Of a stretch of DNA of 64,000 bases, positions 1-64,000 are shown piece by piece. The stretch is from contig NZ_WTCR01000003.1 of NCBI RefSeq assembly GCF_009795715.1, positions 372,001 through 436,000 of the forward strand. Reading direction: 5' to 3'. Each line of letters starts with the position of its first letter. Position 1 is the stretch's first letter. The notes beneath the pieces are model-generated. The model saw only the letters and a program-made list of their open reading frames with translations. It was not told where the DNA came from and searched no databases. Source of the stretch: Labilibaculum euxinicum. Its GTDB lineage: Bacteria > Bacteroidota > Bacteroidia > Bacteroidales > Marinifilaceae. The position numbers and the translations under genes are program-made.

Positions 1-1
1 T

Positions 2-79
2 CCAAAATGGAAGCCAGGTAAACAAAAAGGGCAAGCAGTAAATGTATCGTATACTGTACCAATTAATTTCGGAGCATAA
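2..79 (+). CDS. TonB C-terminal domain protein, 3' end only
   Basis: Only the last 25 codons lie in the window; the gene enters from the left edge in frame 2. The residues WKPGKQKGQAV followed by a short beta strand ending PINFGA and a stop are the typical end of a TonB C-terminal domain, as in periplasm-spanning energy transducers or M56-TonB fusion proteins. The M56 protein encoded at 920-2500 ends in a very similar way (WKPGSQRGKAVPVNF), so this may be the tail of a paralogue. Nothing can be said about the rest of the protein. It converges on tag, with a shared hairpin between them. Confidence 0.7.
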   Translation, partial: PKWKPGKQKGQAVNVSYTVPINFGA

Positions 80-89
80 GTTAGCTTTT

Positions 90-131
90 AAAAAGAATTG
101 TCCTTGACTTCCGTCGGGGGCAATTCTTTTT
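90..131. terminator. Bidirectional intrinsic terminator
   Basis: An 11-bp perfect stem (AAAAAGAATTG at 90-100 with CAATTCTTTTT at 121-131) carries an A-run on its left arm and a T-run on its right arm. It can therefore end transcription of both the TonB-domain gene (plus) and tag (minus). Confidence 0.7.
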
Positions 132-693
132 ACACTTCTTTGTAGCGAAAGCAATCCGTAGTATGATCGTTTACCATTCCGGTTGCCTGCATAAAAGCAT
201 AACAAATGGTTGTACCAACAAATTTGAAACCTCTCTTTTTTAAATCTTTGCTCATGGCATCCGATTCGGTTGTAGAGACAGGAACTTTAGATAGACTTGC
301 CCAATGATTTTGAATGGTTTTACCGTCCGTAAAGCTCCATATATATTTGTCGAAACTGCCGAATTCTTCTTGAACCTCAAGAAATGCCTTAGCATTTTTT
401 ATAGCAGAAATAATTTTCAGTTTGTTTCGAATAATGCCCTCATTTTGAAGTAATTCATCTACTTTATTCTGAGTGTAATTCACAATAATATTTGGATCAA
501 AATTATCAAAAGCTTTGCGGTAGTTTTCTCGCTTTCGTAAAATGGTAATCCAACTTAAACCAGCTTGTGCTCCTTCCAAAATAAGAAATTCAAACAGCAT
601 CTTATCATCGTGCAAGGGGGCTCCCCACTCGTTATCGTGATAATCGCAATACAATGGATCGTCGCCAGCCCATTTGCATCTTGTTACAGTCAT
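130..693 (-). CDS. tag: DNA-3-methyladenine glycosylase I (Tag)
   Basis: Base-excision repair glycosylase that removes 3-methyladenine from alkylated DNA. The protein (187 aa from the start chosen here) matches the E. coli Tag pattern along its length: RCKWAGDDPLYCDYHDNEWG at the N-terminus, GAQAGLSWITILRKRENYRKAF in the helix-hairpin region, KKRGFKFVGTTICYAFMQA, and a C-terminal VNDHTTDCF. The Cys and His residues that bind structural zinc in the family (N-terminal Cys and His, C-terminal His and Cys) are present. The reading frame is open further upstream to 756, but the Met at 693 immediately precedes the conserved TRCKW and gives the usual family length. Transcribed alone. Confidence 0.93.
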   Translation of the reverse strand: MTVTRCKWAGDDPLYCDYHDNEWGAPLHDDKMLFEFLILEGAQAGLSWITILRKRENYRKAFDNFDPNIIVNYTQNKVDELLQNEGIIRNKLKIISAIKNAKAFLEVQEEFGSFDKYIWSFTDGKTIQNHWASLSKVPVSTTESDAMSKDLKKRGFKFVGTTICYAFMQATGMVNDHTTDCFRYKEV

Positions 694-872
694 TGTTGTC
701 AATTTTAAGTTTTCCGTTAAATATATAAAAGATAGTTTAGATTTATAAGTTGCCACCAGGCTTTAGTTAGTGGCTTTCAATAATGGTAGGAATAAATAAA
801 ATGAGTAATGATTTGCCACCATAGTTTCCCATTAATTTTTCTCATGATTTTCTTTTAGGTGGATGCAAAACA

Positions 873-904
873 AAAAGAGACACCATTATTTGGCATCTCT
901 TTTC
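873..904 (-). terminator. Putative terminator of the blaI/M56 operon
   Basis: An imperfect stem joins AAGAGATGCC and GGTGTCTCTTTTTG on the minus strand, just downstream of the M56-TonB stop codon, and is followed by a T-run. Two internal mismatches make it weaker than others in this window. Confidence 0.5.
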
Positions 905-919
905 AACTTTATTTGTTTT

Positions 920-2500
920 TTAAAATTCTAATTCCATCGCAAAATTGACAGGAACAGCTTTTCCTCGTTGTGATCCAGGTTTCCAATTTTCCATTTCGCC
1001 TGCAATTTTTGTGGCAGCTTTTGCAGCTATATCGTTGCTTTTGGTAAGGATCTGAATATTGGTTACTTCCCCTTTTTCATTTATGGTAAAACCAACAGTT
1101 GCTTTTCCTTCAAGTTTTTTGCCCTCAAAAAAGAGTTTGTTCTTTTGTTTTTGCACGTACTTTTCTAATCCGTATAATCCTTGATTGTATTGTGGCATAT
1201 CCTCTACAATAATAAAAACAGGTTCATCCGATTTTGAAAATTCTTCAGGAGCTGGTGGTGGAGGTGGAGGTACATCTCTGTCTGAAGACAATGTATTGGT
1301 GTTAATTTTAATTCCAATGACTTCTTTTTCCAGTTGAAGATTTAAAGTTTGTTCTTTCAATTGTGGATTTATTTTCATTACGGCCGTTTTGTAGCCTACA
1401 TACGAAACAACAATTTCACTTTTTGCAGATTTGGGTACATTCAGTTCAAACATTCCCTTTTTATCTGCAACAGCACCTGTTGTTGTTCCTTTTATAATTA
1501 CTGATGCACCTGTAAGCACAGTTCCATCTTCATTCCGAACAGATCCACGAACTTTAATGGTCTCTTTATTTATCGGAATAGCAGAAATATTTTCTGTTGC
1601 AGGATCAGTTACCGTAGTTTTGTATTCTGGTTCGGCAAAAGCCACCAGAAGAATAGCCAGTACAGGAATTCCCCATACCATTCGAAACAATTTGCGTTTC
1701 GCTGTTTTCTCTTTCGTCATCATTTTAAATCGGGTTGGGCCTTGGGCAGAACTAAAGTGATTGGCTAATCCAATTACCTGAGTGCCCATTAGCTGGTTAA
1801 TTAATAATGCCTGATACCTGACAGGTGAATGGCCCCGGGTTAATACACCTTCGTCAGCCAGGTATTCATGGTTTTGTTTAATTGCTCGTTCAAATAACCA
1901 TATAAACGGATTGAACCAGAAAAACACTGTTAACAGCTCTATAATGAACAGATCGATCCAATGACGCTCTTGAATGTGCACTTTTTCATGAGTTAAAATG
2001 TCGTTGATTTCGTCTTGTTTAAAATATTTAGGATTGATTAATATGCGATTGAAAAATGAGAAGGGAGTATTGTAAATCTCATTCTCATAAATCAAACAAT
2101 TATTGATTTTTTTAGGTGTTGATTTGGTTATAACTTGCAATGGCTTTCTGCATTGAATTACTATTCTTAGCAGCACAATTGCCATTCCTGTAAAGTAAAT
2201 CAGATGCAAAATACTTGAAAAAGATATGTTGTTATTCGAGTTGATATCTGAAGTTTCACTTGAGATATTGTTATTAAAAACACCACTGAATTCGTTGAAT
2301 GTTTCTTTTGCCGTTGTTTGCACTGTTACCTGATATTGAATAGGTACAAGTGCAACAATAACCGAGATCATTAGGCTGATCAGTAAAAAGTAACGGTTGG
2401 CTTTAAAATGAGTTGAATTTCTCAATTGTAACCAATACAAGGTGAATAAAACTGCCATACTCACCGATGCCCGAAATAAGAATTCAAACAATGCTTCCAT
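920..2500 (-). CDS. M56 (BlaR1/MecR1-like) peptidase with carboxypeptidase-regulatory and TonB C-terminal domains
   Basis: Membrane-embedded zinc metalloprotease that probably senses an envelope signal and inactivates its BlaI-type partner. The first 280 residues hold several hydrophobic segments and the metallopeptidase motif HEKVH within LTHEKVHIQERHW, followed by the downstream NHEYLADE segment typical of M56. After a further membrane segment come a CarboxypepD_reg-like beta domain (about 315-395), a proline-rich stretch with seven consecutive prolines near 410, and a TonB C-terminal domain (about 430-526). The penicillin-binding sensor domain of true BlaR1 is absent. This fusion is common in Bacteroidota, so beta-lactam sensing should not be assumed. 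The gene starts 2 nt after the blaI-like stop, forming a two-gene operon. Confidence 0.88.
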   Translation of the reverse strand: MEALFEFLFRASVSMAVLFTLYWLQLRNSTHFKANRYFLLISLMISVIVALVPIQYQVTVQTTAKETFNEFSGVFNNNISSETSDINSNNNISFSSILHLIYFTGMAIVLLRIVIQCRKPLQVITKSTPKKINNCLIYENEIYNTPFSFFNRILINPKYFKQDEINDILTHEKVHIQERHWIDLFIIELLTVFFWFNPFIWLFERAIKQNHEYLADEGVLTRGHSPVRYQALLINQLMGTQVIGLANHFSSAQGPTRFKMMTKEKTAKRKLFRMVWGIPVLAILLVAFAEPEYKTTVTDPATENISAIPINKETIKVRGSVRNEDGTVLTGASVIIKGTTTGAVADKKGMFELNVPKSAKSEIVVSYVGYKTAVMKINPQLKEQTLNLQLEKEVIGIKINTNTLSSDRDVPPPPPPAPEEFSKSDEPVFIIVEDMPQYNQGLYGLEKYVQKQKNKLFFEGKKLEGKATVGFTINEKGEVTNIQILTKSNDIAAKAATKIAGEMENWKPGSQRGKAVPVNFAMELEF

Positions 2501-2502
2501 AA

Positions 2503-2892
2503 TTAGTTCTCTTTTTGTTGATCTTTTTTCATCTCTTCTTCGGCCTGTTTCATGATATTTTCCAGGTCAGAAATGTCCAAATCGTTTTCTTTGGCAAAAA
2601 AACTGGCCATTTTTGGGAACGATCCACCAAAATAATTTCCAAGTAATGAACTAAATTGAAATTTGGTGTATTCTGCTTTACTTATTGCAGGTGTGAACAG
2701 TTTGGTGTTTCCAATTTTTCGGTGAGATACAAATCCTTTCTTCTCCAAAACACTAAGAACAGTTGCTACTGTAGTGTAGGCTGGTTTCGATCCGTCAAAT
2801 TGTTCCACTACATCTTTAACAATAGCTTCTCGCAATTTCCAGATAATTTGCATGATTTGTTCTTCGGCTTTTGTCAATGATTTTACATCCAT
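2503..2892 (-). CDS. BlaI/MecI/CopY-family transcriptional repressor
   Basis: Winged-helix repressor of 129 aa, the normal length for BlaI/MecI. The N-terminal DNA-binding domain starts LTKAEEQIMQIIWKL and continues through the wing region TVATVLSVLEKKGFVSHRK; the C-terminal half is the helical dimerisation part, ending in a charged tail. In the family the dimer is cleaved after the partner M56 protease is activated, which derepresses the operon. The adjacent M56 gene and three TACTA-type palindromes directly upstream (2914-2984) support an autoregulated two-gene switch. Confidence 0.92.
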   Translation of the reverse strand: MDVKSLTKAEEQIMQIIWKLREAIVKDVVEQFDGSKPAYTTVATVLSVLEKKGFVSHRKIGNTKLFTPAISKAEYTKFQFSSLLGNYFGGSFPKMASFFAKENDLDISDLENIMKQAEEEMKKDQQKEN

Positions 2893-2913
2893 AGAGTCTA
2901 TTGTTTTTAATTT

Positions 2914-2984
2914 CTACTACAAATATAGTAGTTTGATTTTTAATTCCTACTATGTTTGTAGTAATTATTACTATAAATATAGTA
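2914..2984. promoter_or_regulatory. Three BlaI-type operator palindromes
   Basis: Three inverted repeats lie 22 to 92 bp upstream of the blaI-like start: CTACTACAAATATAGTAG (2914-2931), TACTATGTTTGTAGTA (2948-2963) and TACTATAAATATAGTA (2969-2984). The half-site TACTA/TAGTA matches the known BlaI/MecI operator TACTA-N-TAGTA core. Centres are 33 and 21 bp apart, close to whole helical turns, so dimers could bind on one face of the DNA. Confidence 0.8.
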
Positions 2985-3162
2985 TAAGTGTTGTGTAAAT
3001 TTTCTGAAATGCCTGTAAAGTATGGTCTTTATCCTATAAATTATAATTTGTTTTAAGGATTGAAATGACATTAAGCGATACATTTTCTATGTAAGCTTAC
3101 TGCAGGCTTCCATTAAAAGAATGAGTTTTTTGTCCAATAATTTAGAAACAAATTATAAATAG

Positions 3163-3190
3163 AAAGGGATACCTTTCGATATCCCCTTTA
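3163..3190 (-). terminator. Hairpin downstream of the FKBP gene
   Basis: Nine-base arms AAAGGGATA and TATCCCCTTT pair (one bulge), placed 20 nt past the stop codon of the FKBP lipoprotein gene. The following T-run is short. Confidence 0.5.
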
Positions 3191-3209
3191 CTATTTAATT
3201 TTACATGAT

Positions 3210-4043
3210 TTATTTCTTCTTATCTTTTTTCTCGATTACTTCGATAAGGTTGATATCGAAAACTAGCGTTTCGTTCGGACCTATTTTTTCTCCGCTTCCT
3301 CTTTCACCATATCCTAAATCTGCTGGCACATACAATTTCCATTCCGATCCTTCGGGCATTAACTGCAGTGCTTCAGTCCAGCCTTTAACTACCCGGTTTA
3401 CGTAGAAAGTTGTTGTGTCGCCACGTTCTTTCGAACTATCAAAAACAGTACCGTCAAGTAAAGTTCCGTGATACACACATTTAACGCGATCCGAAGCAAC
3501 AGGTATTTTGCCAGTACCTTTTTTTACTATTTCGTATTGAAGTCCACTTTCGGTTGTAATTATTTCTTTACGTTTTTTATTTTCCTCCAAAAATTTTTGC
3601 CCTTTTAAAAGGTTGGTTTTTTGCAGTTCTTTACGCATGGAATCTTGCACAGCCTTTTTTTCATTGAAGATTTTTCGTAGATAAAAATCCGCACTCATTT
3701 CTGAGAAATACGATTTTCCATAGGCCAATTCGTTTAAAAACCCTTTGTAAAAAGCATCTTCGTTAATGGAATCGAATTGCTTGATTCTAAAATCAGAATA
3801 GCTTTTTGTCAATTTGGTTTTTGCAATAGCTATGGCGATATTTTTATAATCTGCCGAATCCATTTGGAACGGAATTCGTTCGAATGATTTTTTGAAATTG
3901 TTGGCTTCAATATATCCTAAAGCATAACTAAGACTGTCAGTGCTCGATTTGAAGTTAACTTTACCCGATCTCGGAACTTTTTTACAAGCACTAAGACATA
4001 CAACAACAGCTAAAAAGGTAAGAATAATACTAGTACGTTTCAT
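3210..4043 (-). CDS. FKBP-type peptidyl-prolyl cis-trans isomerase, lipoprotein
   Basis: Envelope folding factor that catalyses cis-trans isomerisation of prolyl bonds. The first 20 residues form a lipoprotein signal with lipobox LSAC (Cys20). Residues about 30-160 are a helical FkpA-type N-terminal domain. Residues about 165-277 are the FKBP core: ESGLQYEIVKKGTG, the VYHGTLLDGTVFDSS strand, VVKGWTEALQLMPEG, and the LGYGERGSGEKIGPNETLVF loop, all diagnostic. A lysine-rich tail ends the protein. It is transcribed alone, away from the DUF2007 operon. Confidence 0.92.
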   Translation of the reverse strand: MKRTSIILTFLAVVVCLSACKKVPRSGKVNFKSSTDSLSYALGYIEANNFKKSFERIPFQMDSADYKNIAIAIAKTKLTKSYSDFRIKQFDSINEDAFYKGFLNELAYGKSYFSEMSADFYLRKIFNEKKAVQDSMRKELQKTNLLKGQKFLEENKKRKEIITTESGLQYEIVKKGTGKIPVASDRVKCVYHGTLLDGTVFDSSKERGDTTTFYVNRVVKGWTEALQLMPEGSEWKLYVPADLGYGERGSGEKIGPNETLVFDINLIEVIEKKDKKK

Positions 4044-4399
4044 TTTTTGATACTTCTTTTTAAGGTTATTGATAAAATAATTTTTTGATGTGAAATTTTG
4101 TATTCGCTGTAAATTGAAGACAACAATATAATTCTCATTTCCAATGCAAGCGAAAGTACAATTTTGAGCTAAAAATTAAAATAGAAAATAAACAAGAAGG
4201 AGCTAACCTAAGTTGTTTTTAAGATTTTTTAACATGAACCTATAAAGTTTATGTATTTTAAGGAGTACCGGTTTTAAGTATTTCCACCATCTTTTTCTGG
4301 ATAAATATTATGGACTATTAGTGATTAATAATTAATTTAAAGATCGATTTTGATAAAATAAGAGAAGCTAATTTATGAAACTGTTTATTATTTGATGAT
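4044..4399. other. Divergent intergenic region
   Basis: A 356-bp AT-rich gap between the minus-strand FKBP gene and the plus-strand DUF2007 operon. It must hold both promoters, but I could not identify a clear TAnnTTTG box for either and see no gene or structured RNA here. Confidence 0.5.
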
Positions 4400-4651
4400 A
4401 TGACTGCAAATAAAGATGATTTGGATTTAATTGTAATTTATTCGGGAAACCCGATAGATTCAGAAATGATAAAGGATATCCTTACCGAGAATGGGATTGC
4501 TGTAAATATAAAAAACGGGCTAATGGGAACTATTGCTCCTTGGCATGTTTCTGCAGGTGGGATCAATCCTGTTGACGTTGTGATTTTTGCAAAAGATAAG
4601 GAACAGGCACTAAGAGTGATTAATGAGTTTACTAATAAACTAAACTCATGA
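4400..4651 (+). CDS. DUF2007 domain protein (putative signal-transducing protein)
   Basis: An 83-aa protein with an N-terminal strand (LDLIVIYSGNPIDSEMIKDIL) and an alpha/beta pattern, followed by VDVVIFAKDKEQALRVINEF. This matches the small DUF2007 family, whose members are ferredoxin-like folds sometimes described as PII-like signalling modules; no biochemical role is established. It is the first gene of a four-gene operon and overlaps the next gene by 4 nt (ATGA), which implies translational coupling. Confidence 0.7.
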   Translation: MTANKDDLDLIVIYSGNPIDSEMIKDILTENGIAVNIKNGLMGTIAPWHVSAGGINPVDVVIFAKDKEQALRVINEFTNKLNS

Positions 4652-5082
4652 ACAGCAGAAACCAAATAATTGTCGTCGAGCAGACCTTCAATAAACCGAG
4701 AGAAGAGGTTTGGAGTGCTATTACTGATCCTAACAAGATGCGCGAATGGTTCTTCGAAAATATACCCGATTTTATTCCTGAAGTGGGGTTCAAAACCAGA
4801 TTTAATGTTGATGCCGGAGAAAGACAATTCATGCACATTTGGAAAATTACTGAGGTGATTCCATTTGAGAAAATTGTTTACAATTGGCGGTACGAAAATA
4901 TGTATGGGAATGCTTTTGTAAGTTTTGAATTATTTGACCGGGACATTGAAACTCTTTTACGTATCACTAATTTGGGACTGGAAACATTCCCGCAGGATAT
5001 ACCCGAATTTTCTAGAGAGTCATGCACTGATGGCTGGGAGTATTTTATCAATCAAAGGTTAAAGGAGTATTTGAATCAATAA
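4648..5082 (+). CDS. SRPBCC / AHSA1-like domain protein
   Basis: A 144-aa helix-grip protein. The start NQIIVVEQTFNKPREEVWSAITDP, the NKMREWFF segment, and the closing DGWEYFINQRLKEYL helix are the standard features of the Activator of Hsp90 ATPase homologue 1-like (START/SRPBCC) family. These proteins bind hydrophobic ligands in a deep cavity; the ligand here is unknown. It overlaps the gene before it by 4 nt and the gene after it by 1 nt. Confidence 0.85.
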   Translation: MNSRNQIIVVEQTFNKPREEVWSAITDPNKMREWFFENIPDFIPEVGFKTRFNVDAGERQFMHIWKITEVIPFEKIVYNWRYENMYGNAFVSFELFDRDIETLLRITNLGLETFPQDIPEFSRESCTDGWEYFINQRLKEYLNQ

Positions 5083-5888
5083 TGAATAAAGTTTTAAAAT
5101 ACATTTGGAGATTTCTGATCTTTGCGATCTTAACTGTTATAAGCCAGATTGGAGGAATTGTATATTTGATTAGCATTGCCGTGTCAAAAAAGATAAGATA
5201 CAAAATGTACGGAAAATCAATTTTGATATTCTCAAGCTTGTATCTGCTAATTACATTTCTTATTGTTCCTCTTATCGCACCTTTGTTCGGAAGACAAAAA
5301 ATCAATACTAATTCTCATTTGAGGCCAGCTGGTTATATAACAGTTTTATTAAATCGTAATTATGTGACTGGTGAAACAAATGAGTTTCTGAGAGATATTT
5401 CAAATCGGTTAATGTGCGATAAATCTGAAGTTCAAATTCGATATTTGGATGCCTGCTTTCCATTTATAAAAGGTTTTCCACTGTTACCGCATCTTAGCCA
5501 CAACGATGGTTGCAAAATAGACTTTAGTTTGGTGTATGAAGATGAAAGCGGAAAGATAGTTAACAAGGGAAAGTCGTTAAGCGGTTATGGCATTTTTGAA
5601 GAAGCTCATGAAGATGAATTCAATCAATGTAAAGATTGTATGGAGAAAGGGTACTTTCAATACGATTATCCTAAATATCTGACTTTGGGAAGTATTAATC
5701 CTGATTTACGATTTTCGGAGAGGGGAACAAAAGAATTAATCGAAGCCATCTTGAATCATGAAAAACTAAGAAAATTGTTTATTGAGCCACATTTAAAGCG
5801 TAGATTGAATCTTACTGATAAGCGTATTAGGTTTCATGGTTGTGGTGCCGTTAGGCATGATGATCATATTCACGTGCAAATAAATTGA
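5082..5888 (+). CDS. Membrane-anchored LAS-type (M15-like) metallopeptidase candidate
   Basis: A 268-aa protein with two N-terminal hydrophobic segments (about 11-33 and 46-69) and a soluble C-terminal domain. The pattern S139-H140-x2-G143-x3-D147 matches the LAS-superfamily zinc motif SxHxxGxxxD, and a C-terminal H262-I-H264 (HDDHIHV) matches the second zinc motif HxH. LAS enzymes (M15, M74/MepA) hydrolyse peptidoglycan cross-links or D-amino-acid peptides, so a cell-wall hydrolase is the best guess. A cysteine-rich insertion (CKDC, about 186-189) lies between the motifs. Overall similarity to a named family is not obvious by eye. It is the third gene of the operon. Confidence 0.6.
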   Translation: MNKVLKYIWRFLIFAILTVISQIGGIVYLISIAVSKKIRYKMYGKSILIFSSLYLLITFLIVPLIAPLFGRQKINTNSHLRPAGYITVLLNRNYVTGETNEFLRDISNRLMCDKSEVQIRYLDACFPFIKGFPLLPHLSHNDGCKIDFSLVYEDESGKIVNKGKSLSGYGIFEEAHEDEFNQCKDCMEKGYFQYDYPKYLTLGSINPDLRFSERGTKELIEAILNHEKLRKLFIEPHLKRRLNLTDKRIRFHGCGAVRHDDHIHVQIN

Positions 5889-5895
5889 TAAATCC

Positions 5896-6348
5896 ATGAT
5901 TGAAATTCAAAGAACGAACTCCGAAAATAAAGATTTCATTGATCTTGTTAGATTTCTTGATGCCGATTTAGCAATACGGGATGGAGAGGATCATGCTTTT
6001 TATTCTCAATTCAATAAGTTGGATCAAATTAACTATGTGGTATTGGCTTATGAAGATGGCAAACCAGTTGGTTGCGGTGCCATAAAGGAATACGAACCAT
6101 TAGTTATGGAAGTAAAGCGCATGTTTGTTTTACCGGAGTGCAGAGGGAAGGGGATTGCATCGAAAGTTTTACAGGAATTAGAAAACTGGGCCGGTGAGCT
6201 GGGATTTGAAAAATGTACATTGGAAACCGGAGTGAAACAACCCGAGGCAATCGGACTATATCAAAAGAATGGTTACCATTTTATCCCTAATTACGGGCAA
6301 TATGAAGACGTGAAGGAAAGCGTTTGTTTTGAGAAAGTATTAGGCTAA
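5896..6348 (+). CDS. GNAT-family N-acetyltransferase
   Basis: A 150-aa acyltransferase. The acetyl-CoA binding signature VKRMFVLPECRGKGIASKVLQELENWA (motif A, with the RGKGIA pyrophosphate loop) is clear, followed by the motif-B segment GLYQKNGYHF. The substrate cannot be inferred. It starts 7 nt after the LAS-type peptidase and ends the operon; the first hairpin of the downstream array may serve as its terminator. Confidence 0.9.
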   Translation: MIEIQRTNSENKDFIDLVRFLDADLAIRDGEDHAFYSQFNKLDQINYVVLAYEDGKPVGCGAIKEYEPLVMEVKRMFVLPECRGKGIASKVLQELENWAGELGFEKCTLETGVKQPEAIGLYQKNGYHFIPNYGQYEDVKESVCFEKVLG

Positions 6349-6372
6349 GAATATATAGCGGATGCGGGAATG

Positions 6373-6453
6373 AAAAAATCCGGGTCCCCACCCGGATTTT
6401 AATCTAACCACTAATAGTAACTAATCTATGAAAAAAAACATTTGTGTGTTTTT
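6373..6453 (-). ncRNA. Candidate small RNA, array copy 0
   Basis: Minus-strand unit with -7 box TACTTTTG (6467-6460), conserved TTTTTTCATAGA, a TTAGTGGTTAG segment and a perfect 10-bp terminator (6375-6384 with 6391-6400) followed by six T. Ends are estimates. The hairpin can also terminate the GNAT operon on the plus strand. Confidence 0.5.
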
Positions 6454-6576
6454 ACATTTCAAAAGTAGACAAGAGACGAGTAAACTACATTAAGATGATC
6501 TTAAGTAATTATAAACTATATGTACTCTTTTATACTTATTCAGTAGGGTTTATTTTTAACGTATTTATAAAAACAG

Positions 6577-6668
6577 AAAAAAGCCTGGATCCCCACCCAA
6601 GCTTTTCTACTAACCACTATTTACTAACCTAAATCTATTTTCTATGAAAAAACGTTTACCACTCGTTT
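6577..6668 (-). ncRNA. Candidate small RNA, array copy 1
   Basis: Minus-strand unit with -7 box TATGTTTG (6682-6675) and terminator stem 6579-6588 with 6597-6606 (one mismatch), then a six-T run. Predicted RNA about 90 nt with the UUUUUUCAUAGA core and loop GGGUGGGGAU. Confidence 0.5.
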
Positions 6669-6792
6669 ACCTTACAAACATACTGCATTCTTTCGTTAAG
6701 TGGATTTAACAAAAGTTAAAGAATGCTAAAAGGTTTCTTTACAGCCGATTCTTCTTTGCTTTTAAATCAGAAATGAAAAAAGTAGCAAACAG

Positions 6793-6884
6793 AAAAAAGC
6801 CTGGATCCCCACCCAAGCTTTTCTACTAACCACTATTTACTAACCTAAATCTATTTTCTATGAAAAAACGTTTACCACTCGTTT
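6793..6884 (-). ncRNA. Candidate small RNA, array copy 2
   Basis: Appears identical to copy 1, exactly 216 bp further on: -7 box at 6898-6891, terminator stem 6795-6804 with 6813-6822. Confidence 0.5.
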
Positions 6885-7008
6885 ACCTTACAAACATACT
6901 GCATTCTTTCGTTAAGTGGATTTAACAAAAGTTAAAGAATGCTAAAAGGTTTCTTTACAGCCGATTCTTCTTTGCTTTTAAATCAGAAATGAAAAAAGTA
7001 GCAAACAG

Positions 7009-7100
7009 AAAAAAGCCTGGATCCCCATCCAAGCTTTTCTACTAACCACTAATTACTAACCTAAATCTATTTTCTATGAAAAAACGTTTACCACTCGTTT
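7009..7100 (-). ncRNA. Candidate small RNA, array copy 3
   Basis: As copy 1 with a few substitutions (loop CCCCATCC, CTAATTAC): -7 box at 7114-7107, terminator stem 7011-7020 with 7029-7038. Confidence 0.5.
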
Positions 7101-7224
7101 ACCTTACAAACATACTGCATTCTTTCGTTAAGTGGATTTAACAAAAGTTAAAGAATGCTAAAAGGGTTTTTTACAGCTGATTCTTTTTTGCTTTTAAATC
7201 AGAAATGAAAAAAGTAGCAAACAG

Positions 7225-7317
7225 AAAAAAGCCTGGATCCCCACCCAAGCTTTTCTACTAACCACTATTTACTAACCTAAATCTACTATCTATGAAAAAA
7301 ACGTTTACCACTCGTTT
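7225..7317 (-). ncRNA. Candidate small RNA, array copy 4
   Basis: -7 box at 7331-7324, terminator stem 7227-7236 with 7245-7254. One extra A in the A-run (seven rather than six) shifts any plus-strand reading frame but leaves the RNA model intact. Confidence 0.5.
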
Positions 7318-7441
7318 ACCTTACAAACATACTGCATTCTTTCGTTAAGTGGATTTAACAAAAGTTAAAGAATGCTAAAAAGTTTTTTTACAGCTGATTC
7401 TTTTTTGCTTTAAATCAGAAATGAAAAAAAAGGGTGAACAG

Positions 7442-7534
7442 AAAAAAGCCTGAATCCCCACCCAGGCTTTTCTACTAACCACTATTTACTAACCTAAATC
7501 TACTATCTATGAAAAAAACGTTTATTATTCGTCT
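7442..7534 (-). ncRNA. Candidate small RNA, array copy 5
   Basis: -7 box TATGTTTG at 7548-7541. The terminator stem is mismatch-free here (7444-7452 with 7463-7471): the stem mismatch seen in copies 1-4 is repaired. Confidence 0.5.
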
Positions 7535-7651
7535 ACTTTACAAACATACCGCATTCTTTTGTTAAGTGCTTTTAACAGATGTTAATTGTTGCTAAAAATA
7601 CGAAGCTCGGTAAGTTTGCTGCAACATAGGTCTCCCAAAATAAATAATTTT

Positions 7652-7738
7652 AAAAAAAGCCTAGGTAATCACCTAGGCTTTTTAATCTAATCAATAACCT
7701 AAATCTATTATCTATGAAAAAACCTTTTGTATCGTCTA
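7652..7738 (-). ncRNA. Candidate small RNA, array copy 6
   Basis: Most diverged copy: -7 box TATATTTA (7752-7745, one mismatch to consensus), conserved TTTTTTCATAGA and GATTTAGGTTA, and the strongest stem (AAAAAGCCTAGGT 7654-7666 with 7671-7683, 13 bp perfect) followed by seven T on the minus strand. Confidence 0.5.
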
Positions 7739-7975
7739 TTATTATAAATATACGAAAATCTTTGATAAACGGTTATAAATAGATGTTAAAAATCCTTAAT
7801 GTGTTTTTTTACTGTTCTGAAATAGGATAAACGGGATCTGATTTTGATTGTTTCTAAATTAATCTTAGGGAATTACCTTATGGAATTTGGGCCTTATAAA
7901 AAAGAACTTTTCCATAGCTCGGGGAATTTATCTAAATTAGGCCTTTAGCAAAAATTTAACTTCTATAATTACCCC

Positions 7976-10900
7976 ATGAATGAGTCAGTACTAAATGCTC
8001 TAATGCAACTTTTTGCCATTATTGTGGATGAACAACAGGTTGGTTTTGAGGTCGCTGCGCGAGATGTTGTTTCAAAGTATTTAGTGAAGCGGTTTAGTAA
8101 GGAATGGCATGAAAGATATTTGGATAATTTCAATCGTTACCTAAAAGAATCATATTACACCAAAGGAAATAAGGATACAATTCAAAACAAGCACAAGCAA
8201 GTGGCAGATGTTTGTGCAAAATTAGTTGAGGAGGCAGAGCAGGAACAGAAAGTTTGGATTATGTTGCAGCTTCTTGAATTTATTGATGATTCTGAATTTA
8301 CAGGTCCGGAAGAACTTGGATTTGTAAAGACTGTATCGAAAGCGTTTAAGATTCCTAAAGAAGAATTTGAATACAGTCTGCAGTTTATTTTAGGAACCGA
8401 ATATTCTATTCCGTTTAATCCGTATTTATTAATTATTGATGCTAATGAAGCCTTTGAACATGAGGTTGTAAAGCATATTTTTAGTCCCAGACTACGTGGT
8501 CGGTTATTTATTCTTCATCTTGAAAGTACAAATACTTTTCTGATGAAATATTTTGGTGAATACAATCTTTTTTTAAACGGTCACAATATTAAATTGGATC
8601 GTGCCTATATACTCTCGTATGGATCTGTGATTAGAAGTCATAGAATTGACCCAATTTATTATTCTCAAATTGTATCGGTATTTATTGAGCGAAAAAATCT
8701 TTCGGATATTCGCTTCGTAGCTAAAAATATTGAATTTAAGTTCCCAGGTTCTAATAATGGTGTATTCCCGGTTAATTTTCATGTAGAATCAGGACAGCTG
8801 ATTGGAATAATGGGAGGCAGTGGTACAGGAAAATCTACATTGCTAAATGTGTTGAATGGGAATTTGCCTTTAAATCAGGGCGATATATATATTAATGGAT
8901 ATAATCTCCATAAGGATAAAGAGGAACTTGAGGGTGTTATTGGATACGTTCCTCAGGATGATTTGCTGGTTGAGGAATTAACAGTTTACCAGAATTTGTT
9001 TTTTAATGCTAAGTTATGTTTTGATAATTTAGATGAGAAAACAATTGAGAACATTATAGACGATACCATTGAAAATTTTGATTTGGTTGAAGCCAGAGAT
9101 TTAAAAGTTGGAGATCCTATTAATAAGGTTTTGAGTGGCGGACAAAGAAAGCGCTTAAATATCGCATTGGAATTAATGCGGGAACCTTCGGTTTTGTTTG
9201 TGGATGAGCCTACTTCCGGATTATCGAGTATGGATTCGGAAAAGGTGATGCTGTTGCTTAAAAGACAGGTTTTAAAAGGGAAATTGGTGATGTGTAACAT
9301 TCATCAGCCATCATCAGATATTTTTAAGCTGCTGGATAAGTTAATTATTATGGATCAAGGTGGAAAAGTGATCTATTTTGGAAATCCAATTGATGCAGTC
9401 GTCTATTTTAAAACTCAAAGCCAGTATGTTAAAGCAGATGAAAGCGAGTGCCTGACTTGTGGTAATGTAAATTCGGAGCAAATTCTAAGGATTGTGGAAA
9501 CACGGATGATGAATGAGTACGGCAGGCAAATCCGTAAAAGAAAGAGAAGTTCCGATGAATGGTATGAATTGTACAAAGAGAATATTGAAGCAAAGAATCC
9601 GGTTAAGGTGCCAAAGCGGAAACGAATGATTCCAATCAATTATTTTAGTATTCCCAAACGAACAGAACAGTTAAAGATTTATTTGGCGCGTGATGTAAAG
9701 GCCAAAATCAGCAATAAACAGTACATTTTTATTACTCTGCTTGAAGCTCCTGTTTTAGCAGTTATATTGGGATATTTCACCAAATATATTAGTGGCACGG
9801 ATGATGATCCTACGGCTTATATTTTCTCAAATAATGAAAATATCCCCTCCTTTATTTTTATGGCTGTGGTGGTATCTCTTTTTTTAGGATTGATTATTTC
9901 GGCGGAAGAAATTCTTCATGACCGGAGAATTATGAAGAGGGAATCCTTTCTAAATTTAAGCCGGTTTAGCTACTTAAACTCAAAGGTAATTGTGATGCTT
10001 GTAATTTCAGCAATTCAAACCTTGTTGTTTGTTTTAATAGCTAATACTATTCTCGAAATTAAAGGATTGACTTTAGAATATTGGTTGGTTTTGTATACGG
10101 CATCAGCCTGCGCTAATATGATTGGCTTAAATTTGTCGGCAGCCTTGAATACTGTTGTGGCGGTTTATGTTTCCATCCCTTTTATTTTGGTGCCACAGCT
10201 ATTGTTTTCAGGTGTAATTGTGAACTTTACCAAATTGCATCCAGCTATAACTTCGCAAAAATATGTGCCGTTTGTTGGCGATTTAATGACTTCGCGTTGG
10301 GCTTATGAAGCTTTAATAGTAGAACAATTCAGAAACAACGATTTTGAGAGTCAGTTTTTTGATTATGAACAAAAAATGAGCGAGGCTTCGTTTCGGTCAT
10401 CATTCTATATTCCAGAATTAAAGCAACGATACCAAAGCTGGTTGCAAACAGGTAATTTAAAACAGTTGCAGGTATTGCAGAACGAATTTGGAAAATTGGC
10501 AGACTTATATACTTTGCCAAGTGGTATGGAACTTACCGAAAACGGATTTGTGAACTCTTCGGTTGATTTGTTGGAATGGCTAAAGAAAATTAAGCAAAAC
10601 GGGTGGGCTAATTACAAAACCGAGTCAGATAAAAGAGATCAGGCTTACCTAAACTTATTGGAACAGTACGGAGGTAAAAAAGGATTGTTTGAATTCAAAC
10701 AAAAACACCATAATGAAGCTATTGAACAGATTGTTTTAAATAGAAGAGAGCTAAATAAAATTGTTGAATTTAAAGGCGAATTGATTCAATTGAAAGACCC
10801 TGTTTTTCAAATTCCCGTGAACAAAATGGGAAGAGCTCAGCTATTTTCATCTCAGAAAAGAATTGGCAATTATCTTGTGAATACTTTTTGGTTTAATGTG

Positions 10901-11044
10901 ATTATCATCTGGTTAACCAGCTTGTTTTTTTACTTTACACTTTATTTCGATGCTTTAAGAAGACTATTACTTCTGATAGAAATATTATGGGTGAAAATAC
11001 TCCCCGAAGGTCACATACGAATTACCAGAAAACGTCTGAAGTAA
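7976..11044 (+). CDS. ABCG-type ABC transporter, ATPase fused to permease, with N-terminal extension
   Basis: A 1022-aa half-size exporter with the ABCG/White domain order (ATPase first). Residues 1-240 are a soluble helical region with no recognised motif, resembling the TerB-like/regulatory extensions seen in Bacteroidota homologues. The ATPase follows: Walker A GGSGTGKST (280-288), signature LSGGQRKR (387-394), Walker B VLFVDEPTSG (406-415) and the H-loop in NIHQPSSD. Residues about 580-1000 contain several membrane segments of an ABC-2 permease, interrupted by a large soluble loop of about 150 residues before the last membrane segment. The substrate is unknown. Transcribed alone, with a terminator right after it. 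Confidence 0.85.
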   Translation: MNESVLNALMQLFAIIVDEQQVGFEVAARDVVSKYLVKRFSKEWHERYLDNFNRYLKESYYTKGNKDTIQNKHKQVADVCAKLVEEAEQEQKVWIMLQLLEFIDDSEFTGPEELGFVKTVSKAFKIPKEEFEYSLQFILGTEYSIPFNPYLLIIDANEAFEHEVVKHIFSPRLRGRLFILHLESTNTFLMKYFGEYNLFLNGHNIKLDRAYILSYGSVIRSHRIDPIYYSQIVSVFIERKNLSDIRFVAKNIEFKFPGSNNGVFPVNFHVESGQLIGIMGGSGTGKSTLLNVLNGNLPLNQGDIYINGYNLHKDKEELEGVIGYVPQDDLLVEELTVYQNLFFNAKLCFDNLDEKTIENIIDDTIENFDLVEARDLKVGDPINKVLSGGQRKRLNIALELMREPSVLFVDEPTSGLSSMDSEKVMLLLKRQVLKGKLVMCNIHQPSSDIFKLLDKLIIMDQGGKVIYFGNPIDAVVYFKTQSQYVKADESECLTCGNVNSEQILRIVETRMMNEYGRQIRKRKRSSDEWYELYKENIEAKNPVKVPKRKRMIPINYFSIPKRTEQLKIYLARDVKAKISNKQYIFITLLEAPVLAVILGYFTKYISGTDDDPTAYIFSNNENIPSFIFMAVVVSLFLGLIISAEEILHDRRIMKRESFLNLSRFSYLNSKVIVMLVISAIQTLLFVLIANTILEIKGLTLEYWLVLYTASACANMIGLNLSAALNTVVAVYVSIPFILVPQLLFSGVIVNFTKLHPAITSQKYVPFVGDLMTSRWAYEALIVEQFRNNDFESQFFDYEQKMSEASFRSSFYIPELKQRYQSWLQTGNLKQLQVLQNEFGKLADLYTLPSGMELTENGFVNSSVDLLEWLKKIKQNGWANYKTESDKRDQAYLNLLEQYGGKKGLFEFKQKHHNEAIEQIVLNRRELNKIVEFKGELIQLKDPVFQIPVNKMGRAQLFSSQKRIGNYLVNTFWFNVIIIWLTSLFFYFTLYFDALRRLLLLIEILWVKILPEGHIRITRKRLK

Positions 11045-11063
11045 TTGTGATTGATAAAATATG

Positions 11064-11099
11064 AAAAGGAGTTAAAATTAATGGTTTAACTCCTTTTTT
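11064..11099. terminator. Intrinsic terminator after the ABCG gene
   Basis: Perfect 13-bp stem (AAAAGGAGTTAAA with TTTAACTCCTTTT), loop ATTAATGG, followed by a T-run. Being A/T flanked on both sides it may also stop the convergent minus-strand gene. Confidence 0.85.
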
Positions 11100-11139
11100 G
11101 TTGGAGATGTTTTTTTGTAATTAAGCGAATAATAAAATA

Positions 11140-11721
11140 TTACAAATGTTTTAATATTTCTTTAGCATTCGATCTGTTTTTGTAATCAGGATCATACTGC
11201 ACATATTTTACGATACCATCTTTTCCAATCACATAAGTTGCTGGAACAGGAAGTGTCTGATCATCATTTCCATTTGAAACGACAAGATCAATACCATATT
11301 CCTTATATTTTTTCTGTAATTTTTCAGATAATACAAAATCAACACCGTATTGTTTCATGATTTTGGAATCTACATCGTGCAGAATGGAATATTCTGCTTT
11401 TGTTTTATCTATGGTTTTACTAACATTCATATTGGTTTCTGGAGTAATTGCTACCAATCGGGCACCTGCTTTTTTAAAATCTCCAACATGATCTTGTAGA
11501 TGAGATAGGTGCTTATTACAGTAAGGACACCACTGTCCGCGGTAAAATACAACGATTAATTGCTCATTCTTTAAAATTTCATCGCTTGCTATTGTTTTGC
11601 CATATTGATCCATTGCCTTAAACATAGGAGCTTTTTGCCCTACCAATATGCTGCTTTGTTCCTTCTGACCAAAACTTGTAAGACTGGTCAAGAATATTGC
11701 TGTCACCAGTAAAATTTTCAT
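11140..11721 (-). CDS. Secreted peroxiredoxin-like / AhpC-TSA thioredoxin-fold protein
   Basis: A 193-aa protein with a cleavable signal peptide (about 1-18, ending TSFG). The mature part is a thioredoxin fold: VGQKAPMFKAMDQYG, VVFYRGQWCPYCNKHLSHLQ with a CxxC (WCPYC) active site, and PVPATYVIGKDGIVKYVQYDPDYKNR. It matches the peroxiredoxin-like family (AhpC/TSA, PRX_like2 type) more closely than periplasmic TlpA reductases. The likely role is peroxide or disulfide chemistry in the periplasm. Transcribed alone, convergent with the ABCG gene. Confidence 0.82.
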   Translation of the reverse strand: MKILLVTAIFLTSLTSFGQKEQSSILVGQKAPMFKAMDQYGKTIASDEILKNEQLIVVFYRGQWCPYCNKHLSHLQDHVGDFKKAGARLVAITPETNMNVSKTIDKTKAEYSILHDVDSKIMKQYGVDFVLSEKLQKKYKEYGIDLVVSNGNDDQTLPVPATYVIGKDGIVKYVQYDPDYKNRSNAKEILKHL

Positions 11722-11823
11722 ATTCTATTTGTTTTTCGTGAAATAAGATACAAATTAGTCTTTTATTTGTAAACAAGTAGAAGGCTGTGTTGGCGTTAAT
11801 GATTTGTTAATGGCAGTAAATGC

Positions 11824-11852
11824 AAAAAAATCCCTTGCGCAAACAAGGGATT
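11824..11852 (-). terminator. Intrinsic terminator of the osmC gene
   Basis: Nine-bp stem AATCCCTTG/CAAGGGATT followed on the minus strand by a seven-T run. Confidence 0.8.
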
Positions 11853-11874
11853 AGATTACTGATTTAGTTTCAGT

Positions 11875-12288
11875 TTATGCTTTTTGTAATTTTTCAATTT
11901 TGTATGTTGTGTTTACTCCTGCTTGGTGAAATAAAACACCTACAGGACACATTTTCAAAGTTTGTTGTAAGCACTTTTCAATTTTTTCATTACTAGCTTC
12001 TGAATCAATTCTTAATTCAATTTCAACATCGGTAAATGTAGGAGCGCCATCTTTTAGAGATCCGGTAGTATCTACATCAAGACCGGTAAATTCAATTCTC
12101 ATTTTTTTTGCAACAACATTAAAAATTGTATTTACACAGCCAGAATAACTCATTAAGCACAATTCTAATGCAGTTGCACCAAGGTTCAGTCCATCTTTTG
12201 CTTGTGGTAAATCAAGAATTACTTCATGACCTCTATTATTTGTTACTGTAGATGTCATTTGATTAGTCCAAATTGTTGTAGCTTTCAT
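11875..12288 (-). CDS. OsmC/Ohr-family protein
   Basis: A 137-aa protein of the OsmC fold. Its two redox cysteines are visible, one in LELCLMSYSGCVNTI and one in LKMCPVGVLFHQAG, as expected for thiol peroxidases that reduce organic hydroperoxides. The length and the GLNLGATALELCLMSYSGC segment fit the OsmC/YhfA branch better than Ohr. Cytoplasmic. A strong hairpin follows the gene. Confidence 0.88.
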   Translation of the reverse strand: MKATTIWTNQMTSTVTNNRGHEVILDLPQAKDGLNLGATALELCLMSYSGCVNTIFNVVAKKMRIEFTGLDVDTTGSLKDGAPTFTDVEIELRIDSEASNEKIEKCLQQTLKMCPVGVLFHQAGVNTTYKIEKLQKA

Positions 12289-12640
12289 ATGTTTATAATT
12301 TGTTTTTAGTTGTCATATGGAACTTATCCTGGGGTAATAATCATCTCCCTGTAGGTGAAAATTATTTTGGCATGGATGTTTCATATTTGTTTTAAATTTC
12401 AGCTTGTAAATATATATAATTATGCAGATGTGTTGCTATTTTTTTGTTTGTTTAACAGCATATCGGAAATGTTTTCAGGTAAGTTGTTGATAATATGTCA
12501 AATTGGCTGGTTGTTTAACCTTCGTTCAGACATTTTTTCTGCTGGTTGACCAAATTATTGATTTGGCAAATGTTTTGAACGATTCGTTTTGAATGACAAT
12601 TAGCCATTTTTATAATAAATGAAGTCGTAAAATCAAAAAT
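12289..12640. other. Divergent intergenic region upstream of clpB
   Basis: A 352-bp gap holding the osmC promoter (minus) and the clpB promoter (plus). I see no CIRCE inverted repeat and no clear TAnnTTTG box ahead of clpB. A short open frame at 12355-12549 has low-complexity hydrophobic content and is not supported. Confidence 0.5.
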
Positions 12641-15232
12641 ATGAACTACAATAATTTTACAATTAAATCGCAGCAGGCAATTGAAAAGGCTTTTCAGTTA
12701 GCAGCAGGTAAACAACAGCAGGCAGTTGATACCGGACACATTTTAAAGGGTGTTTTGGTAGAAGGAGAGAATATCACCAATTTTCTATTTAAGAAGTTAG
12801 GAGTAAACTTAATAAACTTCTCGTTGGTCTTAGATAAGGTTTTAGAAAGCTATCCAAAGGTAGTTGGAGGTGATCCTTACCTTTCAAGAGAAGCCACAAG
12901 TGCTTTGCAGTTTTCAACTGAGATTTCAAATAAAATGGGCGATCAGTTTGTTTCTCTTGAGCATATATTGTTAGGCCTTTTAAAAGGGAAGGATCAAATT
13001 TCAAATCTGCTTAAGGATAATCAAATTAATGAAAAAGACCTTACTGTGGCTATTAATGAATTACGAAAAGGAGCAAAGGTCGATTCTCAAACTGCTGAGG
13101 ATACATTTAATTCTTTACGAAGATTTGCCATTGATTTAAATGAACGGGCTAGAAGCGGAAAATTGGATCCTGTAATTGGACGAGATGAGGAAATAAGAAG
13201 AATCCTTCAGATTTTATCAAGAAGAACGAAAAACAATCCGATTCTAATTGGTGAACCGGGTGTGGGAAAAACAGCTATTGCCGAAGGATTGGCTCATCGT
13301 ATTGTTAAGGGTGATGTTCCGGATAATTTGAAAAACAAACAGGTTTTTTCTCTGGATATGGGGGCATTGATTGCCGGGGCAAAATATAAAGGTGAATTTG
13401 AGGAGCGGTTAAAATCAGTGGTGAAAGAGGTGGTTGAGTCGGATGGTGATATTGTTTTGTTCATTGATGAGATTCACACTTTAATTGGTGCAGGAAAAGG
13501 CGAAGGTGCTATGGATGCGGCCAATATTTTAAAACCGGCATTGGCTCGTGGTGATTTGCGGGCAATTGGTGCGACGACCTTAGATGAATATCAAAAGTAT
13601 TTTGAAAAGGACAAAGCTTTAGAGAGACGTTTTCAAAAGGTTATGGTGAATGAACCGGATACCCTAAGTGCAATTTCTATCCTTCGTGGATTAAAAGAGC
13701 GATATGAAAATCATCATAAGGTTCAGATTAAAGATGAAGCAATTATAGCGGCCGTTGAGTTATCTCAAAGATATATCTCAGATCGGTTTTTGCCGGATAA
13801 GGCGATTGATTTGATTGATGAGGCTGCTGCCAAATTGCGTTTGGAAATGAATTCATTGCCCGAAGAACTGGATGAAATTGAACGAAGGATCAAACAGTTG
13901 GAAATTGAACGAATGGCAATTCAGCGGGAAGGTGATAAAAAGAAATTGGAAGATTTGTCGCGGGAAATTGCTGAGTTGAACGATGAAAGAAATCGTCTTC
14001 GGGCAAAATGGGAAGCTGAACGCGAAGTAATTGATGGCATTCAAAAGAATAAGGAAGAATTGGAAAACCTGAAGTACGAGGCCGAAAAAGCAGAGCGTGA
14101 AGGTGATTATGCCAGAGTTGCAGAAATTCGTTACGGAAGAGTAAAAGAGGTTGAGGAAGAAATTGAGCGTTTGAATGAACAGTTGAAAATCAATCAGAAT
14201 TCGGATGCCATGATTAAAGAGGAGGTTGGAAGTGAGGATATTGCTTATGTGGTATCGCGCTGGACGGGTATTCCTGTAAACAGAATGTTGAAAAGTGAAA
14301 GGCAAAAATTGCTTGGCTTGGAAACTGAACTTCATAAACGAGTAGTTGGGCAAGAGGAGGCAATTTCGGCTGTTGCTGATGCTGTTCGCAGAAGCAGAGC
14401 GGGCTTGCAGGATGCGAAAAGACCAATTGGATCGTTCATTTTTTTAGGGACAACCGGAGTGGGGAAAACAGAATTGGCAAAAGCATTGGCCGAATTTCTG
14501 TTCGATAACGAAAATTACATGACTAGAATTGATATGTCCGAATATCAGGAACGTCATTCAGTTTCAAGATTGATTGGAGCACCTCCGGGATACGTTGGAT
14601 ACGATGAAGGTGGTCAGTTAACCGAAGCGGTTCGCAGAAAGCCATATTCTGTTGTTCTTCTTGACGAGATTGAGAAAGCGCATCCGGATGTTTTTAATAT
14701 CCTTCTGCAGGTACTTGACGACGGGCGATTAACGGACAACAAGGGAAGAGTAGTTGATTTCAAGAATACGATTATCATCATGACTTCAAATGTGGGTTCT
14801 CACCTGATTCAGGAAAAGATTTCGAAAATGAACTCTAACAATAAGGGAGAACTAATCTGGGAAGCCCGAAATGAAGTTCTCAATTTGTTGAAAAAGACCA
14901 TTCGTCCTGAATTTTTAAATCGTATTGATGAAACCATTGTTTTTACTCCATTGGATCGGGAAGAAGTAAAACAAATTGTTCGATTACAGTTTGAGATGGT
15001 AAAATCAATGCTCCTGAAAAACGAAATTAGTATTGAGTTAAGCGAAAAGGCAGTTAGTTACCTTGGAAATGTTGGTTTTGATCCTCAATTTGGTGCCCGT
15101 CCAATAAAAAGGGTACTTCAAAGAGAGGTTCTTAACGAACTGTCAAGACAAATTTTGTCAGAAAGTATTGCTCCCAATCAAAATATTCTAATTGATGCTG
15201 AGGAAAATGGATTGGTTTTTCGCAATCTGTAA
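12641..15232 (+). CDS. clpB: ATP-dependent disaggregase ClpB
   Basis: Hexameric AAA+ chaperone that, with DnaK, pulls proteins out of aggregates. The 863-aa product has the full ClpB plan: N-terminal Clp repeat domain (about 1-150), first AAA+ module with Walker [10 protein letters not shown] and [10 protein letters not shown], the coiled-coil middle domain (about 410-530), second AAA+ module with Walker [10 protein letters not shown] and the [19 protein letters not shown] segment, and a C-terminal D2-small domain. The M domain and lack of an IGF loop separate it from ClpA. Monocistronic, with a strong terminator. Confidence 0.97.
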
Positions 15233-15255
15233 AAATATCAAACTTGATTAAGTAC

Positions 15256-15287
15256 AAAGCCTGCTTGCATTATGAGCAGGCTTTTTT
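15256..15287 (+). terminator. Intrinsic terminator of clpB
   Basis: Nine-bp stem AAGCCTGCT/AGCAGGCTT followed by a T-run, 20 nt past the clpB stop. Confidence 0.88.
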
Positions 15288-15464
15288 AGCTTAAAATTTG
15301 ATAACTTGAAATTGTGAATGTTGAACTTTATGTGTTATTTCAAACCATTGCGGAGATATATTTATGCTTTTCTTGGACTATTTTTATAAATTGAGATTTA
15401 ATTTAATTTCTTTGCTAATTGATAAATTTAGAAACCTAGTATCTTAACTCTAAAATAGGACCAA

Positions 15465-16898
15465 ATGTCTTCGATCGAATTAAAAACAAAATGGCTTGAA
15501 AACTACAAGACAGTACCAGCCCAATTGCAAAAAATGGGTGAAATTAAAGGACTGATTAGTGCTTTTAATGCCAATGTTGATGCCGTAATTAAGGTGAATG
15601 GCAAAGGAATTCAAAACCTAATTGCTGAAAATAACCTGAACACAGATTTGATTCTTGGTGAAGGAGAGAATGACATTCGCTGCAATGAAGATGCAATTCG
15701 TGGTTTTCTGAATTGTTTTAAAAATGGAATTGCCGAAGAATGGTTGATTGAAGATGTTGACGTTTTTGAATGGCTAAACAAAAATGTTGGCTACGACAAA
15801 ATGCAAATGGGAGGCCAGGGTGGTATTGTTGCAAATGTGATGGCTGTTTGTGGTGTAAACTCGGTTTATGTGCATTGTGCATCAGCTCCAAAAGATCAAT
15901 CTAAACTGTTTTTAGATCTTCCCAATTTATTAACAAATGATGAAAACGGCGAAATTAAGCAGGCATCTAAGGTCGATCGCTCTTCCGATTTAGCTTTAAT
16001 TCATTGGATTATCGAATTTGATAAGGGAGATTCTATCAGTTTGAACGGTAAAACTTATGTGTGCCCGAAAGCAAACCGTTTTATTGCAACCTACGATCCA
16101 TTAAATTTCAAACTGCATATCGACGAGAATTTTGCAAACAGAATGTCGCAAAACGACATCAATCCTGAATATATAATTTTATCTGGTTATCAGATGCTTC
16201 ATGAGTCTCTTCGTGATGGAACCAAAGGAACCGATCGAATCGATTTTTCAAAGGCAATGATTGCAAAATGGAGAGAATCCTGTCCGGATAGCTTACTGCA
16301 TTTAGAAGTTGCTTCAACTCAGAATAAAGTAATTCGTAAGTATTTAATTGATAATTTGGTTGAAAGTGTTGATAGCTTAGGTTTTAACGAACGGGAATTA
16401 ATCGATATTTTAGAAGTGATCGGTGAGGACAAATTGGCGCAAAAATGTGAAGAAAATACCAATAGTTCGAACTTGTTTGAAGGAATGCTGAAGATTCGTG
16501 AGTATACCAATTGCTCTAGAATGCAGCTTCATATGTTTGGACTGTATCTTACTCTTCAGGAAAAAGGATTTAGCGTTTCTCCTCTTCAGAACCGAAATGG
16601 AATGCAATTAGCGGCTACTGTTGCTGCAGCAAAAGCAGGAACAGGCGCTATCGATAAAAAAGAAGTATTGCTTTGGGCTAAAGATCATGAAGTGTCGGAG
16701 GTTGGGTTAAATGAATTGTCAAGACTTTCGGCGACTGTAACCAATCTTTTTGGAGATAATCAGCTCTTGGAAACAGGAATATTTACAAATGAGAAATTAG
16801 AAATTATTGCAGTTCCAACCATCTTAATTGATAAACCGGTTACACTTGTTGGTATGGGAGATACAATCTCTTCGGTATCATTGGTTGGTGCTCGTTAA
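15465..16898 (+). CDS. ADP-dependent phosphofructokinase/glucokinase family protein
   Basis: A 477-aa ribokinase-fold sugar kinase of the ADP-specific PFK/GK family. Features seen: N-terminal sugar-binding SAFNANVDAVIKV, the glycine-rich MGGQGGIVANVMA, PEYIILSGYQML, a conserved LEVAST strand, and the catalytic GMGD (463-466) near the C-terminus with Asp466 as base. These enzymes phosphorylate glucose or fructose-6-phosphate using ADP instead of ATP and are best known from archaea and some animals. Fructose-6-phosphate and glucose cannot be told apart by eye. Not in an operon; followed by a very strong terminator. Confidence 0.8.
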   Translation: MSSIELKTKWLENYKTVPAQLQKMGEIKGLISAFNANVDAVIKVNGKGIQNLIAENNLNTDLILGEGENDIRCNEDAIRGFLNCFKNGIAEEWLIEDVDVFEWLNKNVGYDKMQMGGQGGIVANVMAVCGVNSVYVHCASAPKDQSKLFLDLPNLLTNDENGEIKQASKVDRSSDLALIHWIIEFDKGDSISLNGKTYVCPKANRFIATYDPLNFKLHIDENFANRMSQNDINPEYIILSGYQMLHESLRDGTKGTDRIDFSKAMIAKWRESCPDSLLHLEVASTQNKVIRKYLIDNLVESVDSLGFNERELIDILEVIGEDKLAQKCEENTNSSNLFEGMLKIREYTNCSRMQLHMFGLYLTLQEKGFSVSPLQNRNGMQLAATVAAAKAGTGAIDKKEVLLWAKDHEVSEVGLNELSRLSATVTNLFGDNQLLETGIFTNEKLEIIAVPTILIDKPVTLVGMGDTISSVSLVGAR

Positions 16899-16922
16899 AG
16901 AAGAATGAAATTGAATAAAAAT

Positions 16923-16963
16923 GGAGGTCATGAAATCAACAGATTTCATGACCTCCTTTTTTT
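16923..16963 (+). terminator. Intrinsic terminator of the ADP-dependent kinase gene
   Basis: A perfect 14-15 bp stem (16923-16936 with 16943-16956) with a small loop, followed by seven T. Confidence 0.92.
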
Positions 16964-16970
16964 GAAACAT

Positions 16971-17002
16971 AGAAAAGCCCCGATATGGTACTTTCGGGGC
17001 TT
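16971..17002 (-). terminator. Intrinsic terminator of the GH92 gene
   Basis: Stem AAGCCCCGA/TCGGGGCTT (16975-16983 with 16994-17002), with TTTTCT following on the minus strand, 54 nt past the GH92 stop. Confidence 0.8.
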
Positions 17003-17058
17003 ACTACTGAACTACTTGTGTGGAATAGTTCTACTAACCTAATCTAAATCACTAACTA
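17003..17058 (-). other. GH92 3' untranslated segment with the array motif
   Basis: Between the GH92 stop codon and its terminator the minus strand reads GATTTAGATTAGGTTAGTAG. This closely resembles the core of the candidate RNAs at 6373-7738 (GATTTAGGTTAGTA...GGTTAGTAG), which also sits just before a terminator hairpin. Confidence 0.5.
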
Positions 17059-19329
17059 ATCTTTACTCATCGAATAGGGAACAAATTTTGGATTGCTTCC
17101 CCATGTTTTATTTGGTCTTGGTCCCATCTCCAATATTAGTTTGGCTCCGTCAATAATTTCCGAATGCTCAAAGTAGGGACCTTTTAATTCCTTACCATTC
17201 AAACTTGCCGATTGAATGTATTTATTTTTTGCAGAGCAATTGTCTGCAATAATTTGTAGTTGTTTTCCATTGCCTAAATCAATTGTAATCTCGCTAAATA
17301 TCGGACTGCCAATATTATATTCCGGAACACCTGGCGTAACAGGATAAAATCCCATGGCCGAAAAAACGTAGAATGCTGATAATCCTCCGCCATCTTCATC
17401 GCCGCAAATTCCAAAAGGAGAGTTGGTGAACCACACTTCCATAAGGGAACGGATTCGTTTTTGCGTTTTCCATGGTGCTCCCGAATAGTTATACAAATAA
17501 GGTATGTGTAAACTGGGTTCATTTCCCATTACAAATTGGCCGGTTAAGCCTGTTGCATCAGGAAAAATATCCCAATAATCCCACTTCGGAATCCCGAATG
17601 GTTCTACAAATAGTTGATCCAGTTTGTTGTTAAATTTTTCATTTCCACCCATCAAATTTATTAATCCGGCAATATCATGCTGAATATCCCAGGTGTAAGT
17701 CCAGGAGTTGTTTTCTGCGAAATAGGCTCTGCCACCTAAACCTCCGGATAATTTTGGATCGAATGGTCGAATCCATTTCCCATCAGATGATTTGGGAGCC
17801 ATAAAACCAATTTCAGAATCAAAATTGTTTTTATAATTATTGGCTTTTTTTGAGAAAAGCTGATAGTCTTCTTTCTTGTTAAGATCCTTTGCCAATTGAG
17901 CAATGCACCAATCGTCGTAGCTATGCCCAAGTGTTAAGGCAACAGCTTGTCTTTTTTCCCAATGGTGAACTTCTTTCACCCATTCTTTTTCTCCTGGTTT
18001 TAAAGCTGGGAAAAAGCCATTGTCATGATAAAAGGTATCTAATTCTGTTGCCGGACCATTCTTCCATGGTAACATCGTAGCTTCCAATTCATTCTTTTTT
18101 AAGCCTTCAAAGGCTTTCTCGATGTTAAATCCTCTTATTCCTTTAAAATAAGCATCTGCTATAATCGAAGAGGCGTGATTTCCATTCATGCAAGTATGAT
18201 CGCCTGTGAACAGGGGAAAGGATGGCATCCAGCCACTTTGTTCATACATTTTAATGTAGGAATTGATTTTTTTTGATTGATTCTCCGGATCAATTAAGCA
18301 CATTAATGGATGAGTCGCCCGGTATGTATCCCAAACCCAATCGTCAACGAAAAAATCAACGCCATCATCACTATGGATTTTTTGATCGTAATTACTAAAG
18401 TATTTTCCGTCTTCAGAAATATTTACCATTCTCTCGTAGCAACGGTAAAGTGCCGTGTAGAAAACTGTTTTTTGATCTTCACTTCCACCTTTCACCAGTA
18501 TCTTACTCAGTGCATTATTCCATATCCGTTTGTGAGATTCTTTGTATTGGTCAAAATCCCAATCAGGCATTTCGCTTTCCAAATGTTTTTTAGCTTCTTC
18601 TGCCGAAATATAAGAAACAGCTATTTTAAGTTGTAATGGATTTGAAGTATCGTCAAATCGGAAAAACGATCCGACTTTATCTCCCGAAATAGTTTTGCTG
18701 TTAGAATTTAATTTGCTTGCGTCGAAAGTGCCGTAATCAGACATGTTTTGATCAAACCTGACTGCAAAATAAACTTTTACAGGATGCTCAAGATCAATGC
18801 CGTCAACCGCTGTAATCATATCAAAACCTGTAATTGTATTTTCTTTAGGAGAAATGTTAAATGCTCCATTGTTTCTGCATTGTAAATATAAATTAGCAGG
18901 GGCGCTGTTTGTGAAGCTAAATCTTGTGAATGAAACGTGTTGACTTGCAGTTAATTCCATTCTGATGTCAGAATCTTCCAATAAAACAGAATAGTAATAG
19001 GGTCTTACTGTTTCTTGGTCATGATCATAGGCAGATTCCCAGTTTTTAGGTTCTTGCGAAGTAGGATTCTGAGAAATCATGAACTTACCGACTGTTCCTT
19101 TCCTGTGAGAAACAATAGAGAAGGGAAAGTGTGTAATTTTCTCGCTTTGATAACCTTTTGGCTCTTTTGATATGCGCATCATGCTGTTGGGAAGATGCAC
19201 CAATGGAATTGTTGGTTCGAGCATATGACCAATGCCTCCGATATTTGGATTCACATAGTCGACAATTTTCTTTTGTGCAAATAGAGTCAAAGAAAAAAGT
19301 AGAGAGAATAGTAAAGTGAGCTTCTTCAT
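17056..19329 (-). CDS. GH92-family glycosidase (alpha-mannosidase type)
   Basis: Exo-acting, calcium-dependent glycosidase, probably releasing mannose from glycan ends. The 757-aa protein has a signal peptide (1-18, ending LFA). GH92 landmarks: VNPNIGGIGHMLEPTIPLVHLPNS near the N-terminus, DTYRATHPLMCLIDPE, SWTYTWDIQHDIAGLI, GNEPSLHIPYLYNYSG and GDEDGGGLSAFYVFSAMGFY. The last motif differs from the usual G-N-D-D-x-G-Q: the first acidic position is Glu and the Gln is Gly, so linkage specificity may differ from classical alpha-1,2-mannosidases. It is monocistronic, with a TAGTTTTG box (19367-19360) about 31 nt upstream of its start. Confidence 0.9.
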   Translation of the reverse strand: MKKLTLLFSLLFSLTLFAQKKIVDYVNPNIGGIGHMLEPTIPLVHLPNSMMRISKEPKGYQSEKITHFPFSIVSHRKGTVGKFMISQNPTSQEPKNWESAYDHDQETVRPYYYSVLLEDSDIRMELTASQHVSFTRFSFTNSAPANLYLQCRNNGAFNISPKENTITGFDMITAVDGIDLEHPVKVYFAVRFDQNMSDYGTFDASKLNSNSKTISGDKVGSFFRFDDTSNPLQLKIAVSYISAEEAKKHLESEMPDWDFDQYKESHKRIWNNALSKILVKGGSEDQKTVFYTALYRCYERMVNISEDGKYFSNYDQKIHSDDGVDFFVDDWVWDTYRATHPLMCLIDPENQSKKINSYIKMYEQSGWMPSFPLFTGDHTCMNGNHASSIIADAYFKGIRGFNIEKAFEGLKKNELEATMLPWKNGPATELDTFYHDNGFFPALKPGEKEWVKEVHHWEKRQAVALTLGHSYDDWCIAQLAKDLNKKEDYQLFSKKANNYKNNFDSEIGFMAPKSSDGKWIRPFDPKLSGGLGGRAYFAENNSWTYTWDIQHDIAGLINLMGGNEKFNNKLDQLFVEPFGIPKWDYWDIFPDATGLTGQFVMGNEPSLHIPYLYNYSGAPWKTQKRIRSLMEVWFTNSPFGICGDEDGGGLSAFYVFSAMGFYPVTPGVPEYNIGSPIFSEITIDLGNGKQLQIIADNCSAKNKYIQSASLNGKELKGPYFEHSEIIDGAKLILEMGPRPNKTWGSNPKFVPYSMSKD

Positions 19330-20083
19330 TAAAAGGTATTCTGATTAATATATTTGAAGCAAAACTATGTTGTGGCAATTAATTTTAATTTAATTGTGGA
19401 TTAACTCCGTAAATTAAATTATTAATCAATATTTTATTTTAGATTTAGTTGGCAGTTTGTAAGGGAGTTGTGTTGCTTTTTTTTGTAATTGACATTTGTT
19501 TTAGATAGGATCTTTTTTGCATTTATCATGATAAGAGGAAAGAGAATTTCGGTTGAATTAGTTAACTCCTTACTAAATTATTTCAAGATTTATGAGTGTT
19601 TTTTTGGACTATCTGTGCTCTTTTAGTTCTTTTTTCGTCCTATTTTATGAAAATTATGGCTTGTAAGTGAAAAAATCATGGAAACGTTTGCGGAAACCAA
19701 TTATTTACACTTATATTGTAAATCCTTTGTGATAAAAACAAAAAATACCATTTGTAATCACATTGAATCACACTTTTTTTACTCATCAATTATTTGGTGA
19801 GACTTTACTAACCACTAACTAATCACTAACAATTAGATCCTGTTTATTCTAAATAAGCAGGATCTTTTTTTAAGCCTTTTTTTCTTTTTGGAAAATCAGG
19901 GATCAGTTCCTAATCTATTTTTCAAGTAGAAGAATTCTGTAATACTATAATTTAGTAGAAGCATTGAGCAGTGCCAATTTTTCACATATAGGTTTTTCAA
20001 GATAACCTTATTATTTCCGAAATTTTCTGTTTTTGATTTAAGATTATTCTTGTATATTGGCAAGCCATAAATTTAGTAATTAG
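19330..20083. other. Divergent intergenic region between GH92 and the ECF sigma gene
   Basis: A 754-bp AT-rich gap. On the minus strand TAGTTTTG (19367-19360) fits the -7 box for GH92. A self-contained CTAACC-motif plus terminator element lies at 19803-19868 (listed separately). I see no protein-coding frame of note. The ECF sigma gene's own promoter is not obvious. Confidence 0.5.
19803..19868 (+). ncRNA. Candidate small RNA or leader with CTAACC motifs and terminator
   Basis: A G-free stretch ACTAACCACTAACTAATCAC followed by an 8-bp stem AGATCCTG/CAGGATCT and seven T. It stands alone, 215 bp ahead of the ECF sigma gene and 470 bp from GH92. The string ACTAACCACTA equals the complement of the array RNAs' UAGUGGUUAGU. 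Its 5' end is unknown and I found no clear promoter. Confidence 0.35.
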
Positions 20084-20623
20084 GTGAAAATTACAGACAA
20101 CCACATACTTTACACTTTAGATAACGATAAAAGCAAGGGTTTGAAATTGTTATTCGAGCGGTATTACAAACCCTTATGTGTGTTTGCAATTAAATATGTT
20201 TACGATTTAAATTTGTCGGAAGATATTGTTCAGGAAGTTTTTATAAAGGTTTGGGAAAAACAGAAATTTCACACCCAAATGAATCTTTCTGCTTATCTTT
20301 TTGCTTCCGTTAAAAATGCTTGTATTGATTATCTAAGAAAAGAGCATCCCCTATATGTTGATAGCTTTGATGACAAAATAGTTATAGAAAATTATTATGA
20401 CGAGGAAGAAATTTTAGAGCGGAACAGGAGACTTATGGATAAGGTTGAGAATTTGCCGCAAAAAACCCGTGAAGTTTTTAAAGCAGTGGTTTTCTATAAT
20501 CTAAAATATAAGGAAGTTGCCGAAGAGTTAAATATATCCGTTAACACCGTGAAATCAAATCTGGCTCGTGCTTATCGTCTTTTGCGGGAAGTGTTGGATA
20601 TATTGGTCAGCTATTTACTTTAA
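20084..20623 (+). CDS. ECF-type RNA polymerase sigma factor (FecI-like)
   Basis: A 179-aa sigma-70 family protein. Region 2 is seen in FERYYKPLCVFAIKY and DIVQEVFIKVWEKQ; region 4 in LPQKTREVFKAVVFYNLKYKEVAEELNISVNTVKSNLARAYRLLRE with a clear helix-turn-helix. The start is GTG at 20084. It sits upstream of a FecR-type anti-sigma gene and a SusC with an STN domain, the usual trans-envelope switch of Bacteroidota: substrate binding at SusC is relayed through FecR to free this sigma factor, which then transcribes the uptake genes. Confidence 0.93.
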   Translation: MKITDNHILYTLDNDKSKGLKLLFERYYKPLCVFAIKYVYDLNLSEDIVQEVFIKVWEKQKFHTQMNLSAYLFASVKNACIDYLRKEHPLYVDSFDDKIVIENYYDEEEILERNRRLMDKVENLPQKTREVFKAVVFYNLKYKEVAEELNISVNTVKSNLARAYRLLREVLDILVSYLL

Positions 20624-20794
20624 ATTTAAGGAATATTTTAATTACTCATTAATTATTGTGTTTTTTTGTTGTAAAGATATTTCTACCAACAGCGCCTGCT
20701 GTTTTTATTGAAAATTGTTTTTTTTGGAAATAAAATAAATATTCAGACACCCATTTTTCTTTATTCTACGTTACACCGATAAATAACGATAGAA

Positions 20795-21931
20795 ATGAAT
20801 GGCATTGATATAAATATTTTATTAAAATACATCTCTAAGCAAGCGGATATTAGCGAGATTGAGTTTATTAACGAATGGTTAGAGAAATCAGAAGCCAATC
20901 GGGATGAGTTTTTAGTGCTGAAAAAAATTCATTTGTCTTATAAAGAGGTGTCAGCTATAGATGCTATTGAGGAAGGGAAATCTTGGGAAAGATTGAAGTT
21001 GAGAACAATTGATAAAAAGAAGAAACTTCGGGTACGTATTTTTTATCAAGTGGCAGCGGTTCTTTTACCCTTTCTTATTGTAATTGGTCTGTTGAAAAAT
21101 AAAAATATTGAAACATCACAAGAATATCCATTCAATAAAAATCTTACCTATATTGTTTTTCCCGACGGGACAACTCACAATTTGTTAAATCATAAATATC
21201 AGGAATTCTGTCATCCAAAATATGGAACGATTTATAAAGACAGTACCAATTTATTGGCAATTAATAGTTCTGTAGGAGAAAAAGAAGCAAATGAACAGTT
21301 TGCCATTGTAACCCCATTAGGAGCAGAATATGATTTTTTTCTTTCTGATGGCTCTAAAGTAATTCTTAATTCGATGTCGAAAATTTCATACCCAATAAAT
21401 TTTAAGAATGATATTCGAGAAATTTCGTTAACAGGAGAAGCTTTTTTAGAAGTAAGTAAAGATAAAAAGAGGCCTTTTATTGTTGAAATGCAATTTGCAC
21501 AAGTTAAAGTTCTGGGTACCAGTTTTAATATAAGTGCTTATGAAAGTGACGAATACAACGAGATAACATTAGTTGAAGGACATGTGAAAGTGAATAATGG
21601 CAGCAATGAAAGTTTTCTGATTCCTGGAAAACAAGCCATTTGTTCGTGTAGGGATGTAATTTCGGTAAGAGATGTTGATGTAAATATTTATACATCGTGG
21701 ACACGAGGCATTTTTGAATTTAATAAGATGTCGTTGAAAGAAATCACGACTTCGTTGGAAAGATGGTACAATATTAAATTCAATTTTACAGATAATGCAA
21801 TAGAAAATAAAAAATTCACAGGTGCATTTAAAAAAGGAACACCAATTGAATCAATTTTAAATTTTATTGAAGAAACTACAAATGTGAAATTTATAAAGAA
21901 AAATGATCTGGTTTATGTTGTAGAAAAATAA
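20795..21931 (+). CDS. FecR-family anti-sigma factor
   Basis: A 378-aa single-pass inner membrane protein. Residues 1-80 form the cytoplasmic sigma-binding domain; a membrane segment lies at about 86-101 (VAAVLLPFLIVIGLL). The periplasmic part contains the FecR domain (VTPLGAEYDFFLSDGSKVILNS ... VKVLGTSFNISAY ... LVEGHVKV) and a C-terminal DUF4974 module (SLKEITTSLERWYNIKF ... GTPIESILNFIEE) that contacts the STN domain of the partner SusC. It lies between the sigma factor and susC, separated from susC by two hairpins. Confidence 0.93.
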   Translation: MNGIDINILLKYISKQADISEIEFINEWLEKSEANRDEFLVLKKIHLSYKEVSAIDAIEEGKSWERLKLRTIDKKKKLRVRIFYQVAAVLLPFLIVIGLLKNKNIETSQEYPFNKNLTYIVFPDGTTHNLLNHKYQEFCHPKYGTIYKDSTNLLAINSSVGEKEANEQFAIVTPLGAEYDFFLSDGSKVILNSMSKISYPINFKNDIREISLTGEAFLEVSKDKKRPFIVEMQFAQVKVLGTSFNISAYESDEYNEITLVEGHVKVNNGSNESFLIPGKQAICSCRDVISVRDVDVNIYTSWTRGIFEFNKMSLKEITTSLERWYNIKFNFTDNAIENKKFTGAFKKGTPIESILNFIEETTNVKFIKKNDLVYVVEK

Positions 21932-21990
21932 TCGGAAAATGCTGGCACATTTTCCGATATCAATTAGATAAAGGGTATCCGTAAATACCC
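21931..21990 (+). promoter_or_regulatory. Two hairpins between fecR and susC
   Basis: An 11-bp perfect stem ATCGGAAAATG/CATTTTCCGAT (21931-21941 with 21948-21958), then a 6-bp stem GGGTAT/ATACCC (21973-21978 with 21985-21990). Neither is followed by a T-run, so they are better read as a processing, attenuation or stabilising structure in the susC leader than as a simple terminator. Confidence 0.5.
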
Positions 21991-22017
21991 AAATGTATAA
22001 TCCAATAATACAAAATT

Positions 22018-25000
22018 ATGGAAAAATCTGTAATATATGCTTTTAATAGGCATATAATTAACACCCGTAAGATTTTACTGAAGATGAAATTGGTTGTTCT
22101 GCTAACATTTTTATTATCGTTTCAACTTTCTGCAAGTGTTAAATCGCAGAATAGAGTTACTTTGGAACTTAAAGGTGTTAGCTACGAGCAAGTTTTGTCT
22201 GAGTTCAAAAAACAAGCTGATATTATTATCATATATAGTAATGATGAGTTTGATTATAGTAGAAAAACCGATGTTAGTTTCAGGGATTTAGAAGTGGTTG
22301 AAGCTGTAAAAAGTTTATTGAAAGGAACCAACCTTACTTATAAGCAATCTGAAGAGTACATTATAATCAAACCAAAACAAGAAATCCAAAAAGTTTCACC
22401 TCCCCAACCAAAGGATAATAAAAAGAAAATTATTGGAAGTGTCATGGACAGTAATGGTGTACCATTGCCAGGAGTAAATATAATTGTAAAAGGAACTACA
22501 ATTGGAACAATTACCAACATGAACGGGAAGTTTGTTATTGAGGTTGAAGCTGAGACTGGAAAGCTTCTGCAATATAGTTTTATAGGCTATAAAACTGTTG
22601 AGTTGCCGATAGATAATAATGATGTTTTTGATGTAGAAATGCTTGAAGATTTTTCTATGCTCGACCAGGTAATTGTTTCCGGAGTGGCAATGGGAACCGA
22701 AAAAAAGAAAATGTCGGTGTCGGTAGCTAAAGTAAGTTCAAAGGATCTAACCAATGTACCACAATCTTCGGTTTCGGCTTCACTTCAAGGAAAAATTGCA
22801 GGAGTAAGCGTTGTATCCGGAGATGGTTCTCCGGGATCCGGTTCTTCAATTATTCTTCGTGGTGCTACAAGCTTAACGGGAAGTCAGTCACCCATGATTT
22901 TGTTAGACGGAATGATCATGCAAGGTTCCTTATCTGATATTAATGTTGATGATATTGAGTCAATTGAAGTGGTAAAAGGAGCGGCAGCATCTGCTCTTTA
23001 TGGTTCCAGGGCTGGTAATGGAGTCATTGTAGTTATATCCAAACGAGGAGCCAGCTTACCCGATAATACAACAAAAGTAACAGTACGAAATGAGATTGGG
23101 ATTCAGAAAGTTACAAATTTATTAGATCTGGCAGAACACCATCCCTATTTATTAGCTAATGATTGGCAGGAAGTGGATACTTACACCAAATATGCTACTG
23201 TTAACTACCCCACAGATTATGTTTCAGGCTATAATCCGAACATCGAAGGAAACCGGATTTTACTTGACAATGGAATGATGACCCAGCCATTTAGATTATA
23301 CAACGATGTGCAGAACGAAATGTTTGAAAGTGGAGTGAGTTATACCAATTTCATTAGTGTAGCTGCAAAATTGAATCAAACCAATTTATATTTGTCCTTC
23401 GAAAATCATAACAACGAAGGAATTTTAAAAGAAACCGGAGGTTACGATCGTCAGAGTTTTAGAATAAATGTTGATCATGCCATAAATAGCAAAATCAGGA
23501 TAAAAGCAAGTAATAACCTGATTTTAACCGAAAATGACATGCCTGGAGGTGGAAATGAGGCTTTTGGCCGGGTTGTTATGATGGAGCCTGATGTAAATCT
23601 GTACCAGAACAATGCAAATGGTTCCCCTTATAATTTTGCCCCAAACCAATGGAACCAAATCGTATTCAATCCACTCTACGAACTCTACAATAAATCAAAT
23701 GTTTCAGAAAAAACCAGGTTTATAGGCACTTATGAGCTGAGTTGGATACTTGCCGACTGGCTGAGTTTTAAGGCAAGTTATGGAATCGAAAGTCAGGATT
23801 ACCGGAGACTTGCTTACACTCCCAAAGGAATGTATACAGGCATCGATGGAGATGGCTTCTCGGAGTCTCCCGGATATTTGGATAACTACACTTCAAAAAT
23901 TAAAAATCAGAATTACAGAGCTACGTTAAGTTTTTTCGATACTTGGGGCGATATGGAATTTAATGCCCGGCTTAGTTATTTAAGTGAAGACAACCATTTT
24001 GAAACTGCAGGCGGATACGGTCGTGATTTCGATTTTGCAGGCATGCCTTCCTTTTCCATTATTTCTGATGAAAACATGTATTTTAGAGATAGTTATGAAG
24101 ACATTAAAGCTGAAAATATTTTTGCGATTGCTTCTTTTACTTTTAAAGACAGATACATTCTTGATGGTTTATTTCGTCGCGATGGTTCTTCATTATTTGG
24201 TTCAGAAGAAAGATGGCATAATTATTACCGTGTTTCGGCTGCCTACAGAATCTCACAGGATGTGAAAATTCCCGGAATTGATGAATTAAAAATTAGAGGT
24301 GCAATTGGAACTTCAGGACAAAGACCCGTTTTTTCATTACAATATGAAACCTACAGTACAGTATCAGGGGTATATCAAAAATCGACCTTGGGAAATAAGA
24401 ATTTGAAACCTTCCGAATCCAGAGAGATCGAAGTAGGAATTGATATGACATTCTTAAAGCGATTTAACCTTGAGGCTACCTACTCAAACACGGAAACTTC
24501 AGATCAATTTTTGAAAGTTCCATTATTGGTTCATCAGGGCGGTTTTCCTTACCAATGGAAAAACGCAGGAACTTTGGAGACAAATACTTTTGAAGCCATG
24601 CTTCATGCCAACATCATAAATAAGAAAAACCTTAACTGGGATTTGAGATTTACATTCGACAAAACAAAATCGGAAATTACCAAACTTGATGTTCCGGCAT
24701 ACAGAACAGGTCCGCAAAGCAGTTTTTACATTCAGGAAGGCGAAGCATACGGAATAATGTATGGAAGAAAATTTGTGCACACTCTTGAACAAATGCAAGC
24801 TCAGATACCCGATGGAGAAAGCATTACTAATTATGCGTTGAATAATGAAGGCTTTGTCATCGAAAACGGAACAGAGGGAACCCGAAACGAATCTCCCATT
24901 CTCTTAAAAGATGAGCAAGACAATCCTATTACTCAAAAAATTGGAGACATAAACCCTGATTTTAGAATGGGGTTAACATCCAGCCTAAGTTATAAGGATT

Positions 25001-25428
25001 TTGGTTTCTTTATGTTGTGGAAATGGAAGCAGGGAGGAGATGTGTACAACAGTACCGCTCAGAAAATGGTTAATCACAACCGACATCCTATGATGGATCA
25101 ATTTGGTAAATCTCCTGAAGCAATGAAAACCATCGATTACTATTTGGGTCTGTACAACAGCCAGTCAATTAATGAATTTTGGATTGAAGATGGAACTTAC
25201 CTTCGCTTAGCTGAAGCTTCGGTTAAATACACTCTGAAAGGTGAAAAATTAGGCCGCTTGGGAAAATATGTTGAATCGGTAAAATTTGGAATCATAGGAA
25301 AGAACCTACTCACTTTTACCAATTATTCGGGTTACGACCCGGAAGTTACGTTTGATGGTTATGCTTTTGATAATACGGGATACCCGAATTTCACAACCTA
25401 TTCCTTTTCTGTTAACATTGAATTTTAG
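22018..25428 (+). CDS. SusC/RagA TonB-dependent outer membrane receptor with STN domain
   Basis: A 1136-aa outer membrane barrel that imports oligomers with energy from TonB. Order: signal peptide (about 20-43), STN (secretin/TonB short N-terminal) domain about 47-115, CarboxypepD_reg-like domain 137-215, SusC plug with VIVSGVAMGTEKKKMSVSVA, LQGKIAGVSVVSGDG and IEVVKGAAASALYGSRAGNG, then the beta barrel ending with a terminal aromatic residue (NIEF). The STN domain is the signalling input to FecR, so this receptor both transports and reports substrate. The usual SusD partner follows 146 nt downstream. The substrate class cannot be read from the receptor itself. Confidence 0.95.
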   Translation: MEKSVIYAFNRHIINTRKILLKMKLVVLLTFLLSFQLSASVKSQNRVTLELKGVSYEQVLSEFKKQADIIIIYSNDEFDYSRKTDVSFRDLEVVEAVKSLLKGTNLTYKQSEEYIIIKPKQEIQKVSPPQPKDNKKKIIGSVMDSNGVPLPGVNIIVKGTTIGTITNMNGKFVIEVEAETGKLLQYSFIGYKTVELPIDNNDVFDVEMLEDFSMLDQVIVSGVAMGTEKKKMSVSVAKVSSKDLTNVPQSSVSASLQGKIAGVSVVSGDGSPGSGSSIILRGATSLTGSQSPMILLDGMIMQGSLSDINVDDIESIEVVKGAAASALYGSRAGNGVIVVISKRGASLPDNTTKVTVRNEIGIQKVTNLLDLAEHHPYLLANDWQEVDTYTKYATVNYPTDYVSGYNPNIEGNRILLDNGMMTQPFRLYNDVQNEMFESGVSYTNFISVAAKLNQTNLYLSFENHNNEGILKETGGYDRQSFRINVDHAINSKIRIKASNNLILTENDMPGGGNEAFGRVVMMEPDVNLYQNNANGSPYNFAPNQWNQIVFNPLYELYNKSNVSEKTRFIGTYELSWILADWLSFKASYGIESQDYRRLAYTPKGMYTGIDGDGFSESPGYLDNYTSKIKNQNYRATLSFFDTWGDMEFNARLSYLSEDNHFETAGGYGRDFDFAGMPSFSIISDENMYFRDSYEDIKAENIFAIASFTFKDRYILDGLFRRDGSSLFGSEERWHNYYRVSAAYRISQDVKIPGIDELKIRGAIGTSGQRPVFSLQYETYSTVSGVYQKSTLGNKNLKPSESREIEVGIDMTFLKRFNLEATYSNTETSDQFLKVPLLVHQGGFPYQWKNAGTLETNTFEAMLHANIINKKNLNWDLRFTFDKTKSEITKLDVPAYRTGPQSSFYIQEGEAYGIMYGRKFVHTLEQMQAQIPDGESITNYALNNEGFVIENGTEGTRNESPILLKDEQDNPITQKIGDINPDFRMGLTSSLSYKDFGFFMLWKWKQGGDVYNSTAQKMVNHNRHPMMDQFGKSPEAMKTIDYYLGLYNSQSINEFWIEDGTYLRLAEASVKYTLKGEKLGRLGKYVESVKFGIIGKNLLTFTNYSGYDPEVTFDGYAFDNTGYPNFTTYSFSVNIEF

Positions 25429-25574
25429 CTTAATGGCCGATGAAAGTACGACAAAAGAGCTTTCAATAGTTAATTTCTTGAACAATTGCATATGTAACAT
25501 CCATAAAGTAAAAATCGCAAATCAGGGCGAAACTCAATTTGTAATTTGAACTATGGATTCTAAAAATAGTTAGT

Positions 25575-27065
25575 ATGAAAATTTTACACATAATTCCAAT
25601 TTTTTGTTTAGTGTTTGTTTCCTGTGAGGATTTAGACGTTGAAAATTTGAATTCACCAGATACAGAAACAGTTTTGTCCGATTCTGATGGAATCGAATCA
25701 ATTACTGCCGGCTTGTTTAAATTCTGGTTTTCGGTAGGTCATGATTCATCTTATGATTTTGGTACTGAAACCCCTGCAAGGGCAATGTGGTATATGGCAG
25801 ATTGCGGAACTGTATTTTGGTCTAATTTTGGAGCTGTTGATCTGTCGATGGAGCCTCGCGAAGCATATATTAACGATGTAACCTATCCGTATCATTGGGT
25901 TGGTGAGGCATATTATAAAAACATGTATGATGTTTTAACATCATCAACCGACGTTATCAATATTTTAGACAACGGAATGCAAATTGGAGGAAATGGCGAA
26001 AATACCGATATGGTTAAAGCTGTTGCTTATTTTACCCAGGGACTTGCAAATGGTTATTTGGGTTTGATTTTTGATAAATCGGTTCTTATTTCCTCTATAG
26101 CAGACTATGAAACAATGGAGTTTAGCTCGTATAAAGATGTTGTGGCAAAAGGGATTGAACAAATTGAAAAAGCAATTGAAATATGCGAAAACTCAGAATT
26201 TATCCTGCCCACATCGTGGATCCCCGGCGACGAGTGGTCCAATGTAGAATTGGCTCGTCTTGCACACTCTTATATTGCTCGTTTATTGGTTTACTCTTCG
26301 CGAAATGCAACACAAAATAGTCAGGTGGACTGGGCAAAAGTGTTGGAACATACAGAAAAAGGGATTACAAAAGATTTTGCTCCTTTAGGTGATGGGGTTG
26401 CAGATTCCTGGAAATCTTATTTTCACTTAAAAACAGTAGCTCCGGGTTGGGGGAAAATTGATATGCGAATCGTGAACATGCTCGATCCAAACATCCCCTC
26501 AACTTTTCCGGAAAGCGGACTTTATACTGATTTACCAAATAATGGGTTAGCAATCTCTGATGATCAGCGATTACATCTAGATTTTGAATACGATACAGAA
26601 AACAGCCGACCCGATAGAGGCTATTACAGGTGGTCCACCTACCGATACAAAAGACTTGACGATTATATCAACAACGATGGAATCAACAAAAGAATAATTG
26701 ATTTTCGCCTGTCGGAAAATGAACTGCTAATGGCAGAGGCTAAATACAATTTGGGTGATTACGCAGGAGCCGCTACGATCATTAATAGCGGAACCCGAAT
26801 AACTCGTGGTGGCCTGACTACTATTGGAAACACCAAAGAAGAAGTGTGGAATGCAATTTGGTACGAACGGAATATCGAGTTAATCCTTTCGGGTATTGGC
26901 ATCGAATATTTTGATATGCGTCGTTTCGATCAATTGCAAAAAGGCACAATGCTTCATTTTCCTGTTCCTGCTCAGCAATTACAACTAATTCCCGCAGAAA
27001 TTTACACTTATGGAGGTGAATTTGGTGTTCCCGGTGAGGATGTTTCTATTGGCGGATGGAAATAA
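25575..27065 (+). CDS. SusD/RagB-family nutrient-binding outer membrane lipoprotein
   Basis: A 496-aa surface lipoprotein that caps the SusC channel and delivers ligand. The lipobox is FVSC (Cys17), followed by acidic residues that favour surface export. The C-terminal region has the SusD hallmarks: DFRLSENELLMAEAKYNLGDYAGA (TPR-like helix pair), ERNIELILSGIGIEYFDMRRF and FPVPAQQLQLIP. Its length is typical. Same operon as susC. Confidence 0.93.
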   Translation: MKILHIIPIFCLVFVSCEDLDVENLNSPDTETVLSDSDGIESITAGLFKFWFSVGHDSSYDFGTETPARAMWYMADCGTVFWSNFGAVDLSMEPREAYINDVTYPYHWVGEAYYKNMYDVLTSSTDVINILDNGMQIGGNGENTDMVKAVAYFTQGLANGYLGLIFDKSVLISSIADYETMEFSSYKDVVAKGIEQIEKAIEICENSEFILPTSWIPGDEWSNVELARLAHSYIARLLVYSSRNATQNSQVDWAKVLEHTEKGITKDFAPLGDGVADSWKSYFHLKTVAPGWGKIDMRIVNMLDPNIPSTFPESGLYTDLPNNGLAISDDQRLHLDFEYDTENSRPDRGYYRWSTYRYKRLDDYINNDGINKRIIDFRLSENELLMAEAKYNLGDYAGAATIINSGTRITRGGLTTIGNTKEEVWNAIWYERNIELILSGIGIEYFDMRRFDQLQKGTMLHFPVPAQQLQLIPAEIYTYGGEFGVPGEDVSIGGWK

Positions 27066-27170
27066 ATGAATTTTTTAACAGATAAGTACATGAAACGAGC
27101 CATATTTTGATACAAGGAAATGATTATTATGGCGGTTTCTTGTGGCCTTTAAAAATCAAATTATAAGCAC

Positions 27171-28109
27171 ATGAAAAATCTAAATACATACCTGTTGTTG
27201 TTTGTGATTGTTGCGACATGTTTGTCGTGTAGCGACGATGACAATAGAATCGAAACACCTGTTGTTACAGGTGGGATGGTAAGCATTATTGATAGTTATG
27301 CCAACTTTAACGGAGAGAACCAGAGCTTTTACGCAACCAATAAAAGTACCGATGGTGAAAGACCATTTGATGCTTTAACTACCGACTGGACCTTCGAAAC
27401 CTGGGTAAAAATGGAGGAAGGAACAAATCTAACAGAAGAACCGCTTACATCATCAATTATAATGGAGCAGCGATATGTTTTTTCATTGTATGCCACACCG
27501 GCAAATGAATCCAAACCTGAGGCTGATGTTGAAGAGGAAGTTATTGATTATAATCAACCGGGAGGAATAGGAACAAACTTGATTAAAGTTAAAGCCGATT
27601 ACGAGTTGAAGTATTCAAAACTTGCCAACAACTCTACCGATGTTGAGTTAGAATCAATGAGTACTTACGATAACGAGAACATCGTTCTTTCATATGGGAA
27701 ATGGGTACACATAGCAATTACCCGATCCTCTTCCGACAATACTGCACGTTTTTTTGTGAATGGACAACTGGTAGGTTCTGGGACTGATGATGTTTGGATT
27801 TCGAAGTCGTCGGTTTCAGCAGTAAATTGGAGTGGTACCTACCGCGGAGGATATTATGGTTTTGCTAAATGTGGTTTAAGAAAAGTTCGGGTATCCAATG
27901 TATCAAGATACAACGAAGATTTTATTCCTGATTTGGGTGCCGATTTTGAAGAGGATGATGAAACTTTATTCTTGCTGAATTTGATTGAAGAAGAAATGAT
28001 CGATCCTTTAGATGATACACCGGAAATGGATGTGAAAGGAACTTATCCCTATTCAGTATCCTTACGCCAGAACAATTGGGATTCCGAATCTAAGATGATT
28101 TACAAATAA
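27171..28109 (+). CDS. LamG/concanavalin-A-like lipoprotein
   Basis: A 312-aa lipoprotein (lipobox CLSC, Cys20, then SDDD, a likely surface-export signal). Residues about 45-270 form one LamG/laminin-G-like jelly roll: YANFNGENQSFYATN, WTFETWVKMEEG, GKWVHIAITRSSSDNTARFFVNGQLVGSG and LRKVRVSNVSRY. In SusCD loci such proteins act as extra surface ligand-binding proteins. The same fold recurs inside the C10 protease encoded next (about 460-640), which suggests both recognise the same material. No catalytic motif is seen. Confidence 0.85.
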   Translation: MKNLNTYLLLFVIVATCLSCSDDDNRIETPVVTGGMVSIIDSYANFNGENQSFYATNKSTDGERPFDALTTDWTFETWVKMEEGTNLTEEPLTSSIIMEQRYVFSLYATPANESKPEADVEEEVIDYNQPGGIGTNLIKVKADYELKYSKLANNSTDVELESMSTYDNENIVLSYGKWVHIAITRSSSDNTARFFVNGQLVGSGTDDVWISKSSVSAVNWSGTYRGGYYGFAKCGLRKVRVSNVSRYNEDFIPDLGADFEEDDETLFLLNLIEEEMIDPLDDTPEMDVKGTYPYSVSLRQNNWDSESKMIYK

Positions 28110-28527
28110 CCTGGGATCGATTAATTAGCAGAAGAATTTATTGCAGACAGAACAAAAGGTTGTGAACTCCATAAGCTGACAACAATAGTAGCGGTATTGC
28201 ACCAATGACTGTCGAAGTTCTGTACCAATAATTGTCGTGACATACAATCAACCATAAACTGGTAAGGGGATAGAATTGTTGAATAAAATGAGCAAGCAGA
28301 ATTCGAATGTTAATACAAATTAGTAATCGGTATTATAAAAAAAACGAAAGGCTAATGTCTTGTTTTGATGCGGGTGTAATCTTTGTATTATCAGTGTGTT
28401 GACTTGTGTTTATTGGGTTGGCCTCACGTTAAGTTACGAACCAGGTTTCTACATTAGTTTTATCAATCTGCTACTTTGGATGATCAGTAAATTAATAACC
28501 GAACCCAGATAAAATAGAATAATCGAA
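28110..28527. other. Intergenic region with a direct repeat, upstream of the C10 protease
   Basis: A 418-bp gap inside the locus. It holds two direct repeats, ACCAATGACTGTCG (28201-28214) and ACCAATAATTGTCG (28224-28237), 23 bp apart, which look like paired binding sites. A sequence near 28371-28393 (TTGTTTTGATGCGGGTGTAA with CTTTG following) resembles a promoter but has one extra base in the -7 box. Confidence 0.45.
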
Positions 28528-31137
28528 ATGAAAAATACATCAAAATTACTTGTGTTAATTTCATTTGTATTTCTTTCGTTAGCGGCATTTTCTCAAAAAG
28601 ATACCAGTGAATACCGAAAGAAGTCCGATGAAATATTTAAAAAGCTAAACTCCGAAGATTCTAAGCTTTTAGAATGTATTCCTTTAACCGACAATAATAA
28701 TATTATTGGGTATGTTTTCAATTATGAAAAAGGAGGATTTGTTATTGTTGATGCGCGAATTGATGCACCAATTATTGGTTTTTCTGATAAAGGACGGTTT
28801 GAGACTAAAAATAACCCATTTCTGCAATATCTTATTGAGGGTATAAAAGTGCAAAAAAATGACTTTGATCTGTCATCGGGAATAGAAAAAAGTGCTGTAA
28901 AAGAGTCGAAAACAGATGTGGTAATTAATCCTTTACTTACTGATGCTTGGGGAGGTGTTAATTGCATTGATGAAACAGGACAGAACATTAATGCTACGAA
29001 TTTATACACACCTCAAAACTGTTCGGCAGGTTGCGTGGCCATAAGTGCATCGCAAATTTTCAATTATTACAAATGGCCTGAAAAAGCGATGGGCAATCAT
29101 GTTTATTCGGACAGTTATGATGGTTTATCCTACACTCATTCTGCTTTTTTTGATGAGGTTGAGTATGACTGGACTGATATAAAAGACGAGTACTATGGAG
29201 TTGCATCGACAGTTGAAGAACGGGAGGCAGTATCCAAACTAATATACGATATCGCAGTTGCTGTTCAAATGGATTTTGGGCCAACAGGTTCAAGTTCCCA
29301 TATAAATAAAATTCCCTTTGTGTTGGAAAATTTCTTTCGGTATAGTGGGCATTACGAAGAAGCATCATGGAGTTCTTTCTGGAATAGAATGTATGAAAAT
29401 GTTACAGATCAAATCCCTGTACAGATAGGATTAAAAGCAAGCGCAACAGGAGCCCAACATGCTGCTGTTATTGATGGTTATAAAGATATTGATAACATAC
29501 CATACTACCACATAAATTGGGGATGGTATAATAATAACGGCATAAACGGATACTATAATGTGCAGGGATGGACCAGTAGTTCTGGTGGCTACAATACAAT
29601 AACTGATGCAATTTTCGATTTTTTGCCCATTCCTGAAATAACCAGTGTGGTAAGTGACGGAAGCCAGAACATCACTGTCCAATGGAAAGTTAGCAACAAA
29701 GTGAACTGGGATGCTTTTGAATTGGAAATGAAAAAAGATGAAGGCAGTTGGGAAACGGTATCGAGTACGATCACAAGCGATTCATATTCTATTACTGCCG
29801 AATCAACGGTAGCTATTTATCAGTTTAGAGTAAGAAACAAAATAAGTGATGTATTTTATTTAAACTCATGGTCCAATGAATTTGCTTATGCAAATGAAGA
29901 AAATTTAGACGGTTATATTTCCTTGGGAGGAAGCCAGTATGCCTATGCAAGACAAACTCCGGATAAGGATTTGGACTTCTCCGGTGAATATACGTTTGAG
30001 TTTTGGATCAATGTAAAGAATGGCAATCAAAACAACGATGTCATCTTGTATCAGCAATATGCCTTTACCCTTGGTATCGATAACATAACATCTACTTCGT
30101 ATGCAATTGAATTTATAGCACACAACAGCAATGCATATATAAAATCTTACCATAGCGATTTATTGCTAAACGAATGGGTACATGTTGCAGTATCTCATTC
30201 AGGTAACAAAACAAAACTATTTGTAAATGGTGAAAAAGATGTTGAAAACAGCAGTTCCAATTTCAATTTATCAACAAGTAGTAAAGCCTTAAATCTGGGT
30301 GAAAAATACATAAGCAGCTATTCTAATTTTATTGTAGCAGAAATCGATCAACTTAGAATTTCGAAAATTGACAGGCATTCTGATAGTTTCACCCCATTAA
30401 GAGGAAATGCACATCAGCTTGATGATAATACTGTTGCATTGTTTGATTTTAACCAACCACATAAAGTACGTTTAAAAGATGAGGCTTTTAGGTTAAGTTT
30501 TATTGTGCAAAATGAATCTGGTGGGGTAATTTGGAAGGGAAGTAAAATTGAAAATAGCTTTGCCCCAGTAATTAGTACAAACCAATCGGCTGGTGTTACT
30601 CGCGATTCTCCAAATGGAACTTTGGTCTGCACAGTTTTGGCTACCGATGAAGATGTTTTTGCAACAGTTTTTCAGGATTGGACAATAATAGGAGGAAATA
30701 CGAATAATGTTTTTGCTATTGATGAAGTAAGGGGGGAAATCACAGTTCATGATTCTGGTGCCCTGTCGAGCAGTCCTCTTACAGATTATAATTTACAATT
30801 AACGGTAAGCGATGGACAAAACACTTCCGAAATTGAAAATTTGGAGATTACAATTGATCAAACCACTTCATCAGACAATCACAATTTTGTTGATGAAAAA
30901 TTGTTTGCTGTAAATATATATCCGAATCCTACAAATGATTTTGTGGAAATTCAGATGAGAAATAATCAGCAATTTAAAACGATAAAGGTATACGATTCTT
31001 CCGGAATTCTAAAGAAAAAAATAAAATCAAACAATCGCATATTTCAACTTGATTTAAGCGATCTTCCCTCCGGCATTTACCTGCTAAACATTCAATATGA
31101 AGAAGAACGTTTTATTCGAAAAATAATAAAAATGTAA
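28528..31137 (+). CDS. T9SS-secreted C10 (streptopain-like) cysteine protease with LamG and cadherin-like domains
   Basis: An 869-aa exported endopeptidase. Order: signal peptide (1-22, ending AFS), a Spi-type inhibitory prodomain (about 25-125), the C10 catalytic domain (about 130-370) with nucleophile Cys169 in SAGCVAISASQIFNYY and His311 in GAQHAAVIDGYKD, then YYHINWGWY; a fibronectin-like segment (about 370-450); a LamG domain (about 460-640); a cadherin-like repeat (about 690-785, with SPNGTLVCTVLATDED); and a type IX secretion sorting domain (about 800-869, VNIYPNPTNDFVEI to the C-terminus). It should be secreted and possibly attached to the surface, digesting protein outside the cell for uptake by the upstream SusCD. 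Confidence 0.93.
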   Translation: MKNTSKLLVLISFVFLSLAAFSQKDTSEYRKKSDEIFKKLNSEDSKLLECIPLTDNNNIIGYVFNYEKGGFVIVDARIDAPIIGFSDKGRFETKNNPFLQYLIEGIKVQKNDFDLSSGIEKSAVKESKTDVVINPLLTDAWGGVNCIDETGQNINATNLYTPQNCSAGCVAISASQIFNYYKWPEKAMGNHVYSDSYDGLSYTHSAFFDEVEYDWTDIKDEYYGVASTVEEREAVSKLIYDIAVAVQMDFGPTGSSSHINKIPFVLENFFRYSGHYEEASWSSFWNRMYENVTDQIPVQIGLKASATGAQHAAVIDGYKDIDNIPYYHINWGWYNNNGINGYYNVQGWTSSSGGYNTITDAIFDFLPIPEITSVVSDGSQNITVQWKVSNKVNWDAFELEMKKDEGSWETVSSTITSDSYSITAESTVAIYQFRVRNKISDVFYLNSWSNEFAYANEENLDGYISLGGSQYAYARQTPDKDLDFSGEYTFEFWINVKNGNQNNDVILYQQYAFTLGIDNITSTSYAIEFIAHNSNAYIKSYHSDLLLNEWVHVAVSHSGNKTKLFVNGEKDVENSSSNFNLSTSSKALNLGEKYISSYSNFIVAEIDQLRISKIDRHSDSFTPLRGNAHQLDDNTVALFDFNQPHKVRLKDEAFRLSFIVQNESGGVIWKGSKIENSFAPVISTNQSAGVTRDSPNGTLVCTVLATDEDVFATVFQDWTIIGGNTNNVFAIDEVRGEITVHDSGALSSSPLTDYNLQLTVSDGQNTSEIENLEITIDQTTSSDNHNFVDEKLFAVNIYPNPTNDFVEIQMRNNQQFKTIKVYDSSGILKKKIKSNNRIFQLDLSDLPSGIYLLNIQYEEERFIRKIIKM

Positions 31138-31222
31138 TCAGAACTCATCAGGTACATCATGATTTTCTACGCAAGTAAATAGATGGAGAAAACTCAATGG
31201 TTCAACAACAAAATTATAACAC

Positions 31223-32461
31223 ATGAAATTATTTATAAAAATTATACTCGTATTTATTGTTTTAAATCCTATTATATCAGAAGCATGTACTACGGCAGTT
31301 GTTTCAGGGAAATACACAAAAAGTGGCAGGCCCATGATATGGAAAAACAGAGATACATGGGCAGTAAAGAATAGTGTTGCCTACTTTAAAGGAGACAAAT
31401 TTGATTACATGGGCTTGATTAATTCAGCTGATACTGCAAGAAGAAACGTTTGGATTGGAATGAATTCGGCAGGATTTGCAATTATGAATTCGGCCTCGTA
31501 CAATTTAAACCATGAAAGCAAAGAAGAACTAAGTGGCCTTGAAGGCAGGTTAATGAAGACAGCTCTTTCTGTTTGCGGAACTCTTGAAGACTTTGAGAAC
31601 CTTTTGAATTCAATGCAAAAACCCAGCGGATTGGAGGCTAATTTTGGAGTAATTGATGCTTTTGGAGGAGCTGCTTATTATGAATTCGGACATAACGGAT
31701 TTGTGAAGATAGATGTTAACGATCCTGCAATTGCTCCTTTTGGTTATGTTATAAGAGCTAATTATTCTAATACCGGTGAAATAGGCATTGGGAGTGGTTA
31801 TATTCGTTACAATACTTCTTCCGATCTGTTTTATCAGAGTGCTTCTTCTGAAGGATTGTCCGCTCAGTTTATTGAACAAGATGTTGCTGAGAGTTTAAAA
31901 CACTCTTTAATTAAAGAGGATTTAAAGCTAAAGTATGGTAATCTACCCGAAAATACGTCTCAATATGCTCATTTTAGAGATTTTATTCCCAGATCAGGAT
32001 CAGCTTCTTCTGTAATAATAGAAGGCGTAAAAAAAGATGAAAATCCTGAATTTGCTACCATGTGGTCCAATATTGGTTTTCCATTGGCATCTGTTGTTGT
32101 ACCGGTATGGTTAAAGGGCGGAAGTACTATTCCTGAAATCGTATCCTACAAGACAGCATTAAAAGATTCTCCCATTTGCAATGCCGCATTAGTTCTTAAA
32201 AAAGAAAAAATCATGAACATCAGGTGGGGAAAATCCGATAAGTATTACATAAACGTTAATGCTTTGTATAACAGCGATAAATCAGGAATTGTTCAAAAAT
32301 TACGTCCATATGATAATCATATATATGAGCTTACTAACGAGTTAATTGATAAGTGGAGACAAAAAGGAAGAGTTGATAAAAAGGAAATTAGCGAGTTTTA
32401 TGAATGGTTAGATCGTTTTGTGGCTAAAGCTTATAAAGATGAATTTAATATTGAAATGTAA
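31223..32461 (+). CDS. Secreted Ntn-hydrolase, C45/C59-like linear amide hydrolase
   Basis: A 412-aa protein. The signal peptide (1-21, ending SEA) is directly followed by Cys22-Thr-Thr, so signal peptidase cleavage would itself expose the N-terminal nucleophile cysteine. Asn42-Arg43-Asp44 (WKNRD) occupies the position of the conserved Arg/Asp pair that follows the nucleophile in choloylglycine/penicillin V acylase and acyl-CoA:6-APA acyltransferase families. The reaction would be cleavage of a linear C-N amide; the substrate is unknown. It lies 86 nt after the C10 protease and 6 nt before the BPL_N gene, so it probably works on peptides or modified amino acids released by this locus. Confidence 0.78.
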   Translation: MKLFIKIILVFIVLNPIISEACTTAVVSGKYTKSGRPMIWKNRDTWAVKNSVAYFKGDKFDYMGLINSADTARRNVWIGMNSAGFAIMNSASYNLNHESKEELSGLEGRLMKTALSVCGTLEDFENLLNSMQKPSGLEANFGVIDAFGGAAYYEFGHNGFVKIDVNDPAIAPFGYVIRANYSNTGEIGIGSGYIRYNTSSDLFYQSASSEGLSAQFIEQDVAESLKHSLIKEDLKLKYGNLPENTSQYAHFRDFIPRSGSASSVIIEGVKKDENPEFATMWSNIGFPLASVVVPVWLKGGSTIPEIVSYKTALKDSPICNAALVLKKEKIMNIRWGKSDKYYINVNALYNSDKSGIVQKLRPYDNHIYELTNELIDKWRQKGRVDKKEISEFYEWLDRFVAKAYKDEFNIEM

Positions 32462-32467
32462 GTTAAT

Positions 32468-33583
32468 ATGAAAAAAAAACATCAATTATTAGTAATGATT
32501 TTTTTGATCGTTACAGCATGTGGAAAACATCAGCCTGACGACAATAAAATTGTGGTAGGCGTTTTTAATGGTAATGGAGCAGGGGCGATAAGTGTTGTTG
32601 AAACCATTGAAGCTCTGAAAATTGATAAAGACATATCGCCTCTGCAAATTAGTGCAAGTGATATTCAGTCTGGCAAACTGAATGCTATTGATGCAATGAT
32701 TTTTCCTGGGGGAAGTGGTAGTAATCAATTGAATAATATCGGGTTTTACGGTAAAGAGAAGATTAGGAGGTTTGTTATAGACCAAGGAAAAGGAATTGTA
32801 GGGATTTGTGCGGGTGCATTTTTAACTAGTAGCACTCCAGGTTATCCTTCCCTTGAGATTGGTAATGTTAAAGTTATAGATAGGGCTCATTATGCAAGAG
32901 GAAGAGGTTTGGTTGAATTTAAGCTTACAGGAGAAGGGAAAAAAATTTTTCCGGAATTGGATCACAACAAACTATTTTGTCAGTATTATGACGGACCAGT
33001 AATGGAGACCCTATTGCAAAAAGAAAATTATTCCGAATTAGCGTATTATGTTACCGATATTCACTCCAACGCAGGGGCTCCCAAAGAGGTGACTCCTGGA
33101 AAAATATTTTTGTATAAGCAAAAAGTAGGTAGTGGAAGATTATTCGCAATTGCAGGACATCCCGAATCTACTCCCGGAATGCGTTGGATGGTTCCCCGAA
33201 TGATAAGATGGGTAACAAATAATGAACAGGTAAAATATAAAGCTAAACTGATAAAGCCTGAAAATTATACTCGTGAAATTCTATATAATAAAATGCTGAA
33301 AATAAGTGAAAAGGAAAATTGGTGGAAGCTTTTTAATACAAATCCTGACTCTGTAATAATATCTATGAATTATTTGCATTCAATTTATTCCAGACCGGCT
33401 GTAAGGTGGAATATTGGGTTGTTGCGTAGTCCATTTCCAAAAGTTAGGTTACATGCTGCTGAATTACTTAAAATTTCGGAATATACTGCGGCATTGCCCG
33501 ATTTGATTGTTGCTTTTGAGAATGAGAAAGATCTGGACGTTAAAGCTAAATTATCAAAAATCATAGAAGATTTGAGCGACTAA
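32468..33583 (+). CDS. BPL_N / class I glutamine amidotransferase-like lipoprotein with HEAT-like tail
   Basis: A 371-aa lipoprotein (lipobox VTAC, Cys18). Residues about 27-255 form a class I GATase-like fold of the biotin-protein-ligase N-terminal (BPL_N) type: VVGVFNGNGAGAISV, AMIFPGGSGS, nucleophile elbow GICAGAF with Cys114, and a His/Glu-containing AIAGHPESTPGMRW. Residues about 300-371 form HEAT-like helices (AVRWNIGLLRSPFPKVRLHAAELL). No synthetase partner is present, so hydrolase or ligand-binding activity is more likely than amide transfer. Placed 6 nt after the Ntn-hydrolase, implying a joint periplasmic function. Confidence 0.75.
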   Translation: MKKKHQLLVMIFLIVTACGKHQPDDNKIVVGVFNGNGAGAISVVETIEALKIDKDISPLQISASDIQSGKLNAIDAMIFPGGSGSNQLNNIGFYGKEKIRRFVIDQGKGIVGICAGAFLTSSTPGYPSLEIGNVKVIDRAHYARGRGLVEFKLTGEGKKIFPELDHNKLFCQYYDGPVMETLLQKENYSELAYYVTDIHSNAGAPKEVTPGKIFLYKQKVGSGRLFAIAGHPESTPGMRWMVPRMIRWVTNNEQVKYKAKLIKPENYTREILYNKMLKISEKENWWKLFNTNPDSVIISMNYLHSIYSRPAVRWNIGLLRSPFPKVRLHAAELLKISEYTAALPDLIVAFENEKDLDVKAKLSKIIEDLSD

Positions 33584-34256
33584 ATAAGAGGAAAGAACTA
33601 TTAATAAATTTTAAATAAATAATACTTGGAAGTTATTTTTTTAGATAATCAAGGAATTAATAATTGAATTCGCGTTATTATTCCGTTGAGGTCTAACCAA
33701 TCGCTAACGCTTAAAATTCTGATTCTAGAGTAATAATAGTCTGTTAAGGTTTGTAAATCGTTTGTTCTCATAATTTTTAGTAAAAATCATGGTTGTTAAT
33801 GTTGAAAATACCCTGATCATTCGGTGGACCAAATTGATCTAATATCTCATACTTAAAATCTAACGATCTATAAAATAAGCAGAACTTTTGTTTTTGCAAG
33901 CCTTTTTTAAATTTATCATATGTTTTGTGTCGAATATATTTTCTTCATAAATTCATTTTGATGTTATCAATTAATATTTTTTCAGTTTAAAACAGATAAG
34001 AGATTTGGTGCTTTTGCACTTATTTCACAAAAAAGTATCTATTATAAATGTGAATAGTAAGAAATGTAAATACTTACGTTTGGTTTTAGATAAAACAAGA
34101 GTCTGATCTGCAATCGTTTCCAGTGGGTGTTTTATAACACGTAAAGATTGGGTTAAAAATACTTCAAAGTGCTTTGAATTGTATCGAAAGACCTTAAAAT
34201 TTGCAGAAGCAAATTATACTAATGTATAAGACTTAATTAACAAATATTTATTAACA
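33584..34256. other. Intergenic region upstream of the citrate lyase operon
   Basis: A 673-bp gap with no supported coding frame. It contains a -7 box TACGTTTG (34075-34082), 175 nt ahead of citD, without a clear -33 TTG, and a short palindrome TTGATGTTATCAA (33958-33970) that resembles an FNR site but has a 3-bp rather than 4-bp spacer. No terminator was found after the BPL_N gene. Confidence 0.45.
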
Positions 34257-34544
34257 ATGACACCCAAGTTTAAAGCGCAAGCCGGAACTTTTGAATCAAG
34301 CGATATTATGATTCTGATTGAGCCTCTTGAAAAAGATTCTGGTCGCAAAGTTGATATTTCTTCAACAGTAATACTTCAGTTCGAAGAAGATATTAAAAAA
34401 ACTATAAATCAGGTACTTGATCGGCTTCAGGTTGAGGGTTTGCATCTTATTGCCAAGGACAAAGGAGCACTGACGCAGACAATCGAAGCACGAGTTGAAA
34501 CAGCAGTTAAACGATCTTTAGGTATCCAGGAGGGGACAATGTAA
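34257..34544 (+). CDS. citD: Citrate lyase acyl carrier protein (gamma subunit)
   Basis: A 95-aa carrier whose serine receives the 2'-(5''-triphosphoribosyl)-3'-dephospho-CoA arm. The attachment region AQAGTFESSDIMI (residues 8-20) matches CitD; the rest shows the SSTVILQFEEDIKKTI and ARVETAVKR segments. First gene of the operon; its stop overlaps the citE start by 1 nt (TAATG). Confidence 0.93.
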   Translation: MTPKFKAQAGTFESSDIMILIEPLEKDSGRKVDISSTVILQFEEDIKKTINQVLDRLQVEGLHLIAKDKGALTQTIEARVETAVKRSLGIQEGTM

Positions 34545-35440
34545 TGGTAAAGAAAAAAAGAAGGTCGATGTTGTACATTCCCGGTAATAATCCGGCAATG
34601 ATTCAACAAGCAGGAGTTTATGGTTGTGATGCTGTTCTTCTTGATCTGGAAGATGCTGTAGCATTAAACCAAAAAGATGCAGCAAGAATTTTGGTTCGGA
34701 ATATGCTTAAAACGGTTAATTTTTATGATACCGAAGTATGTGTGCGTGTAAATAATTTCCATACACCGTTTGGATTAACGGATTTGGAGGAAATTGTGCC
34801 GTTACAGCCTGATAATATCCGTTTCCCGAAAACAGAAACAGTAGCCGATGTTAAGGAATTCATGAAAGAAGTGCGGCGCATCGAAAAGGAGCATGGAATT
34901 AAGAATCCAACCATGACTATTCATGTGATGATTGAAACAGCCAAAGGGGTTGCGAATGTTTATGATATCGCGGCTGCCGATCCACGAATAGATGCTATTA
35001 CTATTGGGGGGCAGGATTTAACTGCCGATATGGGTATTATAAAAACTCCGGATGGAGTTGGTATTGATTACGCACGTAAGAGAATTGTGATGGCTGGAAA
35101 AGCCAATGATTTAGACGTTTTAGATACTATATTTGCTGATGTGAACGACGATGAAGGTTTGCGGGAAGAAACAGAATATATTAAAAAAATTGGTTTCGCA
35201 GGTAAGGCTCTTATAAATCCACGTCAGGTTGATGTTGTTCATGATGTGTTTAACCCGACTGAAAATGAGGTGCGTAAAGCATATCGTGTTTATTCTGAGT
35301 TTATTAAAAACAAAAAAGCTGGTATTGGAGTTTTTGCAATTGATGGAAAAATGGTAGATGCTCCTGTTGTTCAAAGAGCAATTACAGTTTTGGAATATGC
35401 CAAAATAGATTTGAAAGAAATTGAAAAGAATGCTGGTTAG
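34544..35440 (+). CDS. citE: Citrate lyase beta subunit (citryl-ACP lyase)
   Basis: A 298-aa TIM barrel that splits citryl-ACP into acetyl-ACP and oxaloacetate. Recognisable segments: RRSMLYIPGNNPAM, VLLDLEDAVALNQKDAAR, VCVRVNNF, TIHVMIETAKGVAN (catalytic Glu), ITIGGQDLTADMG (metal-binding Asp) and GKALINPRQVDVVHDVF. Because it is flanked by citD and citF it is true CitE and not a CitE-like stand-alone lyase. Confidence 0.95.
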   Translation: MVKKKRRSMLYIPGNNPAMIQQAGVYGCDAVLLDLEDAVALNQKDAARILVRNMLKTVNFYDTEVCVRVNNFHTPFGLTDLEEIVPLQPDNIRFPKTETVADVKEFMKEVRRIEKEHGIKNPTMTIHVMIETAKGVANVYDIAAADPRIDAITIGGQDLTADMGIIKTPDGVGIDYARKRIVMAGKANDLDVLDTIFADVNDDEGLREETEYIKKIGFAGKALINPRQVDVVHDVFNPTENEVRKAYRVYSEFIKNKKAGIGVFAIDGKMVDAPVVQRAITVLEYAKIDLKEIEKNAG

Positions 35441-35470
35441 TTTTTAAGCTTGGATTTAAAACGTAGACAA

Positions 35471-37030
35471 ATGAAAAATGCAATAGGAGTTGAAATTCCT
35501 GAATATATAGAAGGCCTTGGGAAACTTGAACCTTTCCAGGGAGTTTGGAAAAGTATTATTGAAGACGAAGTTCCATCAACCAATATTTCCAGAACACTTA
35601 AGGCTAAAAAACCTCATGTTTCCAAACTTTGTAAAAATCTGGAAGAGGCTGTCAAAAGATGTAAACCTTTTGATGGAATGACTGTTACTTGTCATCATCA
35701 TTTAAGAGGTGGAGATGGCGTGCTGATGCAGACCATTAAAATACTTGATGAGATGGGCATTAAGGATATCACCTTGGCGTCCTCATCACTTACATCAGCT
35801 CATGATGGTTTGGTTTCTTATGTTGAAAAAGGAATGATTACCAGAATCTTTACATCAGGTATCAGAGGTGCATTGGGAGATGCAATATCGGTTGGAAAAT
35901 TAAAATATCCGGCAATTATTCACTCTCACGGTGGTCGTGTACGTGATTTTTTAACAGGAAGAATTAAGCCTGATTTGTCGGTTTTAGCAGCATCTGCAGC
36001 TGATGAAGAAGGAAACGCAACAGGTGCTCATGGTCCATCAGCGTTTGGATCAATGGGATACGCAGATATTGATGCCCGGTATTCTCGTAATGTAATTATT
36101 GTTACAGATAATTTGGTCGAATATCCTTGTGTACCTTGTACTGTACGTCAACATTTTATCGATTATGTGGTGAAAGTGGATAGTATTGGTGATGCAACAA
36201 AAATTGCGTCCGGAACTACCCGTATTACCAATTCACCAATGGATTTACGTATTGCCCGAATTGCAGCAACAGTAATTGAACATTCTGGTTTGTTCAAAAA
36301 TGGAATGTCGTTTCAGGTAGGTGCAGGTGGAGCTTCTTTGGCGGTGGCCAAATTTCTTCGCGAAGATATGAAGCGAAAAAATATAATTGGTAGCTTCATG
36401 ATTGGAGGGGTAACTTCCTATGGTGTTGATATGTTGAATGAAGGGTTATTTCATTCTATTTTTGATGTGCAGTCTTTCGATGCTGCAGTTAGTTCTTCGG
36501 TTTTGAATAATCCAAATCATATCGAAATTTCGTGTGATCAATATGCGAATCCCAATAACTGCGGATCTATGACCAATAAGTTGGATGTGGTTGTTTTGGG
36601 TGCACTCGAAGTGGATGTTGATTTCAATGTAAATGTAATTACAGGTTCTTCAGGAGAAATAAGAGGTGCATCCGGAGGACACTCTGATACCGCATCCGGA
36701 GCGAACTTAACAGTTGTTGTTTGTCCGGCATTTCGTGGTCGGTTACCCATTGTAAAAGATCGTGTTCACACTGTTGTTACTCCTGGCGAAAGTGTTGATG
36801 TAATTGTAACAGAGAGAGGTGTATGTGTTAATCCAGCGAAACCAAATTTGGCCGCGAAACTTAAAGAAGCCGGGGTGCAAGTGGTTGATATTCGTGACTT
36901 GAAAGAGGAAGTGGAGAAAATGACTGGTGTACCTGCCGAAAAGAAATTGGGAGATCAGATTGTAGGCTTGGTTGAATATCGCGACGGGACTATTATTGAT
37001 GTAATTTATAATGTAAAGAATCTCTCATAA
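35471..37030 (+). CDS. citF: Citrate lyase alpha subunit (citrate CoA/ACP-transferase)
   Basis: Transfers the ACP from acetyl-ACP to citrate to form citryl-ACP. The product (519 aa from the ATG chosen here) shows VGAGGASLAVAKFL, DGMTVTCHHHLRGGDG, ITGSSGEIRGASGGHSDT and VDVIVTERGVCVNP, all typical of CitF. An upstream TTG at 35450 is in frame, but the ATG at 35471 gives MKNAIGVEIPEYIEG, the usual family start. It lies 30 nt after citE. No frameshift or missing core motif is seen. Confidence 0.95.
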   Translation: MKNAIGVEIPEYIEGLGKLEPFQGVWKSIIEDEVPSTNISRTLKAKKPHVSKLCKNLEEAVKRCKPFDGMTVTCHHHLRGGDGVLMQTIKILDEMGIKDITLASSSLTSAHDGLVSYVEKGMITRIFTSGIRGALGDAISVGKLKYPAIIHSHGGRVRDFLTGRIKPDLSVLAASAADEEGNATGAHGPSAFGSMGYADIDARYSRNVIIVTDNLVEYPCVPCTVRQHFIDYVVKVDSIGDATKIASGTTRITNSPMDLRIARIAATVIEHSGLFKNGMSFQVGAGGASLAVAKFLREDMKRKNIIGSFMIGGVTSYGVDMLNEGLFHSIFDVQSFDAAVSSSVLNNPNHIEISCDQYANPNNCGSMTNKLDVVVLGALEVDVDFNVNVITGSSGEIRGASGGHSDTASGANLTVVVCPAFRGRLPIVKDRVHTVVTPGESVDVIVTERGVCVNPAKPNLAAKLKEAGVQVVDIRDLKEEVEKMTGVPAEKKLGDQIVGLVEYRDGTIIDVIYNVKNLS

Positions 37031-37060
37031 GCTGAGGCCGATTTATATAAATGAAATATG

Positions 37061-37095
37061 ATACACCCTACTTGTTTTAAGCATTTAGGGTGTAT
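37061..37095 (+). promoter_or_regulatory. Intercistronic hairpin between citF and citXG
   Basis: A perfect 10-bp stem ATACACCCTA/TAGGGTGTAT (37061-37070 with 37086-37095) with a 15-nt loop. No T-run follows. It lies 23 nt before the preferred citXG start and could set the ratio of structural subunits to maturation enzyme by processing or partial attenuation. Confidence 0.6.
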
Positions 37096-37117
37096 TTGTA
37101 AACAGGAAGTAGACAAA

Positions 37118-38530
37118 ATGGAGAAAGTCGTAAGAGAAATTTTGGAGGCTAAAGAAATTCGGTCAAAAGAGAGACAGAAGTTTGCTGAGTTAGGAGATAT
37201 TTCACTAAGTCTGACTCTTAATATTCCAGGTGTTCCAAAATCGAATTATCAGATCAAATTGTTTTTCTCAGAATGTTTGTCTGATCTGAAACGATTTTTA
37301 CTTTCTCATCGGATTATTATTGAGGAAAAAAGAGAAATTATTCGTCCTGATGCAGCAGGAGATTTTTATTTAGTCCCTGTTTCAGGCAATGAAATTTCAG
37401 CAGCAACGATAAAAGAGATTGCAGAGCTTTATGAAAAGGAGCATTCTTTAGGTAGACTTTTGGACGTTGATATTACTGATGAAAAAGGAAATCCGGTTTC
37501 ATCGGGAAAAGCCAAGAAATGTTATTTTTGTAATGAGCACCCTGCTGTGTTTTGCATGAGAAGGCAAACTCACAAATATGGAGAAATGAGAACTGTTATC
37601 GAGAAAGATATATCCCGGTTTTTACAGGAAAGAAGGAAAATAAGGGTTTGTAAAGATTTGTCTGCATTTGCTTTAAAAGCACTTCTTCATGAAGTATCTC
37701 TTTCTCCAAAACCGGGTTTGGTCGATCGTTTTTCGAACGGATCTCATTCGGATATGGACTTTTCAACATTTTTAAATTCAAGTGCTGTCTTGTCTGTCTA
37801 TTTTAAAGAAATAGCTGAATATGGTTATTCTTATTCGTCTGCAAATATAAAAGATGCTCTGCCAAAATTGAGACAAATAGGTTTGCAAATGGAAGAGGAT
37901 ATGTATTGCGAAACTTGTGGGGTGAATACTCATAAAGGTGCCATTTTTTTGTTGGGATTTTCATTGTTTGTGAGTGCCAATCAAATAAAAAACCGGAATT
38001 TTTCGTATGATTCATTTGTTAATCAAATAAAGGAATTAAACGGCAGTTTAGTTGAGAATGAGTTGGGGAAGAAGCTTTATAGCAGCAAAAAAACACATGG
38101 AGAAGAGTGTTTTGAGAAGTTTGGTGATAAGGGGAAAGGAATTAGAGGCGAAATTCAATCCGGATTACCTTGTGTTTTCAATCATGCAATTCCTGTTTTG
38201 AGTTCTCATTTCGATAAAATGGATGCAGTAAAAGATGCAATTATTCATGAAGGATTAAAACAAACACTTTTAGTTTTAATTGCACACAATTACGACAGCA
38301 ATATTTTATATCGTAAAGGAGAAAAAGTTCTTAATGAATTACAGGATATTTCACAACAGGCTTTTACTCTTTTTGGAACTCAATATTTTAATTCAAAGTA
38401 TCAGGATTTATTGGATTATTGTAATGAGAATCGGATATCTCCGGGTGGTTCTGCCGATTTGCTTGCTGTTGCATTCTTTACATATATGGTGAATAAAAAG
38501 TACAATTGGAAAGTATTCAATACAAATTGA
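37118..38530 (+). CDS. citXG: CitX-CitG fusion: citrate lyase prosthetic group transferase and synthase
   Basis: Bifunctional maturation enzyme. The N-terminal part (about 1-165) is CitX, holo-ACP synthase/phosphoribosyl-dephospho-CoA transferase: GRLLDVDITDEKGNPVSS and a Cys/His segment KKCYFCNEHPAVFCMRRQTH. The C-terminal part (about 185-470) is CitG, triphosphoribosyl-dephospho-CoA synthase: ALLHEVSLSPKPGLVDRFSNGSHSDMD, GVNTHKGAIFLLG, RGEIQSGLPCVF and RISPGGSADLLAV. The frame is open from 37058, but those extra 20 residues overlap the intercistronic hairpin and contain no family sequence, while the ATG at 37118 follows a GGAAG. Fused CitXG proteins are known elsewhere. Confidence 0.92.
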   Translation: MEKVVREILEAKEIRSKERQKFAELGDISLSLTLNIPGVPKSNYQIKLFFSECLSDLKRFLLSHRIIIEEKREIIRPDAAGDFYLVPVSGNEISAATIKEIAELYEKEHSLGRLLDVDITDEKGNPVSSGKAKKCYFCNEHPAVFCMRRQTHKYGEMRTVIEKDISRFLQERRKIRVCKDLSAFALKALLHEVSLSPKPGLVDRFSNGSHSDMDFSTFLNSSAVLSVYFKEIAEYGYSYSSANIKDALPKLRQIGLQMEEDMYCETCGVNTHKGAIFLLGFSLFVSANQIKNRNFSYDSFVNQIKELNGSLVENELGKKLYSSKKTHGEECFEKFGDKGKGIRGEIQSGLPCVFNHAIPVLSSHFDKMDAVKDAIIHEGLKQTLLVLIAHNYDSNILYRKGEKVLNELQDISQQAFTLFGTQYFNSKYQDLLDYCNENRISPGGSADLLAVAFFTYMVNKKYNWKVFNTN

Positions 38531-38619
38531 AAATGAATAATAAAACAACATTTGTCATGCTTTCATAGATATTGAGCACCTTTCATAACATATAGAATTA
38601 GAGGGGTATTTTCTGTGAA

Positions 38620-39762
38620 ATGCATATTATTGAGTGCGGAAATGAAAAGAAAATATTTACACAAAACAATACTAAACAACGAATAAGGATGGGAGTTGAG
38701 AATACAGATTATAGGGAAGAGTCTTTAGATCTAAACAATCCCTTTGATATAAAGCTGGTCTCAGAATTTCTGGAGCCATTGGGTTTTGAGTTCGATTCTA
38801 TAGACGTTGATTACACCATGATTCTTTATAATTTGAATCAGGAGGTAATAGGAACCGGGTCGTATAAAGGAAGAGTACTTAAATATGTTGCAGTTTCTCC
38901 TAAATTTAGAGAAGGAGCCGCTTTTGCGCAAATTGTAACACATTTAATTGAATTGGTTATTAATGAGCACAAACACATTTTTGTTTACACGAAGCCTCGT
39001 AATTTAGAGGTTTTTAAAGGATTGGGATTTACCGAAATTGCAACTGCAGAGCCATTGTTCTCTGTTTTGGAATTTGGATATGAGAATATCAAAACATATC
39101 AGGACTATTTGCGGTCAATAAAAAAGGATGTAACTTTTGGTGGCATCGCAGCCATAGTTGTAAATTGCAATCCTTTTACTAAAGGGCATAAATATCTGAT
39201 CGAAAAAGCTTGTGCGGAAAATAGAGTTGTATACTTGTTCGTAGTTGAAGAGGATCGTTCGTCATTTACTTTTGATATTAGATGGAGATTGATTCAGGAA
39301 GAATTGGGACATATTGAAAATCTGGTAATGGTGAAGGGGGGAGATTATGTAGTTTCAGGAACTATTTTTCCTTGTTATTTTTTGAAAGATGAGAAAGAAT
39401 GTGACATTGCGGCTAAACAAGCCGAATTGGATGTAGTCACTTTTTTGAATTATATTGTTCCAATTTTAAATATTAATAGAAGATACGTTGGAACTGAAAT
39501 GTATTCGCCGGTAACTGCGGCCTACAACGAAGCCATGATTAAATATTTACCGTCCAATGGCGTTGAAATTCTTGAGATACCAAGAATTACGCAAGGGAGT
39601 TCAGATAATTATATTTCGGCATTAAAAGTAAGAATCGCAATCCGTGAAGACAGACTGAATGAAGTCCTCGATTTTTTACCGGATTCAACAAAGAATTATC
39701 TGTTGTCGGAAGAATCTGCTGAGATTAGAGAGAAGATAAGAAATACAGTTACCAGACATTAA
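38620..39762 (+). CDS. citC: [Citrate (pro-3S)-lyase] ligase
   Basis: Activates citrate lyase by acetylating the thiol of the prosthetic arm with acetate and ATP. The 380-aa product has an N-terminal GNAT-like domain (VLKYVAVSPKFREGAAFAQIV, KGLGFTEI) and a C-terminal nucleotidyltransferase domain with the HxGH-type motif NPFTKGHKYLI, then VVEEDRSSFTFDIRW, RYVGTEMYSPVTAAYNE and ISALKVR. The start is uncertain: the ATG at 38689 (MGVENTDYREES) is closer to the length of other CitC proteins. Last gene of the operon, ended by a strong bidirectional terminator. Confidence 0.93.
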   Translation: MHIIECGNEKKIFTQNNTKQRIRMGVENTDYREESLDLNNPFDIKLVSEFLEPLGFEFDSIDVDYTMILYNLNQEVIGTGSYKGRVLKYVAVSPKFREGAAFAQIVTHLIELVINEHKHIFVYTKPRNLEVFKGLGFTEIATAEPLFSVLEFGYENIKTYQDYLRSIKKDVTFGGIAAIVVNCNPFTKGHKYLIEKACAENRVVYLFVVEEDRSSFTFDIRWRLIQEELGHIENLVMVKGGDYVVSGTIFPCYFLKDEKECDIAAKQAELDVVTFLNYIVPILNINRRYVGTEMYSPVTAAYNEAMIKYLPSNGVEILEIPRITQGSSDNYISALKVRIAIREDRLNEVLDFLPDSTKNYLLSEESAEIREKIRNTVTRH

Positions 39763-39766
39763 ACAG

Positions 39767-39798
39767 AAAAGCCGGATGGGTATCATCCGGCTTTTTTT
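39767..39798. terminator. Terminator after citC
   Basis: A 12-bp perfect stem AAAAGCCGGATG/CATCCGGCTTTT followed by TTTT; symmetrical A/T flanks let it serve the convergent SemiSWEET-like gene as well. Confidence 0.9.
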
Positions 39799-39810
39799 AA
39801 CTTTACAATA

Positions 39811-40128
39811 TTATAAACCTATTCGTTTTCGGATAATAGAAAGTGTGGTTGGTTTTGAATTGTAGGTGTATTTTGCGAATATCAGATAAAAAAGCAATAG
39901 TATATTAAATAAGTAGTTGAAGTACAGTGGTATATGGTAGTTGTTGCGGGCTACATCATCTATAAAAATATAGCATAAGGTAAAAACTTCACCCCAAAAC
40001 CACAGCCATAAAAACAACTCGTTTAGGTCATCTGTTTTTTTTGTCTTAAATGTGTGGATTACTTGTGGCAGAGCACAAATTGCGAAAAGAATGCTTCCCA
40101 TCCATCCAATAATTTCATTTGCTTGCAT
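39811..40128 (-). CDS. SemiSWEET/PQ-loop family membrane protein
   Basis: A 105-aa, three-helix membrane protein. The first helix carries the PQ-loop signature (GWMGSILFAICALPQVIHTFKTKK), followed by two more hydrophobic segments, the normal plan of a SemiSWEET half-transporter, which dimerises to carry sugars. The substrate is not deducible. It is convergent with citC, so co-regulation with citrate metabolism is not implied. The last 15 residues are basic and extend past the third helix. Confidence 0.75.
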   Translation of the reverse strand: MQANEIIGWMGSILFAICALPQVIHTFKTKKTDDLNELFLWLWFWGEVFTLCYIFIDDVARNNYHIPLYFNYLFNILLLFYLIFAKYTYNSKPTTLSIIRKRIGL

Positions 40129-40185
40129 GTCGTCGTATTTTCATGCAAAAATGAACAAAACAAAGGAGAAAAATAAGAAATCCGG

Positions 40186-41748
40186 CTAATTTCTTTGGAT
40201 TAACAACAAAGTGCGGTCATCATCAAATTTAGAGACATTGTAGATTTTGGTTAATTCCAATTCCACATCTTTAGGTTCAATAATTTCTTTTTCTTTGTTG
40301 TTGTCAAGAATGTAAAACATAGCTTCATCACCAATCATTTCACCGGTTCTGTCATTAACAGCTTCAGTGTAGCCATCGGTATAAAAGAATAGTTTATCGC
40401 CTTTGTTAAATTCATGAACCAGACTTCGGTATTTGCCTTCTTTTACAACCCCCAACAGTGTGCCTACAATATTTAATTGGGATATGTTTTTTTCTACTCC
40501 ATCATAAAGAAAAGGGCGAAGAGCTCCGGCCGAAGCAATACTAATTTTATTTGAAGAAGTACAAAGCGAGATGATACTTAGAGTTGTAAACACTTCTGTA
40601 AGCTGAATGTCTTTAAAAAGATACTCATTTATAATATCGAGAAATTTGCCCGGTGATTCAACAAAATCGAGTTCTTGTCGATTAACGAAAAAATTAATGG
40701 TACTTCGGATGTAGGCAATATAAGCTGGTACAAAGAACCAGGCATCCCATTTTTTACCCATTACATCACCCAAAATCAATATTTTTCTATTCTGATCCAC
40801 ATCGATAATCTCGTAATAATCACCTCCCGGTAATTTATCATAGGGCTGATGAAGAATTTGAATATTATAGTCACGTATTGTGTCTTGAAATTCATTTTCG
40901 AAACGAATAGGAGATCGTTTAGCTGCAGAGTTTAATGCGTTTAAGTATTTGTTTTTTAAATCATGCTCACGTTGAACATTTGAATTAATTTGGTGAATAA
41001 TCAGTTTTGGATTCAGATTTTTAAATAGAAAACCGCTTATTTTGGATTGCATTAGATTTTCCAGTTTGTCCATGTCGTCAGCATCAGAGACAAGAATGTT
41101 TATTGGAATATGATTCGAGACAATTTCCGTTATTTTATCTAAGATGGAGATCGCCCAATTGGCTTTATCATCAATAATTATGCCCCAGGTATTGGTGTCC
41201 TGCAAGGCCATGAAAAAATCGGTATCGGTATAAACGGCAGTAATATTTGTTTTAAGGTGCTTCCTGGGAAGAGGAAAAGGTTTTATTCTATTGGCACAAT
41301 AAATCAAGTTTCCTTTTTCAAAACTGATGTCATCTTTTCTCGCACCATCAAGAATATCTTTTCTTAAATAGGCTTTCTTCAAATGGGATTTGATCTTTGA
41401 GATAAAGATCTTTTGTTTGATTGGTTTGGTGATAAAATCATCCGCACCGTCATTCAGATTTTTAATCCATGTATCTTCCTCGTTGTTTCCAGAAAGGAAA
41501 ATAAAAGGAGTGTGTTGGTATTCAGGTGTCTGCCTAAGTCTTCTTACCAGTTCATTGCCATCCATTAATGGCATGTATAAATCTGAGATGATAAGATCGA
41601 AATGTTGACTTTTAGCCTGATCAATAGCCTCTTTCCCGTTTTTTGCAAGTGTTGTTTGGTAACCTAATCCTTTTAGAGTAAACTCAATGAATTTTAGGAT
41701 AACTACGTCATCATCAACAACCAGTATATTTGGCGAGACTTTTGCCAT
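40186..41748 (-). CDS. Response regulator with PP2C (SpoIIE/RsbU-type) phosphatase output
   Basis: A 520-aa signalling protein. An N-terminal receiver domain (about 7-125) has the acidic pocket VVDDD, phospho-acceptor Asp56 (LIISDLYMP) and a conserved Lys in ITKPIK. A middle region (about 145-280) looks like a second, degenerate receiver-type fold. The C-terminal SpoIIE/PP2C phosphatase (about 305-520) shows PGGDYYEIIDV, ILGDVMGKKWDAWFFVPAYI, LSIISLCTSSNKISIASAGALRPF, DKLFFYTDGYTEAVN and a final DDRTLLLIQ. It should dephosphorylate the STAS protein encoded 9 nt upstream in the same operon. Confidence 0.9.
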   Translation of the reverse strand: MAKVSPNILVVDDDVVILKFIEFTLKGLGYQTTLAKNGKEAIDQAKSQHFDLIISDLYMPLMDGNELVRRLRQTPEYQHTPFIFLSGNNEEDTWIKNLNDGADDFITKPIKQKIFISKIKSHLKKAYLRKDILDGARKDDISFEKGNLIYCANRIKPFPLPRKHLKTNITAVYTDTDFFMALQDTNTWGIIIDDKANWAISILDKITEIVSNHIPINILVSDADDMDKLENLMQSKISGFLFKNLNPKLIIHQINSNVQREHDLKNKYLNALNSAAKRSPIRFENEFQDTIRDYNIQILHQPYDKLPGGDYYEIIDVDQNRKILILGDVMGKKWDAWFFVPAYIAYIRSTINFFVNRQELDFVESPGKFLDIINEYLFKDIQLTEVFTTLSIISLCTSSNKISIASAGALRPFLYDGVEKNISQLNIVGTLLGVVKEGKYRSLVHEFNKGDKLFFYTDGYTEAVNDRTGEMIGDEAMFYILDNNKEKEIIEPKDVELELTKIYNVSKFDDDRTLLLIQRN

Positions 41749-41757
41749 ATCAGTATT

Positions 41758-42108
41758 TTATTCAACTGATGAAAAGCTGTTAACACATGCGGTTTGGTCT
41801 TGTAAAATATCAAAGATAGAATCCAACTGCATTAATTCTATCAGCTCCATCACATCTCTGTTGATATTGCAAAGTTTTATAAAACTTTTATGTTCTTTTG
41901 ATGTTTTAAGAGCCGATAAAAGTGCCCCAAAACCAGAACTGTCAATAAAGCTAATTTCTTCAAAATCAACAATTAATTTTGATTTAGGCTGAGACAAAAA
42001 TTCATTCATTTTTTCCTTCGCAATATTTGCATTTAAGGCATACAAACGATTGGTTTCTCCCAATTTCATTATTGTTATAGAGTTTAGCTGTTTGGTTTCA
42101 ATATTCAT
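41758..42108 (-). CDS. STAS-domain anti-sigma factor antagonist
   Basis: A 116-aa SpoIIAA/RsbV-like protein. The phosphorylation loop FIDSSGFGALLSALK (candidate Ser57 or Ser58) and the LCNINRDVMELIELMQLDSIFDI helix are typical. In partner switching, phosphorylation by an anti-sigma kinase blocks it and a PP2C phosphatase reactivates it; the PP2C is the next gene. No RsbW-like kinase is encoded in the window. Confidence 0.9.
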   Translation of the reverse strand: MNIETKQLNSITIMKLGETNRLYALNANIAKEKMNEFLSQPKSKLIVDFEEISFIDSSGFGALLSALKTSKEHKSFIKLCNINRDVMELIELMQLDSIFDILQDQTACVNSFSSVE

Positions 42109-42132
42109 AGCAGTAAAATATGGTTACAGTGA

Positions 42133-42588
42133 TTAAAGTTGTCCTAAGGTTTCTTTTAATTCTTTTATGGCTAAAGGACATTGTGATAAAAATTCCTCTA
42201 CTAATACAGGAATATTTACTAAATCAATGTCATTCATAGTTTCGTTTTTCACGTTAGTCCAGTTTTTTTCATCTTGAGGACTAAATTCAATCCTGTTTTC
42301 TCTCTTCAGCTGCAATTCAAACTTTAAATTTCCTTTTGAAAAATGCTCTAATTGTTCTAGACAATCACCTGAATTTTCCATTCCCATTGTTCGTACGGAT
42401 GATTTTGCCTTGTGAGCAATAGCGCCTAAATCCTGCCAGTTCCGAGCTTCAAAACTTCTTGATATTTCTTCTTCAAATTCAGGGATTTGTTCTAGAAAAA
42501 TATCAATCATTTCACTGATGATGTTTTTGTCATTTCCAGACATCTCCTTTAGATAGGAGAGATCTGTGATCATTTCACCTTGAGTCAT
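42133..42588 (-). CDS. Hpt-domain phosphotransfer protein
   Basis: A 151-aa helical protein with an Hpt four-helix bundle in its first 90 residues. His59 in IAHKAKSSVRTMGM is the expected phospho-accepting residue, matching the HxxKSS pattern. The C-terminal 60 residues hold no motif I recognise. It is the first gene of a three-gene operon with STAS and receiver-PP2C genes, so it probably passes phosphate to Asp56 of that receiver from a sensor kinase encoded elsewhere. Confidence 0.85.
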   Translation of the reverse strand: MTQGEMITDLSYLKEMSGNDKNIISEMIDIFLEQIPEFEEEISRSFEARNWQDLGAIAHKAKSSVRTMGMENSGDCLEQLEHFSKGNLKFELQLKRENRIEFSPQDEKNWTNVKNETMNDIDLVNIPVLVEEFLSQCPLAIKELKETLGQL

Positions 42589-42915
42589 TCTGTTGATATG
42601 AGCTTGTTCGATTTAACATTTGTTTGATTTTTTTTATAAATTCAACTTTTGTTTCGATAGAAATAATGCGCTGAATTTTGAGTAAAATCTTCATTGTCGC
42701 ATATGCAATAATACTAATTTATTTTCAATTTACCTATTGCTCCAGCTATTCAATTAGAGCTTAGTATCCTTGATTTTACTGATTGTTTGTTGATCGTAAT
42801 TTTTTAGGTTTGCTATTGTTTGCCCGATTAATAATTAGGATTAATCTCAACAAAAGATTTTTTTTTTCGTAATACTAATTTTTATTGAATTTATCTGAAC
42901 AAAATATCTAACTTA
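42589..42915. other. Divergent intergenic region
   Basis: A 327-bp gap between hpt (minus) and the TPR-PD40 gene (plus). Apart from the plus-strand promoter listed separately I see no gene or structured element. Confidence 0.5.
42783..42812 (+). promoter_or_regulatory. Bacteroidota-type promoter for the TPR-PD40 gene
   Basis: TTG at 42783-42785 (-33), 19-bp spacer, and TAGGTTTG at 42805-42812 (-7), matching the phylum consensus TTG-N19-TAnnTTTG. It lies about 100 nt upstream of the start codon. Confidence 0.65.
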
Positions 42916-44670
42916 ATGTTTATGATCTGGAAGTTTACTACCGCTGTTTTTCTTTTTGTTTTTTTATTATCAGGGAATTTAATTGGGCAAGAATTGTTGC
43001 CTGTGAAAAAGTCTGAATTTGTTGGGAATGAACCGAATCGAAAACAAGCTTTCACCCAAGTGAAAGAGGCATCTGAGCTGTATCAAAAAGGAATTGGATA
43101 TGTGCCCCAGAGTTTAAATCTATTTTTGAGTGCTTACAATTTAAATAATAATAATCCTGAGTTAAATTACAATATTGGTCTTTGTTATTTAATAGCAGGA
43201 CCAAAAGATGCTGCGCTGTCATATTTACTTGCCGCACAATCTGCTAATGCAGATGTCAGTGCAGATATTCATTTTCTGATTGGCTTGGCTTATAAATATC
43301 AAAATAATTTTTCTGATGCAATCATTCATTTTAAAATGAATAAAGAGTTAATTCAACAGAATAAGTATAAAGAGCAGAAAGAACTTCTGCCTATAAGTGA
43401 TAAACACATTCAGGAGTGCCGAAGCGGCAGGCTGCTAATGAAAAATAGTCTTGATCTGGAGATACAGCCTGTTGAAGGAAATGTAAACTCAGAATTTGAT
43501 GAATTTAATCCTCAAATAATTGATAGTAATTTATTTTTTAGTTCGCGAAGAGGATTAGAGAATGATAGCAGGTCACCAGAAGATCAAAAGTTTTTTGAAA
43601 AGCTTTTTAAGGCTTCAAAAAGTGAGGTGTTGGATATTGAGGTTCGTGAAGAGAAAAATAATTTAGGAGAAAATGTAAATTCTACTTTGCTGTCTAAATT
43701 TGACGATAAACAGTTTGTATTTTATAATAGTAATTCGGGAGCAGGTGATTTGTTTCTGGCTGAAAAAGAGAGAGGCAAATGGAAAATAGGAAAAGCAATT
43801 AAATTTATAAATGAAAAAGACTCAAGAGAGAGTTCTGCAAGTTTACCTCAATCGGGAAATGAAATTTATTTTGTAAGTAATCGTAAAGGAGGCTTTGGCG
43901 ATTGTGATATCTATTTTTGCAAAAAAGAATCGGAGTCTAAATGGTCTAAACCAATTAATATTGGTGGCGATATTAATACTGAATATGACGAAGGTGATGT
44001 TTTTATAAGTGCGGATGGCACTAAGTTATTTTTCAGTTCAAAGGGGCACAATACCATGGGGGGATATGATATATTCAAGTCTGACCGTCGGGATGATGGA
44101 ACTTGGAGTAAGCCAATAAATCTGGGATATCCAATAAATAGTACTGATAACGATATTACCTATTGTGAAGATCAGAATGGTATTTTTTATTTTGCATCCG
44201 AGCGTAGCGGAGGCAAAGGAGGGTTTGATATTTATTGTCAAAAAATACCTGAGCCGGTAATCGAAGAGGTTGCAGAGGAAGTCATAGTAGAACCAGTGAC
44301 TGAACTTCCTGAAACGAAAATAGAAGTTCCTGCTACACTTCCGCTTGTAAGTTTTAAAAGTGAGGCCGTTGCAATAACTGAAACTCCGGTAAAACAAGAA
44401 TTGGTTGAAGAGGATTTTGTTTATAGAGTTCAAATTGCTGCGGCAAGAAAAGAAATGGATCCTAAAGATCTATTTAAAAGGTACAAAGGAGGTGATGTTA
44501 TAGATCATTTGTTTGTTGAAAACTGGCATAAATATACTATCGGAGGATTTTTAACATTTAAGGAGGCTGCCAAATATAGGGATGCCTGTGGAGTGAAGGA
44601 TGCTTTTGTTGTATTGTTTAAAGGAGGTTATCGATTAGGAATTGCCAGAAGGCCTTTTGAGGCAAACTAG
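42916..44670 (+). CDS. Envelope protein with TPR, PD40 beta-propeller and SPOR-like domains
   Basis: A 584-aa exported protein (signal peptide about 1-24, ending LIG). Residues about 40-175 are TPR-like helices (SAYNLNNNNPELNYNIGLCYL, DIHFLIGLAYKYQNNFSDAI). Residues about 195-440 contain PD40/WD40-like blades: FNPQIIDSNLFFSSRRG, NEIYFVSNRKGGFGDCDIYF, TKLFFSSKGHNTMGGYDIF and GIFYFASERSGGKGGFDIY. The C-terminus (about 505-584) is SPOR-like: YRVQIAAARKEMDPKDLFKRYKGG and KYTIGGFLTFKEAAKYRDAC. TPR plus PD40 is the plan of PorE, the T9SS outer-membrane anchor, but PorE has an OmpA-type domain where this has SPOR. A role in cell-wall-linked envelope assembly is likely; the exact job is unknown. Confidence 0.8.
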   Translation: MFMIWKFTTAVFLFVFLLSGNLIGQELLPVKKSEFVGNEPNRKQAFTQVKEASELYQKGIGYVPQSLNLFLSAYNLNNNNPELNYNIGLCYLIAGPKDAALSYLLAAQSANADVSADIHFLIGLAYKYQNNFSDAIIHFKMNKELIQQNKYKEQKELLPISDKHIQECRSGRLLMKNSLDLEIQPVEGNVNSEFDEFNPQIIDSNLFFSSRRGLENDSRSPEDQKFFEKLFKASKSEVLDIEVREEKNNLGENVNSTLLSKFDDKQFVFYNSNSGAGDLFLAEKERGKWKIGKAIKFINEKDSRESSASLPQSGNEIYFVSNRKGGFGDCDIYFCKKESESKWSKPINIGGDINTEYDEGDVFISADGTKLFFSSKGHNTMGGYDIFKSDRRDDGTWSKPINLGYPINSTDNDITYCEDQNGIFYFASERSGGKGGFDIYCQKIPEPVIEEVAEEVIVEPVTELPETKIEVPATLPLVSFKSEAVAITETPVKQELVEEDFVYRVQIAAARKEMDPKDLFKRYKGGDVIDHLFVENWHKYTIGGFLTFKEAAKYRDACGVKDAFVVLFKGGYRLGIARRPFEAN

Positions 44671-44705
44671 TGTATTGGCACAAACGATATCTGAGAAAAT
44701 TTTTT

Positions 44706-44713
44706 ACATTTGC
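44706..44713 (+). promoter_or_regulatory. Putative -7 box of gcvT
   Basis: TACATTTG matches TAnnTTTG, 111 nt before the gcvT start. No TTG at the expected spacing is seen, so the promoter assignment is tentative. Confidence 0.4.
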
Positions 44714-44823
44714 AAAAGATAACACAAACACGATTTAATAACTTTTTTCTCAGGTAAATCTTCAGTAAAAAAGTTTGTCTTTTTTATGATTACTTGAAGA
44801 TCTTGCCCAAAATACGTAAACAA

Positions 44824-45927
44824 ATGAAAAGAACAGCATTCACTAGCTTTCATGAAGAATTAGGTGCAAAAATGGCACCATTTGCTGGGTATAACATGCC
44901 TATTGAGTATACCGGAATTAACGATGAGCACAAATGTGTTCGTGAAAAATTAGGGGTTTTTGATGTTTCTCACATGGGTGAGTTTTGGGTGAAAGGTCCA
45001 AAAGCTTTTAGTTTTGTACAAAAATTGACTACAAATGATGTAGCTGCGCTTTCAGATGGAAAAGTTCAGTATAGTTGCTTCCCAAATGGGAAAGGCGGAA
45101 TCGTTGACGATTTGTTGGTATATCAAATTGATAGCGAGACGTATCTATTGGTTGTAAATGCAGCTAATATTGAGAAAGATTGGAATTGGTGTTGTAAAAA
45201 TGCTGAAGAAATGGGATTGGAAGTTGGAACTGAACTTTATAATGCTTCTGATGAAATATGTCAGTTAGCTGTGCAAGGTCCTTTGGCATTGAAAGCAATG
45301 CAGAAAATTGTGGATCGTCCGATTGAAGATATGGAGTATTACACATTTCAAAAAGTGACCATTGCAGGAATCGAAAATGCTATTTTTTCGACTACTGGTT
45401 ATACTGGTTCCGGTGGATGTGAAATTTACGTGTCAAACGAAGATGGAGTGAAGCTTTGGAATGCTGTAATGGAAGCAGGAAAAGAATTTGGAATCCAGCC
45501 AATTGGTTTGGCAGCTCGCGATACGCTGCGTTTGGAAGTTGGCTTCTGTTTATATGGTAATGATATTGATGATGACCATTCACCGATTGAAGCAGGTTTA
45601 GGTTGGATCACCAAGTTTGTGGAAGGAAACGATTTTATCGATCGTGAGTTTTTTGCAAAACAACAAGAAGAAAAACCAAAGCGCCGATTGAAAGGTTTTG
45701 AATTGATTGATAGAGGAATTGCTCGTCATGGATACAAAATTGAAGATGCTGAAGGAAATGAAATTGGCGAAGTAACTTCAGGAACAATGGCTCCAATGGT
45801 AGGAAAATCAATTGGTTTAGGATATGTTAAGGAAGGATTTTATAAACTGGATACTGAGATTTTTATTCGTGTTCGAAATAAAGCGGTAAAAGCTAAAATC
45901 ACAAAAATTCCTTTTTACAAAGCGTAA
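44824..45927 (+). CDS. gcvT: Glycine cleavage system T protein (aminomethyltransferase)
   Basis: Transfers the methylene group from aminomethyl-lipoyl H protein to tetrahydrofolate, releasing ammonia. The product (367 aa from the ATG at 44824) starts MKRTAFTSFHEELGAKMAPFAGYNMPIEY and continues with VREKLGVFDVSHMGEF (catalytic Asp in FDVSHMGE), QYSCFPNGKGGIVDDLLVY, GYTGSGGCEIYV, RDTLRLEVGFCLYGND, and the C-terminal barrel GEVTSGTMAPMVGKSIGLGYV. An in-frame TTG at 44794 is disfavoured. No gcvH or gcvP is adjacent. Single-gene unit with its own terminator. Confidence 0.96.
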   Translation: MKRTAFTSFHEELGAKMAPFAGYNMPIEYTGINDEHKCVREKLGVFDVSHMGEFWVKGPKAFSFVQKLTTNDVAALSDGKVQYSCFPNGKGGIVDDLLVYQIDSETYLLVVNAANIEKDWNWCCKNAEEMGLEVGTELYNASDEICQLAVQGPLALKAMQKIVDRPIEDMEYYTFQKVTIAGIENAIFSTTGYTGSGGCEIYVSNEDGVKLWNAVMEAGKEFGIQPIGLAARDTLRLEVGFCLYGNDIDDDHSPIEAGLGWITKFVEGNDFIDREFFAKQQEEKPKRRLKGFELIDRGIARHGYKIEDAEGNEIGEVTSGTMAPMVGKSIGLGYVKEGFYKLDTEIFIRVRNKAVKAKITKIPFYKA

Positions 45928-45948
45928 ATCGAATTTTTATTGAAATAA

Positions 45949-45986
45949 CAAAAGGCAGTTACCCTTGATGTAGCTGCCTTTTTTTT
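45949..45986 (+). terminator. Intrinsic terminator of gcvT
   Basis: Stem AAAAGGCAG/CTGCCTTTT with a short mismatch and a run of eight T, 22 nt past the stop. Confidence 0.85.
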
Positions 45987-46365
45987 GTTTTTAATTATAG
46001 CGGTTGGGGCTTTTCAAACATAAATTCTTATATTTGGAATGGTTTTTTAAGGGAAATTAATTCTGAAAATAGAATTTAATTTTTCTTGTTACCATCTAAA
46101 TTCACAAAGATTGCTTCGAACAATCCAAATATTTGGATTTTCAGGAAAAAACACCATAGTGTGAATGAATATAAGTAAAAAATTCTGCAGGTTAAGTTTC
46201 TGTTTTTCAGAACGTAAATATTAATCTATACGAAGGGGGATAAGAGGATAAATTATTTGTTATAAAACATACATTTTAACAAGTAAAACCGTCTTAAAAT
46301 AAATTTTTATTTGCAATTTTGCCTCAGGATATGGAATAATACAAAAATTTAAAACGTTTGAAAAA
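45987..46365. other. Intergenic region upstream of serC
   Basis: A 379-bp AT-rich gap. Near 46310-46320 a TTTTTATTTGC sequence is close to, but not, a TAnnTTTG box. I see no gene, tRNA or riboswitch-like structure. Confidence 0.5.
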
Positions 46366-47442
46366 ATGAAAGTACACAACTTTTCTGCAGGTCCTTCAAT
46401 TCTTCCTGATTTTACAGTTGAAAAAACAGCTGAAGCAATTAAAAATTTTGCCGGAACAAGTCTTTCTTTGATGGAAGTGTCTCACCGCAGCAAAGAATTT
46501 GTTGCAGTAATGGATGAGGCTATCTCTTTGTTTAAGGAATTATTAAGTATTCCTGAAGGTTATTCGGTTTTGTTTCTTGGTGGTGGTGCCTCAACTCAGT
46601 TTTGCATGATTCCTTACAATTTGTTAGGAAAAAAAGCAGCTTATCTGAATACAGGAGCTTGGGCAAACAAAGCTTTGAAAGAAGCAAAACTATTTGGTGA
46701 AGTAGTAGAAGTAGCATCTTCGAAAGATACTGTTTACAACTACATTCCTAAAGGATATAAAATTCCTTATGATGTAGATTATTTTCACATCACTACCAAC
46801 AACACTATCTACGGTACAGAGATTAAAGAAGATTTAGACGTTAATGTTCCTTTAGTAGCTGATATGTCATCTGATATTTTCTCTCGCCCGGTTGATGTTT
46901 CAAAGTATGCATTAATTTATGGCGGTGCTCAAAAGAATCTTGCACCGGCAGGTGTTACTTTTGTGATTGTAAAAGATGAAATTCTTGGTAAGGTAGATCG
47001 TCAGATTCCAACCATGTTGAACTACCAAACACACATCGATGGAGAGTCAATGTTCAATACTCCTCCAGTTGTTCCTGTTTTTGCTGCTCTTCAAACTTTG
47101 CAGTGGATCAAAGAACAAGGTGGCGTATCTGCAATGCAGAAACGAAACGAAGATAAAGCAGCAGTGCTTTACAATGAGATTGACAGTAATCCAATGTTTA
47201 AAGGAACTGTTATTAATAAAGAAGATCGTTCATTAATGAATATCTGTTTTGTGATGAATGACGAATATAAAGAATTGGAAAAAGACTTCTACGAATTTGC
47301 AACCGCGAAAGGAATGTCAGGAATTAAAGGACACCGTTCAGTTGGAGGGTTCCGTGCTTCTACCTACAATGCTCTGCCAAAATCAAGTGTACAGGCATTA
47401 GTAGAGTGTATGAAGGAATTCAAAAATATTCACGTAAAATAA
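46366..47442 (+). CDS. serC: Phosphoserine aminotransferase
   Basis: PLP enzyme converting 3-phosphohydroxypyruvate and glutamate to O-phosphoserine. The 358-aa product has [89 protein letters not shown] (PLP-binding Lys in GGAQKNLAP) and [20 protein letters not shown]. Length and motifs match the SerC family throughout. First gene of a serine cluster with serA and a DUF1015 gene. Confidence 0.96.
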
Positions 47443-47457
47443 TTATAATAGGAAATG

Positions 47458-47490
47458 AGCAGGAATGGAGAAATCCATCTCCTGCTTGTT
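47458..47490 (+). terminator. Hairpin after serC
   Basis: Stem AGCAGGAATGGA/TCCATCTCCTGCT (47458-47469 with 47474-47486, one bulge). It is followed only by TGTTTG, so it may be a leaky terminator between serC and serA. Confidence 0.5.
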
Positions 47491-47557
47491 TGTCATTCAG
47501 CGCACGAGGAACGACTAAAGTAATGTAAACATTACTTCGATTTGGCTGGCGATGACA
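47491..47557. repeat. REP-like palindromic element between serC and serA
   Basis: A 67-bp imperfect palindrome starts TGTCATTCAGC and ends GGCTGGCGATGACA. Its core is a perfect 9-bp inverted repeat, AAGTAATGT-AA-ACATTACTT (47518-47537). The GTCATT...AATGAC-type ends resemble dispersed extragenic palindromes common in Bacteroidota genomes. Copy number cannot be judged from this window. Confidence 0.55.
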
Positions 47558-47590
47558 TTTTATTTTTTCATAATTCAAATATCAAATAAA

Positions 47591-48514
47591 ATGACAAAAG
47601 TATTAATTGCAACCGATAAGCCTTTTGCTCCTGCAGCTGTTGATAGTATCAGGACTGTTGTGGAAGGTGCTGGTTACGAATTGGTTTTATTGGAATCTTA
47701 TACTGATAAAGCAGATTTATTAGCTGCAGTTGCCGATGTGGACGCCATGATTATTCGCAGCGATAAAGCAACACGCGAAGTAATCGAAGCTGCTAAAAAC
47801 CTTAAAGTAATTGTTCGTGCAGGTGCAGGATACGATAATATCGATCTTGAGGCTTGTACTGAGAAAGGCGTTGTTGCCATGAATACTCCGGGACAGAATT
47901 CAAATGCTGTTGCTGAGTTGGTTTTTGGAATGATGGTATTTTTGGCAAGAAATGGGTTTAACGGAAGTGCTGGTGTTGAAGTACGAGGAAAGAAAATCGG
48001 AATTCATGCATATGGTAATGTGGGACGATATGTTGGAGAAATAGCTAAAGGTTTTGGAATGGAAGTATATGCCTTCGATCCATTTGTGGCTAAGGAAACA
48101 ATTGAAGCTGACGGCGTAAAGGTGGTTGACTCTGTTGAGGAATTGTATAGCACCTGCAACTATGTTTCTCTTCACATTCCGGCAAATGACAAAACAAAAA
48201 ACTCAATTAACTTCGATTTGTTGAACAAGATGCCTAAAGGTGGTGTGCTTGTTAATACAGCTCGTAAAGAGGTGATTGATGAAGAAGGTTTGATTCAATT
48301 AATGGATGCCCGTAAAGATTTTGCATACATTTCGGATATTGCTCCTGACTGTAAAGAAGAAATTGAAGCTAAATTTCAAGGCAGATTCTTCTTCACTCCA
48401 AAGAAAATGGGTGCACAAACTGCTGAGGCAAATATCAATGCTGGTATTGCCGGAGCAAATCAAATTGTGAACTACATTAAAAACGGAGACGAAACATTCA
48501 GAGTAAATAAATAG
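47591..48514 (+). CDS. serA: D-3-phosphoglycerate dehydrogenase, short form
   Basis: NAD-dependent first enzyme of serine synthesis. The product (307 aa from the ATG at 47591) has a substrate domain with VIVRAGAGYDNIDLEACTEKGVVAMN, a nucleotide-binding loop GIHAYGNVGRYVGEIAKGFGM and DPF, and the catalytic Arg in VNTARKEVID. The usual active-site His of TPHIGAST is replaced by Lys in TPKKMGAQT, the feature of the lysine-type (type IIIK) enzymes described from Entamoeba and Bacteroidota. There is no ACT or ASB domain, so classical serine feedback is not expected. The frame is open from 47552, but that part overlaps the palindrome. Confidence 0.93.
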   Translation: MTKVLIATDKPFAPAAVDSIRTVVEGAGYELVLLESYTDKADLLAAVADVDAMIIRSDKATREVIEAAKNLKVIVRAGAGYDNIDLEACTEKGVVAMNTPGQNSNAVAELVFGMMVFLARNGFNGSAGVEVRGKKIGIHAYGNVGRYVGEIAKGFGMEVYAFDPFVAKETIEADGVKVVDSVEELYSTCNYVSLHIPANDKTKNSINFDLLNKMPKGGVLVNTARKEVIDEEGLIQLMDARKDFAYISDIAPDCKEEIEAKFQGRFFFTPKKMGAQTAEANINAGIAGANQIVNYIKNGDETFRVNK

Positions 48515-48628
48515 TATTTGGAAAACAAGAGGAAAGTCATTTTCTTCTTGTTTTCTACCTTATATATTTGAATGCAATTAGCATTCAGATAGATTAAACA
48601 AACAAACACAACAAAAACATAAAACGCG

Positions 48629-49879
48629 ATGGCTATTTTAAAACCATTTAAGGGCTTGCGCCCACCAAAAGAGATTTCAAAAGATTTGGCTTGTTTGCCA
48701 TATGATGTAATGAATTCAGAGGAAGCCGCTCAAATGGCTGAAGGTAAGGAAGTGTCTTTGCTTCATATCACTCGTGCCGAAATCGATTGCCCTGCCGGAA
48801 CAGACGTTCACTCAGAAGAGGTGTATAAAAAATCTGTATCCAATTTAAAAATGTTCCAGGATAAGGGATGGTTGGTTCAGGACGAAGAAGCTAAGTTCTA
48901 TATCTATGCTCAAACCATGGATGGAAGAACTCAGTATGGTATTGTTGCTAACGCAGCTTGCGAAGATTACAAGAACGGAGTGATTAAAAAGCACGAGTTA
49001 ACTCGTCCGGATAAAGAGGAAGATCGAATGATTTTAACTCGTTATACTCAAGCGAATCTGGAGCCGGTATTCTTTTCGTACAAAGCTGTTCCTGAAATTG
49101 ATGCAATTGTTGCAGATATAGTAAAGAACGAAGAAGCTGAGTATGATTTTGTTGCTGAAGACGGATTTGGTCATCATTTTTGGCCGGTAAATAATCCAGC
49201 AACAAATAAAGAGTTGGAAGAGTTGTTCGCAACAAAAGTTCCTGCTACATACGTTGCTGACGGTCATCATCGTACTGCAGCAGCAGCTCGTATTGGTGAT
49301 GAATTTGCGGCTAAGAATCCTAACCACACAGGTGATGAGGAGTACAATTATTTTATGGCTGTTCATTTCCCAGATAATCAATTGGCAATTATCGATTACA
49401 ATCGTGTTGTTAAGGACTTAAACGGAATGACTGAGACTGAGTTTTTGGCAAAGTTGGAACAAACATTTGAAGTGGAGTGCATGGGTGAGGAGATTTACAA
49501 GCCTGCTAAATTGCATGAATTTTCAATGTATTTGGATAATAAATGGTACAAACTAAATGCGAAAGAAGGAACTTATGATGATAAGGACCCTATTGGAGTT
49601 TTGGATGTAACTATTTTATCAAGTCATGTATTGGATAATCTTTTAGGGGTTGAAGATCTTCGTACTACAACTCGTGTTGAGTTTGTGGGTGGAATTCGCG
49701 GATTAGGAGAGTTGAAAAAACGTGTTGATGGTGGTGATATGAAAGTTGCATTTGCTTTGTATGCAGTGTCGATGCAGCAGTTAATTGATATTGCTGATAC
49801 TGGAAATATTATGCCTCCTAAAACAACATGGTTTGAACCTAAGCTTCGTTCAGGTTTGTTAATTCACAAGTTGGATTAA
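48629..49879 (+). CDS. DUF1015-family protein
   Basis: A 416-aa cytoplasmic protein of the conserved DUF1015 family, unassigned biochemically. It starts LKPFKGLRPPKEISKDLACLPYDVMN, a family hallmark, and contains KKHELTRPDKEEDR (about 120-133) and YVADGHHRTAAAARI (about 208-222). The DGHHR string resembles the nucleotide-binding motif of the ParB/sulfiredoxin/SerK superfamily. It lies 114 nt after serA, and serC-serA-DUF1015 clusters recur in this phylum. A role in serine or phosphoserine metabolism is therefore an inference from context, not from known chemistry. Confidence 0.88.
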   Translation: MAILKPFKGLRPPKEISKDLACLPYDVMNSEEAAQMAEGKEVSLLHITRAEIDCPAGTDVHSEEVYKKSVSNLKMFQDKGWLVQDEEAKFYIYAQTMDGRTQYGIVANAACEDYKNGVIKKHELTRPDKEEDRMILTRYTQANLEPVFFSYKAVPEIDAIVADIVKNEEAEYDFVAEDGFGHHFWPVNNPATNKELEELFATKVPATYVADGHHRTAAAARIGDEFAAKNPNHTGDEEYNYFMAVHFPDNQLAIIDYNRVVKDLNGMTETEFLAKLEQTFEVECMGEEIYKPAKLHEFSMYLDNKWYKLNAKEGTYDDKDPIGVLDVTILSSHVLDNLLGVEDLRTTTRVEFVGGIRGLGELKKRVDGGDMKVAFALYAVSMQQLIDIADTGNIMPPKTTWFEPKLRSGLLIHKLD

Positions 49880-49899
49880 GCAAGTATATAAGAAATATG

Positions 49900-49929
49900 A
49901 AAGGATGCCAATTGGCATCCTTTTTTTTG
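49900..49929 (+). terminator. Terminator of the serine cluster
   Basis: Perfect stem AAGGATGCC/GGCATCCTT with AATT loop and eight T, 20 nt past the DUF1015 stop. Confidence 0.92.
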
Positions 49930-50066
49930 TGCGAAAACGTACATATACGTGCTTATTCGAACAGATTTTGTTTCGTATAATTTTCTGTAGTTATCAGATA
50001 TGTAGGTTTTTATGAGTGGTGGCATATGGATTGATATATAAGGGCTGTAAATCTAATCCCTAAACT

Positions 50067-52490
50067 ATGATACAGAACTTTTTTAAGGTTGCCTTTCGGA
50101 ATATGAGAAAATACAAAGGTTACACTTTTATTAATATTGTTGGTTTGGCTGTGGGGCTGGCTTGTGTATTTCTTATTTATCTGTTTGTTCAGGATGAGTT
50201 GAGTTACGATAAATTTTATCCCAAATATAAAGATATTTATCGTGTAGCAACTAAAGTAAAAATGGGTGAGCGGAAAATGGATGGCAATACCATTTGTGCA
50301 CCTTTCTCTCCCAATGCAGTTGCTGATTTTCCAGAAGTAAAATATGCAGTAAGAATTCATTTTTGGAACAATGTGTTGTTTAAATATGAGGACAAGCAAT
50401 TTGTGGAAGACAAATTTTTACGCACAGATTCTACTTTTTTTGAAGTCTTCTCCCGTCCTTTCGTGTTTGGTGATTCAAGGACAGCTTTAAAGGAGAAGAA
50501 TAATATTGTATTGACTCAAAGTACATCTCAAAAATATTTTGGCGATGCAAATCCTGTTGGGAAAATTTTGAAGATGAGTGAGGATAAGCTCTTTACTATA
50601 AGTGGAGTGGTGGAAGATGTACCTGAAAATTCTCATTTTCATTATGATTTAGTTGGCTTGTTAAATTTAAGTGCAGAAGAGGAAGATGCTTGGTTTAGTG
50701 ACTATATGCAGGCTTATTTTTTGTTGAAGCCAGGAACGAACTACAAGGATTTAGAAGCTAAATTTCGTGATTTCACGATCAGACATATGGGACCTAAATT
50801 GATTGAAGTTCTTGGGATTGATATTGTAGCATGGGAAAAAAACGGAAATGAATTTAAGTATTATTTAGAGCCATTAGAGTCGATTTATCTTAAGACTACT
50901 ACGGAAGGTCAGATAGAGCCTGTTAGTGATATAAAATACATTTATATATTTTCGGCGATTGCTTTTTTCATTCTATTACTGGCCTGTGTTAATTTCTTAA
51001 ATCTAACGACAGCCAGATCGTATACCCGGGCTCGTGAGGTAGGAGTAAGAAAAGTATTTGGAAGTAATCGGAATATGCTTATGATTCAATTTTATGCAGA
51101 AACTTTCCTAATGACTTTATTGGCGGCTGTTATTTCTTTCTTCCTGATTGAGTTGACCTTGCCTTATTTTAATGAAATTACCCGGAAAAATTTGATGTCG
51201 CCGTTATTATGGCAGGGGGAGTATCTTTTATTTATGGGAGGCGTAATTGCATTTGTTGTATTGTTTGCGGGGAGTTATACCGCCATTTCTTTATCAGGTT
51301 TTAAGGTGATGAGTGTACTGAAAGGTGAAGTGCAAAAAGGACGGCTGGGGAAACGAATAAGAGCTGGTCTTGTTATTTTTCAATTTGTGGTTGCCATTGG
51401 TATTTTGATATCTGCATTTATTATTAAAGAACAGGTTAATTTTATGCAGGAAAAAAAGTTGGGATTTGATAAGGAACGTGTATTGGTGGTTGATAGGGCA
51501 TATTCATTAGAAGATGAACAGAGAATATCCATTAAAGAAAAGTTAAAGGAGTATTCGGGAATTGAAGACGTGTCATTTTCAGGAATGGTTCCCGGCCGGG
51601 GTACAAATGGATGGTCGATGTATCGTGAAGGAGCAAACAATGAAGATATGATCAATTTTCGATTGATGCATGTTGATGAAAACTTTATTGATTTGCTGGG
51701 ACTGAAAATAATTGATGGAAGAAAATTTGATAAAAACAGGGTGTCGGATTCTTCTGTTTTTATAGCTAACGAAGCTGCGATTGCTGCATTGGGATATACC
51801 GATAATCCTGTAGGACGAAATATTTACAAGCCGGATTTTAATCAAAATGGTCGGAAGGCTATTGAGATTATTGGTGTAATTGAAGATTTTCATTTTGAAT
51901 CGATGCGCGATAAAATACTTCCTATGTTATTGGTATCTGACCCGAAACTTTTTAAACGTTATATGTTGGTTAAGTTACAGCCGGATAATGTAATGGATGG
52001 AGTAAAGATGGTAAAAAAGTACTGGTCAAAAATGACAGATGGGGAGCCTTTCGAATATTTCTTTTTGGATAGTGATTTTAATAGCCTGTTTAAGGGAGAA
52101 GAAAGGGTTGCGAATATCCTTAGTTCTTTTACTATTTTGGCCTTTTTTATTGCACTTCTTGGTTTATTGGGATTGGTTTCTTTTGAAATGCAGCAAAGAG
52201 TAAAAGAGATTGGAATTCGTAAAGTGCTGGGTAGTTCGGAATTTGGATTGATGATGATTTTGAGTCGTAGTCTTTGTTTGAATGTAATAATTGCAAATAT
52301 TGTTGCATGGCCATTAACTTATTTTGTGATGCAGCACTGGTTATCGAATTTTGTGTACAGAATCAATTTTCCATGGTATTATTTTATTTTGGCTTTATTA
52401 ATGTCGCTTATTTTGGCGGTGCTTACAGTAAGTGGTCATTCATTGAAGGTAGCAAGAGCAAATCCAATAGAATCTTTAAAATACGAATAG
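50067..52490 (+). CDS. FtsX/MacB-type ABC transporter permease
   Basis: An 807-aa permease without its ATPase. It contains two copies of the MacB periplasmic core plus FtsX unit: N-terminal membrane helix (about 20-42, FINIVGLAVGLACVFLIYLF), periplasmic core, three helices (about 287-420), a further helix (about 430-450), second periplasmic core, and a final helix triad ending with VARANPIESLKYE. The TRAREVGVRKVFGSNR and VKEIGIRKVLGSSE couplings are typical. Bacteroidota encode many of these as orphan antimicrobial-peptide or lipoprotein-type transporters; the ATPase is not nearby. Single-gene unit with terminator. Confidence 0.9.
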   Translation: MIQNFFKVAFRNMRKYKGYTFINIVGLAVGLACVFLIYLFVQDELSYDKFYPKYKDIYRVATKVKMGERKMDGNTICAPFSPNAVADFPEVKYAVRIHFWNNVLFKYEDKQFVEDKFLRTDSTFFEVFSRPFVFGDSRTALKEKNNIVLTQSTSQKYFGDANPVGKILKMSEDKLFTISGVVEDVPENSHFHYDLVGLLNLSAEEEDAWFSDYMQAYFLLKPGTNYKDLEAKFRDFTIRHMGPKLIEVLGIDIVAWEKNGNEFKYYLEPLESIYLKTTTEGQIEPVSDIKYIYIFSAIAFFILLLACVNFLNLTTARSYTRAREVGVRKVFGSNRNMLMIQFYAETFLMTLLAAVISFFLIELTLPYFNEITRKNLMSPLLWQGEYLLFMGGVIAFVVLFAGSYTAISLSGFKVMSVLKGEVQKGRLGKRIRAGLVIFQFVVAIGILISAFIIKEQVNFMQEKKLGFDKERVLVVDRAYSLEDEQRISIKEKLKEYSGIEDVSFSGMVPGRGTNGWSMYREGANNEDMINFRLMHVDENFIDLLGLKIIDGRKFDKNRVSDSSVFIANEAAIAALGYTDNPVGRNIYKPDFNQNGRKAIEIIGVIEDFHFESMRDKILPMLLVSDPKLFKRYMLVKLQPDNVMDGVKMVKKYWSKMTDGEPFEYFFLDSDFNSLFKGEERVANILSSFTILAFFIALLGLLGLVSFEMQQRVKEIGIRKVLGSSEFGLMMILSRSLCLNVIIANIVAWPLTYFVMQHWLSNFVYRINFPWYYFILALLMSLILAVLTVSGHSLKVARANPIESLKYE

Positions 52491-52518
52491 TTTTTTGTAA
52501 GTTTTAATACACAGTAAG

Positions 52519-52553
52519 AAAGTTCTCATCAGTAAATGGTGGGAGCTTTTTTT
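52519..52553 (+). terminator. Terminator of the FtsX-type permease gene
   Basis: A 12-bp stem allowing G-U pairs (AAAGTTCTCATC at 52519-52530 with GGTGGGAGCTTT at 52538-52549), followed by a T-run. Confidence 0.7.
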
Positions 52554-52569
52554 ATCGGGAAATTTTATT

Positions 52570-52693
52570 TTAACCAAATGGTTAAAAAATGAAGATTTAT
52601 TTGGAGGAATAAAAAAAAGCAAATATATTTGCATTAACCAAACGGTTAATCCGAATGGTTAATTTTTTGAGTATGAATTAACCAACTGGTTAA
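52570..52693. promoter_or_regulatory. Promoter and four TetR-type operators of the efflux operon
   Basis: Palindromes TTAACCAAATGGTTAA (52570-52585), TTAACCAAACGGTTAA (52634-52649), the imperfect TTAATCCGAATGGTTAA (52646-52662) and TTAACCAACTGGTTAA (52678-52693). A promoter TTTG (52600-52603)-N20-TATATTTG (52624-52631) lies between the first and second. Operator 2 covers the expected start point and operator 4 ends 10 nt before the tetR start codon, so repressor binding should block transcription of its own operon. Confidence 0.85.
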
Positions 52694-52703
52694 TAAAATA
52701 GAA

Positions 52704-53312
52704 ATGGAAAAGAAATCAGTCGAGACCCAAGAGAATATTCTAATTGCTGCAAGAACTATTTTTGCACAAAAAGGATTAGCCGGAGCCAGAATGCAGGAGA
52801 TTGCAGATTGTGCAGGAATAAATAAAGCTTTGCTTCATTACTACTATCGAAACAAAGAAAAATTATTTGAACAGGTTTTTGATGAAGCACTAAAAAAAAT
52901 GCTTCGCCCCATAGTTGCGTTTTTAGCAGATAATTCTGATTTGTTTCAAAAGATCAGAAATATTTGCAGGCACTATCATGAAGTGTTAGTTGAGTATCCG
53001 TTCCTTCCTAATTTTGTAATTAATGAAATTAATTCGGATCCGACACGAATACTTAAATTGTTTGATGTTGAAGGGTTTTTGGAGGGAAGGGAAAAGACAA
53101 TAATTCAAATTAACGAAGCTGTTAAGTCAGGAATTATAAGACCGATTGATCCAAGAGAGTTAATTCTAAATATCATTAGTTTGTCTATTTTTCCGTTCGC
53201 AGGCCGACCTGTAATTAAGGAGATTTTATATAAAAATGAAAATATATATGAGATACTGAAAGAACGGGCCGATCGTGTTTCTGATTTCATAATTCAATCA
53301 ATAAAAATTTAA
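52704..53312 (+). CDS. TetR/AcrR-family transcriptional repressor
   Basis: A 202-aa regulator with the TetR N-terminal helix-turn-helix: ILIAARTIFAQKGLAGARMQEIADCAGINKALLHYYYRNKEKLFEQVF. The C-terminal ligand-binding half is divergent, as usual. It is the first gene of a seven-gene efflux operon and is preceded by four matching palindromes, so autoregulation and control of the pump is well supported. The arrangement parallels CecR and the ybhGFSR pump in E. coli. Confidence 0.93.
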   Translation: MEKKSVETQENILIAARTIFAQKGLAGARMQEIADCAGINKALLHYYYRNKEKLFEQVFDEALKKMLRPIVAFLADNSDLFQKIRNICRHYHEVLVEYPFLPNFVINEINSDPTRILKLFDVEGFLEGREKTIIQINEAVKSGIIRPIDPRELILNIISLSIFPFAGRPVIKEILYKNENIYEILKERADRVSDFIIQSIKI

Positions 53313-53322
53313 TTCTTTTGAA

Positions 53323-54606
53323 ATGACATCAATTTGTAGAAAAAGCAAATACATTCTTTTGCTGATTATTTTTTTTAAGATTCAGATAGGATGGTCTCAG
53401 GAAGAGGTTCTTAGTTTGGATCAATGTCAAAAAGAAGTTCAGGAATTTTTCCCATTAATGAAAGGAAAAGAACTTTTGAGTAAATCTTCGGATTTGAATA
53501 CAGAGAATTTGAAACTTGCCTATTTACCAAAGATTTATGCCAATGGAAGCCTCAGTTATCAGTCCGATGTAACAGGTATTTCATTTCCCGGAATGAATAC
53601 GCCCAAAGCGCCAAAAGATAGATACTCGCTAAACTTAGATGTGGAGCAGTTGATATATGATGGCGGAAAAACTCATGACAGGGTTGAGGTGGAGAAGAAA
53701 TCTTCGGAGGTTGAAATTAAAAATCTGGAAATTCAGATGTATCAACTTCGTGAACGCGTTAATATGGCCTATTTTGGAATTCTGTTGGTTCGAAAAAGTA
53801 AATTGGTGATACTTGATAAACAAAATACTATTGTTAAACGCTTACAGCAATTGAAATCTGCCGTGGAAAATGGAATGGTTCTTCCTGCTAATTTAAAAAT
53901 TATGGAGTCTGAATTGCTTTTAATAGAACAGCAGGTGCTAGAGCTAAATGCTCGTGAGGAATCCTCATTTAATGTGCTTTCTCAGCTAATGGGACGCAGT
54001 TTAAGTGTGAATACAAAACTCGAAGAAACAGAATATGATCAACTATCAGTAAATGGTTTGGAATCTAAGGATAGGCCTGAATATCAATGGTACTTAAGCC
54101 GGCAATCATTGTTGGATGCTCAAAAAGAGTTATTGAAGAAAGATAGATATCCGGTGGTATCAGCTTTTGGTCAGATGGGATATGGAAATCCCGGTTACAA
54201 TCAATTAATGGATGAATTTGATACTTATTACATGTTGGGAGCAAAAATTTCCTGGAATATTTTCGATTGGAAATCAAATCGCAGAAAGCAAAAAGTAATT
54301 GGAATTCAAAAAGAGTTACTGGGAACCCAGGAGTTAAGTTTTACGCAAAATCAGCGTATTAATTTGGGGAAAGAAAGCAGTGAGATCAGGAAATTCGAAA
54401 TTTTACTTGAAAAGGATGATGCCATCATCGAATTGCAGGAGGATATAAGCAGAAGTTCAGCCTCGCAGTTGGATAATGGTGTGATTACTTCAAGTGATTA
54501 TTTAGAGGATTTGAATAAGGAAATTCAAGCGAAATTGAATAAAGAATACCATACAATTCAATTACAGCAATCATTGGCTGAGTTCAAACGAATCAAAGGA
54601 ATTTAA
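53323..54606 (+). CDS. TolC-family outer membrane efflux protein
   Basis: A 427-aa outer membrane channel. A signal peptide (about 1-25, ending GWS) is followed by two repeated coiled-coil/strand halves; LAYLPKIYANGSLSYQSDV, LNLDVEQLIYDGGKT and MLGAKISWNIFDWKSNRRK are the beta-barrel parts typical of OEP/TolC proteins. It provides the exit duct for the HlyD/ABC-2 pump encoded just downstream and begins 10 nt after tetR. Confidence 0.92.
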   Translation: MTSICRKSKYILLLIIFFKIQIGWSQEEVLSLDQCQKEVQEFFPLMKGKELLSKSSDLNTENLKLAYLPKIYANGSLSYQSDVTGISFPGMNTPKAPKDRYSLNLDVEQLIYDGGKTHDRVEVEKKSSEVEIKNLEIQMYQLRERVNMAYFGILLVRKSKLVILDKQNTIVKRLQQLKSAVENGMVLPANLKIMESELLLIEQQVLELNAREESSFNVLSQLMGRSLSVNTKLEETEYDQLSVNGLESKDRPEYQWYLSRQSLLDAQKELLKKDRYPVVSAFGQMGYGNPGYNQLMDEFDTYYMLGAKISWNIFDWKSNRRKQKVIGIQKELLGTQELSFTQNQRINLGKESSEIRKFEILLEKDDAIIELQEDISRSSASQLDNGVITSSDYLEDLNKEIQAKLNKEYHTIQLQQSLAEFKRIKGI

Positions 54607-54617
54607 ATATCAATAAA

Positions 54618-54722
54618 ATGAAACGTCCATGCCAAAGCGATTTTGACACTAAAGGGGATGATTATTCTAGCATAGAATCCCGAAAGCTTTGGGAACCATA
54701 TGGCAAAAACTTAAAATTATAA
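54618..54722 (+). CDS. Possible small protein, 34 aa
   Basis: A short open frame starts ATGAAACGTCC inside the efflux operon and ends 4 nt before the HlyD start. The product is hydrophilic, with one Cys, and begins MKRPCQSDFDTKGDDY. No family is recognised. It may be a real small protein coupled to HlyD translation, or a remnant. Only its operonic position supports it. Confidence 0.25.
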   Translation: MKRPCQSDFDTKGDDYSSIESRKLWEPYGKNLKL

Positions 54723-54726
54723 GCAC

Positions 54727-55611
54727 ATGAAATTAACAACAATTATAGGAGCAGTTACTCTTTTCTTTGCTTTTGGCTGCAGTCAAAATGAAGCCGATTC
54801 GGATGCTTTTGGAAATTTTGAGGCTACAGAGTATATGATTTCAGCTGAAAACAGCGGTAAAATACTTGCTCTTGATGTAAATGAGGGAGATGTTTTCTCA
54901 GAGGCAAAACAAGTTGGAGTTATTGATACCACTCAGTTGTATCTGCAAAGAGAGCAGTTAAAAGCACAAAAGTCAGCTGTGGCCTCAGGAGTGAAGAATA
55001 TCCTTTCTCGAATCGCGGTTTATCAGGAACAGATTTCTATCCTTGAAAAAGATAAATCAAGAATTGATAAAATGTTTGCAGACGGTGCAGCAACCAGCAA
55101 AGAAGTTGATGATGTTAATGGTGGAATTTTGCTTGCTCAGAAGCAGATACAAGCGGTTAAAACTGAGAATGCCAAGGTTTTGGGAGAGTTGGAGAGTCTT
55201 GATCGAAAAATTGAATCTTTAAACGATTTAATTGAGAAAAGTAAGATATATGTGCCAGAGGCCGCTACGGTTTTGGAAAAATATCATGAAGCTTATGAAA
55301 TGGTGAATACAGGAACACCACTATTTAAACTAGCCGATTTAAGTTCGCTTGATTTACGGGTTTATATTAGTGGTGATCAGCTTTCAGAAGTTAAAATCGG
55401 TCAAGAGGTGAAGGTTTTGATTGATAAGAATAAGGTGGAGAATGAAACGCTTCAGGGAAAAGTGATCTGGATATCTTCCCAATCTGAATTTACACCCAAA
55501 ATTATCCAAACAAAAAAAGAGCGCGTGAAATTGGTTTATGCTGTTAAGATTAAGGTGGTAAATGACGGACGTTTGAAGATTGGAATGCCGGGTGAAATTA
55601 GATTCAAATAG
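54727..55611 (+). CDS. HlyD/EmrA-type periplasmic adaptor lipoprotein
   Basis: A 294-aa membrane-fusion protein. The signal peptide ends in a lipobox FAFGC (Cys18). A biotinyl-lipoyl half motif (SAENSGKILALDVNEGDVFS) is followed by a coiled-coil hairpin (about 70-165), then YVPEAATVLEKYHEAYEMVNTGTPLFKLADLSSLDLRVYI (second lipoyl half), and a beta-barrel part ending GMPGEIRFK. It would link the inner-membrane ABC-2 pair to the TolC-like channel. Confidence 0.9.
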   Translation: MKLTTIIGAVTLFFAFGCSQNEADSDAFGNFEATEYMISAENSGKILALDVNEGDVFSEAKQVGVIDTTQLYLQREQLKAQKSAVASGVKNILSRIAVYQEQISILEKDKSRIDKMFADGAATSKEVDDVNGGILLAQKQIQAVKTENAKVLGELESLDRKIESLNDLIEKSKIYVPEAATVLEKYHEAYEMVNTGTPLFKLADLSSLDLRVYISGDQLSEVKIGQEVKVLIDKNKVENETLQGKVIWISSQSEFTPKIIQTKKERVKLVYAVKIKVVNDGRLKIGMPGEIRFK

Positions 55612-55614
55612 CAT

Positions 55615-56541
55615 ATGAACTCTACTGTTAGCATAAATAATTTATCGAAATCTTACGGTGACGTTTCAGCTCTTAAAGAAATTAATCTGAATATTAAATC
55701 GGGAGAATTGTTCGGATTAATAGGACCGGATGGGGCAGGTAAAACAACATTGTTTCGTTTGCTTGCGACTCTCTTGCTTCCCGATTCAGGTTCAGCAGCA
55801 TTGTGCGGTTTCGAGATGGTGAAGGAGTACAGGCATATTAGAAATATATTAGGTTATATGCCGGGTAAATTTTCTCTTTATCAGGATTTAACGGTCTTGG
55901 AAAATCTTAACTTCTTCGCAACAGTTTTCAATACCCGAATTGAAGACAATATGGACATGATTCGTGATATTTGGGTGCAGATTGAACCATTTAAGGACAG
56001 ACCGGCGGGCAAATTATCGGGCGGAATGAAGCAAAAACTGGCTCTTTGCTGTGCGCTGATTCATCAGCCAAAAATATTGCTTTTAGATGAACCTACAACC
56101 GGTGTTGATGCTGTTTCGAGAAGTGAGTTTTGGCAAATGCTGAAAGGTTTGAAATCAAAAGGGATCACTATAGTTGTGGCTACTCCTTATATGGATGAGG
56201 CAAATTTGTGCGAGCGGGTTGCGCTTATGCAATCAGGCGAAATTCTAAGTTTGGATAGTCCATCTGGTATAATTGCCAGTTTCGAAAAAGATTTGTACTC
56301 TTTTGAGGCAAAAGATACCTATCAGCTTTTGTTGAATTTACGCGCTTATCCATTTGTTAATTCTGTTTTTTTATTTGGCCAAAGTGTTCATTATACAGAT
56401 GTTCGGGATGATTTTGTCCTGTCGGATTTGAAAGATTATCTGAAATCGAAAGGGCAGGATCATGTTGAAATTAAACAAATTGCGGCAGGTATAGAGGATT
56501 GTTTTATGGCTTTGAGTCAACAAAATACTGTTCAGAAATGA
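55615..56541 (+). CDS. ABC transporter ATP-binding protein, first of two
   Basis: A 308-aa ATPase: Walker A GPDGAGKTT, Q-loop in GYMPGKFSLYQDLTVLENL, signature LSGGMKQKL, Walker B ILLLDEPTTGVD and switch region VVATPYMDEANLCERV, where the usual H-loop His is not seen in the expected TTH form (ATPY here). A C-terminal 70-residue extension follows. It resembles the first ATPase half of YbhF. It overlaps the second ATPase gene by 4 nt. Confidence 0.93.
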   Translation: MNSTVSINNLSKSYGDVSALKEINLNIKSGELFGLIGPDGAGKTTLFRLLATLLLPDSGSAALCGFEMVKEYRHIRNILGYMPGKFSLYQDLTVLENLNFFATVFNTRIEDNMDMIRDIWVQIEPFKDRPAGKLSGGMKQKLALCCALIHQPKILLLDEPTTGVDAVSRSEFWQMLKGLKSKGITIVVATPYMDEANLCERVALMQSGEILSLDSPSGIIASFEKDLYSFEAKDTYQLLLNLRAYPFVNSVFLFGQSVHYTDVRDDFVLSDLKDYLKSKGQDHVEIKQIAAGIEDCFMALSQQNTVQK

Positions 56542-57284
56542 ATTCAGATAAAAAAGTAATATCAGTAAGGAATTTGACTAAAAAGTTTGGCTCGTTTACA
56601 GCAAATGATGATTTGTCATTTGATGTATATCAGGGTGAGATTTTTGGCTTTTTGGGTGCAAACGGAGCGGGAAAGACAACTGCAATGAAAATTTTGTGTG
56701 GTCTTTCGTATCCAACATCCGGAGAGATAATGGTTGCCGGCTTAGATGTTTACAAACAAAGGGAAGAACTGAAAAGAAATATTGGCTACATGAGTCAGAA
56801 GTTTTCATTGTACGAGGATTTAACGGTATTTGAGAATATTCGTTTCTATGCCGGTATTTATGGGATGTCATTGAAGGATATCAAGTTGAAGTCGGATGAT
56901 TTGTTGAAAAAACTGGATTTGGTTCATGCCCGAAATAAAAGAATTGGTGAACTGCCACTTGGTTGGAAGCAGAAACTGGCTTTTTCTGTTGCTATTTTTC
57001 ACAATCCGGAAATCGTGTTTTTAGATGAACCAACCGGAGGGGTTGATCCGGTTACCCGAAGGCAGTTTTGGGATCTGATTTACGAAGCTTCCCGAAATGG
57101 AATTACCGTTTTTGTAACCACTCACTATATGGATGAGGCAGAGTATTGCAACCGGGTTTCAATAATGGTTGACGGAAGAATTGAAGCATTGGATACACCG
57201 GAAGGGCTTAAAAATAAATTCGACGCCAAAGATATGGATGAGGTTTTTCTTCGTTTGGCAAGAAAAAGTAATTACAAAGAGTAA
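56538..57284 (+). CDS. ABC transporter ATP-binding protein, second of two
   Basis: A 248-aa ATPase: Walker A GANGAGKTT, GYMSQKFSLYEDLTVFENI, Walker B IVFLDEPTGGVD and H-loop VTTHYMDEAEYCNRV. The signature is degenerate (LPLGWKQKLA in place of LSGGQ), as in the C-terminal ATPase half of YbhF-type proteins. With the preceding ATPase, which has a good signature but an altered H-loop, it may form an asymmetric heterodimer. The ATG at 56538 (overlapping the previous stop as ATGA) is chosen over an upstream in-frame ATG. Confidence 0.93.
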   Translation: MNSDKKVISVRNLTKKFGSFTANDDLSFDVYQGEIFGFLGANGAGKTTAMKILCGLSYPTSGEIMVAGLDVYKQREELKRNIGYMSQKFSLYEDLTVFENIRFYAGIYGMSLKDIKLKSDDLLKKLDLVHARNKRIGELPLGWKQKLAFSVAIFHNPEIVFLDEPTGGVDPVTRRQFWDLIYEASRNGITVFVTTHYMDEAEYCNRVSIMVDGRIEALDTPEGLKNKFDAKDMDEVFLRLARKSNYKE

Positions 57285-57317
57285 GAATCTGAACGGATTT
57301 ACTAAAAATATAAAGAG

Positions 57318-58424
57318 ATGAAACGATTTATCGGTTTTCTGAAAAAAGAATTCTATCACATTTTTCGCGATAAAAGATCGATGCTGATATTATTTGGAAT
57401 GCCCATTGTGCAGTTGCTGCTTTTTGGTTTTGTTATCACCAACGACCTTAAAGATGTTAAAATGGCTGTTGTTGATCATTCTAAAGATGAATATACATCT
57501 GAAATCATTAATAAAATAACCTCTTCGGGTTATTTTAAACTTGTTAAGAGTCTGGATGGCATTGCACAGGTAGATGAGCTTTTCCGAAAAGGAGAAACGA
57601 AGCTGGTTTTGGTGTTTGAGCCTGATTTCGGAAAAAACTTTATTAAAGGATCAAAAGCTTCGGTGCAAATATTGACTGATGCTTCGGAACCGAATATGGC
57701 TAGTTTAGAGGTGAATTATCTTCAGGGAATTCTTCAAAATTACAATCTGGAAATTAATAGAGGAAAGATAGTTCCCAGTCAAATCAGTACTCAAACAAGA
57801 ATGTATTTTAACCCCAATATGGAGAGTGTATACATGTTTGTTCCGGGAATTATGGCCACAATTTTAATGTTGGTTTCTGCCATGATGACTTCTATATCTA
57901 TAGCACGTGAAAAGGAAATGGGAACCATGGAGATTTTGCTGGTTTCGCCATTGCGTCCTTTGCAAATCATCTTAGGGAAAGTTACGCCTTATCTGTTTTT
58001 ATCGTTTATTAATGCTTTGGTAATTGTCGGAATGGGCTATTTTGTATTTGGAGTTCCTGTTTTGGGTAGTTTCGCCTTACTTATGGCAGAGAGTCTTTTG
58101 TTTATTCTGATGGCTCTTTCTTTAGGAATCTTTATTTCAACAGTTTCGGACAGTCAGCAGGTTGCTATGATGCTCTCTATGTTTGCATTAATGCTGCCGA
58201 CAATTTTGCTTTCAGGTTTCATTTTCCCTTTACGGAATATGCCTGTACCTCTGCAAATCATCAGTCATATTATTCCACCACGATGGTTCATTATAATCAT
58301 TAAAAATATCATGTTAAAGGGATCCGGATTTGAATTTGTTTGGAAAGAAACCTTAATTCTTATTGGAATGACTGCTGGATTCATTGGTCTTAGCGTCAAA
58401 AAGTTTAAAATCAGATTGGAGTAA
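57318..58424 (+). CDS. ABC-2 family permease, first of two
   Basis: A 368-aa permease of the YbhS/YbhR type: an N-terminal helix (about 24-42), a large periplasmic domain (about 45-170), then five helices (about 175-365) with SIAREKEMGTMEILLVSPLRPLQIILGK, the coupling region of this family, and LPTILLSGFIFPLRNMP. It forms the inner-membrane channel with the next gene product. Confidence 0.92.
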   Translation: MKRFIGFLKKEFYHIFRDKRSMLILFGMPIVQLLLFGFVITNDLKDVKMAVVDHSKDEYTSEIINKITSSGYFKLVKSLDGIAQVDELFRKGETKLVLVFEPDFGKNFIKGSKASVQILTDASEPNMASLEVNYLQGILQNYNLEINRGKIVPSQISTQTRMYFNPNMESVYMFVPGIMATILMLVSAMMTSISIAREKEMGTMEILLVSPLRPLQIILGKVTPYLFLSFINALVIVGMGYFVFGVPVLGSFALLMAESLLFILMALSLGIFISTVSDSQQVAMMLSMFALMLPTILLSGFIFPLRNMPVPLQIISHIIPPRWFIIIIKNIMLKGSGFEFVWKETLILIGMTAGFIGLSVKKFKIRLE

Positions 58425-58471
58425 TACCCATCGAGATTTAAATTTATTTTTAACTGCAATGTAAATAAAAG

Positions 58472-59590
58472 ATGCGCACTATAAAATTCATATTACAAAA
58501 AGAGTTTCTTCAGATTTTTAGAAACAAGAGTATGTTGCCTGTAATTTTTGTTATGCCAATTATTCAGCTTTGTGTATTGGTATTTGCAGCAACTTACGAA
58601 ATGAAAAACACCAATCTGTTTGTTGTTGATAAAGATCTTTCCAGCCATTCCCGTGAACTGATTTCCAAATTTAACGGTTCTCCTTTTTTTACCGTTAAGG
58701 ATATCGATTTTTCGATTAATAACGCTGAAGATGAGCTTTTAAAGGACGATGTTGATGCGATTCTGGTTTTTGAAAATGGCTTTGGAAAGTTGGTGGATAA
58801 AAAAGAACCTGCAGAGGTTCAGGTGTTGGTAAATGCAATAGATGCCAGTGCTGCCGGATTATACAATGCCTATATTTTATCGGTAATACAGGAATATAAT
58901 TTGCAGCTCAAAGCTAAACTTCAGATTGTAGGAAAAGACAACGGAATTCATTTGGTTCAAAATACATATTCCTTTTTGTTTAATCCTGAAATGAAATACA
59001 TTCCCTATATGCTGCCCGGAATTCTGGTTTTATTGGTGACTGTAATTGGCTTGTTTTTATCTGCAATGAATGTGGTGCGCGAAAAGGAAATTGGGACTAT
59101 CGAACAAATTAATGTGACACCAATTAAAAAATATCAATTCCTTATTGGAAAGCTAATCCCGTTTTTAGTGATTGGTTTTTTTGAACTGGGAGTTGGTTTA
59201 CTACTTGCTGCATTTGTGTTCAAAATTCCAATTTTAGGTTCGGTTTGGTTAATTTATTTAGTTGCATTTGTTTATCTGCTTACTATTTTAGGAATTGGCT
59301 TATTAATATCAACCCAAACCGATACGCAGCAACAAGCTATGTTTATTGCCTGGTTTTTCATGATTATTTTTATCATGATGAGTGGGTTGTTTACGCCCAC
59401 AGATAGTATGCCCATGTGGGGACAAAAACTGAATTATTTAAATCCTGTCGCTTATTTCATTAAAATAATTAGAATGATTATGCTGAAGGGATCCGGATTT
59501 ATGGATGTTGCAAAGGAGTTAGGTATTCTGGGAGTGTACGCTGTTTCAATACTAGGGATTGCCGTAAATCGGTATCGAAAGGTTGCTTAA
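58472..59590 (+). CDS. ABC-2 family permease, second of two
   Basis: A 372-aa paralogue of the preceding permease with the same plan: N-terminal helix, periplasmic domain, then helices with NVVREKEIGTIEQINVTPIKKYQFLIGK and FFMIIFIMMSGLFTPTDSMP. Two different permeases plus two different ATPases suggest a fully heteromeric exporter. Last gene of the efflux operon; no clear terminator with a T-run was found after it. Confidence 0.92.
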   Translation: MRTIKFILQKEFLQIFRNKSMLPVIFVMPIIQLCVLVFAATYEMKNTNLFVVDKDLSSHSRELISKFNGSPFFTVKDIDFSINNAEDELLKDDVDAILVFENGFGKLVDKKEPAEVQVLVNAIDASAAGLYNAYILSVIQEYNLQLKAKLQIVGKDNGIHLVQNTYSFLFNPEMKYIPYMLPGILVLLVTVIGLFLSAMNVVREKEIGTIEQINVTPIKKYQFLIGKLIPFLVIGFFELGVGLLLAAFVFKIPILGSVWLIYLVAFVYLLTILGIGLLISTQTDTQQQAMFIAWFFMIIFIMMSGLFTPTDSMPMWGQKLNYLNPVAYFIKIIRMIMLKGSGFMDVAKELGILGVYAVSILGIAVNRYRKVA

Positions 59591-59822
59591 TAACGTTGGT
59601 TTTTGTCTGATTCTGAAGGAAGCTTACAAAGTCTTGACTTTGTGCGATTATAGTCTGCTTGTAAATTGGATGAGTTAACTGATCACTCTATTTTACTGAA
59701 GTTGAATGTTGAATTTATTGAAACAGGGGATTATTTACCGGTAAAAATGTGGCGTTAACCTATTTCCAATTTCATGTTTTGTCAATATAATTTTATTTTG
59801 AAATCTATTTAAATCTTCCATC

Positions 59823-61109
59823 ATGTTTGCAGAACATTATAAATTTCATGAGCCATTACATTTGGAGTTTCTTAAAATTGAAAGGAAGCGGGCCGGTATT
59901 ATTTTAGTTCTTTTCCTAATCAGCTCTGTGTTAATTCCAGTGCTGCATCATTTAAGTCCTAATTTATTGAGAGCCTCTTTGAATAACAAAAAGTTTGTTG
60001 ATTCGATGCTCTTTTGGTGGATGATTTTTTTCTTGTTCGAAATTTTTGTGTTTATCCGGATGAATTGGCTCATTAGAAACAAGCGCTCCATTTCTAAGAA
60101 AGTTTTGATTCCCAATTTAATTATGGAGTTTGGATTACCTGCCGTTATTCTACTTAATGCAATAAAATATGACAACTCACTTTTGCTGTTGGAATACGAT
60201 GGGTTTACTTTTTATTTTTTGCTTTTGATGCTGTCGGCAATGCATCTTGATTTTAAGATATCTCTGGGGGCCGGCATATTGGCTTGCATTGGATATTGGG
60301 GTGTTTCTTACTGGGGGATACAATTTTTGAAACCTGTTGGTGATGTTGAGCAAATGATTGAAATTTATTTGATGAGGAGTATGGGATTATTGTCAGCAGG
60401 AATAGTTGCAGGCGTGGTTGCTGCAGAAATACGAAAGAGGGTGAATAATCTGCTGAAAGCAAAAGATGATCAAAATGAAATGGAATCTCTTCTTGGTCAG
60501 CAGTTATCAACACATATAGCGAAAGAATTGATTTTGCATAAAAATGATAAGGTGGGGCAAAAAATGACAGGATCTATTATGTTCATGGATATTCGTAATT
60601 TCACATCAATGGCCGATCAGCAAAGCCCTGAAGAAACTATCGAATTTCAAAATGCAATTTTTGATCCTCTTATCCGGATTATCGAGAAGAATAATGGAAT
60701 TATTCACCAAATATTGGGGGATGGATTCATGGCTTCTTTTGGTGTTGCAGTTGAAAATCCAAATCATGTGGTTGATGCATATTGTGCGGGTGTTCAAATA
60801 GCCGAAGTTATTAATCATTGCAGGAATGAAATAAACGGTGATAAAACCCGTGTTGGTATAGGTCTTCATTGTGGCGAAGTAATTACGGGGAATATAGGGA
60901 ATGAAATCCGTAAACAATTTTCCATTGCGGGCAAAAATGTAATAATAGCTTCCCGAATAGAACAATTAAATAAGCAATTCGATTCACAATTTTTAGTGAG
61001 CAGGGCAGTCGCTGATCAATTAAATGGCAATCGTAATACTTTAATTGATCTTGGAAAAATTAAGATGAAAGGAATTGACGAAAAAATTGAATTGTTTCAG
61101 GTGGTATAA
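59823..61109 (+). CDS. Membrane-bound class III nucleotide cyclase with altered active site
   Basis: A 428-aa protein with six predicted N-terminal membrane helices (about 24-202) and a C-terminal class III adenylate/guanylate cyclase domain (about 245-428). Both metal Asp residues are present (Asp256 in FMDIRNFT, Asp300 in ILGDGF), as is the catalytic Arg378. The position of the purine-binding Lys is Gln296, the second specificity position is Ser367, and the transition-state Asn is replaced by Ile374. Activity and nucleotide preference are therefore uncertain. No regulator or effector gene is adjacent. Confidence 0.85.
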   Translation: MFAEHYKFHEPLHLEFLKIERKRAGIILVLFLISSVLIPVLHHLSPNLLRASLNNKKFVDSMLFWWMIFFLFEIFVFIRMNWLIRNKRSISKKVLIPNLIMEFGLPAVILLNAIKYDNSLLLLEYDGFTFYFLLLMLSAMHLDFKISLGAGILACIGYWGVSYWGIQFLKPVGDVEQMIEIYLMRSMGLLSAGIVAGVVAAEIRKRVNNLLKAKDDQNEMESLLGQQLSTHIAKELILHKNDKVGQKMTGSIMFMDIRNFTSMADQQSPEETIEFQNAIFDPLIRIIEKNNGIIHQILGDGFMASFGVAVENPNHVVDAYCAGVQIAEVINHCRNEINGDKTRVGIGLHCGEVITGNIGNEIRKQFSIAGKNVIIASRIEQLNKQFDSQFLVSRAVADQLNGNRNTLIDLGKIKMKGIDEKIELFQVV

Positions 61110-61492
61110 TTCATTAAAAACCAGCATTCCTGACATCAAGCAACTTCAGTTTTGTTTTTATCCTCGCGTATAAAACAGCTTCTATTCTGTTTTTTTTCAT
61201 TTTAAATACCATTTTATTCATAATTATGCTTTTCAGATTGCTTTAAAGTAGATGAACTTACACCTTTATATATGGCTTGATTTTGTTCAATTGACTTGTT
61301 TTGGTGATTAAATAAATTATATTTGCGATAAAAATCCCTATTTTTAATATTTATAAATAGAGGCTAATTTAGAATGGTATTACGAAAAAATATAAACATT
61401 TTTGTACTCTTAATAGTAGAAAGAATGTACTGGCTTGTTGCTGGGATGAGTTGTGATGTTGAAATATAACAAGTTGAATCAAATTACATTTA
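61110..61492. other. Intergenic region after the cyclase
   Basis: A 383-bp gap. A weak hairpin AAAACAG/CTGTTTT with eight T (61172-61198) may terminate the cyclase gene. No promoter or gene is evident. Confidence 0.45.
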
Positions 61493-62833
61493 ATGATTGT
61501 AAGAAGATTAGTATCAATAATTATCGTTGTCGTTCTGGTTATTCTTGACCAGACGTTAAGTTTCTCTACACAGGAAGCTCCCGCTGTGCCGATCAATAAC
61601 AGTATCGAAGCAGTGTCTCATAGAATTTCAAATAAATTATCTGATTGCGATCAAACTAAAAGGGCTGATAAAATACTAAATCGCTTTTTAAGGAGGTGGG
61701 AAGTAGCAGGCGCAACCGTTGCTATTGTTAAAGATGGTAAATTGGTTTTTGCGAAAGGCTATGGTTATTCTGATGTGGATAAAGAGAAAGAGGTTGTGCC
61801 ATCCAGTTTGTTTCGAATTGCGAGCGTTTCTAAATTGGTTACTGCAACAGCAATTATGAAATTGCAGGAGGAAGGTAAATTACATTTAGATGATTATGTT
61901 TTTGGGGAACATGGTATTCTGAATGATGAGGCGTATAGCAACATTAAGGATAGGCGAACCAAAAGAATTACTGTGGAGCATTTACTGCGTCATTCATCTG
62001 GATTTTCAAGCAAATACGGAGATCCAATGTTTTTGCCTTTGGCGATAGCGAAAAAAATGAATGTTGAACCACCAATCGATGCTCAAACTACGATTCAGTT
62101 TGCTTTATCAAGAAGATTAAGCTTTACACCCGGAACCAGAGGGAGTTATTCTAACCTGGGTTACGCTATTCTCGAGAAAGTAATTGAGAAACTGGCTGAA
62201 GAACCCTATGAGGCATATGTTCAAGCTCATATTTTAAATCCTTCGGGAATTTTTGATATGCATTTAGGGAAAAGCCTTCAAAAGGATCACTTCCCTAATG
62301 AGGTAAATTATTACGAGCAGTCTGATGCGATTAAAATTTCTTCGTTTGACGGATCTGGAAAAACTGTTTTTAGAAGCAATGGTGGAAATAATTTGGAAGT
62401 TCTTGGAGGTGCGGGTGGTTGGATTGCATCGGGCGCTGAACTGATTAAATTTATGATGGCCATTGATGGTGATGATACTCTTCCAGACATTCTTTCCAAG
62501 AAAAGCATAAAATATATGACTACGCCAAATAAGCTTGGGCATAGCCCAATTGGCTGGAAAGGAACCCGAGGGGATGGTACATGGTGGAGAACCGGTACTT
62601 TAGCAGGAAGTTCAGCTTTGTTAAAGCACTATAAAAATGGCGTAAGCTATGTAATCATTACAAATAGTTCTACTTGGCGCGGATCCGATTTTACTAAGGA
62701 TTTAAGTGTGCTGATGACTCAATTTTTAAGGTCGGTAAAGGAATGGCCGGATCATGATCTTTTTAATCATTTTGAAGCCCGCCAAGAGGTAATTGCTCTT
62801 GATAAATTGCCGTCCTATCAAGATTGGAGCTAA
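61493..62833 (+). CDS. Serine beta-lactamase-like (class C/PBP4* fold) hydrolase
   Basis: A 446-aa exported protein with an N-terminal hydrophobic anchor or signal (about 6-24). The serine hydrolase domain (about 55-420) has the SxxK motif in RIASVSKLVTATAIM, YSN in GSYSNLGYAILEKV, and a third motif RTG in WWRTGTLAGSS where beta-lactamases have K/H-T-G. It belongs to the broad family of esterases, D-aminopeptidases and peptidoglycan-modifying enzymes; true beta-lactamase activity should not be assumed. An in-frame start further down is possible. Monocistronic. Confidence 0.85.
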   Translation: MIVRRLVSIIIVVVLVILDQTLSFSTQEAPAVPINNSIEAVSHRISNKLSDCDQTKRADKILNRFLRRWEVAGATVAIVKDGKLVFAKGYGYSDVDKEKEVVPSSLFRIASVSKLVTATAIMKLQEEGKLHLDDYVFGEHGILNDEAYSNIKDRRTKRITVEHLLRHSSGFSSKYGDPMFLPLAIAKKMNVEPPIDAQTTIQFALSRRLSFTPGTRGSYSNLGYAILEKVIEKLAEEPYEAYVQAHILNPSGIFDMHLGKSLQKDHFPNEVNYYEQSDAIKISSFDGSGKTVFRSNGGNNLEVLGGAGGWIASGAELIKFMMAIDGDDTLPDILSKKSIKYMTTPNKLGHSPIGWKGTRGDGTWWRTGTLAGSSALLKHYKNGVSYVIITNSSTWRGSDFTKDLSVLMTQFLRSVKEWPDHDLFNHFEARQEVIALDKLPSYQDWS

Positions 62834-63173
62834 ATCTAATTTTTCCACGTTCTCTTTTTCAGAGTAAATTTAGTTTTTGATTGCTCCCAAATTTCATTTG
62901 AGTACCCGTCGTGTTTTTTAATTGTTCATTGAAAGGTTTCGTTGTTATTTGTGTAATGTGGTTTACTTATGCGATTTAGTTGATTACTCAAATAAATTAG
63001 ATCCTTTCTTTGTATTTCCAATAAAGTGGTGGGTTTTGTGATAATTTATTACTAAAAACCAAACTAATTAGATAGATTGAAGTAAAATGTCATTAAATGG
63101 TATTGAATTCTAATCAAGTTTGGTATTTTTGCATTCAAATTGAATAATACACAAACACAAACATACTTAACAA
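62834..63173. other. Intergenic region upstream of butyrate kinase
   Basis: A 340-bp gap. Besides the promoter at 63103-63131 I see no gene or structured RNA. Confidence 0.5.
63103..63131 (+). promoter_or_regulatory. Bacteroidota-type promoter of the butyrate kinase gene
   Basis: TTG (63103-63105), 18-bp spacer, TATTTTTG (63124-63131), 42 nt upstream of the start codon. Good match to the TTG-N19-TAnnTTTG consensus. Confidence 0.7.
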
Positions 63174-64000
63174 ATGGAAACTCGTAGAATCTTAGCTATT
63201 AATCCTGGCTCCACATCTACTAAGATCGCTGTATTTCAAGGAGATAAATCTGTCTTTTTGAAAAATATAAAACATTCGAACGAAGAATTGGCTCAGTTTG
63301 GTAAAATTTCTGAACAGTTCGAATTTCGTAAGAATATTATTATGAAAGAGCTTGTAAATGCAGAAATTCAAATAGATTTAATCGAAGCAGTTGTTGGAAG
63401 AGGAGGATTGGTAAAACCAATTGAATCTGGAATTTACTCGGTAAATGAGCGCTTGAAAGAAGATTTAAGAATTGGTGTTCTTGGAGAGCATGCGAGTAAT
63501 TTAGGTGGTTTAATAGCCGATAATATTGCTCAGGCATTACCAAGAGCGAAAGCTTATATTGCAGATCCGGTTGTTGTTGATGAAATGATTGATGTTGCCA
63601 GAATATCTGGGCATCCGGAATTTCAAAGAGTGTCTATTTTTCATGCTCTGAATCAGAAAGCAATTGGCCGGGCTTTTGCGCAGTCGGTTGATAAAAAGTA
63701 TGAGGAAATTAATGTGATTGTTGCTCACTTAGGTGGCGGAATTTCTGTAGGTGCTCACTGTAAAGGACGAGTAATTGATGTAAACAATGCTTTAGATGGT
63801 GAAGGACCGTTTTCTCCTGAGAGATCGGGTACGCTTCCTGCCGGAGCATTGGCAAAACTTTGTTTTAGCGGAGACTATACCCTTGAAGATGTAAAAAAGA
63901 TGATCAAAGGTGAAGGAGGTTTGGTTGCTCATTTAGGAACAAATGATGCTTATGATGTTGAGTTAAAAGCCAAAGCCGGTGATGCAAATGCAAAATTGAT
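63174..64000 (+). CDS. buk: Butyrate kinase, 5' part
   Basis: Acetokinase-family enzyme that forms ATP from butyryl-phosphate, the last step of one butyrate fermentation route. The visible 275 residues contain ILAINPGSTSTKIAVFQ, VVGRGGLVKPIESGIYSVN, HASNLGGLIAD, RISGHPEFQRVSIFHALNQKAI, VIVAHLGGGISVGAHCKGRVIDVNNALDGEGPFSPERSGTLP, all typical of butyrate kinase and not of acetate kinase. The gene runs off the right edge; a phosphotransbutyrylase gene is not in the window and might lie downstream. Confidence 0.93.
   Translation, partial: METRRILAINPGSTSTKIAVFQGDKSVFLKNIKHSNEELAQFGKISEQFEFRKNIIMKELVNAEIQIDLIEAVVGRGGLVKPIESGIYSVNERLKEDLRIGVLGEHASNLGGLIADNIAQALPRAKAYIADPVVVDEMIDVARISGHPEFQRVSIFHALNQKAIGRAFAQSVDKKYEEINVIVAHLGGGISVGAHCKGRVIDVNNALDGEGPFSPERSGTLPAGALAKLCFSGDYTLEDVKKMIKGEGGLVAHLGTNDAYDVELKAKAGDANAKL

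Follow-up and report, generated by a model that had tools for sequence, protein, structure and literature searches.

The 64,000-nt stretch of the Labilibaculum euxinicum genome analysed here (the window) carries on its minus strand an array of seven similar units, which are probably tandemly multiplied genes for FopS-type small RNAs, predicted repressors of SusC that apparently act free of RbpB. The conserved 5′ region of these units is complementary to the translation starts of SusC genes, and this is the new observation of the present work. The preliminary description of the array gave neither a family nor a function, and proposals for both can now be made. A search of the open-licence literature by title or abstract opening found no description of such arrays. 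The data place a probable FopS homologue, in the form of variable tandem arrays, in Marinifilaceae genomes in which neither RRM_1 nor Hfq was detected, and they allow tests of whether FopS can act without RbpB, of how the dosage of small RNAs evolves and of whether SusC starts are generally under selection by such RNAs.

Architecture of the array

The array is flanked by genes for a GNAT acetyltransferase (5896-6348) and an ABC transporter (7976-11044), both assigned by Pfam. Each copy has the same order of parts, namely a TAnnTTT(G/A) box, a leader of 21-22 nt, a T-run with CATAGA, one or two GGTTA boxes, a hairpin and at least six T. The RNA start was predicted as the fifth base after the -7 box. 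On this basis copy 6 is predicted at 7652-7740 (89 nt), with its box TATATTTA at 7745-7752 and its T-run with CATAGA at 7719. The box TATGTTTG is shared by copy 5 (7442-7536, 95 nt; box 7541-7548, T-run 7514), copy 4 (7225-7319, 95 nt; box 7324-7331, T-run 7297), copy 3 (7009-7102, 94 nt; box 7107-7114, T-run 7081), copy 2 (6793-6886, 94 nt; box 6891-6898, T-run 6865) and copy 1 (6577-6670, 94 nt; box 6675-6682, T-run 6649). Copy 0, the most divergent, is predicted at 6373-6455 (83 nt), with the box TACTTTTG at 6460-6467 and the T-run at 6433; it lacks the first GGTTAG box, and copy 6 lacks the second. The seven copies, their strand and the one, five and one occurrences of the three box variants thus agree with the preliminary description, and the stems which it reported as preserved with differing sequence in the divergent copies were also located.

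The hairpin was analysed in an alignment (A4) of 108 copies, 96 of them distinct, in which 43 of the 47 sources were picked by an exact pattern, and in which a wrong-strand hairpin match (L114:6683-6754, 29.5 bits) and a cut-off match (L116) are both counted. Among the 96 distinct homologues, the 14-pair hairpin has standard pairs in 96.5% of its cells and 254 cells are changed on both sides, each value being reached by none of 500 shuffles, and 10 of the 14 pairs show changes on both sides (equalled in 2 of 500 shuffles); the alignment had been fitted to the covariance model, which somewhat favours the hairpin structure. Controls in which the structure was slid score far below the real hairpin. 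The compensatory changes that had been expected on aligning more homologues are therefore present, and the divergent copies keep the 5′ region with stems altered in this compensatory manner. The conservation of the seed in columns 4-14 and 20-31 of A4 is partly due to the selection by exact pattern; the GGTTA boxes are conserved also in columns 33-46, which are outside that pattern.

Of 101 distinct upstream sequences, 90 carry the promoter box TAnnTTT(G/A) at a distance of 16-31 nt ahead of the T-run, against a mean of 12.1 and a maximum of 20 in dinucleotide shuffles, after 6 of the 108 rows with too short an upstream sequence were dropped. Seven of the 11 upstreams without a box at that distance belong to Ancylomarina copies (L106, L115), and one is the wrong-strand match in L114. 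These Ancylomarina copies carry a hairpin-like insert between the promoter box and the seed, so that the leader is about 40 nt longer and the box is farther up. The predicted lengths of 83-95 nt, the covarying hairpin and the recurring promoter box favour the original proposal of independent small RNA genes of 80-95 nt, each presumably expressed by itself.

The canonical sigma-ABfr promoter has TAnnTTTG at -7 and TTTG at -33. The consulted part of PMC7366714 gives TAnnTTTG/TTTG as the consensus and states that the -33 part had not been found in Flavobacterium johnsoniae. The preliminary description had likewise found no clear -33 element, and this holds for TTTG at the usual spacing, which is absent from the consensus of the homologue upstreams; it does not hold for conserved sequence as such, as the 90 upstreams with the box instead share TTAAC-N15-TTA(A/G)C, a direct repeat located in front of the box at -37 and -17. 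This repeat is possibly the site of an activator or of an alternative sigma contact.

Tandem Repeats Finder reports the inner units at 6571-7585 as a repeat of period 216 with 4.7 copies and 95% matches, which includes the TTAAC-N15-TTAAC promoter repeat. The three central units of the five 216-bp inner units are 96-99% alike within the window, the figure is 97% for the two central units of the corresponding array in Labilibaculum manganireducens (L114), and the likeness between the central units of the two species is 93-95%, so the central units are being homogenised within species. The last inner unit has its nearest relative in its counterpart in L. manganireducens (97%), and so, narrowly, has the first (93% vs 91-92%). 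Against the 7 copies here, there are 6 at the corresponding locus of L. manganireducens and 4 at that of Labilibaculum sp. K2S. The likeness of inner units within species, together with the 6 copies of L. manganireducens, speaks for the recent multiplication of copies suggested earlier. The contigs L100 and L104 of the MAG ZodW_Metabat.94 start inside the array, and short-read assemblies may consequently under-count the copies. A blastn search of 1,001 bases of the array against phages and plasmids, made for mobile elements, gave no match.

Relatives and the link to FopS

No Rfam family matches the window at the gathering threshold. Once the threshold is opened, each of the seven copies matches positions 1-71 of FopS (RF04319, BTncRNA_FopS) on the minus strand, at 31.3, 30.0, 30.2, 23.9, 24.9, 24.9 and 18.5 bits for copies 6 to 0, none of them reaching the gathering score of 56 bits, and the host genome as a whole has no RF04319 match over the cut-off. 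The four copies on L006 and L007 align to the same model (4/4), and the best score among the relatives seen, 42.9 bits, belongs to an Ancylomarina copy. Unrelated families such as BSnc120 and MicC also match below threshold, BSnc120 in the array stretch even with a better E-value than FopS, and for this reason the weak FopS matches alone prove little. The weak hits to BSnc120, MicC, STnc430, MicX and rteR were dismissed as due to the terminator or to chance.

A search in the opposite direction gives stronger evidence. A covariance model, R1, was built from eight copies of the host genome only, and scores copies 6 to 0 at 81.2, 101.6, 102.8, 101.5, 100.4, 100.4 and 46.3 bits. It finds four loci in other families of the order (L060, L064, L067 and L068) at E≤0.0018, and these score 61-70 bits for RF04319, above the cut-off; the other 12 of the 16 rescored loci found by R1 do not reach 56 bits. 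As far as can be judged from these sequences, the array RNAs are probable homologues of FopS.

The likeness extends to a multicopy state, own promoters with the TAnnTTTG box, the 5′ consensus T-run-CAT(A/G)G..TAGATTTAAGGTTA, an unstructured 5′ half, a terminator hairpin and a pairing with susC start regions, which is published for FopS and predicted here. The array copies differ from FopS in falling below the Rfam cut-off, in their tandem arrangement, in an often present second GGTTAG box, in a distance from box to T-run of 21-22 nt in the window copies against about 7 nt in L060, L064, L067 and L068, in having TTAAC repeats and no TTTG at -33, and in a host without a detected RRM_1 protein. 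GibS (RF04182) shares a common 5′ seed of the R1 type and aligns below threshold with some copies, but its model has 142 positions and, in the consulted parts of PMC7366714 and PMC11697453, it is given a second seed, R2, and a promoter, PM2. BTnc231 (RF04180) aligns with the array copies in its 5′ ACGUUUUUUUCAUAGA and its terminator; it has, however, 154 positions with a middle part that is absent from the array copies, which score 19-31 bits against 80.4. The preliminary description had also suggested Flavo-1 and Bacteroidales-1, which are noncoding RNAs of Bacteroidota too. The covariance search that it had proposed did yield homologues across the family and the order, but neither of these two is among the listed Rfam matches of the window or of the other copies.

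About five further copies were tracked outside the array in the host genome (5.06 Mb). Four of them form pairs on the contigs C1 and C39, and one is on C22 (L046; C22:356223-356293, minus strand; R1 E 1.5e-4). At E≤0.01, R1 matches 11 places in this genome; copy C39a is not among them and was placed by the FopS model (E 1.2) and inspection. A weaker candidate at C38:221104-221176, plus strand (L009 1501-1573; RF04319 30.7 bits, E 0.024), has TAGATTTA upstream and equal-scoring matches in four other genomes of the genus, and is perhaps an orthologous extra copy. The exact pattern found 43 stretches in the GTDB collection, all from Marinifilum, Labilibaculum, Ancylomarina or Marinifilaceae MAGs. 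Within the family, 50 of 56 genomes have an R1 match at E≤0.01, the number being 11 in the host, 3-16 in 22 other genomes and 0-2 in the remaining 33. Across the order, 33 of 149 genomes were matched, the host included, some of them doubtfully. Among 30 order-level loci examined, L063, L077 and L078 overlap the starts of ORFs of 345, 125 and 201 aa and were rejected, as were six of 30 (L046 and 29 others, with L059 left out) in which CAT is missing at the expected place.

FopS is known from Bacteroidaceae as part of a circuit linked to RbpB, to which it binds; according to the consulted part of PMC11697453, FopS-10 pairs next to the susC start codon and blocks translation in vitro, and RbpB relieves this block. 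Further traits of FopS are induction by bile salts and in vivo repression of susC. The partner protein was searched for with PF00076 (RRM_1), which has no match in the host genome, the Bacteroides ihuae control being positive. RRM_1 is present in 28 of the 56 family genomes and in none of the 23 with three or more R1 matches, although the multicopy genomes may be one clade and this contrast then a single one. The 28 RRM-bearing genomes have 0-2 R1 matches and 0-1 FopS-model matches at E≤0.1, and five other genomes without RRM_1 also have only 0-2 R1 matches. Hfq was found in none of the 56 family genomes. The lack of RRM_1 in multicopy genomes is no general rule, since Bacteroides thetaiotaomicron has, in the consulted part of PMC11697453, 14 FopS paralogues alongside RbpB.

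Complementarity to SusC translation starts

Gene starts of the type ...AACCTAAATCTA..ATGAAAAAA are complementary to the conserved 5′ region, and in agreement with this several antisense matches of the FopS model in the host genome fall on gene starts. An exact-pattern search of the host genome for target starts returned 8 places, all of them the sRNA copies themselves, and looser duplex scoring was therefore used. The background consisted of 610 ORFs from 40 sampled 20-kb stretches and the window, and the SusC set comprised the 30 best of the 35 SusC/RagA genes that passed the family cut-off. Start codons were called by a simple script with a signal-peptide heuristic for SusC and likewise for the controls in the host, Marinifilum flexuosum and G157 comparisons; an earlier comparison with first ATGs for the background was superseded by this like-for-like calling.

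With duplex energies that ignore mRNA structure, the seed c5 pairs with the 30 SusC starts at a mean of -17.9 kcal/mol; the corresponding means are -11.0 in 606 other genes (p 5e-12) and -12.7 in 92 matched secretory M[KR] genes (p 6e-7). Shuffled c5 seeds on the same SusC starts give a mean of -10.9, and none of 100 is as low. Seven of the 12 seeds were compared with matched secretory genes and all of them differ (p 4e-7 to 0.006). The pairing is centred on the start codon: for c5, every start-codon base is paired in at least 80% of the 30 genes, and when the target region is slid by 20 the SusC energies are -16.4 to -17.4 kcal/mol at -10 and +10 and -8.5 to -12.6 elsewhere. The best duplex over the 12 seeds is weaker than -16 kcal/mol in 7 of the 30 SusC genes, and the one SusC gene located in the window (22426-25425) does not go beyond -11.2 kcal/mol.

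The same was found in a second genus, where 15 SusC starts of M. flexuosum give -17.6 to -18.5 kcal/mol and pair more strongly than 32 matched genes (p 2e-5 to 0.003). Another family member, G157, has RRM proteins and a single weak R1 match; its 15 SusC starts give -12.7 to -13.3 kcal/mol and do not differ significantly from 56 matched genes (p 0.08-0.2). They nevertheless outdo the full set of other genes (p 4e-4 to 0.003) as well as the shuffles (0 of 50), so SusC starts in general carry part of the signal. A weaker complementarity is thus general, and its strong form accompanies the multicopy family in the three genomes tested.

The enrichment over all genes is modest: at -13 kcal/mol the start counts exceed all 10 shuffles for 11 of the 12 seeds, c0 being the exception, and ATG alone explains part of this, because internal ATGs also outscore shuffled seeds on gene starts. 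Pfam was run on ten of the 40 best-pairing genes listed. Their products are two curlin-repeat proteins, three proteins with domains of the TonB plug or carboxypeptidase-regulatory kind, a family 92 glycoside hydrolase, a sodium/proton exchanger, a prolyl oligopeptidase, an outer-membrane barrel and one protein without a match.

Proposed mechanism and competing explanations

Repression of SusC translation is the most likely role of the array RNAs, judging from this complementarity and by analogy with FopS-10. Each of the seven genes would be transcribed independently from its own TAnnTTTG promoter, under some physiological trigger, into an RNA of about 83-95 nt with an intrinsic terminator at its end. 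The 5′ half (T-run-CATAGA - TAGATTTAGGTTAGT - TAGTGGTTAG), unstructured for the most part, would be antisense to initiation regions of the type ...ACTAACCTAAATCTA..ATGAAAAAA and would pair over the start codon and about 30 nt before it in many SusC/RagA mRNAs and in those of some other exported proteins. Such pairing may block ribosome entry, as was demonstrated experimentally for FopS-10 of B. thetaiotaomicron, and multiplication of the genes may raise the dosage of the RNA. Since RRM_1 was not found, the RNAs would act either free of a chaperone or with a different one.

A wider reading is possible, but we hold it only tentatively and it is rather doubtful as a whole: the RRM-less branch of Marinifilaceae may have evolved a blanket brake on SusC translation that is tunable by copy number and needs no Hfq- or RRM-type chaperone, with tandem arrays recombining under the TTAAC-repeat promoter. 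In place of the RbpB-tuned circuit of Bacteroides, regulation would here rest on gene dosage and on long AT-rich seeds (30-35 nt), and SusC starts would be kept complementary.

The small RNAs could instead be mainly protein-binding decoys, whose repeated GGTTAG boxes soak up an RNA-binding protein and which have no antisense role. CsrB-type sponges are known in other systems, each array RNA has one or two GGTTA boxes, and these are conserved also outside the stretch used for homologue selection. The binding of RbpB by FopS, reported in the consulted part of PMC11697453, points the same way. We consider this explanation unlikely, however, as searches for two RNA-binding families found neither RRM_1 in the multicopy genomes, the host included (0/23), nor Hfq in the family as a whole (0/56), and a decoy does not predict a complement to SusC starts which is far beyond the controls and centred on the start codon.

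It is similarly improbable that the units are generic intergenic promoter and terminator repeats, spread by recombination and transcribed with no selected targets. Recombination does shape the array, as is seen from the 7, 6 and 4 copies in three Labilibaculum-type genomes and from the likeness of inner units within species, but divergent copies keep the 5′ region while their stems change in a compensatory way, and the SusC complementarity recurs in Marinifilum and is far weaker in G157, which lacks the multicopy family. A functional plus strand, carrying tandem leader mini-genes that start with the signal-peptide-like ATGAAAAAA behind a bidirectional terminator, is hardly credible: all seven window copies do read ATGAAAAA and the antisense FopS-model matches elsewhere in the genome are gene starts, but the promoter box and the T-tract indicate the minus strand, and the plus-strand ORFs from this ATG (104 of 108 copies) have 4-74 aa with a median of 17, their length and frame varying between lineages.

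Apart from the predicted repression of SusC by the array, the copy on C22 has a variant seed (TAAGGTTTAAAGTGA) that pairs at -27 to -29 kcal/mol with the starts of two neighbouring curlin-repeat genes (L153 7773 and 9754), and these genes are possibly a specialised target of that copy.
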